Assembly: GCF_007896895.1 (NCBI RefSeq)
Contig: NZ_VOGW01000035.1
Span: 71,110-103,462 of the forward strand
DNA: 32,353 nucleotides
Direction of reading: 5' to 3'
Source: Streptomyces misionensis
GTDB taxonomy: Bacteria > Actinomycetota > Actinomycetes > Streptomycetales > Streptomycetaceae
Shown: positions 1 through 32,353 of the stretch, in pieces
How positions within the stretch are numbered: position 1 is the stretch's first letter
Layout of the letters: the number at the start of each line of letters is the position of its first letter
Made by a program: the position numbers and the translations under genes
Notes under the pieces: model-generated
Told to the model about the DNA's origin: nothing
The model's input: the letters and a program-made list of their open reading frames with translations, nothing else
Databases searched by the model: none

Positions 1-75
1 GGGTGGACCCGCGTGGACGCTCCCGGGCGTACGGCCGCACGGGCGCACGGAGGGGATGGTGGCGCCCGGGGCCGT

Positions 76-96
76 AAACCTAAAGGCTTTCGGTTT
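76..96. promoter_or_regulatory. Near-perfect palindrome upstream of tetR, probable operator
   Basis: The 10-base arms AAACCTAAAG and CTTTCGGTTT flank a single central G and match at 9 of 10 positions. The element is AT-rich against a GC-rich background and lies 56 bases before the ATG of the TetR gene. A possible -10 hexamer TAGCCT follows at 105-110. TetR proteins usually bind such palindromes at their own promoter or at a divergent target gene; the target here would lie left of the window. Assignment to this regulator is inference. Confidence 0.55.
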
Positions 97-151
97 CCGC
101 AATGTAGCCTGCGCTTGGGCAACCGGGAAGACCTCAGGGAGAAGACTGACC

Positions 152-766
152 ATGGGACGGCCGCGCACTCCGCTCCTCGACCGTGAGCGCATCACCACCA
201 CCGCGCTCCAACTCATCGACGAGACCGGAGACTTCAGCGTCCCCCGGATAGCGAGGCGACTCGGCGTGCAGACCGGGTCCGTCTATCACCATGTGGACGG
301 CCGCGACGGCATCGTGGAGCTGCTGCGTGAACGCGTCGCCTCCGCGATCGAGACGGCCACCCTGGACCTCGCGCCCTGGGACGCGGCCGTCGAGGCCTGG
401 GCCCGCTCCTATCGCGCCGCCTTCGCCGCGCACCCCCGGGCGATCCCGCTGCTCATGACCTCCCCGGTGCGCGCCCCCCGGGTCCTGGACCAGTACGAGC
501 GGGCGGTGACCCGGCTGCTGGAGGCCGGGTTCGAGCTCGCCGGGATCATGGCGCTGATCACCGCGCTGGAGAACCTGGTGCTGGGCTCGGCCCTCGACCT
601 CGCCGCCCCCGAGACCATGTGGGAGCCGGCGGACAGCGCCTCGACGCCCCATCTCGCCGCCGCCCTCGCCGCCGTGGGCGACCACCGGGCCGACCGCGCC
701 TTCGAGGTGGGCCTGGCCGCCTTCATGGACCACGCCCGGGCGCTGTGTGAATCCGGCCGGTCCTGA
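152..766 (+). CDS. TetR/AcrR family transcriptional regulator
   Basis: This is a predicted DNA-binding repressor of 204 residues. The N-terminal helix-turn-helix is typical: a helix around RERITTTALQLIDETGDFS is followed by the recognition region with VPRIARRLGVQTGSVYHHV near residues 30-50. The C-terminal part (from about residue 75) resembles the ligand-binding domain of the TetR class with a WARSYRAAF-like helix. The open frame extends upstream to 56, but the ATG at 152 is chosen because AGGGAGAAG (136-144) sits correctly in front and the protein then starts at MGRPRTPLL, as relatives do. The palindrome at 76-96 suggests autoregulation. The ligand and the regulated gene are unknown; a divergent neighbour outside the window is the likeliest target. 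Confidence 0.93.
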   Translation: MGRPRTPLLDRERITTTALQLIDETGDFSVPRIARRLGVQTGSVYHHVDGRDGIVELLRERVASAIETATLDLAPWDAAVEAWARSYRAAFAAHPRAIPLLMTSPVRAPRVLDQYERAVTRLLEAGFELAGIMALITALENLVLGSALDLAAPETMWEPADSASTPHLAAALAAVGDHRADRAFEVGLAAFMDHARALCESGRS

Positions 767-795
767 ACCCCCGAATTTCCCTGTACCGCAAGTAA

Positions 796-1041
<246 letters not shown>

Positions 1042-1050
1042 CCCCGGCGC

Positions 1051-2589
1051 TCAACCCCCGTACACCGCACGGGTGTCGGCACGCGGCGGCGGCGCGTGCC
1101 GGCCGGCCGGGCCCCGCGCGAACATCCGCAGCACGTTCTCCGTGGTGCGGGTGACGAACGCGCGGGTACGGCCGTCCATCCCGTGGTCGCGGCCCAGTTC
1201 GCCGGTGCCGGCCACCAGGGCCTCCACCCAGCGCATGGTGCCGGTCGCGAAGACCCCGGCTCCGCTCGGGGCGGTGTAGTAGGCCGAGTCGCTGTGGCTC
1301 GGCCTGCCCTCCCACACCAGCGGGGAGTGCGCGGTGATCTCCAGCGGGCCGGGCGTGGGAGCGCCGGGCGTGACCCGGTCGTACTCCACCCCCACCAGAT
1401 GCGCGAAGGCGTCCCCGGCGCGGGCGCCCGTGCCCTCGTACGCCCAGTGGTCGGCCGCCCGCACGACGTACGGCGCGTCCACCGGGTAGCCCTCGTACAG
1501 CACGCCGGTCAGGGAGGACTCGGGGTCGGCGCCGGGCGGCAGCCGGTAGTCGGTGGTGACCAGTGCCGGGGCGGAGGGGTAGCAGGGGTCGGCCCGGTAG
1601 GAGGTCTTGTAGCAGACCACCGTGCGGTCCGCCGCGTCCGGGCCGTCCTCCAGGCGGACCCGGCGGAAGCAGGTGTTCGCGCCGAGGAAGGCGAGGTTCG
1701 TCCCGGCGTCCCGCGCGGCGGTCACCCGGGCCCGCTGCTCGGGCGTCCAGTACTCGTCGTGCCCCAGGCAGACCACGGCGTGCGCGCCCCGCAGCACCGC
1801 CGGGTCCCGGTGGACGTCGGTGCCGGTGCTGTAGGCGAGGGGGATGCCGAGGCGCTCGGCGAGCACCACCAGCGCCCGCTCGTAGGTCAGGAACTTCTCC
1901 GCGCCCACACCGTCGTAGGGCCGGTCGAAGCTGACCGCGAGGGAGCGGGTGGTGTACGCGCCGTTCGCGCCGGCGTACAGGCTCGCGCCGCCCCACCGGT
2001 TGTACGCCTGCCAGGTGGCCGGGGCGTGCAGCAGGACGGTGCGGCCCGCGCCGTCGGTGGAGCGGACGACGAACGGGACGTACCGCTGGTGCCCGGTGTC
2101 CGCCTCCAGCCGCAGCAGATAGGCGCCCTCGGGCCAGCCGGTCGTGTCCACGGGCAGGCTGACCGGCCAGTCGGCGCGCACGGTGCGGGTCGCGGCCAGC
2201 ACCCGCGGGGCCGGCCGGGCACGGCCGGTCACCCGGCCCGAGGTCCAGATCCGGCGGGCCCGACGGCCGCCGTACCAGCCGACGCGGAACGCGGAGACCC
2301 GGAAGGACGCCGCCGTGGTGGACACGCACAGCCCGAAACTCTCGCCCGGAATCACGCTCACCCGGTCCGGATAGCCGGCCACCGCGTCCGGCGGGCCGGT
2401 GGCGCCGAGCCGCCAGCCGGCGGTGCCCGGCGCGTCCCGCTCCGACTCGGGTCGGTGGGCGCCGTTCCCCGGACGTGCCGGCGGCGCCGTGCAGGCGGCG
2501 GCCGCTCCCAGGCCCGCACCGGCGCACAGGGCGAGGAAACCCCGCCGGCCGAGCCCGGGGCCGTCCACCGCCGTCACGTCGCGCGTCAC
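1051..2589 (-). CDS. Secreted N,N-dimethylformamidase beta-subunit-like lipoprotein
   Basis: This exported protein of about 512 residues carries the large domain related to the beta subunit of N,N-dimethylformamidase; actinomycete copies occur alone, and their substrate is unknown. The N-terminus has a Tat-type motif GRRGFLALCAG followed by AAAAC, which would be the lipidated Cys near residue 33. Family features include FRVGWYGGR, QAYNRWGGASLY and CLGHDEYWTPEQRARV. The open frame reaches a TTG at 2625. GTG 2589 is preferred because GGAG lies just upstream, though the spacing is tight; GTG 2577 is an alternative. It lies about 50 bases downstream of the M15-like gene on the same strand and may be co-transcribed. 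Catalytic activity should not be assumed from the name. Confidence 0.78.
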   Translation of the reverse strand: MTRDVTAVDGPGLGRRGFLALCAGAGLGAAAACTAPPARPGNGAHRPESERDAPGTAGWRLGATGPPDAVAGYPDRVSVIPGESFGLCVSTTAASFRVSAFRVGWYGGRRARRIWTSGRVTGRARPAPRVLAATRTVRADWPVSLPVDTTGWPEGAYLLRLEADTGHQRYVPFVVRSTDGAGRTVLLHAPATWQAYNRWGGASLYAGANGAYTTRSLAVSFDRPYDGVGAEKFLTYERALVVLAERLGIPLAYSTGTDVHRDPAVLRGAHAVVCLGHDEYWTPEQRARVTAARDAGTNLAFLGANTCFRRVRLEDGPDAADRTVVCYKTSYRADPCYPSAPALVTTDYRLPPGADPESSLTGVLYEGYPVDAPYVVRAADHWAYEGTGARAGDAFAHLVGVEYDRVTPGAPTPGPLEITAHSPLVWEGRPSHSDSAYYTAPSGAGVFATGTMRWVEALVAGTGELGRDHGMDGRTRAFVTRTTENVLRMFARGPAGRHAPPPRADTRAVYGG

Positions 2590-2640
2590 CGCTCCAGCGT
2601 CGGGGCGTCCCTCGCCCGGCCGCAACCCGGACGGCCGGGG

Positions 2641-3603
2641 TCAGGCGCGAAAGCCCAGGTGGACGTGGTCGTGGTGGGTGGCGTCGCTGAAGAACGGGCC
2701 GGGCGCGCCACCGGACGGCAGCACCGGCCCGCCGACGTTGTACGACCCCGCGGCCGCCCCGTCCCGCATGAACCGCTCGATCAGGGCGCGCGGGGTCGCC
2801 GGGTCCGCCACCGCGTGCCCGTCGATCCGCCACACGTCGAAGGCCCGCCCCCGCGGATGGTCGCTGGGCCGGCTGGTGCCGAACACGTCCAGCGGATGCC
2901 CGGAGCGCACGACGCTCACCTCGATCCGGTGGGTGCGGGCCAGGTCCCGCATCGCCCCGGTCACGCTGGTGTGCACCCGGCCAGCGCGCAGATCGGCGAC
3001 GGCGGCGGGCGGCAGCGCGATCCGGTGGTCGGACAGCGCCGCGCGGGTCGGCGCGGGCAGGTCGCGGGCGGCCGGGCCCGGATGCGCCGGACGCAGGGCG
3101 TCCACGGTCCAGCCGTGCGCTCCCCGGGAAAGCCGCACGTCCACGGTCGTACCGCCCGGGGTGACCCCGTTGCCGCGCCGCAGCCACTGCCGGCACACCA
3201 CCAGCACGCTGGCGGACCGGGGCAGGATGCCGCCGTACTGCGCGAACACGACCTGGAGGACGGCCCGGTCGGCCGGGGGCAGCAGCGGCCCGGCCTGCCC
3301 GACCAGCGCGGCGGGCAGGCCGCGCGCCTCGACCCGGGAGCGGGCGGCGGCCGCTCCGCCGTGGCCCTCCGGCCATGCCCCGATCGCCTCCACCAGTTCC
3401 ACGGCGCGCGCCTTCGCCGCCGGTTCGACCTCCCCCGGAAAGGGCCGCCAGGGCGTGGTGTGCGGCAGGACCGGCGTGGGGGAGGGGGTGGTGCGGGGCG
3501 TGCGGCCGGAGCAGCCCGCCGCGCCGAGCGCGGCACCGGCGAGCGCCCCCAGCACGGCGCGGCGGCCCGGCGGGGGAGCGGCGGACGCGCGGTCGCGGCT
3601 CAT
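2641..3603 (-). CDS. Tat/lipoprotein with M15-like (D-Ala-D-Ala carboxypeptidase-type) domain
   Basis: This is a 320-residue exported protein. It has a twin-arginine GRRAVLGALAGAALGAAGC signal with a candidate lipidation Cys31. The C-terminal third carries the pattern SDHPRGRAFDVW followed by HHDHVHLGF. This matches the SxHxxGxAxD and HxH zinc-ligand layout of M15/VanY-like peptidases and suggests a role on peptidoglycan or another peptide outside the membrane. The middle part is not recognised. ATG 3603 is chosen over the more upstream frame because it places the signal peptide at the N-terminus. It is the second of three same-strand genes with gaps of about 50-60 bases. Confidence 0.7.
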   Translation of the reverse strand: MSRDRASAAPPPGRRAVLGALAGAALGAAGCSGRTPRTTPSPTPVLPHTTPWRPFPGEVEPAAKARAVELVEAIGAWPEGHGGAAAARSRVEARGLPAALVGQAGPLLPPADRAVLQVVFAQYGGILPRSASVLVVCRQWLRRGNGVTPGGTTVDVRLSRGAHGWTVDALRPAHPGPAARDLPAPTRAALSDHRIALPPAAVADLRAGRVHTSVTGAMRDLARTHRIEVSVVRSGHPLDVFGTSRPSDHPRGRAFDVWRIDGHAVADPATPRALIERFMRDGAAAGSYNVGGPVLPSGGAPGPFFSDATHHDHVHLGFRA

Positions 3604-3664
3604 ACCGCCAGTGTCCGCCGCCCGCGCCGCCCCGGCCACTTCGGGCGAAGGGCCGCCAACCCGC

Positions 3665-4666
3665 CTATATCGCCGGTTCGTTGAGCAGTTCCTGCAGGCA
3701 CTCGACGCTCTCCTGGGCGCCGGGTGCGCGGTGGTCCGGGGCGGGGAACATACGGCCCCAGGCGGCGGCGCGGCCCAGGGAGCTGAGCCGCCAGGCGAGG
3801 CTCGCGGCCCGCCGCAGTTCGGCCGGCGTGCGCCCGGTGCCGGTCCAGGGCTCCAGGTAGGCGTCGCGCAGCCGGGTCAGCACCCCGGTCCCGTAGTGGT
3901 CACGGGCCCGTTCGGCGGTGACCCGCAGGCTGCAGAACGGGTGGGAGACGGCCGCGTCCCCCCAGTCGAAGAACGTGAACCGGCCGGGCTCCGGGCGGAA
4001 CAGCTGTCCGTCGTGCAGATCCGCGTGGTCGAGGGTGTCCTCGACGCCGAGGGCGGCGAGTTCGGCGCACCAGTCCACCAGCCGGGGCCGTACGGCGGCG
4101 AGCCGGGCGCGGGCGTCCGGGCCGAGGGCGGTGTTCGACGCGAGCAGCCGGTCGAACACGGCGGGCAGGTCGCGGGTGCGGGCCGTGGGCACTCCCAGCC
4201 GTTCGAGGTCGCGGGCGCGCGGGGTCAGGGCGCGTTGCAGGGTCGCGTACCGGCGCAGCAGGTCCTCCCAGGCGCCGGGTCCGACCGCCTCCCGCGCGAG
4301 CACCTGCCGGAACGGCTCGCCGCCGTCCGGCAGCAGCGACCAGCCGCGCGGCCCGTCCACCGCCAGGGGTGTGAGCACGTGTCCGGGCACCCAGCGGGCC
4401 AGCGCGGCGGTCAGCGGGCCCTCGAAGGCGCTGGAGCGCGGGTTCGCCTTGAACCAGACCGCCTCCCGCCCCTCGACGGGCACCCGCACCAGCACCGACC
4501 ACGGTCGCAGCCGCACCTGGAGCCCGTCGCTCGCCCGCAGCCCGTGGGCGTCCAGCTGTTCCCCGATCCAGCCGAGGGCCGACGTCCGCCAGGACTCCCG
4601 ACCCCACGGCGTCACCGCGTCCGGGAAGCGGCCCCGGTCCACGGTCATGGTGATCTCGTCGCGCAT
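3665..4666 (-). CDS. APH-like phosphotransferase family protein
   Basis: This 333-residue cytoplasmic protein has the choline/aminoglycoside-kinase fold pattern. An N-lobe Lys candidate lies in AVWFKANP near residue 73, the catalytic loop is HADLHDGQ at 214-221, and the metal-binding segment is FFDWGD at 232-237. In most relatives the catalytic loop reads HxDxxxxN; here the Asn position is Gln221. The acceptor is unknown, and resistance function cannot be inferred. ATG 4666 (MRDEITM) is preferred. The frame extends to GTG 4720, but that start would leave almost no leader between it and the terminator hairpin at 4722-4754. A downstream ATG at 4648 is also possible. Confidence 0.75.
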   Translation of the reverse strand: MRDEITMTVDRGRFPDAVTPWGRESWRTSALGWIGEQLDAHGLRASDGLQVRLRPWSVLVRVPVEGREAVWFKANPRSSAFEGPLTAALARWVPGHVLTPLAVDGPRGWSLLPDGGEPFRQVLAREAVGPGAWEDLLRRYATLQRALTPRARDLERLGVPTARTRDLPAVFDRLLASNTALGPDARARLAAVRPRLVDWCAELAALGVEDTLDHADLHDGQLFRPEPGRFTFFDWGDAAVSHPFCSLRVTAERARDHYGTGVLTRLRDAYLEPWTGTGRTPAELRRAASLAWRLSSLGRAAAWGRMFPAPDHRAPGAQESVECLQELLNEPAI

Positions 4667-4721
4667 CGCGCCATCCCAGCACCACCGGCACGGCTTCGAC
4701 CACCGTTTTTCCCCGGACACG

Positions 4722-4754
4722 AGGGTGCCCCCGGCCGGTGGCCGGGGGCACCCT
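4722..4754 (-). terminator. Perfect hairpin terminator of the phospholipase gene
   Basis: Two perfectly complementary 15-base arms (AGGGTGCCCCCGGCC at 4722-4736 and its complement at 4740-4754) enclose a GGT loop. The hairpin begins 12 bases after the phospholipase stop codon. It has no U-run, which is common for Streptomyces terminators. It separates the phospholipase from the phosphotransferase downstream on the same strand. Confidence 0.85.
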
Positions 4755-4766
4755 CAGGGGTCGTCG

Positions 4767-6593
4767 TCAGGCCTGCTGACGGCGGCGCAGCGTGAAGTAC
4801 GTGCCCGTGGCACCGGCGGCCAGCAGGGCACCGGCGCCCAGGCCGACCGGCAGGGCCGGGAAGGACGCGTCCGTGGTGGCGGCCGTGTTCTGCATGGCCG
4901 GGCCCGGGGTGATCCGGGTGGACACCGGGGCGACGTGCTTGATCGGGCCGACCGACTTCACCGAGCCGTCGGTGTTCAGCAGCACCTGCTTGTCGTTCGG
5001 GTGCCGGAAGTCGAACATCCCCTTCAGCGAACCCGCCTTGGCGTCGAAGGAGGCGTCACCGATGCGGCCGGTGTGCCAGTTGTCCTCGATGAAGCGGGTG
5101 ATGGACGCCTGGTCGGTCAGCGTGTGGTCGACCTTGTTGACCTTGCTGTAGGGCGAGATGACCAGCAGCGGCTGACGGGTGCCGGGCCCGCAGCGGTCCG
5201 CGTAGCCACCGGCCGCCTTCGGGCCCTGCCGGCAGGCGGGGCTGTCGATGGCCTTGCCGTTGGAGCCGACCGAGGTGTCCTGCGAGCCGTTGCGCGGGGC
5301 GACGTAGGCGTGGTCGTACCAGCCGTCGGAGTCGTCGTAGGCGACCACGATCGCGGTGGACTTCCACTGTGGCGAGCTCTGGATCGCGTTGATCTCGTTG
5401 ACCAGGAAGTGCTGCTCGTCGATCGGGTCCGAGTAACCGGCGTGGCCGTCCTGGTACTCGCCGGCCTTCAGGAAGCTGACGGACGGCAGCTTGCCCGCCT
5501 TGAGCGCGGCGGAGAAGTCGGTCAGGTCGTAGTTGTGGTTGGCCTGACCGCCGTGGCCGATCTCCGAGACGGACTTCGGCGGCAGGTGGTGCGGGTTGGC
5601 CGTCGACCTGTAGTACGAGAACGGGTTGTGGTGCGGGCTGTAGTCCACCACGGCCGTGCCGCCCACGTTGGTGTGCGTGGTGTCGCACTTGGCGTACGAA
5701 CCGGACTGGCCGTTCCACGCGGTCGAGGGGCGGAAACCGCCCTGGAACCAGCCCCAGCTCACCTTCTTGGAGTTGAGCAGGTCACCGATGTTCCTGCCCT
5801 GCATCGACGCCAGCGCGTTGGAGCTGGTGTGGTCCTTGCCGGAGCAGTCGTCCCAGGCCGGGTCCGGGTCGTTGACGACGGTGCCGACGCCGTTCGCGTC
5901 CGGCGACTGGACCGTGTACGAGTCCGGCTTCGCGGTCTGCTTGCCGGTGGCCGGGTCGATGGACACGACGCCGTGCGTGTTGCCGGAGACCAGGTTGAGC
6001 GCGCCGGGCGTGGACGGGCCGTAGTTGGAGCTGTAGGCGCGGTCGCTCAGCGAGTACTGCTGGGCGTAGTTCCACAGCGCGGTGACGGTGTTGCCGTCGT
6101 AGTAGTCCATCGCCAGGCCCGGCTCGCCGAACAGCCCGCCGCTGCACTTGTCGACCTCGGTGTTCTGCACGAACTGGTCGGCCTTGCCGCCGTTGTAGGC
6201 GTACTGCTCGGGGCCGTAGGAGTGGTTCTGGTCGCAGGTCATCGCCTGGGACGGGGACAGCCGCTTCGGCGCGTACTGGTTCGGGTTGTCCTTCAGCAGC
6301 CCGGCGTGCGCGAGGGTGTCGATGTCCTTCGGGGTGTTCTTCGACGCGGTGAACTTCGTGCCGTCGGTGTTGGCGGCCTTCGGGTACGTGGCGAAGTAGT
6401 GGTCGAAGGAGATGTTCTCGTCGAAGAGCACGACGACGTGCTTGATCGGCGTCGCGGTCGACGAGGGCTTGCCGTGCGCGTGGGCGGGCGTCGCCGCCCA
6501 GCCCGGCGCGGTGCTGCCCAGTGCGGTGAGCGCCGCGACTCCCGCGAGCGCGCCCAGGCTGCGCATCGCGGCTCGTCTTCCTCTGCTGGCCAT
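4767..6593 (-). CDS. Secreted phospholipase C / phosphoesterase family protein with C-terminal anchor
   Basis: This 608-residue extracellular enzyme belongs to the phosphoesterase family that includes bacterial phospholipases C and acid phosphatases. A signal peptide ends near APGWAATPAHA. The N-terminal VVVLFDENISFDHYFATYP is the family's metal-binding ENxSFDHYF motif; later conserved parts include SDRAYSSNYGPSTPGALNLVSG (cut here), VAYDDSDGWYDH and LLVISPYSK. An unusual addition is the C-terminal hydrophobic segment LPVGLGAGALLAAGATGTYFTL followed by RRRQQA. This looks like a tail anchor and suggests retention at the cell surface. I see no clear LPxTG sortase motif. ATG 6593 is supported by AAAGGGG upstream. 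Confidence 0.88.
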   Translation of the reverse strand: MASRGRRAAMRSLGALAGVAALTALGSTAPGWAATPAHAHGKPSSTATPIKHVVVLFDENISFDHYFATYPKAANTDGTKFTASKNTPKDIDTLAHAGLLKDNPNQYAPKRLSPSQAMTCDQNHSYGPEQYAYNGGKADQFVQNTEVDKCSGGLFGEPGLAMDYYDGNTVTALWNYAQQYSLSDRAYSSNYGPSTPGALNLVSGNTHGVVSIDPATGKQTAKPDSYTVQSPDANGVGTVVNDPDPAWDDCSGKDHTSSNALASMQGRNIGDLLNSKKVSWGWFQGGFRPSTAWNGQSGSYAKCDTTHTNVGGTAVVDYSPHHNPFSYYRSTANPHHLPPKSVSEIGHGGQANHNYDLTDFSAALKAGKLPSVSFLKAGEYQDGHAGYSDPIDEQHFLVNEINAIQSSPQWKSTAIVVAYDDSDGWYDHAYVAPRNGSQDTSVGSNGKAIDSPACRQGPKAAGGYADRCGPGTRQPLLVISPYSKVNKVDHTLTDQASITRFIEDNWHTGRIGDASFDAKAGSLKGMFDFRHPNDKQVLLNTDGSVKSVGPIKHVAPVSTRITPGPAMQNTAATTDASFPALPVGLGAGALLAAGATGTYFTLRRRQQA

Positions 6594-6611
6594 GGTGGTC
6601 TACCCCTTTGG

Positions 6612-6665
6612 ACAGAACGTCTGTGCGGTGTACGAGCAGGCATGTTGCGCGCCCAGCGGGGCGCG
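6612..6665 (-). promoter_or_regulatory. Structured 5' leader of the phospholipase gene
   Basis: The 176-base gap before the phospholipase holds two inverted repeats in its probable leader: ACAGA-ACG-TCTGT (6612-6624) and CGCGCCC-AGCG-GGGCGCG (6648-6665). They lie about 20 and 55 bases upstream of the start codon. The first could be an operator and the second an mRNA hairpin. No promoter hexamers are clear, and the functions are guesses. Confidence 0.3.
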
Positions 6666-6769
6666 TTGGCGGAGCCATGATGGCGCGCGGGTGAACACCG
6701 AGTCAGGGAACCTGGAGGAATTCTTGACGGTGTGTTGACCCGACGGGCCGCCGGGTTGTCCGGACAGGT

Positions 6770-7993
6770 TCACTCCAACAGGGCGCGTCCGTACCAGTCC
6801 TGGGCATCGCGGACCCCGGGCAGCGCGAAGAAGTATCCGCCGCCGAACGGCGTGATGTAGTCGGTCAGCGGTTCCCCGGCCAGCCGGTGCTGCACGGTCT
6901 CGAACTGCCGGACAGGATCCTGCTGGTAGCAGCAGAACAGCAGGCCCATGTCGAGGTTGCCGTTGGTGTCCATGCCCCGGTCGTAGTTGTAGGCGCGGCG
7001 CAGCAGGCGCTGGCGGGCCGTTTCGGGGGTGCGCGGGTTGGCCAGCCGGATGTGCGCGTCCAGGGGGATGACGTCGCCCTTGGGGTCGTCCGCGTACCGC
7101 GGTGTGTCGTGTTCACGGTCGCCGTCCAGCGGCGCTCCCGAGGAGCGGGAGCGGCCGATCATCCGTTCCTGCTCGGCCAGCGACACCCGGTCCCAGAACT
7201 CCACGAGCATCCGGATCAGCCGGACGACCTGGTAGCTGCCGCCGACGGCCCACTCCGGTTCGCCCTGGCCGCGGCCCACCCAGATCAACTGGTCCATCTC
7301 CCGGGCGCTGTCCGGGTCCGGATTGGCGGTGCCGTCCTTGAACCCCAGCAGATTGCGCGGGGTGCCGGCCGGCCGCGGCGGGCTGGAGAAGCCGTCGAGG
7401 CGCCAGCGGACCTGCGCGGCGCCCCGGGTGTGCCGGGTGATGTCGCGCAGCGCGTGCAGGGCGGTGTCCGGGTCGTCGGCGTGCAGTTGGAGGCTGAGAT
7501 CTCCGTGGCACCACGCGGGATCGAGGTCGTCGTCGGGGAAGGCGGGCATCGCGGTCAGCCGCCCGGGCCTGCGCGCCAAGAGCCCGAACCGGCCGTCGAA
7601 CAGCGAGGCGCCGACGCCGACCGTCACCGCCAGCTCCCCTCCGGGCAACCGGTCGCCCAGGATGCCCGAGTCGGCGGGCGGTCCGGTGATGCCCTGCGGG
7701 GACGGGGTGCCGCCGGTGGTGAGCAGCCGGGCCCGCTCGGTCAACGTGCGCAGCAGCTCGGTGAGTTCGGCGCGGCTGTCGGCCGTCACGTCCAGTGCGG
7801 CGAACACACAGGTGCGGCGCGGGGCGGCGATCGCCGAGGCCTGGTGCGGGCCGTGGAAGGGGGCGACGGCGTCCGCCGCCCCGGACCCGGCGGCGTCGGG
7901 GGCCGCGGCACCGGTGGCGAGGCCCGCGCCCGCGAGGGCGGCGCCGCGCAGAAAGCCGCGCCGGGCGAGGCCATGGGATCGGTCGGTGCTCAC
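6770..7993 (-). CDS. efeB: EfeB-type Dyp peroxidase / deferrochelatase
   Basis: This 407-residue Tat-exported haem peroxidase of the DyP family belongs to the EfeUOB iron-uptake system, where EfeB is thought to oxidise ferrous iron or release iron from haem outside the membrane. The signal is [19 protein letters not shown]. The diagnostic GxxDG motif appears as [11 protein letters not shown], followed by [14 protein letters not shown], which should contain the proximal haem His, and [12 protein letters not shown] 7993 is the start because its GTGA overlaps the stop of efeO by four bases, which implies translational coupling. It is the last gene of the pair. Confidence 0.92.
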
Positions 7994-9186
7994 ACGGTCC
8001 TCCGGGGGTCGCACAGGGTCGCCACCGACGCCAGCCGCTCCACGAGGCCGCCGAGCGCGGAGTCGGTCTGCTCCCGCTGGGCGCGGGTCAGTCGGTCCAA
8101 CGGGGTCCACGCGCCGTCGTGCCGGAACCCGTCCAGGATGTGCCCGGCGCGCGTCAACTCCTGCTCCAGGGCGGGCAGATCGGCGTACCGGCCGGTGAGC
8201 AGCGGGCGCAGCCGGGACAGCACCTCGCGGGTGCCGTCGAGGTTGGCGCGGGCGGTGGCGAGATTGCTGCCGCTGCCGTAGTCGGTGCGGCCGGTCAGCT
8301 CGAACTGCACGGTGTTCTCCAGGATCTCGTGCGAGCGCAGCCCCAGCTGGGCCGGGTCCATCCGGGCCTGCGCCCAGCTGTCCCGCAGCCCGGAGAGGGC
8401 CTTGACCAGCGCGGCCGCCGGGGCCCGCAGCCCGCTCGCCGACTCGCCGTGCCACAGCCCGTACTCGATGCGGTGGAACCCGGTGAAGCCCGGGTCGCGC
8501 ACGCCCCGGGGCAGCCCGGCGTCGGTGCCGTTGATCTTCGCGTCCGCGTCGCCGAAGGCGTCGTACGCCGCTCCGAGCCGCTCGTACTGGAGGTGCGCCG
8601 GCAGCCAGGCGGAGCGGGCGGCGGCGAGGTCCCCGCGGTCGATCGCGTCCCGGAGCCCCGTGGCCAGCCGTACGGCCTCGGACAGCCCGCCGCCCACCCA
8701 CTTCTGGTAGTCGAGCGCGGGCGGGATCAGATCGTGCTGGGTGACGGGCGCAGCGCCCGGGCCGCGCCGCCCGCCGGTGACGTGGACGGTGGGCCCGGTG
8801 ACCGCGTCGGCGTCGTCGGGCACGCACATGAAGGCGTACGCGCCCTCGCCCACCCGGACGGTCAACTGCCGTGTGGTGCCGGGGCCGATGCCCTCCACCT
8901 CGCCGTACACCACCTTGGTGCCCGGGTCCTCCAGATACACCTCGGCGGCGCCGTCGGAGGTGTTGTGCAGGTCGAAGGTCCGCACCCCGGGCTCGGGCCG
9001 GGTCCAGCCCCGGCCGCAGCGGCTCTCGGAGACCTCCACGACGACGTGCCCGGAACCGGTGGCCTTGACGGGCTCGGCGTCCCCGTGGAAGAGGGCCGCC
9101 ACGGCGACGACCACGGCGAGGACGAGGAACACGGCCGGTGCCGTCCGGAGACGATCCGACCGCGTGCCGAGGCGGGGCAACGGCAT
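7990..9186 (-). CDS. efeO: EfeO-type iron uptake protein (cupredoxin + M75 domains)
   Basis: This 398-residue extracytoplasmic component of the Efe iron system is anchored by an N-terminal hydrophobic segment ([18 protein letters not shown]). Residues of about 45-140 form a cupredoxin-like domain containing YAFMCVPDD. The rest is the M75/imelysin domain, with [18 protein letters not shown] and the HxxE metal-site motif inside [10 protein letters not shown]. The ATG at 9186 is preceded by GGAAAGG. The ferrous-iron permease gene efeU, usually upstream, is absent: the next gene on this strand is a polysaccharide deacetylase. It overlaps efeB by 4 bases. Confidence 0.92.
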
Positions 9187-9275
9187 GCTGAGCCTTTCCG
9201 GACGACGTACGCAGCGGTCCGCGCGGCGGCGTCGGCCGACCGCGGGACGGCCTCATCGTAGACACCCGGAGGGAA

Positions 9276-9300
9276 CCGAACGCGCGTCCGGAGCGTTCGG
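9276..9300. promoter_or_regulatory. Inverted repeat upstream of efeO
   Basis: Perfect 8-base arms CCGAACGC and GCGTTCGG, separated by 9 bases, lie 90 bases upstream of the efeO start. The position suits an operator for efeOB. It does not resemble the usual actinomycete iron box (TTAGGTTAGGCTAACCTAA type), so an iron repressor cannot be named. Confidence 0.35.
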
Positions 9301-9321
9301 TGGCCGAGAATTCGCCCTGGG

Positions 9322-9350
9322 TTCACCGGCCGGTCGCCCCGCCCGGTGAA
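9322..9350 (-). terminator. Hairpin after the CE4 deacetylase gene
   Basis: Arms TTCACCGG (9322-9329) and CCGGTGAA (9343-9350) enclose 13 bases. The structure begins 7 bases after the deacetylase stop on the minus strand. It is a plausible factor-independent terminator without a U-tract. Confidence 0.5.
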
Positions 9351-9357
9351 GTCCCGT

Positions 9358-10113
9358 TCAGCGCACCGGGAAACCGAAGGCGTACCCCTGCTGCTTCAGC
9401 CAGGGCAGCAGGACCCGCAGCGCGGCCACGGTCTGGGAGCGGTCGCCGCCCGCGTCGTGGAAGAGCAGGGTGGGACCGTTGGCCAGCTCGCTCTTGACGG
9501 TGCTGACGATGGCGTCGGTCCCCGGCCGCTCGAAGTCCTTGGAGTCGGCGTTCCAGCCCAGCGGCCGCATCCCGTGCGAGGCCGCGAGCGTCCGGCTGTA
9601 CGGCGTGAACGCCCCGCCCGGCGCCCGGTAGTACATCGGCCGCACGCCCCCGGACGCCTCGGTGATCTGCTTCTCGGCGTCCAGGATCTGCTGCGACTGG
9701 TACGCCTCGGACTTGTGGTCCATCCCGGTGTCGTGCGAGACCGTGTGGTCGCACAGCCGGTGCCCGGCCGCCACGACCTGCTTGACCATCTCCGGGTGCG
9801 CCTGCGCCTGCGGGCCGACCATGCAGAACGTCGCCTTCACGCCGTTCTCCCGCAGCACCTGGAGCACCTGCGGGGTCCAGGTCGGGTCGGGGCCGTCGTC
9901 GATGGTGATGTTGACGGCGTGCGCGCCCGCGTCGGAGGAGTGGGCGATGACGGGGGAGACCGCCACCGTCTTCGGCGCGGTGCGGTGCGCCGGGGCGCTC
10001 GTGGTCTGGCCCGCCTGCGCGGTCCACACCGAGGCGGCGGCCGTCACCGCCGTGACCCCGACCGCCGCTCCGATCACCCGGCCGTACCAACCCCGCCCCG
10101 CGTGCCGCGCCAT
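9358..10113 (-). CDS. Secreted polysaccharide deacetylase (CE4/NodB family)
   Basis: This 251-residue exported enzyme is predicted to remove acetyl groups from chitin oligomers, peptidoglycan or a similar glycan. All NodB motifs are readable: ITIDDGPD (catalytic base and first metal ligand), HTVSHDTGMDH (two metal-binding His), RAPGGAFTPYS, GWNADSKDF and LLFHDAGG. An N-terminal hydrophobic segment (IGAAVGVTAVTAAASVWTAQA) directs export. The frame opens at ATG 10155, but the ATG at 10113 has GGGGGCGG in front and puts the signal closer to the N-terminus. It is divergent from the YaaH-like gene. Confidence 0.9.
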   Translation of the reverse strand: MARHAGRGWYGRVIGAAVGVTAVTAAASVWTAQAGQTTSAPAHRTAPKTVAVSPVIAHSSDAGAHAVNITIDDGPDPTWTPQVLQVLRENGVKATFCMVGPQAQAHPEMVKQVVAAGHRLCDHTVSHDTGMDHKSEAYQSQQILDAEKQITEASGGVRPMYYRAPGGAFTPYSRTLAASHGMRPLGWNADSKDFERPGTDAIVSTVKSELANGPTLLFHDAGGDRSQTVAALRVLLPWLKQQGYAFGFPVR

Positions 10114-10326
10114 GTCCGCCCCCAGCTTTCTCGCCGTGTCCGATTCCCTGTGCATCTGGCAGGACGGCCGTCAGGAGGCGGGGGATCCCGCTGTTACCGA
10201 TCAAGGACAATTCCGGGTCGGCCCCGCGACAGAACCCCGGCGCGGTCCCCGGTGCGGAGGGGAGGCGCCCCGGCCCGGAGCGGGTACTCCGTGCGTACAC
10301 GCCCGGCACGAGGCCCGAGGGACGGG

Positions 10327-11046
10327 GTGATCCGGATGCCGCCACCAGCAGCGGGAACATACGACGAGGCAGGCGGGCCGCCCCGGCCCGAGGCCCTGAC
10401 ACGGATCATGCTCAGGCCGCTCGCCAGCAGCCTGCCGCTGGGCTTCTTCGCCTTCGGCACCGGCAGCATCCTGCTGTCCGCGCAGCAGCTGCACTGGGCG
10501 CCGCTCGCCCAGACACCGGCGCTCATGCTGCTGACCCTGGTCTTCGTGGTGCCGCTGGAGCTGCTCGCCGGCGTCTTCGCCTTCCTCGCCCGTGACGGCG
10601 GCGCGGCCTGCGCCCTGTGCGTGCTGGGCGCCACCTGGGCGGGCACCTCGCTGGTCACCCTGCTCGGGCCGCCGGGTCAGCGCAGTGCGAGCCTCGCGGT
10701 GTTCGAACTCAGCGTGGTCCCGCTGATGCTGCTGCTCTTCCTCGCCTCGCTCCCCGGCAAGCCGCTGTTCGGGGTACTCCTGCTGATCGGCGCGAGCCGC
10801 TTCGCGCTGACCGGCGTCCTCCAGGCCGGCGCCGGGCCCGGCGTGGAGACCGCGGCCGGCTGGCTCGGCGTCCTCCTCGCCGCTTTCGCCCTGTACGGCG
10901 GCTTCGCGCTGCTCCTGGAGGACACCACCCAGCGCACCGTCCTGCCCCTCGGCCGCCGCGGCAGGGCCCGCACCTCCCTCCAGGGCGACCTCGGCCACCA
11001 GCTGGAGCAGGCGGAGCGGGAGGCGGGGATACGACGGCAGCTGTGA
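10327..11046 (+). CDS. GPR1/FUN34/YaaH-like membrane transporter
   Basis: This integral membrane protein of about 239 residues has six hydrophobic helices. The segment SLPLGFFAFGTGSILLSAQQ resembles the PLGLxGF signature region of the acetate/succinate YaaH (SatP) family, and the last helix ends in ALYGGFALLLEDTTQRTVLPLG, as in actinobacterial members. Transport of acetate or small carboxylates is inferred from the family. GTG 10327 with GAGGGA at 10317-10322 is chosen; ATG 10336 is an alternative. The cytoplasmic tail (GHQLEQAEREAGIRRQL) is charged. It is convergent with the beta-helix gene across a strong hairpin. Confidence 0.65.
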   Translation: MIRMPPPAAGTYDEAGGPPRPEALTRIMLRPLASSLPLGFFAFGTGSILLSAQQLHWAPLAQTPALMLLTLVFVVPLELLAGVFAFLARDGGAACALCVLGATWAGTSLVTLLGPPGQRSASLAVFELSVVPLMLLLFLASLPGKPLFGVLLLIGASRFALTGVLQAGAGPGVETAAGWLGVLLAAFALYGGFALLLEDTTQRTVLPLGRRGRARTSLQGDLGHQLEQAEREAGIRRQL

Positions 11047-11056
11047 CCCGGCAGCC

Positions 11057-11097
11057 GTGCGACCGGGCGGCCCCCGGAGGCAGCCGCCCGGTCGCAC
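11057..11097. terminator. Bidirectional hairpin terminator between convergent genes
   Basis: The 15-base arms GTGCGACCGGGCGGC (11057-11071) and their exact complement (11083-11097) enclose an 11-base loop, with further imperfect pairing outside. It lies between the stop codons of the converging YaaH-like and beta-helix genes and can serve both. Confidence 0.85.
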
Positions 11098-11112
11098 CGC
11101 CTGCCGGACGGG

Positions 11113-12942
11113 TCAGACCACGCCGACGCCGTTCGAGTACGCCTTCATGTCGTAGGTGCCGAAACCGTTCTCGACGGGATCGCCCGTGTCGTTGACGCAG
11201 TGCAGGATGCCGCCGCCGCCCGCGCCGTTGAGGCAGACGGTCATCAGCGAGGTGAGGACGACGCCCGGGGTGTCGGGGACCTCGTAGGCGCGGTCGGTGT
11301 AGATGTCGGCGTTCAGATTGAAGAAGGCGTAGCTGCCCAGGCCCCACGCGTGGTGCTCGGTGACGTGGTCGCCGACCTTGTAGGCGGCGAAGCCCTTGGT
11401 GGTGCCGTGCCTCCAGGCCGACTGCGCCGGGACGTCGTAGGGGTGCTCGTTCTGGAAGAAGTAGGTGCGGCCCTGGTCGCCGTTCCAGAGCACCTCGTAG
11501 TTCTGGTGGTGCTCGACGAACAGGCCGTAGGTGGTGACCCGGTCGCCGTTGACGAGGAAGCCGACGCCCGCGGGGTTGACCGACCAGCCGACCGTGCCGT
11601 CGAGGCCGTGGTCGGCGCGCCAGGCCCACACGTGGTCCACGAGCACGTCGTTGCTGTCGATCCGGATGCTGACCTCGGTGCCGCCGGGGACGGCGCCGCC
11701 GATGCGCGGGAAGACGTCGAAGAGCGCGGTGGGCCGGTTCGCGTGGTTCTTGCGGGTGCGCCCGTCGCCGACGCGCAGCAGCACGGGGGAGTGGGCGGAG
11801 GCGGCCTCCAGGATCACGCCGGCCACGGAGACGTCACCGACGTCGCCGACCTCGATCAGGGAGTTGCCCCGGACGGCCTGCAGGGTGGCCAGACCGAGGC
11901 CGAGGACGACGGTGCCGGGCCGGGACACCCGCAGCGGCGCGGACAGCGGGTAGACGCCCGGGGTGAGCAGGAGGTGCTTGCCGCCGGCGAGCGCCGCGTT
12001 GATGCTCGCGGCGGACTCGCCCGGCCGCGCGACGTGGAACCCGGTCAGCGGGATGCTGTGGCCGGCGGCCGGCCCGCCGGCCCAGGAGGTGCCGGTGCTG
12101 TCGCGGCGCAGCGCGGGCACGAAGACGTGGTATGCCCCGTGCCGGTCCACGGTCAGGAACGGCTTCTCGCGGATCACCGGGGTGCGGTCCACGGTGGTGT
12201 AGGGCGGGGTCGGGAAGGACGTGGCGGGTGCGCCCTGGACGCCGACGAAGACCATGTTCCAGTTGGCGCCGGTCCAGCCGCCGATGGTGTCGTTGCGCGA
12301 CAGCCACTGCTGCTGGGAGCCCGAGTCGATCCGGCCGTCCACCACGCTGTCGGCCAGGAAACCGCCGCTGGACCACCCGTTGCCGGGCGGACTCGGCATC
12401 AGGATCATGTCGCCCTTGACGTGCACGCGGCGCATCGGTCCGGCCTGGGCGACGGCCCAGCGGTCCAGGCCGTCGGGCGGCACGATGGTCAGGTTCTCGG
12501 CGGCCCGCCAGAAGTCCTGGGTGCCGTTGCCGTCGAACCACTGGGCGTCCACGGTGACATGACCGTGGATCACGACGTCCTCGGGGCTGTCGCCGAGCCC
12601 CAGGACATGGGTGTAGAAGCCGACGTTGACCTCGACGTGGTACGTGCCCGGCTTGAACGCGAGGGCGTACCGCTCGGTGCCGAACTGGTTGGACTGCTGG
12701 ACGGCGAACACGGCGTCGATCCGCGCCTGGATCGCCGCGTCGCCCATCGACGGGTCGAAGGCCAGGACGTTCGGGCCCAGACCGGCCGTCCCGTGGCCGG
12801 CGGCGCCGGGGCCGTCCGGGCCGGTGGCGGGGGCGGCGGACGAGGCGAAGGCGGATCCTGCGGCCGTGCCGGCCAGCGGCACGGCGGCGACAGCCGCCGC
12901 GGCCCCGCGGAGCACGGCACGGCGAGAGGGAATCACGGACAC
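11113..12942 (-). CDS. Secreted tandem beta-helix protein, GH55-like (possible exo-beta-1,3-glucanase)
   Basis: This 609-residue exported protein has a Tat-type signal SRRAVLRGAAAAVAAVPLAG. Two right-handed beta-helix starts are visible: FKPGTYHVEV near residue 100 and LLLTPGVYPLSAPL near residue 330, each followed by VLGLG. Two consecutive beta-helices are the architecture of GH55 beta-1,3-glucanases, and relatives in Streptomyces share NQFGTERYAL and PMRRVHV segments. Some databases label this family 'adenylyl cyclase', which the architecture does not support. ATG 12942 gives the signal peptide directly. The LacI-type palindrome at 12996-13007 suggests sugar control. Hydrolase activity is inferred; catalytic residues were not identified. 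Confidence 0.65.
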   Translation of the reverse strand: MSVIPSRRAVLRGAAAAVAAVPLAGTAAGSAFASSAAPATGPDGPGAAGHGTAGLGPNVLAFDPSMGDAAIQARIDAVFAVQQSNQFGTERYALAFKPGTYHVEVNVGFYTHVLGLGDSPEDVVIHGHVTVDAQWFDGNGTQDFWRAAENLTIVPPDGLDRWAVAQAGPMRRVHVKGDMILMPSPPGNGWSSGGFLADSVVDGRIDSGSQQQWLSRNDTIGGWTGANWNMVFVGVQGAPATSFPTPPYTTVDRTPVIREKPFLTVDRHGAYHVFVPALRRDSTGTSWAGGPAAGHSIPLTGFHVARPGESAASINAALAGGKHLLLTPGVYPLSAPLRVSRPGTVVLGLGLATLQAVRGNSLIEVGDVGDVSVAGVILEAASAHSPVLLRVGDGRTRKNHANRPTALFDVFPRIGGAVPGGTEVSIRIDSNDVLVDHVWAWRADHGLDGTVGWSVNPAGVGFLVNGDRVTTYGLFVEHHQNYEVLWNGDQGRTYFFQNEHPYDVPAQSAWRHGTTKGFAAYKVGDHVTEHHAWGLGSYAFFNLNADIYTDRAYEVPDTPGVVLTSLMTVCLNGAGGGGILHCVNDTGDPVENGFGTYDMKAYSNGVGVV

Positions 12943-12995
12943 GGCTCTCCCTGAACGTGGTGGGCAAACGGACCGCGGCTGGTCCCCAACCGCGA

Positions 12996-13007
12996 GAGAG
13001 CGCTCTC
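12996..13007. promoter_or_regulatory. LacI/CebR-like palindromic operator
   Basis: GAGAGCGCTCTC is a perfect 12-base palindrome, 53 bases upstream of the beta-helix gene. It has the GAGCGCTC core of LacI-family sites in actinomycetes; the cellulose regulators CebR/CelR bind TGGGAGCGCTCCCA. No LacI regulator is encoded in the window, so the cognate protein is unknown. Confidence 0.65.
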
Positions 13008-13545
13008 AGCCACGGAGTGAATCATCGCCGGTATGCAGCGTCAATAACTCTGCCGCCACCGGCAACGGGCCGTCCCGCGCGCCTGGTTGCCGCACGGACG
13101 GCGGCCCCGCCGCGGACGCGGGAGGCGGGCGCCACCGTCTCAGGCCCCGCCGCTCACTCCCCGGAGAGCACTGCCCGTGCGATCGCCGCGACCGCCCTGC
13201 TCGGCGACCGGACCGGTGCGGTGCCGCGGCGGTGCGGGCGAGCATGAAGGAGCCCTCCGGAGGGCGATGACCGAGGCGGCCGTCTCACGGACGGCGGGGC
13301 CGGGGACGCCGCCCTCGGCGTGGTCGCGCCGAGTCGGCCGGTCCTTCGTCCTTTGTCTCGACGAGTCGGTCCGGACCGAGGTGACCCGGGCACCGCGCGC
13401 GGACTTCCGGTGCTCGTGCCGGTGCTCCCGATCGGCGGACACCGGCGGCCCGTGCGCCCGCGCGCCGGCCTCTCCGCGCACGGCGTCGCCCGTCCGTCCG
13501 CCGGTACGTTCCTCCGCTCCACCCGCAAGGACCGCTACCGTCGCA

Positions 13546-13746
13546 CGGCCTTTCTCCTTCACTCGCCTGGTCCTCGCCTGGGGCGCCGAGGACCGCATGA
13601 TGCCGCCGGCCACCGGCCGCCGCCTGGCCGGGCTGCTCCCGGACAGCCGCTACGCGGAGATCCCCGGCGCCCGCACCCTCGTCCCCCTGGACGACCCCGC
13701 CGCCTTCGCCGACGAGATCCGCCGGTTCGTCAGGGGGCACTCCTTG
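13546..13746 (+). pseudogene. C-terminal remnant of an alpha/beta hydrolase
   Basis: About 65 codons read RLVLAWGAEDRMMPPATGRR, then LAGLLPDSRYAEIPGARTLV and PAAFADEIRRFVRG. This is the typical end of an actinobacterial alpha/beta hydrolase, with the acid Asp in GAEDR; the usual catalytic His region is replaced by GARTLV. No frame upstream (13010-13545) contains the nucleophile or oxyanion parts of such an enzyme, and the frame has no stop at the expected end but runs into the 3' end of the convergent acetyltransferase gene. It is read as a decayed, 5'-truncated gene. The 530 bases upstream hold nothing else I can recognise. Confidence 0.6.
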
Positions 13747-13771
13747 CCGGGGGAGGGCGGCGGGCGACCCG

Positions 13772-14557
13772 TCACCCTTCGAGCGTCAGATACAGGCGGC
13801 GTCCGCCGGGCCGGAAGCCCACGCGTTCGTACACGCGGCGCGAGCCCTCGCCCGAGTACTCCAGCCACACCGACCGGGCGCCGCGGGCGAACTGCGCCTC
13901 GGCGAGGCCGGCGGTGACCGCCGCGGCGATGCCCCGGCCGCGGTACGCGGGCAGGGTTCCGACGCCCGCCAGCTCCGCGGTGCCCTCGGCGGGCGCCGAA
14001 CACAGGGCGCCGCCCGCGCAGTCGCCGTTCTCGGCGCGGACGAAGCGGACGGCTCCGCCGCCCTCGGCGGTGCGCCGCAGCCGGGCCGCTCCCTCCGGGG
14101 ACGGCGCCCATTCGCCGCCGAAGGCCGCCGCCAGCGCGGTGTCGATCGCGACGTAGTCCGCCTCGGTGACCGGTGCCTCCACCCGCACCGGGAGCCGCGG
14201 CCCCGGACCCGGCGCCGGCTCGGGCGAGGAGCGCGGGACGGAGAGCGTCGCGGGGGTGCAGACCAGGTACTCGTGCTCCGCCTCGGTGCCGAAACCCGCG
14301 CGGCGGAGCGCGGACTCCACGCCCGGGGCGGCCTCGGGCGCGAATTCGAGGCGGGGCTTGAGTCCGCGGGCACGGAACGCGGCGATCAGCTCGGTCACGT
14401 CCCGGGCGGACGGCTCGGCACCGGGGACGGGGGTGGCGTAGTTGACGTACGGGCTGGTCGTGGCCGGGTCGAACCCGACGACGAAGGGGCCGACCCGGTG
14501 GGCCGCGGGGCGGCGCAGCAGGTGGGCGACGGCAAAGCTCTGGACATCGGTGTGCAC
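13772..14557 (-). CDS. GNAT family N-acetyltransferase
   Basis: This predicted acetyl-CoA-dependent acetyltransferase has about 261 residues. The C-terminal GNAT domain shows AELAGVGTLPAYRGRGIAAA, containing the RGRGIA acetyl-CoA pyrophosphate loop, and ends with SRRVYERVGFRPGGRRLYL. The N-terminal 120 residues resemble a degenerate second GNAT half (ELIAAFRARGLKPRLEF). The frame opens at 14716, but its first 50 residues are low-complexity Arg/Pro. GTG 14557 (VHTDVQSFAVAHLL) with GAGG upstream is the natural start. The substrate is unknown. The 3' end abuts the hydrolase remnant on the other strand. Confidence 0.82.
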   Translation of the reverse strand: MHTDVQSFAVAHLLRRPAAHRVGPFVVGFDPATTSPYVNYATPVPGAEPSARDVTELIAAFRARGLKPRLEFAPEAAPGVESALRRAGFGTEAEHEYLVCTPATLSVPRSSPEPAPGPGPRLPVRVEAPVTEADYVAIDTALAAAFGGEWAPSPEGAARLRRTAEGGGAVRFVRAENGDCAGGALCSAPAEGTAELAGVGTLPAYRGRGIAAAVTAGLAEAQFARGARSVWLEYSGEGSRRVYERVGFRPGGRRLYLTLEG

Positions 14558-14872
14558 GGTGGGAAGGACCTCACGATGAAGGCGGCCCGGAACCCTCGGC
14601 GGCGGATCAAGGCCGCGGGGTCCGGATGGCCGGACAGACGGGTGAACGCCTCGGTGAGCGAGGCGGCGGTGTGGACACCGCGTTGTCGGGCCGCCGTGAG
14701 AAGAGGCGAACGACACGGGAGCGCGCTGCCGCCCGGGCAGGGCTCAGTGCCGACGGCGGCCGCTGCGGGACGCCGTGACCATGGACCTCAGTCCTTCGTG
14801 GAGAAGTGATGTGTGGGGTACCGCTGTTCGAGCTGAGGGGATCTTGCCATCCCCCGGCGCCGCGGGCAACCC
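14558..14872. other. 315-base gap without a supported gene
   Basis: No reading frame here combines a start, a ribosome site and recognisable protein features. A minus-strand stretch near 14590-14680 reads smoothly (SLTEAFTRLSGHPDPAALIR) but has no start codon and may be a relic. The region should hold the promoter of the acetyltransferase and the end of the cupin transcript. Confidence 0.5.
14837..14854 (-). terminator. Possible short terminator after the cupin gene
   Basis: The 6-base arms GGGGAT and ATCCCC around CTTGCC lie 18 bases beyond the cupin stop codon. The stem is short, so this is a weak call. Confidence 0.3.
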
Positions 14873-15391
14873 CTATCGGTCGCCCGCCTCCTCCGCCGCC
14901 CCGGTGACGGGCTCGGTGGCATAGCGGCGCATCACCCGGGCGTCGGCCTCGGGGGTCGGCTCCTGGCCGGCGGCGATCATGTCCCGCAGGTCCCGGAAGT
15001 ACTGCACGTACAGATCGGGGGTGAACGTGCTGACCATCACGGCCGGTTCCGCGGTCGGGTTGGCGAAGGTGTGCGGGGCGCCGGGCGGGACCATCACCAT
15101 CGTGCCCGCGCCCGCGTCGTGCGTCCGGTCGCCGACCGTGAACCGCACGGTGCCGGAGACGACGTAGAAGCCCTCGTCGTGCTGGGCGTGCCGGTGCTGC
15201 GGCGGCCCCTCGCAGTGCGGCGCGAGGGTGGTCTCGGCGAGCCCGAGCCGGTGCCCGGTGGTGCTGCCGTCCTCCAGGATGCGCAGCCGGATGGTGCCCA
15301 GCACGATCGTCTCGCCCTCGTCCGGACCGACCACCGAGACGGCGGGACCGGCGGCGCTCCCCGGAGCGTCGGTGTACGACTTGTCTGTCAT
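14873..15391 (-). CDS. Cupin domain-containing protein
   Basis: This 172-residue protein has a single beta-barrel cupin domain. Motif 1 appears as PPQHRHAQHDEGFYVVSGTV, with two His and a Glu as metal ligands, and motif 2 as VPPGAPHTFANP with the third His. Such proteins can be dioxygenases, isomerases or sensors, and the sequence does not decide. ATG 15391 (MTDKSYTDAPG) is chosen over the open frame to 15544 because upstream residues are not cupin-like and GGTGGAATCGG precedes it. Confidence 0.85.
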   Translation of the reverse strand: MTDKSYTDAPGSAAGPAVSVVGPDEGETIVLGTIRLRILEDGSTTGHRLGLAETTLAPHCEGPPQHRHAQHDEGFYVVSGTVRFTVGDRTHDAGAGTMVMVPPGAPHTFANPTAEPAVMVSTFTPDLYVQYFRDLRDMIAAGQEPTPEADARVMRRYATEPVTGAAEEAGDR

Positions 15392-15705
15392 GATCCGATT
15401 CCACCGCCGGACGCCGCGGCAGTCCACCACCGAGGCGGTGGTGTCGACATCCCTTGCCGAACGAGTGAGTTGACGGCCGTGTCTCGTGGGCGTTTCAAGA
15501 ATTCCTGTCAATAAGGTTGACTCGCCGCTCGGCTGACTCCACATTACCTAGCGGTAACCCCCTGTTCGCCCACGCAACGACGGCCGACCCCACCCCCACC
15601 GCTGTGAGCCGCCGCGTCCTCGCGCACCCGCCCGCTCCGGGTTCCGCCCTGTCCGCCGCGCCGGGTCCCCACCCGGGCGGCACCTGAGAAGAGGGAGCAC
15701 GCCCC
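15392..15705. other. Intergenic region between cupin and esterase genes
   Basis: No gene is supported. A possible esterase promoter is TTGACT (15517-15522) with CACATT 17 bases later (15540-15545). The small inverted repeat TTACC-TAGC-GGTAA (15544-15557) overlaps its -10 region. A TTGACA on the minus strand (15511-15506) has no convincing -10 partner. Confidence 0.4.
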
Positions 15706-16578
15706 ATGATCAGACCTGCCCTGCGCCGTGTCGTCGCCGCGGCGTCCGCGCTCGCCGGCGCCCTGGCCCTCGGCCTCACCGCCGCCCCCGCCCAGGCCTC
15801 GACCACCCTCGACTACGCGGCCCTCGGGGACAGTTACAGCGCCGGCTCGGGCGTGCTGCCCGTCGACGCGAGCAATCTGCTCTGCATGCGCTCCACCGTG
15901 AACTACCCCCATGTCATCGCCGCCGCCACGGGCGCCCGGCTGACGGACGTCACCTGTGGCGGCGCCCAGACCAAGGACTTCACCCAGTCCCAGTACCCGG
16001 GTGTCGCGCCGCAGGTGGACGCGGTGAACGCGGACACCGACCTGGTGACCCTGACCATCGGCGGCAACGACAACAGCACCTTCCTCAACGCCATCGTGGA
16101 CTGCGGCACCGCGGGGGTGCTCGGCGCCGGCCAGGGCAGCCCCTGCAAGGACAAGTACGGCAGTTCCTTCGACGACGCCATCGACGCCAACACCTACCCG
16201 GCGCTGAAGAGCGCGCTGCTGGCCGTCAAGGCCAAGGCGCCCGGGGCCCGGGTGGCGGTGCTGGGATACCCGTGGATCGTGCCCGCCACCGCCGACCCGT
16301 CCTGCTTCCTCAAGCTCCCGATCGCCTCCGGTGACGTGCCGTACCTGCGCGCGCTCCAGGCCCACCTCAACTCCGTCGTCCAGCGCGCCGCCACGGAGAC
16401 CGGGGCCACCTTCGTGGACTTCTCCCAGGCGTCCGACGGGCACGACGCGTGCCAGGCCGCGGGCACCCGGTGGATCGAGCCGCTGCTGTTCGGGACGAAC
16501 GTCGTGCCCGTCCACCCCAACGCGCTCGGTGAGCAGCGCATGGCCGAGCGCACCATGAGCGTCCTCGGCCTCCGCTGA
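15706..16578 (+). CDS. Secreted SGNH/GDSL-type esterase or lipase
   Basis: This 290-residue extracellular esterase has a Sec signal ending near APAQA. The four SGNH blocks are visible: ALGDSYSAGSG with nucleophile Ser43, CGGAQT with the oxyanion Gly, IGGNDNS with Asn121, and VPVHPNALG with catalytic His270. Cys pairs (such as those in the CGTAG, SPCKD and PSCFLK segments) are typical of the Streptomyces secreted lipases of this type. GAGGGAG stands in front of ATG 15706. It acts on ester or lipid substrates outside the cell; specificity is not readable. It converges with the SDR gene. Confidence 0.93.
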   Translation: MIRPALRRVVAAASALAGALALGLTAAPAQASTTLDYAALGDSYSAGSGVLPVDASNLLCMRSTVNYPHVIAAATGARLTDVTCGGAQTKDFTQSQYPGVAPQVDAVNADTDLVTLTIGGNDNSTFLNAIVDCGTAGVLGAGQGSPCKDKYGSSFDDAIDANTYPALKSALLAVKAKAPGARVAVLGYPWIVPATADPSCFLKLPIASGDVPYLRALQAHLNSVVQRAATETGATFVDFSQASDGHDACQAAGTRWIEPLLFGTNVVPVHPNALGEQRMAERTMSVLGLR

Positions 16579-16611
16579 CGCGGAAGACGGCGGCCCCGGC
16601 CCGGACGCCGT

Positions 16612-17412
16612 TCAGGCCAGGGCGCCGCCGTCGACCCGCAGCACCGTGCCGGTGACGAAGGAGGACCGGTCGCTCAGCAGCCACGCCGCCGCCTCGGCCA
16701 CCTCCTCCGGGGCGGCCGCCCGGCGCAGCGGGCTGCTCGCCGTGATCCGCTCCCGGATCCCCGGCGAGTCCGCCTCCCAGGCCCGGGTCATCTCCGTCAG
16801 CGTGAAGCCCGGGGCGATCGCGTTCACGCGGATGCCCTCCGGGCCGTAGGTCGCGGCGGCCGACGCGGTCAGGCTGTTGACCGCCCGCTTCATCGCGCCG
16901 TACACGGGCAGTTCGGCGTTGGCGCGAAGGCTGCCCACCGAGGAGTTGTTGACGATGGCGCCCGCCTTGGCGGTGGCCCGGATGGCCGCGACCTCGGCGG
17001 CCATGGCCAGCCAGACACCCTTCAGGTTGACCGCGTAGATCTGGTCGAAGTCGTCCTCCGGGATGCCGTCCAGGGGGCCGGGGTGCTGGATCGTCGCACC
17101 GTTGTTGAAGGCGACGTCGAGACGGCCGTACCGGTCCACGACGCGGTCCACGGCGGCGCGCACGCTCTCCCCGTCCGCCAGGTCGCACACCACGTGGTCC
17201 GCGGTGCCGCCCGCCGCCCGGATCTCCTCGCTGACCGCCTTGAGCTGGTCCTCCGTCCGGGCCGCGAGCAGCACCCGGGCGCCCTCGCGGGCGAACAGCC
17301 GCGCCGCCGCGGCCCCGATGCCCCGCCCGGCCCCGGTGACGAAGGCGACCTTCCCGGCCAGCAGTCCGGCCGGAGCCGTCTGATATGCGGCGGTTTCCTG
17401 TGGATTGTTCAT
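16612..17412 (-). CDS. SDR family oxidoreductase
   Basis: This 266-residue short-chain dehydrogenase is predicted to use NAD(P)H. The cofactor loop is TGAGRGIG (26-33), followed by FNNGA (the NNAG position), the active-site Asn in AVNLKG, Ser158 in NNSSVGS and the YGAMK catalytic pair Tyr171/Lys175. The C-terminal VTGTVLRVDGG is typical of classical SDRs. ATG 17412 is used; the longer frame upstream runs through the divergent regulator and is spurious. It shares the operator at 17442-17470 with the MmyB-type regulator, a common actinomycete pair in which the regulator controls the SDR. The substrate is unknown. Confidence 0.93.
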   Translation of the reverse strand: MNNPQETAAYQTAPAGLLAGKVAFVTGAGRGIGAAAARLFAREGARVLLAARTEDQLKAVSEEIRAAGGTADHVVCDLADGESVRAAVDRVVDRYGRLDVAFNNGATIQHPGPLDGIPEDDFDQIYAVNLKGVWLAMAAEVAAIRATAKAGAIVNNSSVGSLRANAELPVYGAMKRAVNSLTASAAATYGPEGIRVNAIAPGFTLTEMTRAWEADSPGIRERITASSPLRRAAAPEEVAEAAAWLLSDRSSFVTGTVLRVDGGALA

Positions 17413-17441
17413 GGCATCCAGCCTGCGCCTGCCGGCGGGGC

Positions 17442-17470
17442 CGATCCAGGTACCAGGTGTACCTGGATCG
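17442..17470. promoter_or_regulatory. Perfect 12-bp-arm operator between SDR and XRE regulator genes
   Basis: Arms CGATCCAGGTAC (17442-17453) and GTACCTGGATCG (17459-17470) are exact complements around CAGGT. The site sits 30 bases from each of the divergent start codons, so bound protein could block both promoters. The adjacent XRE regulator is the obvious binder. Confidence 0.85.
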
Positions 17471-17499
17471 ACCGTCCGCGGCACCGGCACACTGGTGGG

Positions 17500-18372
17500 G
17501 TGGACAGAGTGGAACTGGGCGCCTTCCTGCGCAGCAGGCGCGAGCGGATCGGACCGGCCGACGTCGGCCTGCCCGTCGGACCGCGCCGACGCACACCGGG
17601 GCTGCGCCGCGAGGAGGTGGCCGCGCTGGCGTTCATCTCGGCCGAGTACTACACCCGCCTCGAACAGGCCCGCGGCCCGCGCCCCTCCCGCGAGGTACTG
17701 TCCGGGCTGGCCCGGGCCCTGCGGCTGACGGACGCCGAACGCGGCCATCTGCACGAGCTGGCGGGCGCCCCGCCGAGCCTCGCGCCCGGCCCCCCGCGCG
17801 AGGTGCGCCAGAGCATCCTCGACCTGGTGCACCGGCTGCCGGGCTCCGCCGCCTTCGTCACCTCGGCCACCCTGGAGGTGCTCGCCTGGAACGACCTGGC
17901 CGCCGCCCTCATGGAGGACTTCTCGGCCCTGCCGCGCCGCGACCGCAATCTGGCCCGCCGCGCCTTCCTCGGCCCGCACGACGAGGGCCCGAGCCCGCAC
18001 GACGAGGGCCCGAGCCTGTACGGGGTGTCCGACGCCGCGGAGTTCCGCCGTCACGCGGTGCGCCGTCTGCGCGGTGCCGCCGCCCGCTACCCGGACGACC
18101 CCGAGGTGAGCGGTCTGATTCGTGAACTGGGCGCCGGCAGCGAGGAGTTCGCCCGGCTGTGGGCCTCTCACGAGGTGGACGCCGAGCCGACGCTGAGCAA
18201 GACCTTCCGGCACCCGCTGGTCGGACCGGTCACCGTCGCCTGCGACGCGCTCGAACTGACCGACCGCGACCAGCAGGTCGTCATCTACACCGCCGTTCCC
18301 GGCTCGTCCTCCGAGCAGGCCCTGCGGCTGCTGGCGGTCGTCGGCACCCAGCACATGACCGCGCCCGGCTGA
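17500..18372 (+). CDS. XRE family regulator with MmyB-like ligand-binding domain
   Basis: This 290-residue transcription factor has an N-terminal helix-turn-helix (GLRREEVAALAFISAEYYTR then LEQARG), in which RREEVA and YY-RLEQ are diagnostic of this actinobacterial family. A PAS-like MmyB domain follows, with LEVLAWNDLAAALMEDF and later SKTFRHPLVGPVTVACDALE. Residues 159-172 contain a perfect duplication of PHDEGPS, produced by a 21-base tandem repeat. GTG 17500 is chosen; GTG 17509 (VELGAFL) has GGTGGA in front and is equally possible. It likely represses itself and the SDR through the inverted repeat between them; the ligand is unknown. Confidence 0.9.
   Translation: MDRVELGAFLRSRRERIGPADVGLPVGPRRRTPGLRREEVAALAFISAEYYTRLEQARGPRPSREVLSGLARALRLTDAERGHLHELAGAPPSLAPGPPREVRQSILDLVHRLPGSAAFVTSATLEVLAWNDLAAALMEDFSALPRRDRNLARRAFLGPHDEGPSPHDEGPSLYGVSDAAEFRRHAVRRLRGAAARYPDDPEVSGLIRELGAGSEEFARLWASHEVDAEPTLSKTFRHPLVGPVTVACDALELTDRDQQVVIYTAVPGSSSEQALRLLAVVGTQHMTAPG
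17973..18014 (+). repeat. 21-bp perfect tandem duplication inside the regulator gene
   Basis: Two identical 21-base units (17973-17993 and 17994-18014) add seven codons in frame, doubling PHDEGPS. It looks like a recent slippage or duplication event in a loop between helices. Confidence 0.9.
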
Positions 18373-18378
18373 GCGCGG

Positions 18379-18409
18379 TTGGACGCGGCGGCGCCCGGCC
18401 GCCTAGCGT
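18379..18409 (+). promoter_or_regulatory. Leaderless-type promoter of the RidA gene
   Basis: TTGGAC (18379-18384) and TAGCGT (18404-18409) are separated by 19 bases. The -10 element ends 7 bases before the ATG at 18417, so transcription should start at or next to the A of ATG. No Shine-Dalgarno sequence is present. This is the usual layout of leaderless actinomycete genes. Confidence 0.55.
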
Positions 18410-18416
18410 TCCGGTC

Positions 18417-18806
18417 ATGACGGAGCGACGCGCGATCCTCGGTGGTTCGGCCTTCGAGGAGCAGATCGGTTACGCCCGGGCCGTGGTCGACGGCGACTGG
18501 GTGCACGTGTCCGGGACCACCGGGTTCGACTACACCACCATGACCATTCCGGACGACGTGGTGGCACAGGCCGAGCAGTGCCTGCGCAACATCGGGGCGG
18601 CGCTGGCCGAGGCGGAGTGCGGCTTCGCCGACGTGGTGCGGGTGCGCTATCTGCTGCCCGACCGCGCGGACTTCGAGCCCTGCTGGCCGGTGCTGCGGGC
18701 CTGCTTCGGCGAGGTCCGCCCGGCCGCCACCATGATGGAGTGCGGCCTCGCCGATCCGCGGATGAAGATCGAGATCGAGGTGTACGCCCGCCCCCCGGCG
18801 AGGTGA
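18417..18806 (+). CDS. RidA/YjgF/UK114 family protein
   Basis: This 129-residue protein belongs to the family whose archetype RidA hydrolyses reactive enamine/imine intermediates such as 2-aminoacrylate. The C-terminal RPAATMMECG followed by MKIEIEVYA corresponds to the family's active segment, with Arg101 and Glu119 at the catalytic positions. The substitution of MECGLADPRMKIEIE for the standard LPxGAxVEIE places it outside the strict RidA subgroup. It begins 44 bases after the regulator and has its own leaderless-type promoter. It converges with the CE4-like lipoprotein gene at a 7-base gap. Confidence 0.88.
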   Translation: MTERRAILGGSAFEEQIGYARAVVDGDWVHVSGTTGFDYTTMTIPDDVVAQAEQCLRNIGAALAEAECGFADVVRVRYLLPDRADFEPCWPVLRACFGEVRPAATMMECGLADPRMKIEIEVYARPPAR

Positions 18807-18813
18807 CGCCGGC

Positions 18814-20046
18814 TCAGCCCCGCTTGGCCGGGCGCAGGAACGAACTCCAGCCGCCCGCCGGCTTCTCGCCGACCTCCAGGGTGCGCAGCAGCGTGAGGAT
18901 CGCCGGGTCCTGGGCGTCGAGCCAGTCGGTGAACTGCCGGAAGGAGACCAGCCGTACCTCCGGCCGCCCGGCGATCTGCCGCAGCGCCTCCTCGACCGCG
19001 TCCATGTAGATGCCGCCGTTCCACTGCTCGAAGTGGTTGCCGATGAACAGCGGTGCCCGGTTCGTCTCGTACGCCCGGTCGAAGCCGGCCATGTACGCCT
19101 GGGACGTCTGGGCGCGCCAGTAGGGGTAGTTGTACGACGGCGCGCGCGTCGAGTTCTGCGACTGGTTGGCCAGCATGTTCCAGTCCATGGACAGCACTTC
19201 GAAGCTGCGCCCGGGGAACGGGATGCTCTGCAGCGGCAGATCCCACAGCCCCTCCCGTTTGCGCGGCCAGCGCTGCACCCCGCCCGGCGACGAGGCGTCG
19301 TAACGCCAGCCCAGCCGCCGGGCGGCGGGCAGCAGGTTCTCCTGGCCGAGCAGGCAGGGGGTGCGGCCGCCCACGAGTTCCTTGTCGTAGTCGAAGGGCA
19401 GCGGCGGCTCGTCGTGCCAGCCGGTGTTGGTCCGCCAGGACGTGACGAACGACCGGGCCTGCTCGATCTCCGAGTGCCACTGCGCCGGGGTCCAGTCGGC
19501 CACCGACCCGGAGCCCTCGCAGAAGTGCCCGTTGAAGTGCGTGCCGATCTCGTGCCCGTCGAGCCAGGCCTCGCGGACGCACTTCAGGGTCTGCCGGATG
19601 TGCGCGTCGGTGAGGTAGCCGATGTCCGAGGCGCCGACCGGGTTGTTCGGCGGCCGGTACAGCCGCTTCTTGTCCTCCGGCAGCAGGTACAGACCGGACA
19701 GGAAGAAGGTCATCCGGGCGTCGTGGGCGCGGGCCAGTTCCAGGAAGCGCGGGAAGAGCCCGGTGCCGAGTTCGCCCGCGCCGTCCCAGGAGAACACCAC
19801 GAACTGCGGTGGTGTCTCGCCCGGTTCGAGCGGGGTGGGCGCGTCCGGCTGGTTCGGCTGCCGCCCGGTGTACGCCGTCGAGCCGTCACCGATCAGCCGC
19901 GGCGCCTGCCGCTGTCCGCCGGGTCCCGAGGAGCCGAACCCCCATCCGTCCCGGCTGCACCCGGTCAGCGCGCCGACGGCGGCGCCGAGACCGGCACCGA
20001 GGCCCAGGCGCGCCACGCTCCGGCGGCTGATTCCCTGTGCCGTCAC
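18814..20046 (-). CDS. Polysaccharide deacetylase-like lipoprotein
   Basis: This 410-residue exported protein has the Tat motif SRRSVARLGLGAGLG and a lipobox ending GALTGC. Its barrel is of the CE4/NodB type: FVVFSWDGAGE corresponds to the TFDDG motif and GHEIGTHFNGHF to the HxxxH metal site. The first Asp of TFDDG, the usual catalytic base, is Trp here while the metal-binding Asp remains. Activity may therefore be altered or lost. GTG 20046 is chosen over the upstream frame because AGGGAGG precedes it and the signal then starts at residue 7. An AT-rich stretch upstream (20085-20130) with repeated CTTATC on the minus strand is the likely promoter region. Confidence 0.8.
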   Translation of the reverse strand: MTAQGISRRSVARLGLGAGLGAAVGALTGCSRDGWGFGSSGPGGQRQAPRLIGDGSTAYTGRQPNQPDAPTPLEPGETPPQFVVFSWDGAGELGTGLFPRFLELARAHDARMTFFLSGLYLLPEDKKRLYRPPNNPVGASDIGYLTDAHIRQTLKCVREAWLDGHEIGTHFNGHFCEGSGSVADWTPAQWHSEIEQARSFVTSWRTNTGWHDEPPLPFDYDKELVGGRTPCLLGQENLLPAARRLGWRYDASSPGGVQRWPRKREGLWDLPLQSIPFPGRSFEVLSMDWNMLANQSQNSTRAPSYNYPYWRAQTSQAYMAGFDRAYETNRAPLFIGNHFEQWNGGIYMDAVEEALRQIAGRPEVRLVSFRQFTDWLDAQDPAILTLLRTLEVGEKPAGGWSSFLRPAKRG

Positions 20047-20218
20047 GCCATCGCCTCCCTGATCGTCGTGCACGACACCTCGCACGATAAGGAAGATAAG
20101 CCTATGAAACGGGGCATTTAACGCGGCGTGGTGCGTAAAAGGGCGTCAAGAGGTGACGGGGTGCCGGGAGGTGCCCGTTCAGCATGTACACATCCAGCCA
20201 TTCTGTTGAGCGTGGAGT

Positions 20219-20242
20219 CGCCCGGCGGCGTACCGCCGGGCG
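20219..20242. terminator. Perfect 10-bp hairpin upstream of the peptide gene
   Basis: CGCCCGGCGG and CCGCCGGGCG pair perfectly around CGTA. Neither flanking gene ends here, so it may insulate the peptide locus, end an unseen transcript, or be a leader structure. Confidence 0.45.
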
Positions 20243-20517
20243 TCCGCTCTCGTCACCGCGCCGTCCGGCATCCGAACGATCGGCGCGGCCTGCCATCAGT
20301 GTGGAAGGGGTGACGACCGGCTCGGTATCCGCTTGTTGCGATATCCAGTCAAGTCGGAGCACCGATGACAGAAGAATGACCGAAAGTGGTTACCTGGAGC
20401 GTTCGTTGCGTTCGGCCGGGATTATTCGGTGGATGGGTGAGGGAAGTTTCCGGGAGTCGCCGACACGTGATCTTCATGGGCCCGCCCCGGGAGGACGCGC
20501 GTCACCCGCCCATCCCG

Positions 20518-20527
20518 AAAGGAGGTG
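20518..20527 (+). promoter_or_regulatory. Very strong ribosome-binding site of the precursor peptide
   Basis: AAAGGAGGTG is nearly a full complement of the 16S rRNA 3' end and lies 5 bases before ATG 20533. It is the strongest such site noticed in the window, as expected for a highly expressed RiPP precursor, and it confirms this very short gene. Confidence 0.85.
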
Positions 20528-20532
20528 CAGAG

Positions 20533-20613
20533 ATGAAGCTTCTCTTCTCCATCCGCAACAAGGTCGCGGCCGGCAAGAGCCTCAAGGCGAGCGCCTGGTA
20601 CATCTGGTACTGA
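20533..20613 (+). CDS. Atropopeptide (tryptorubin-type) RiPP precursor peptide
   Basis: This is a 26-residue precursor. Residues 1-20 form a basic leader ending KSLKAS, and residues 21-26 form the core AWYIWY at the very C-terminus, followed directly by TGA. AWYIWY is the sequence of tryptorubin A, a Streptomyces hexapeptide whose aromatic side chains are joined by C-C and C-N bridges installed by one cytochrome P450; the KSLK element before the core is, as I recall, typical of this family. After oxidation by the P450 encoded downstream, the leader must be removed by a protease, and none is encoded nearby. The start is fixed by AAAGGAGGTG. The gene is too short for normal ORF calling and would usually be missed. 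Confidence 0.95.
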   Translation: MKLLFSIRNKVAAGKSLKASAWYIWY

Positions 20614-20647
20614 CGGCGCATCGCAGCCACGTACCGTGCTTGACATC

Positions 20648-20685
20648 GTTGTCCGGCCGTGCTTCGTGCGAGCCGGCCGGGCAAC
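20648..20685 (+). terminator. Intercistronic hairpin between precursor and P450 genes
   Basis: A 12-base-pair stem forms between GTTGTCCGGCCG (20648-20659) and CGGCCGGGCAAC (20674-20685) with one G-U pair and a 14-base loop. It lies 34 bases after the precursor stop. Such structures in RiPP operons act as partial terminators or protect the precursor mRNA, giving more precursor than enzyme. The function here is inferred. Confidence 0.6.
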
Positions 20686-20743
20686 GCTGTTCCGCCGCCG
20701 CGCGAACCCCCCTCGCCCCCGCCGTCGCATCGGAGCGCCAGCC

Positions 20744-21796
20744 ATGCCGCCGTCGCCGTCCTCCGCAGCGCTCACGCGCACCACCGTGCTCCACCCGCGG
20801 CTCGCCGCGCTCATCCGCGACCACCTGGGCCAGGACCTCTTCCGGCTGGAACCCGACACCATCGGCGTCGCCGGACCCGAGGTCGCCGACCGCATCCTCG
20901 CCGCGCGCCGGGCCACCGAGACCGAACGCCCCACCTTCAAGCCGCTCCAGGGCCGGTCCATCACCCGCGCCGAGGCCTCCCGGATCACCCGCACCATCGG
21001 CGACGACGTGCGCGAGGCCCTGGCCGGACCGGTGCCCGAGAACGTCGACCTCACCGGCTCCTGGCCGCTGACCGGCCACCTCTTCCTGCGCGACCTCATC
21101 CTCGGCCGGGACCCCCGGCGGCTGCGCATGCTGATGAGCCGCACCCTCGAACTCACCCCCAAGCTCACCTGGTCGGTGATCGCGGTCGGCGCCGCCCTGC
21201 CCGGCTGGCCCCGCCCCGGCGACCGGCTCACCAAACTCGCCGAGCGCACCGCGCGGGCCGAGGGCTACCAGGAACGCCGCTACGCGATGGGCATGTACCG
21301 CAGGGCGGCCGCCCCGGTCTGCTTCACCGTCTCCACCTTGGTGGCCAACGCGCTCTGGCTGGGCTCGCCCTTCGACGAGGGCACCCCGAACCGCAACATC
21401 ATCCTGGAGTCGCTGCGCCTGCTGCCGCCCTCCTGGAACCTGCTGCGCAACGCCTCGCCCGAGTACCCGGCGATCGACGGCAGGATAGGCACCGAGGACG
21501 ACGTCCTGCTGCTGCCCCTGCTCTCCCACCGCGACCCGGCCCTGTGGGACGACCCCGACGCCTTCCGCCCCGAACGCTGGGACCACCTCGACCCCGAGGA
21601 CACCCCCGGCTATCTGCCCTTCGGCCACTCCTCGGAGCGCTGCTGGGGCCGGCACATGGTCATGCCGCTCGCCGAACTCCTCCTCGACCTGGTCCGGGGC
21701 GCAGGGCTGGTGGTCGATCCCGCCCAGCGGGTCGCCAAGGTCCCCCTGCTCGGCCTGCTCGGTGTGGACGACGTACGGCTGGTGCGCCCGAGCTGA
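20744..21796 (+). CDS. Cytochrome P450, atropopeptide-modifying
   Basis: This 350-residue haem monooxygenase, about 50 residues shorter than typical bacterial P450s, is predicted to cross-link the Trp and Tyr side chains of the AWYIWY core. The K-helix ExxR is ESLR (Glu222, Arg225), and DAFRPERWDH is the usual pre-haem segment. The haem loop is FGHSSERCWG with Cys300; the normal first Gly of FGxGxHxCxG is Ser. The I-helix region (about 188-202, VCFTVSTLVANALW) lacks the acidic residue-Thr pair used for oxygen activation in standard P450s. ATG 20744 follows GGAG with good spacing; the frame extends to 20636 but through the hairpin region. It is probably co-transcribed with the precursor 130 bases upstream. 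Confidence 0.93.
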   Translation: MPPSPSSAALTRTTVLHPRLAALIRDHLGQDLFRLEPDTIGVAGPEVADRILAARRATETERPTFKPLQGRSITRAEASRITRTIGDDVREALAGPVPENVDLTGSWPLTGHLFLRDLILGRDPRRLRMLMSRTLELTPKLTWSVIAVGAALPGWPRPGDRLTKLAERTARAEGYQERRYAMGMYRRAAAPVCFTVSTLVANALWLGSPFDEGTPNRNIILESLRLLPPSWNLLRNASPEYPAIDGRIGTEDDVLLLPLLSHRDPALWDDPDAFRPERWDHLDPEDTPGYLPFGHSSERCWGRHMVMPLAELLLDLVRGAGLVVDPAQRVAKVPLLGLLGVDDVRLVRPS

Positions 21797-21817
21797 CCCG
21801 GCGCGTCCCGCCGCCGT

Positions 21818-22702
21818 TCACCCGGCGGCCTCCTCCCCCCGCGCCGTGGTGTCCGGGACGACCGTGATGTGCTGCACGGCCCGGCTCAGCACCAGCACGC
21901 CCGCCACGATCAGCAGCGCCCCGCACGCCTCCGGCACCAGCCACCAGCCCGTGCGCACCTGCTCCTGGAGCAGGGCGATGCCCAGCACGAGGCTCACCAT
22001 CGCGTCGCCGATGGTCAGCGCGGGCTGGGCCGCGACCAGCGGGCCCGCCTGGAGCGCGTTCTCCAGCAGCAGCACCGCGGCCACCCCGGCGAGCGCGAAG
22101 CCGTAGGTCTGCCAGGAGCGAAGGAACGCCAGGAAGCCCTGGTCGGCGAAGGTGCCCGAGGCCGACTTCAGCAGCGCGGCGGTCAGCGCGTTGCCGGTGG
22201 CGGAGGCGGCCGCCAGCAGCGCGGCGCGCCGGGTCGCCGGGCGTCCGGGGGTGGCCAGCAGCACGCAGGCCGCCATCGCGCCGACGCACAGGCACAGCGC
22301 CGGGATCCACCGGCTGAGCGGGGCCTGTTCGAGCGCTCCGTGCGGCGCGGCCGCGACCAGCAGCATCGCCAGCCCCAGCACACAGCCCGCCACACCCCAC
22401 CAGCCCCAGTGCGGCAGCCGCCGGTGCATCAGCGGAGCGGCGATCAGCAGCGCGAAGGGCAGTTCGAGGATGAACAGCGGCTGGACCAGTGCCAGCGGGC
22501 CGTTGACCAGGGCCAGGCTCTGGAACAGGGCCGCGCCGACCACGCCGGCCATGCCCAGCACCCACACGGGCCGGCGCACCAGCTCCGCGAGCAGCCGGAT
22601 TCCGCCGCGGCTGCTCGCGGAGGCGGCCTTGCGCTGGAACGCGGTGCCCACGGCGTTGCTCGCCGCGCCCGCCACGGCGAACGCCGCGGCCAGTTCGATC
22701 AC
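21818..22702 (-). CDS. DMT superfamily (EamA-like) transporter
   Basis: This integral membrane protein of about 294 residues has nine to ten hydrophobic segments in two halves. The N-terminal AAAFAVAGAASNAVGTAFQRKAA pattern (here shortened) and LVNGPLALVQPLFILELPFAL are typical of the EamA-like permeases of actinobacteria; the second half repeats the theme with AQPALTIGDAMVSLVLGIAL. The substrate is unknown. GTG 22702 is chosen because GGAGACAGG precedes it; the frame itself extends to 22723. It converges with the P450 gene (21-base gap). A role in exporting the peptide product is possible but unsupported. Confidence 0.82.
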   Translation of the reverse strand: MIELAAAFAVAGAASNAVGTAFQRKAASASSRGGIRLLAELVRRPVWVLGMAGVVGAALFQSLALVNGPLALVQPLFILELPFALLIAAPLMHRRLPHWGWWGVAGCVLGLAMLLVAAAPHGALEQAPLSRWIPALCLCVGAMAACVLLATPGRPATRRAALLAAASATGNALTAALLKSASGTFADQGFLAFLRSWQTYGFALAGVAAVLLLENALQAGPLVAAQPALTIGDAMVSLVLGIALLQEQVRTGWWLVPEACGALLIVAGVLVLSRAVQHITVVPDTTARGEEAAG

Positions 22703-22794
22703 GACCCTGTCTCCCGCCTGCACCGAAGGGGCCTCGGGCCCCTTCAGCCTACGGAAGCGAGCCGGGCGGTCGCCTCATGAGCCGGTCGTACGAG

Positions 22795-22836
22795 GGCCGA
22801 GCCCACCCGGTGCGGTCACACCGGGCAGGCTCGGCC
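22795..22836 (-). terminator. Long hairpin terminator of the chitinase gene
   Basis: Two 18-base arms (22795-22812 and 22819-22836) pair with only two mismatches around CGGTCA. The structure begins 10 bases after the chitinase stop codon. It is strong, although it lacks a U-run. Confidence 0.8.
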
Positions 22837-22846
22837 GCCGCAGGGG

Positions 22847-24601
22847 TCAGGAGACGGCGAGGTCGTCGGCGTAGACCGTGCCCTGGCCGTACCAGCCGTG
22901 CACGTACACGGTGACCGTGCCGGAGGAGCCGGTGGTGAACGGCACCGTCAGCTTCTGCCAGGACGAGGAGGAGGTCCAGGTGCTGGCCGTCGCGCCACCG
23001 CTCACACCGAGGTAGGCGTACGAGCCCTGCACCCAGCCCTGCAGGGTGTACGACGTGTTCGGCTTGAGGGTGAGGGTCTGGGCGCACTGGCCGGTCGACG
23101 AGGAGGTCGCGTCGGTCTTCAGGGCGTGGCTGCCGCCGTGCACCGGGGAGGAGACCACCGAGGCGCCGCTGTCGCAGGTCCAGGGCGTCAGCGAACCGCT
23201 CTCGAAGTCACCGTTGGCCAGGGCCGTGGGCGTGCCGCCGCCGGTTCCGTTGACGGTCAGGGTGAAGGTGGAGCTGTGCTTGGCCGATCCCGCCGTGCCG
23301 GTGACGGTCAGCTGGTAGCTGCCCGGCGCGGTGGAGGCGGCCGTCTTCACGGTGAGCGTGGAGGCGGCGCCTGCGGTGACCGAGGTCGGGCTGAGGGTCG
23401 CCGTCACCCCGCTCGGCGCGCCACTGACCGCCAGGTCCACGGACTGCGCGCTGCCCGAGGTCACCGAGGTCTTCACGGACGCCGTCGTGGAGCCGCCGGG
23501 GTCGACCGAGGCGGTGGCGGGGGAGACGGAGACCGAGAAGTCGTTGGCCGGCGGGGTGGTCGTACCGCCCGAGAACGGCGCGAAGGTGTGCGAGAAGTAC
23601 CAGGTGTCCTGGCTGATCCCGGAGCAGGTGTCGGAGCCGCCGGTGCCGGGGCAGCCGCCGTTGTCGCGCTGGAGGGCCCAGAAGGAGAGGGTGTTCAGGC
23701 CCTTGGACACCGCCCAGTTGTACACCGCCGTGGCGTCGGCCGTGGTGAACGTCTCGGCCGGCCCGTAGTCGTCGATGCCGGGCATCTCGGTGACGCCGAT
23801 CGTGTTCCACAGCTGGCTGTCCGACAGGTTCGGGTAGAGCGAGGCCAGCTGGTCGTGCAGTCCGGTCGCGGCCGTCTGGGTGTCGGTGGCCATGTGGTGG
23901 GTGGCGCCGTCGTAATAGTCGAACGTCATGATGTTGACGACGTCCACCTTGGCGCCCGCGCTCTTGGCGCTGCGCAGCACGGCGAGCCCGCTGTCGGCCA
24001 GGCCGCTCGTCGTGGTCGGCAGGGTGTAGGAGAACTGCACCGAGCGCCCGTTGGCGGCGGCCCAGTCCTGCACCTTCTTGATCGCCTGGTTGCGGCGGTC
24101 GATGCCGGCCTGGTTGGTCAGCGAGTTGTCCTCGATGTCCATGTCCAGGCGGGAGACGTCGTAGGTGGTGATGATCTTCTCGTAGGCGGCGGCGATGGAG
24201 TCGACGTTGGTGCAGCTGTCCGCGATCTCCGTGCCGCCGTTGTCGGCCGCGTACCCGCCGAGCGAGGGGATCACGTCGCCGCCGCGCGAGCGGATGGTGG
24301 TGAAGTCGGAGCCGAAGACCGAGGAGGCGACGGGGGTGCCGGTGTCACCGTTCCAGTACGGCGTGCAGGAGCCCTTCTTCTCGGTCTGGAGAAAGGCCAT
24401 GGTCAGGTACTTGGCGCCGGAGGACTGGGCGAGGGCGGCGGGGCTGTCGCCGTTGTAGGCCTCGAAGTAGGGCGCGAAGACGTGCGCGGGCAGCGGGGTC
24501 GCCGCTTGCGCGGTGCCCCCGATCCCCAGGGCGAGCCCCGCCGACGCGGCCAGGGTGGCCACGCCGGTGAGCAGGGCGCGTACGGATCTCGGACGTGTCA
24601 T
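22847..24601 (-). CDS. Secreted GH18 chitinase with Ig-like and carbohydrate-binding domains
   Basis: This 584-residue extracellular enzyme is predicted to hydrolyse chitin. The Sec signal ends at AQA-AT (cleavage after about residue 33). The GH18 barrel covers about 36-345, with the catalytic DxDxE motif at Asp153, Asp155 and Glu157 in RLDMDIED, and substrate-site segments MTFDYYDG and [11 protein letters not shown] Thr/Ser-rich Ig-like module (about 352-450) and a C-terminal beta-sandwich (about 460-584, ending [20 protein letters not shown]) that probably binds carbohydrate follow. Two dre sites upstream indicate DasR/GlcNAc control. The layout resembles the ChiD-type chitinases of Streptomyces. 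Confidence 0.93.
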
Positions 24602-24671
24602 CGGGTACTCCCGGATAGCGAACGACAGTCGATCGAGCGGGGGTGTCGCACGGTGGAGCCCGGCCGGGGCT

Positions 24672-24703
24672 ATTGGTCTAGGCCATGATTGGTCTGGACC
24701 AAA
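24672..24703. promoter_or_regulatory. Two adjacent DasR-responsive elements (dre) in the chitinase promoter
   Basis: ATTGGTCTAGGCCATG (24672-24687) and ATTGGTCTGGACCAAA (24688-24703) lie head to tail with no gap. The known dre core is TGGTCTAGACCA, and each copy differs from it at one position (TGGTCTAGGCCA and TGGTCTGGACCA). On the chitinase strand a -35 TTGACC (24713-24708) and a weak -10 AATCAT (24690-24685) frame the second site, so DasR would cover the promoter and be released by phosphorylated amino sugars. Confidence 0.85.
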
Positions 24704-24786
24704 CCCCGGTCAAGGTGCGGGAGCATCCTTTTTGCCTTGTCGTGAAACAGTCAACGGAGCCAGGAGAGCCCTGGATTGATGGACCG

Positions 24787-25068
24787 TCAGGTCGCGCGGG
24801 TGCCGCCGCCTCGGCGGATACGGCCCAGCAGGTCCCGGTGGTAGGCGGCGAGCTGTCCGGCGGGCACCGGGGCCGGACTGCCGGTCAGGGTGTACCAGGT
24901 GTCGCCGCCGAAGCGCTGGACGGCGACGCGCGCGCTGCGGCCGTCCGACCGCAGGACCGTCGCCACGGTGAGCTCACCGGTGAGCACGCCGACCTCGTCG
25001 GTCATCGCCCCGCCGGGCCCCGCGGTGACCCGGTCGACATAGCTGTTCACGCTGGGAGGGTTGGTCAT
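24787..25068 (-). CDS. Small hypothetical protein
   Basis: This 93-residue protein is not recognised. It has no signal or membrane segment. The central part alternates short strands (GVLTGELTVATVLRSDGRSA and VAVQRFGGDTWYTLTG) and the C-terminus is helical and basic (AAYHRDLLGRIRRGGG), suggesting a small soluble domain. ATG 25068 (MTNPPSV) is taken as the start; the longer frame overlaps the permease gene with an Arg/Trp/Cys-rich shadow. It lies 70 bases downstream of the ABC transporter genes on the same strand and may belong to that transcript. Confidence 0.65.
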   Translation of the reverse strand: MTNPPSVNSYVDRVTAGPGGAMTDEVGVLTGELTVATVLRSDGRSARVAVQRFGGDTWYTLTGSPAPVPAGQLAAYHRDLLGRIRRGGGTRAT

Positions 25069-25138
25069 GGCCGCAGGGTTCCACCGACCCGCCCGGCACG
25101 CCCGGACCGGCCGCCGTCCGCGCGTGTCCGGGCCCGGC

Positions 25139-25963
25139 TCACACCCGGCTGGAGGTCGCCGTGTCCGCCGACAGCCGCTGGGCGAGATAGATCGGCACCA
25201 CCGACACCAGCACCAGGACCGCGGCCACCACATTGACCACCGGCGCCTGCTGAGGGCGCGTCATGTTGCCGAAGATCCAGATGGGCAGCGTCTCGACGCC
25301 GGGTCCCGCGGTGAAGGTGGTGACCACCACCTCGTCGAAGGAGAGCGCGAAGGAGAGCAGCGCGCCCGCCAGCAGCGCCGAGCGCACCAGCGGGAAGGTG
25401 ACGTCCACGAAGGCGCGGAACGTGTGGGCGCCGAGGTCCATCGCCGCCTCCTCGTACGACGTGGTCGTGCGCCGCAGCCGCGCCACCACGTTGTTGAACA
25501 CCACGACGATGCAGAACGTGGCATGCCCGACGATCACCGTGAACAGCCCGAGTCCCACACCGAGCGGCCGGAGCACCGTGCCGAAGGCCGAGTTGAGGGC
25601 GATGCCCGTGACGATGCCGGGCAGTGCGATCGGCAGCACCACTATGAACGACACCGTGCCGCGCCCGAAGAAGCGGTGCCGGGCCACGGCGAACGCGATC
25701 AGCGTGCCGAGGACGAGCGCGATCGCCGTGGCCCCGAGCCCCGCCTTCACCGACACCCACAGGGCGTGCCGGGCGCCGGCGTCGTGCACGGCCGCCGACC
25801 ACCAGCGCCCGGTCAGCCCCGGCGGCGGCCAGCTCGCGCTGCGGTCCGGGTTCAGGGAGTTGACGAGGACCAGCAGCAACGGGACGTAGATCACCGCGAA
25901 TCCGATCCCGGCGCCGATGCGCAGGGCGATGCGGGCACTGCGGCCAAGATGCACGTCGCTCAT
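25139..25963 (-). CDS. Polyamine-type ABC transporter permease (PotC-like)
   Basis: This 274-residue inner-membrane permease has six hydrophobic helices. The coupling motif that contacts the ATPase is EEAAMDLGAHTFRAFVDVTFP, here shortened to its key part EEAAMDLGA near residue 175. IALPGIVTGIAL and LSFALSFDEVVVTTF are typical of the PotC/YdcV branch of spermidine/putrescine permeases. GGAGAGG precedes ATG 25963. It is the last of four transporter genes, 17 bases after the other permease. Confidence 0.9.
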   Translation of the reverse strand: MSDVHLGRSARIALRIGAGIGFAVIYVPLLLVLVNSLNPDRSASWPPPGLTGRWWSAAVHDAGARHALWVSVKAGLGATAIALVLGTLIAFAVARHRFFGRGTVSFIVVLPIALPGIVTGIALNSAFGTVLRPLGVGLGLFTVIVGHATFCIVVVFNNVVARLRRTTTSYEEAAMDLGAHTFRAFVDVTFPLVRSALLAGALLSFALSFDEVVVTTFTAGPGVETLPIWIFGNMTRPQQAPVVNVVAAVLVLVSVVPIYLAQRLSADTATSSRV

Positions 25964-25980
25964 CCTCTCCGGGGGACCGG

Positions 25981-26874
25981 TCACAGACTGTTCAGGGCGC
26001 CCGTACGGCGGATCGCCAGCAGATAGACGACGATCACCACCACCGGGACCGTGCCGAGCGCGGCGGCCATCGGCAGGTTCAACTCGATGTTGGAGTACAC
26101 GAGATTGCCGATCAGCTGCGTCTTGCCGCCGACGATCTGCACGGTGATGTAGTCGCCGAGGCTCAGCGAGAAGGTGAACACCGAACCCGCGGCGACCGAC
26201 GGCAGCACCATCGGCAGCACCACCGAGCGGAAGGTGCGCCCCGCGCGGGCCCCGAGGTCCGCCGACGCGTCGAGCAGCTGCGCCGGCAGCTGTTCGAGCG
26301 CGGTGTGGATCGGCAGGATCATGTACGGCAGCCACAGGTACGTCAGGGTGAGCACCGTGGCCGGCAGCCCGAACCCGGGGCCGCTGAGCCCGAACGGCGC
26401 GAGCAGCCAGTCGGCGAGCCCGCCGTGCGACAGTATGAGCCGCCAGGCGTACACCTTGACCAGGTAGCTCGCCCACAGCGGGGTGAGGATGGCCACCACC
26501 AGCAGCGGACGCCGGCGCGGCGGGGCCACCCGCGCGGTGTAGAAGGCGACCGGGAAGGCGATCAGCGCGCACAGCACGGTCACCGCGAGCGCCACGCCCA
26601 CGCTGCGCACGATCACCTCGCGGAACACCGGCACCGTCACCAGCTGGTGGAAGTTGTCCGTCGACCAGACCTTCACCACCTGGGAGGTGAAGGAGTCGGT
26701 GGTCCAGAAGGCGGAGGCGAACAGCACCGCCAGCGAGCCGAGATAGAGCACGGCCAGCCACAGCAGCGGCGCGGTGAGCAGCAGGGTGAGCCGCAGCCGG
26801 GGCCGGCGGTGCAGCGCCCCGGCGAGCCGGCGGACGGTGCCCGGCCGGGCGGCGCTCGTCGCTTCGCTCGCCAC
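25981..26874 (-). CDS. Polyamine-type ABC transporter permease (PotB-like)
   Basis: This 297-residue inner-membrane permease forms the channel together with the PotC-like protein. It has about six helices, LTPLWASYLVKVYAWRLIL and the coupling segment LLDASADLGARAGRTFRSVVLP (shown here only as its DASADLGA core), followed by FSLSLGDYITVQIVGG. The start is GTG 26874, three bases after the stop of the binding-protein gene, so it is tightly coupled. Arg/Lys-rich residues precede the first helix. Confidence 0.9.
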   Translation of the reverse strand: MASEATSAARPGTVRRLAGALHRRPRLRLTLLLTAPLLWLAVLYLGSLAVLFASAFWTTDSFTSQVVKVWSTDNFHQLVTVPVFREVIVRSVGVALAVTVLCALIAFPVAFYTARVAPPRRRPLLVVAILTPLWASYLVKVYAWRLILSHGGLADWLLAPFGLSGPGFGLPATVLTLTYLWLPYMILPIHTALEQLPAQLLDASADLGARAGRTFRSVVLPMVLPSVAAGSVFTFSLSLGDYITVQIVGGKTQLIGNLVYSNIELNLPMAAALGTVPVVVIVVYLLAIRRTGALNSL

Positions 26875-26877
26875 GGC

Positions 26878-28071
26878 TCAGCCCTTGATCTCGGTCCAGG
26901 CCTGCACCCACTTCGCGTACGGCACGCACTTCACGTCGGTACGGCCGTCCAGGCACTGCTCGATGGGCGTGTTCCAGAAGGCGATCCGCTTCCAGTAGTT
27001 CTCGTCGGCCGCGTGGTAGACCGAGCAGAAGCCGCGGTCCTTGGTCTGCGCGCACGCCTTGGAGTTGGCGGGGGCCTCCCCGAAGTACTCGGCGACCTCC
27101 GCGTTGACCTTGGGGGAGACGATCCAGTTCAGCCATTTGTAGGCGCAGTTGGGGTGCTTGGCCTTGCTGGAGACCATCCAGGTGTCGGACCATCCGGTCG
27201 AACCCTCCTTCGGCACCAGCGCCTTGACCTTGGCGCCCTCGGAGGCGGCGAGGTTGGCGATCACCTGCCAGGTGGTGCCGACGACCGAGTCACCGCTCTT
27301 GAAGGCCGACACCTCCTTGAGGTAGTCGCCCCAGTACTCCCCGATGTCGGCGTTCTGCCGCTTCAGCAGCGCCACGGCGGCGTCGAACTGCTTCTGGTCC
27401 AGCGCGTAGGGGTCCTTGATCTTCAGCTCCGGCCTGGTGGCCTTGAGGTACAGGGCCGCGTCGGCGATGTAGATCGGCGAGTCGTACGCCGTGACATGCC
27501 CCTTGTACGCCGAGGCCCGGTCGAAGACCGCCGACCAGGAGGTGGGCGCGGGCCTGACCTTCTGGGTGTTGTACATCAGCAGGTTGGCGCCCCGGCCGTG
27601 CGGGATGCCGTACATCTTCCCGTCGACGGAGTTCCACGCGCCGTTCTTCAGCCCGCTGAAGACGTCCTTGTAGTTGGGCACCAGATCGGTGTTGACGGGG
27701 GCCGCGTCACCCGAGGCGATCAGGCGCAGGGAGGCGTCGCCGGAGGCGGAGACGGCGTCGTACTCGCCGGTCTTCATCAGCTTGACCATCTCGTCCGAGC
27801 TGGCGGCGACCTTGGAGCGGACCTGGCAGCCCGTCTGCTTCTCGAAGTCGCCGACCCAGTTCACCCTCGGGTCGTTGGAGCCGTCCTCGACATAGCCGGC
27901 CCAGGCGATCAGATCGACCTGCCCCTCGGTCCTGCCGAGCTTCGTCGGGGCCTTCAGATCGGGCGGGTTCAGGCCGCTGGAGGAGGCGGAGCCGGAGGAG
28001 TCGCAGGCGGCGGCGAGCAGCAGCGCGGCGCCGGCGCAGGCGGCGGCGCGCAGGGTTCGGGTGAGGCGCAC
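26878..28071 (-). CDS. Polyamine-type ABC transporter substrate-binding lipoprotein (PotD-like)
   Basis: This 397-residue extracellular binding protein is lipid-anchored at the Cys of LLLAAAC (residue 23). It has the PotD/PotF fold pattern: VDLIAWAGYVEDGSND at the first strand, KMYGIPHGRGANLLMYNT, and GDSVVGTTWQVIANL in the second lobe. The extra Cys residues near the C-terminus (CAQTKDRGFC, EQCLDG, KCVPY) probably form disulfides. Spermidine or putrescine is the expected family ligand, but actinobacterial members also bind other amines or compounds. GTG 28071 is preceded by GGAG with 8-base spacing. It comes second in the operon, 24 bases after the ATPase gene. Confidence 0.9.
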   Translation of the reverse strand: MRLTRTLRAAACAGAALLLAAACDSSGSASSSGLNPPDLKAPTKLGRTEGQVDLIAWAGYVEDGSNDPRVNWVGDFEKQTGCQVRSKVAASSDEMVKLMKTGEYDAVSASGDASLRLIASGDAAPVNTDLVPNYKDVFSGLKNGAWNSVDGKMYGIPHGRGANLLMYNTQKVRPAPTSWSAVFDRASAYKGHVTAYDSPIYIADAALYLKATRPELKIKDPYALDQKQFDAAVALLKRQNADIGEYWGDYLKEVSAFKSGDSVVGTTWQVIANLAASEGAKVKALVPKEGSTGWSDTWMVSSKAKHPNCAYKWLNWIVSPKVNAEVAEYFGEAPANSKACAQTKDRGFCSVYHAADENYWKRIAFWNTPIEQCLDGRTDVKCVPYAKWVQAWTEIKG

Positions 28072-28095
28072 GGCGTTTCTCCAAGAGGTGGGGGG

Positions 28096-29127
28096 TCAGG
28101 AGGGCAGTCGGACGGCGTGGCGGCGGTGCCACTGGAGGCGGACCCGGCTGCCCCGGTAGGCGGCGACGTCCTCGGCGGAGGTCTCCAGGTTCTGCTGCAC
28201 CGCGGTGAGCCGGCCGCCGCCGTCGAGGTCGACCAGGAAGCGGGTGGTGTCGCCGAGGTAGACGGCGTCCGCGACGGTACCGGTGACGGTGGCGTGCTCC
28301 GGCTCGTCCGCCTCCGCGGACTCCTTCAGGACACGGATCTTCTCCGGGCGGATGTTGTAGGTGCCGGGGGCGCCGGCGACCCGGTGGGCCACCTCGCCGT
28401 CCAGCAGGTTGGAGGTGCCGACGAACGAGGCGACGAAGGGCGTGGCCGGACGTTCGTAGATCTCCGCGGGCGTGCCGACCTGGGCGATGCGGCCCTGCTC
28501 GAACACCGCGATCCGGTCGCTCATGGTCAGCGCCTCCTCCTGGTCGTGGGTGACGAACACGAAGGTGATGCCCACCTCCCGCTGTATCGCCTTGAGTTCG
28601 GTCTGCATCTGTTCGCGCAGCTTCAGGTCGAGGGCGCCGAGCGGCTCGTCGAGCAGCAGGACGCGGGGCCGGCCGACGAGGGCGCGGGCGAGCGCGACGC
28701 GCTGCCGCTGCCCGCCGGACAGCTGGGCGGGCCGCCGCCCGCCGTAGCCCTCGAGGCGTACCTCGGCGAGCGCCTCGCGGGCCCGGGCCAGGCGCCGGGC
28801 CTTCGGCACCTTGCGGATCTTCAGCGCGTAGGCCACGTTCTGCTCGACCGTCATGTGCGGGAAGAGCGCGTAGTCCTGGAAGACGGTGTGCACGTCCCGT
28901 TCGAACGGGGCGAGCCCGGTGACCTCCTGGCCGGCCAGCTCGATCCGGCCCCCGTCGGGCGTCTCGAACCCGGCGACGAGCCGCAGCACCGTGGTCTTCC
29001 CGGAGCCGGACGGTCCGAGCATCGAGAAGAACTCGCCGTCCCTGATCTCCAGATCGACCCCCGCCACGGCGGTCGTCCCGCCGAACGACTTGCGCAGGTC
29101 CTGTAGCCGGATCGCAATTCCCTCCAT
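28096..29127 (-). CDS. Polyamine-type ABC transporter ATP-binding protein (PotA-like)
   Basis: This 343-residue ATPase drives the transporter. It shows Walker A GPSGSGKT (38-45), Q-loop FQDYALFPHMT, signature LSGGQRQ (136-142), Walker B VLLLDE (156-161) and the switch His194 in FVTHDQEE. The C-terminal 110 residues form the TOBE domain (NIRPEKIRVL). ATG 29127 (MEGIAIRL) is chosen over the frame reaching 29220 because AAAGG lies 7 bases upstream and the upstream part covers the promoter. It is the first gene of the operon, divergent from the GntR regulator. Confidence 0.93.
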   Translation of the reverse strand: MEGIAIRLQDLRKSFGGTTAVAGVDLEIRDGEFFSMLGPSGSGKTTVLRLVAGFETPDGGRIELAGQEVTGLAPFERDVHTVFQDYALFPHMTVEQNVAYALKIRKVPKARRLARAREALAEVRLEGYGGRRPAQLSGGQRQRVALARALVGRPRVLLLDEPLGALDLKLREQMQTELKAIQREVGITFVFVTHDQEEALTMSDRIAVFEQGRIAQVGTPAEIYERPATPFVASFVGTSNLLDGEVAHRVAGAPGTYNIRPEKIRVLKESAEADEPEHATVTGTVADAVYLGDTTRFLVDLDGGGRLTAVQQNLETSAEDVAAYRGSRVRLQWHRRHAVRLPS

Positions 29128-29163
29128 GGGGGAACCTTTCTGGCGCCCTGTACGTTGACGGCA

Positions 29164-29192
29164 AACATATGAAGTCATAGTTCTCAACTCAA
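29164..29192 (-). promoter_or_regulatory. Promoter of the ABC transporter operon
   Basis: On the minus strand, TTGAGT (29192-29187) and TATGTT (29169-29164) are separated by exactly 17 bases, a good match to the housekeeping sigma factor consensus. The leader to ATG 29127 is about 30 bases. The -35 overlaps one arm of the inverted repeat at 29187-29217. Confidence 0.65.
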
Positions 29193-29217
29193 GAGCCCGT
29201 TGGGGTAAAGCTTGAGT
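29187..29217. promoter_or_regulatory. Candidate GntR operator between divergent genes
   Basis: ACTCAAG (29187-29193) and CTTGAGT (29211-29217) are exact complements 17 bases apart. One arm overlaps the -35 of the transporter operon and the other lies 20 bases before the regulator start. The spacing is wider than the usual FadR-type site, so this could be two half-sites. Confidence 0.5.
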
Positions 29218-29237
29218 CAACGCACGAGGTGATGACC

Positions 29238-29978
29238 GTGGGGCAGGACCAGAGGGACGGCGGTGCCCGCGGCGCCGTCTTCAGCCCGGTGGACAACCGG
29301 GCCCGTGTGGACACGGTCGTCCGCCGGCTCGGCGACGCGATAGAACTGGGCCTCCTCGCCGACGGCGAACAACTGCCGGGCGAGACCGAACTCGCGGGCC
29401 GGCTCGGCGTCTCCACCGTCACCCTGCGGGAGGCGCTCATGGCACTGCGCCAGCAGGGCCTGGTCATCACCCGCCGGGGCCGCGGCGGGGGCAGCTTCGT
29501 CGCGCTGCCCGACGTGCCCGCCGAGGACCGGCTCCGGTCCCGGCTGCGCGGCTGGAGCACCGAGGAACTGCGCGACCTCGGCGACCACTGGGCCGCCCTG
29601 TCCGGCGCCGCCGCCCGGCTCGCCGCCCAGCGCACCGAACCCGAGGACCTGCACCAACTCAGGCGCACCGCCGACGCGTTGGGCCAGGCGGCGGACGTCC
29701 CCGCCCGCAGCCGCCTGTACGGCCGCTTCCACGTCGAACTCGCCGCCGCCGCCCAGTCCGCGCGCCTCACCCGTGAACAGGTCGCGCTCCAGGGCGAGGT
29801 GGGCGCACTGCTCTGCCTGGTCCTGGCCGACCCCGCATATCGTGAAGAAGTTGCGGACCGGCAGCGCGCACTGCTGCGCTCCGTGCAGGATGGGGCCCAC
29901 GAAACGGCCGGTCCGCTGGCCGAGCGGTGCGTCAGGGAGTCGACGGCGCGGCTCGTCGCCGTACGCCTCACTCTCTGA
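29238..29978 (+). CDS. GntR family (FadR/FCD subfamily) transcriptional regulator
   Basis: This 246-residue regulator has a winged helix-turn-helix at the N-terminus (LPGETELAGRLGVSTVTLRE and MALRQQGLVITRRGRGGG), followed by an all-helical FCD-type ligand-binding domain containing YGRFHVELAAAAQS, with the His expected to bind metal or ligand. The open frame starts at GTG 29229, but GAGG at 29226-29229 is properly spaced only for GTG 29238. It is divergent from the polyamine transporter operon and followed by the cache-domain gene, so it likely controls both. Confidence 0.88.
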   Translation: MGQDQRDGGARGAVFSPVDNRARVDTVVRRLGDAIELGLLADGEQLPGETELAGRLGVSTVTLREALMALRQQGLVITRRGRGGGSFVALPDVPAEDRLRSRLRGWSTEELRDLGDHWAALSGAAARLAAQRTEPEDLHQLRRTADALGQAADVPARSRLYGRFHVELAAAAQSARLTREQVALQGEVGALLCLVLADPAYREEVADRQRALLRSVQDGAHETAGPLAERCVRESTARLVAVRLTL

Positions 29979-30014
29979 CCGCGCCGCGTCCGGTCACCGT
30001 CCGCTGGAGGACAC

Positions 30015-30779
30015 ATGGGCGTCAGCCCCGGGCTCGCCGCGCCCGGCACGGATACGGCGCTGTGGGTGGCCGAGCGGGTGGGCGGCGTCCTGGAGACCGT
30101 CTTCGAGGCGGTCGCCGCCACCCGCGCCGACACGGCCGCCGTGCTCAGCCGGGTGACCGAGGAGGGCCGCCGGCCGGCCGGAGCCGACCTCGCCGCCCTC
30201 CGCCCGGCCCTGCACCGGCGCCTCGCCGACGGGGAGCTGGTCTCCGGTGCCGGTTTCGTCGCCGCGCCCGGACTGCTCGCCGATGTGCCCGCCTGGCTGG
30301 AGTGGTGGCAGCGCGGTGCCGACGGCGGCATACGGCCCCTGTTGCCGGACCTCGACCCCGGCCGCTCGGCGTACTCCGACTACACCCACTGGGACTGGTT
30401 CGCGCTGCCCCGCGACACCGGGCGGCGGGCCGTGGCCGGACCGTACGTGGACTATCTCTGCTCCGACGAGTACAGCCTCACGCTGTCCGAACCGGTGCAC
30501 GTCCGGGGCGAGTTCGCCGGGGTGGCCGCCGCGGACGTGTACCTGCGGCACTTCGAGGCGGCCGTGCTCCCGCTGCTGCGGCACCTCGCGCGCCCCGCCC
30601 ATCTGGTGAACGCCCGCGGCCGGGTGGCCGCCTCCGCGGACCCCGCGCACCTGGCCGGCTCCCTCACCAGGGGACCCGACTTCGGGGAACTGCTCCTCGG
30701 CGGCGCGCGGACCGGGGCGCACGGCGAGCTGCGGCTGGTGCCGTGCCGGGGGGTTCCGCTGGTGCTCGTCCTGGCGTGA
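30015..30779 (+). CDS. Cache (PDC sensor-like) domain protein
   Basis: This 254-residue protein has no signal peptide or membrane segment. From about residue 80 it contains a PDC/cache ligand-binding fold: YSDYTHWDWFALPRDTGRRA, then GPYVDYLCSDEYSLTLSEPV and GEFAGVAAADVYLRHFE. This is the pattern found in extracellular sensors that bind amines or amino acids. Here it is a stand-alone, apparently cytoplasmic version. GGAGG lies 6 bases before ATG 30015. It follows the GntR gene by 36 bases and may sense the transported substrate; that role is inferred. Confidence 0.75.
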   Translation: MGVSPGLAAPGTDTALWVAERVGGVLETVFEAVAATRADTAAVLSRVTEEGRRPAGADLAALRPALHRRLADGELVSGAGFVAAPGLLADVPAWLEWWQRGADGGIRPLLPDLDPGRSAYSDYTHWDWFALPRDTGRRAVAGPYVDYLCSDEYSLTLSEPVHVRGEFAGVAAADVYLRHFEAAVLPLLRHLARPAHLVNARGRVAASADPAHLAGSLTRGPDFGELLLGGARTGAHGELRLVPCRGVPLVLVLA

Positions 30780-30798
30780 ACGGCCGGGACGCCGGTGC

Positions 30799-32277
30799 TC
30801 AGTCGACGGGCCAGGTGTGCACCGGGGCGTTGAGGTGCATGTAGTCGATGTACAGCTGGGTCATCCGGCGCAGCGCCTCGTGCCGGCCGGCGTGCGTGGT
30901 GTCCACGATGCGGTGGAACACCTCCTTCTGCCACACGGCCCCGTTGCGGCCCGCCACGCAGCGCTGCTCGATGATCCCGAGCAGCGGCTCCCGCCACGCC
31001 TCGTCCATCCCGGAGAGTTCGAGGCCGCGGTGGGCGAGCGGCAGCAGCCGGCGCAGCACCAGCTCGGACACGGTCACCTCGCCCACCCCCGGCCAGTACA
31101 GCAGCGCGTCGATGCCGTGCCGGGCGGCGGTGTGCAGATTGTCCTCGGCGGCCTGGAAGGACATCCGCGACCACACCGGACGGTCCTCCTCCACCAGCGC
31201 CCGGGTGAGCCCGTAGTAGAAGGCGCCGTTGGCGAGGGTGTCGGCGACGGTCGGCCCGGCGGGCAGCACCCGGTTCTCCACACGGATGTGCGGACGGTCG
31301 TGGGAGACGGCGTACACGGGGCGGTTCCAGCGGTAGATCGTGCCGTTGTGCAGGGTGAGTTCGCCGAGTTCGGGGACGTCGCCGCGGTCCAGCGTCTCCG
31401 CCGGGTCCTGCTCGTCGCACAGGGGGAGCAGGGCCGGGAAGTAGCGCAGGTTCTCCTCGAACAGATCGAAGACGCTGTTGATCCACCGCTCCCCGAACCA
31501 CACCCGGGGCCGTACGCCCTGCACCTTGATCTCCTGCGGGCGGGTGTCCGTGGCCTGCTCGAACAGCGGGATGCGGGTCTCGTGCCACAGCTCCTTGCCG
31601 AACAGGAAGGGCGCGTTCGCCGCGAGCGCGACCTGGATGCCGGCGATGGCCTGCGCGGCGTTCCAGTACCCGGCGAACTCCTCGGGGGAGACCTGGAGGT
31701 GGAACTGGGTGCTGGTGCAGGCGGCCTCCGGAGTGATGCTGTCCGCGTAGGTACGCAGCCGGTCGACGCCGTCCACCTCGATGCGCAGATCCTCGCCGCG
31801 GGCCGCGAACACCTGGTCGTTGAGCAGCCGGTAGCGGGGGTTCTCCGACAGGGTCTCCTCGCCGATGTCCTTCTGTTCCAGGGTGGGCAGGATGCCGACC
31901 ATGATCAGCCGGGCGCCGACGGAACGGGCCCGCTCGTCGGCGTGGTCCAGAGCGGCGCGGATCTCCGATTCCCAGGCGTCCGGACCGCCCGCCGTCAGCC
32001 GCCGCGGCGGCACGTTGATCTCCAGGTTGAACCGGCCCAACTCGGTGGCCCAGGCGGGGTCGGAGATCGCGTCCAGCACGGCGCTGTTGCGCATGGCCGG
32101 CTCGGCGTCCCCGTCCACCAGATTCAGTTCGATCTCCAGACCGACCTGCGGGCGCTCGGACTCGAACCGTTCCTCCCGCAGCATCTTCGCGAACGCGTCC
32201 AGGCACTCCTGCATCTTGATCCGGTACCGTCGGCGGTCCTCGCGGGTGAACACGAGCGCCGGGACGTCACGTCCCAT
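30799..32277 (-). CDS. Glutamate-cysteine ligase family (GCS2) protein
   Basis: This 492-residue ATP-dependent carboxylate-amine ligase-like protein belongs to the GCS2 family. Typical parts are VGLEIELNLVDGD near residue 50, GRFNLEINVPPR, STQFHLQVSPEEF and PHIRVENRVLPAGPT. The family joins glutamate to cysteine or other amines. Streptomyces uses mycothiol rather than glutathione, so the product is uncertain: gamma-glutamyl-cysteine for ergothioneine, or gamma-glutamylation of another amine, are options. ATG 32277 has GGAGGG just upstream; the frame extends to 32346 with unrelated residues. It converges with the cache-domain gene. Confidence 0.88.
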   Translation of the reverse strand: MGRDVPALVFTREDRRRYRIKMQECLDAFAKMLREERFESERPQVGLEIELNLVDGDAEPAMRNSAVLDAISDPAWATELGRFNLEINVPPRRLTAGGPDAWESEIRAALDHADERARSVGARLIMVGILPTLEQKDIGEETLSENPRYRLLNDQVFAARGEDLRIEVDGVDRLRTYADSITPEAACTSTQFHLQVSPEEFAGYWNAAQAIAGIQVALAANAPFLFGKELWHETRIPLFEQATDTRPQEIKVQGVRPRVWFGERWINSVFDLFEENLRYFPALLPLCDEQDPAETLDRGDVPELGELTLHNGTIYRWNRPVYAVSHDRPHIRVENRVLPAGPTVADTLANGAFYYGLTRALVEEDRPVWSRMSFQAAEDNLHTAARHGIDALLYWPGVGEVTVSELVLRRLLPLAHRGLELSGMDEAWREPLLGIIEQRCVAGRNGAVWQKEVFHRIVDTTHAGRHEALRRMTQLYIDYMHLNAPVHTWPVD

Positions 32278-32353
32278 CGGCCCTCCAGGATGACCCTCGT
32301 CGGACAGTCTCCCCCCAATGTCGCACCATCGCGGGGGCCCCACCATGCGGGGT

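Follow-up and report, generated by a model that had tools for sequence, protein, structure and literature searches.

The stretch of Streptomyces misionensis DNA analysed here (32,353 nucleotides of contig NZ_VOGW01000035.1, referred to as the window) carries, with a probability that we put at about 0.8, a minimal atropopeptide cluster, in which a precursor with the tryptorubin A core is accompanied by a single cytochrome P450 predicted to install three cross-links (-6 H). The features on which this reading is built, together with the method by which each was assigned, are as follows.

20518..20526, + strand: Shine-Dalgarno sequence AAAGGAGGT of the precursor gene (read in the sequence)
20533..20613, + strand: precursor gene, 26 aa (ORF translation and NF038372 profile match)
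20593..20610, + strand: codons of the AWYIWY core (translation)
20642..20691, + strand: predicted hairpin in the gap between precursor and P450 gene, stem of 21 pairs (4+13+4) around a loop at 20665-20669, not followed by a T-tract (folding)
20732..20735, + strand: GGAG, probable ribosome-binding site for the P450 gene (read in the sequence)
20744..21796, + strand: atropopeptide-family cytochrome P450, 350 aa, with Cys300 in the heme loop FGHSSERCWG (homologue search, alignment, tree)
21818-22723, - strand: DMT family transporter, just downstream of the P450 (NCBIfam)

The precursor gene

The precursor gene translates as MKLLFSIRNKVAAGKSLKASAWYIWY (ATG at 20533, stop at 20611-20613, 26 codons), and six bases separate its ATG from the AAAGGAGGT motif, which is mostly kept across 12 aligned sequences. 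Residues 1-20 form the leader, with KSLK at residues 15-18, and residues 21-26 the core AWYIWY, which we take to be the core of tryptorubin A and which is accordingly the one expected of a tryptorubin A producer. The reading of a 26-codon gene with a good ribosome site, ending in AWYIWY and a stop, as given in an earlier note on this DNA, was thus borne out by the sequence. The same note regarded the gene as invisible to standard length cut-offs, which is not correct, since the model NF038372 exists to detect it and current annotation can therefore find it. Atropopeptides are defined by a KSLK motif in the leader, and the sole conserved residue of their cores is a Trp at core position 2 (PMC11450843); the leader found here contains KSLK itself, where a close variant would also count, and W22 is core residue 2.

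The P450 enzyme

The start of the P450 gene is best placed at ATG 20744, because the closest relatives, P0001 (97%) and L001 (92%), align from that residue; a longer start at GTG 20636 was rejected as a purely mechanical extension of the frame. The GGAG ahead of the gene was invariant in 12/12 aligned sequences, window included. Among the best 120 of 428 matches, the nearest protein was 97% identical and belongs to Streptomyces misionensis. In a rapidly built tree of 85 P450s, with SH-aLRT as the only support measure, the window P450 groups with this S. misionensis P450 and L001, and it lies inside a starred set of 20 rows that also holds the P450 of the jum cluster (L072, which spans the jum coordinates given in PMC11450843). 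A six-row set with the S. laurentii P450 P0089, which we assume to be LauB1 and which is 77% identical to the window P450, adjoins this set, with a support of only 80 at the joining fork. Identity to the P450 of Streptomyces sp. SPB074 (L052), presumably near the original tryptorubin producers, amounts to only 67%, which speaks against the tryptorubin reading. The earlier note had suggested comparing P450 trees across producers, and its reading came through that comparison: the enzyme, which might have proved unrelated to atropopeptide enzymes, is a P450 of this family.

The long helix at residues 175-207 (21266-21364) is, after its first turn, without an acidic residue in all 16 rows shown. 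The heme loop at residues 293-302 (21620-21649) has the form FGHxSERCWG, which differs from the FxxGxRxCxG common in P450s, and H295, E298, R299, C300, W301 and G302 are invariant in 49 sequences. One could guess that an enzyme with this odd helix and heme loop activates oxygen in an unusual way.

Predicted product and pathway

From our point of view, the combination of AWYIWY with one P450 of the window's clade most likely means tryptorubin A/B. The pathway would comprise four steps, namely that the 26-residue precursor is translated from its strong ribosome site, that the leader with its KSLK motif docks on the P450, that the enzyme forms biaryl and C-N bridges in the core, and that a general host protease frees the hexapeptide, or the pentapeptide after loss of Ala. 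A ubiquitous protease is thought to release the atropopeptide product (PMC11450843), and no protease was found near the pair among 20 window ORFs scanned with Pfam and 10 scanned with NCBIfam (nine of which are also in the Pfam set; 84 window ORFs of 150 aa or more are listed), so that the absence of a nearby protease asserted in the earlier note holds for these ORFs. With six hydrogens lost, the calculated [M+H]+ is 895.3774 for the hexapeptide AWYIWY and 824.3402 for the pentapeptide WYIWY; the m/z values given for the lau hexa- and pentapeptide are 895.3760 and 824.3401, respectively (PMC11450843).

The P450 likewise appears as lone as had been claimed, since a search of its own contig with the window P450 as query returned no other P450 and Pfam found no second p450 among the 20 scanned window ORFs, nearest neighbours included. 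A distant second P450 could escape such a query outside these ORFs, LauB2 being only 28% identical to TryB (PMC11450843). A cluster of the laurentirubin (lau) type was rejected on these grounds, as its second tailoring P450 was found neither on the contig nor in the scanned ORFs. The lau cluster of Streptomyces laurentii (LauA, LauB1, LauB2) shares WYIWY and, with P0089, a 77% identical P450 with the window, whereas its second P450, which adds an aryl ether, has no counterpart found here.

The product is not determined by the core on its own: from the WYIWY core of lau, LauB1 alone yields tryptorubin B, the core of which is given as WYIWY, and laurentirubin B results when a second P450 also acts, its ether being ascribed to LauB2 (PMC11450843). 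ScaB produces only monocycles from the LauA precursor (PMC12352619), which argues that it is the enzyme that decides. That the window encodes an atropopeptide from AWYIWY other than tryptorubin A, be it a monocycle, a peptide with other bridges or one finished by a P450 encoded elsewhere, would fit these differing products published for one core and the seven other P450-like matches elsewhere in the genome. We nevertheless consider this unlikely, as LauB1 by itself gave tryptorubin B (PMC11450843), the window P450 is nearer to the S. laurentii P450 than to the far branches, and neither the contig search nor the 20 scanned ORFs placed a second P450 beside the pair. The tryptorubin-type reading of the locus is supported by the precursor model and the P450 family, with the product itself being predicted.

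The likeness to the tryptorubin A/B (try/trp) cluster is drawn from its published description and from AWYIWY as the core of tryptorubin A. This cluster (P450 WP_007820080.1) likewise has two genes, a KSLK leader motif and, as described, no cluster protease (PMC11450843). The jum cluster of Streptomyces jumonjinensis, the product of which is amyxirubin B (PMC11450843), resembles the window in its two genes, in the starred P450 set and in a gap hairpin that can be aligned with that of the window (alignment A3); it differs in that its core ends AWYIWW instead of AWYIWY, and the two P450s are 77% identical.

Family membership and distribution

Both the precursor and the P450 sequence support a place in the atropopeptide family. 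The precursor scores 58.2 bits (cut-off 33) against the NCBIfam model NF038372 (tryptorubin family RiPP precursor), a precursor scan of its own genome returned this AWYIWY precursor as the single site, and the same scan gave no match in 14 control genomes. With the P450 as query, 116 relatives were confirmed in a GTDB genome collection and 80 loci were kept, the P450s of which are 59-92% identical to that of the window; a precursor was found by pattern within 500 bases upstream of the P450 in 77 of them and by eye in the other three, so that all 80 have one. Short ORFs are common in high-G+C DNA, but the profile score, the single genomic site, the 14 empty control genomes and the recurrence of the pair in 80/80 loci contradict the idea of a small ORF that arose by chance beside a P450 with some other substrate, which we regard as extremely improbable. 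The two-gene atropopeptide locus proposed in the earlier note is hence confirmed as to family, and the comparison with known loci that it had recommended led to the NF038372 match and to the jum P450 in the same tree set.

The three precursors seen by eye (L016, L034 and L069) carry QSLK, RSFK and KNLK, respectively, beside an ordinary family P450; these variants fall outside the six leader motifs required by PMC11450843. Within a sample of the genus, 30 of 295 genomes, the own genome included, yielded a match to the precursor with an E value of 0.001 or lower, and in 29 of these 30 the score exceeded the NF038372 cut-off. The P450 lay downstream of the precursor in all 29 further genus loci (own locus aside), 14 of which duplicate gaps of the first set and 15 of which are new. 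A Xanthomonas cucurbitae P450 match (L053:5001-6023) is interrupted by an in-frame stop after roughly 100 codons, which reflects either a defective copy or an error in sequencing.

As more than 650 atropopeptide clusters have already been published (PMC11450843), the locus belongs to a well-known kind of cluster and is not rare. According to the same source, P450 phylogeny may poorly predict product structure and the tryptorubin core occurs in several separate groups. On our tree, at least 14 changes between AWYIWY and any other core are needed (81 rows, 24 with AWYIWY), which agrees with the remark made there on a possible multiple origin of this core.

Neighbouring genes

In addition to the DMT transporter, the right flank contains family 18 glycosyl hydrolase and ABC transporter genes and the left flank genes for a RidA-type protein, a short-chain dehydrogenase and a cupin protein (Pfam). 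Five flanking genes were tested and were present in 2, 4, 8, 3 and 5 of the 80 loci, counts that refer to the at most about 5 kb by which the loci extend on each side; the conserved unit therefore looks like the precursor gene and the P450 gene with the gap between them. Relatives of the DMT transporter at 82-88% identity occur in seven loci, in six of them beside the pair and in L006 about 3 kb off, and an eighth match (L016) is 41% identical and lies upstream. The position of this gene next to the pair likely reflects chromosomal synteny, and a role in export is conceivable.

A predicted hairpin in the gap between the two genes

The segment 20634-20710, located after the precursor stop and ahead of the GGAG that precedes the P450 gene, has a predicted folding energy of -39.8 kcal/mol, which corresponds to a z of -3.44 relative to 200 shuffles. 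The gap set consisted of the window and 77 loci (78 gaps; L016, L034 and L069, with precursors seen by eye, lie outside it), and 76 gaps were tested after L023 and L030, in which the start rule left fewer than 40 bases, had been dropped. A single hairpin better than -15 kcal/mol was found in 73/76 gaps (window and 75 loci); the exceptions L067, L070 and L071 have gaps of 42-49 bases, L067 and L070 being tree sisters from Streptomyces rimosus and L071 coming from Burkholderia multivorans.

The median z of the gaps was -3.52, with 54/76 under -2, versus -0.22 and 13/69 for control gaps of 50-160 bases between other co-directional genes of the same sequences (Mann-Whitney p 4e-13), all controls being derived from gene calls by third-position G+C and not from annotation. 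For the 200 bases upstream of the precursors, the median was -0.57 (10/78 under -2). The 15 previously unused gaps gave a median of -3.08, with 9/15 under -2 and one at +0.8; one of the 14 repeated gaps in the further genus set was too short to test.

Compensatory changes point in the same direction. In alignment A3 (12 sequences of the window's clade), 95.6% of the cells pair, against 32-52% when slid, and both sides change in 6/19 pairs versus 2.0 in shuffles; in alignment A5 (11 sequences of a second clade), the figures are 90.9% against 20-49%, and 8/19 versus 4.7, the further pair types in A5 being no better than shuffled. The procedure biases the outcome in favour of the structures, because these were derived from the same alignments that were used for testing and the rows of both alignments were picked after folds had been seen. 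From the 20-row P450 set of the window, A3 omits L007, L011, L012, L023 and L027; A5 omits L026 (aligned badly in A4) and L034 of its 13-row clade.

Possible role of the hairpin

Two readings of these data can be imagined. We give an even chance to the first, namely that a third, non-coding component is common to atropopeptide clusters, a gap hairpin that acts as a dose control keeping the P450 far below the precursor and that is conserved as structure more than as sequence, from Streptomyces to Xanthomonas. The second, that the hairpin is a by-product of the high G+C content or a terminator of the usual intergenic kind, without a role in enzyme dose, seems rather doubtful to us, although several observations suit it: control gaps of 40-240 bases also fold strongly in raw energy, which separates less well than z (median -31.0 kcal/mol in 101 controls versus -41.25 in the gaps; 74/101 versus 73/76 passing -20 kcal/mol), the plus strand does not fold measurably better than the minus strand (better in 43 versus 33 of 76 gaps, p 0.30), z is weak for the window's whole gap (-0.94 and -1.84) and for L007, L011 and L012 of its P450 set (-0.40, -0.76 and -0.72), and three loci have no hairpin. 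Against it stand the z values relative to the control gaps, the two-sided changes in excess of the shuffled and slid controls, and the finding that only 2/62 hairpins have at least four T among the eight bases following the stem. The hairpin of the window has no T-tract and is therefore not a classical intrinsic terminator.

On the dose-control reading, the modelled hairpin would likely act as a brake that lowers P450 expression relative to the precursor; it would limit read-through or protect the upstream message, so that the precursor would outnumber the enzyme. By analogy, such a brake would fit several published results. A ribosome site inserted before svaB increased the yield of the sva cluster 100-fold (PMC11450843), a ribosome site put in place of the capA-capB gap increased that of capistruin at least 8-fold, and hairpin removal is listed, without a yield, as a production strategy for astexin-1 (PMC7549694); a ribosome site in the gap increased the yields of lasso peptides 1.8- to 84.5-fold (PMC6092494). 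A hairpin in the precursor-enzyme gap likewise occurs among lasso peptide clusters (PMC7549694), with unrelated enzymes and chemistry, and we claim no kinship. The gap hairpin is unmentioned in the main texts of PMC11450843 and PMC12352619, and a literature search, to whose reach the founding Angewandte paper did not belong, returned no paper on it in the atropopeptide family.

Overall, the locus represents a further cluster with the tryptorubin core. Its P450 shares 77% identity with the closest characterised enzymes compared, and the locus allows a test of the extent to which the bridge pattern on an identical core depends on P450 sequence. The kind of cluster itself is already well known; the gap hairpin is the addition of the present analysis and the part of the locus that deserves specialist attention. 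If functional, it could help to explain the 100-fold rise in sva yield (PMC11450843) and would offer a simple lever for atropopeptide yield in heterologous hosts.
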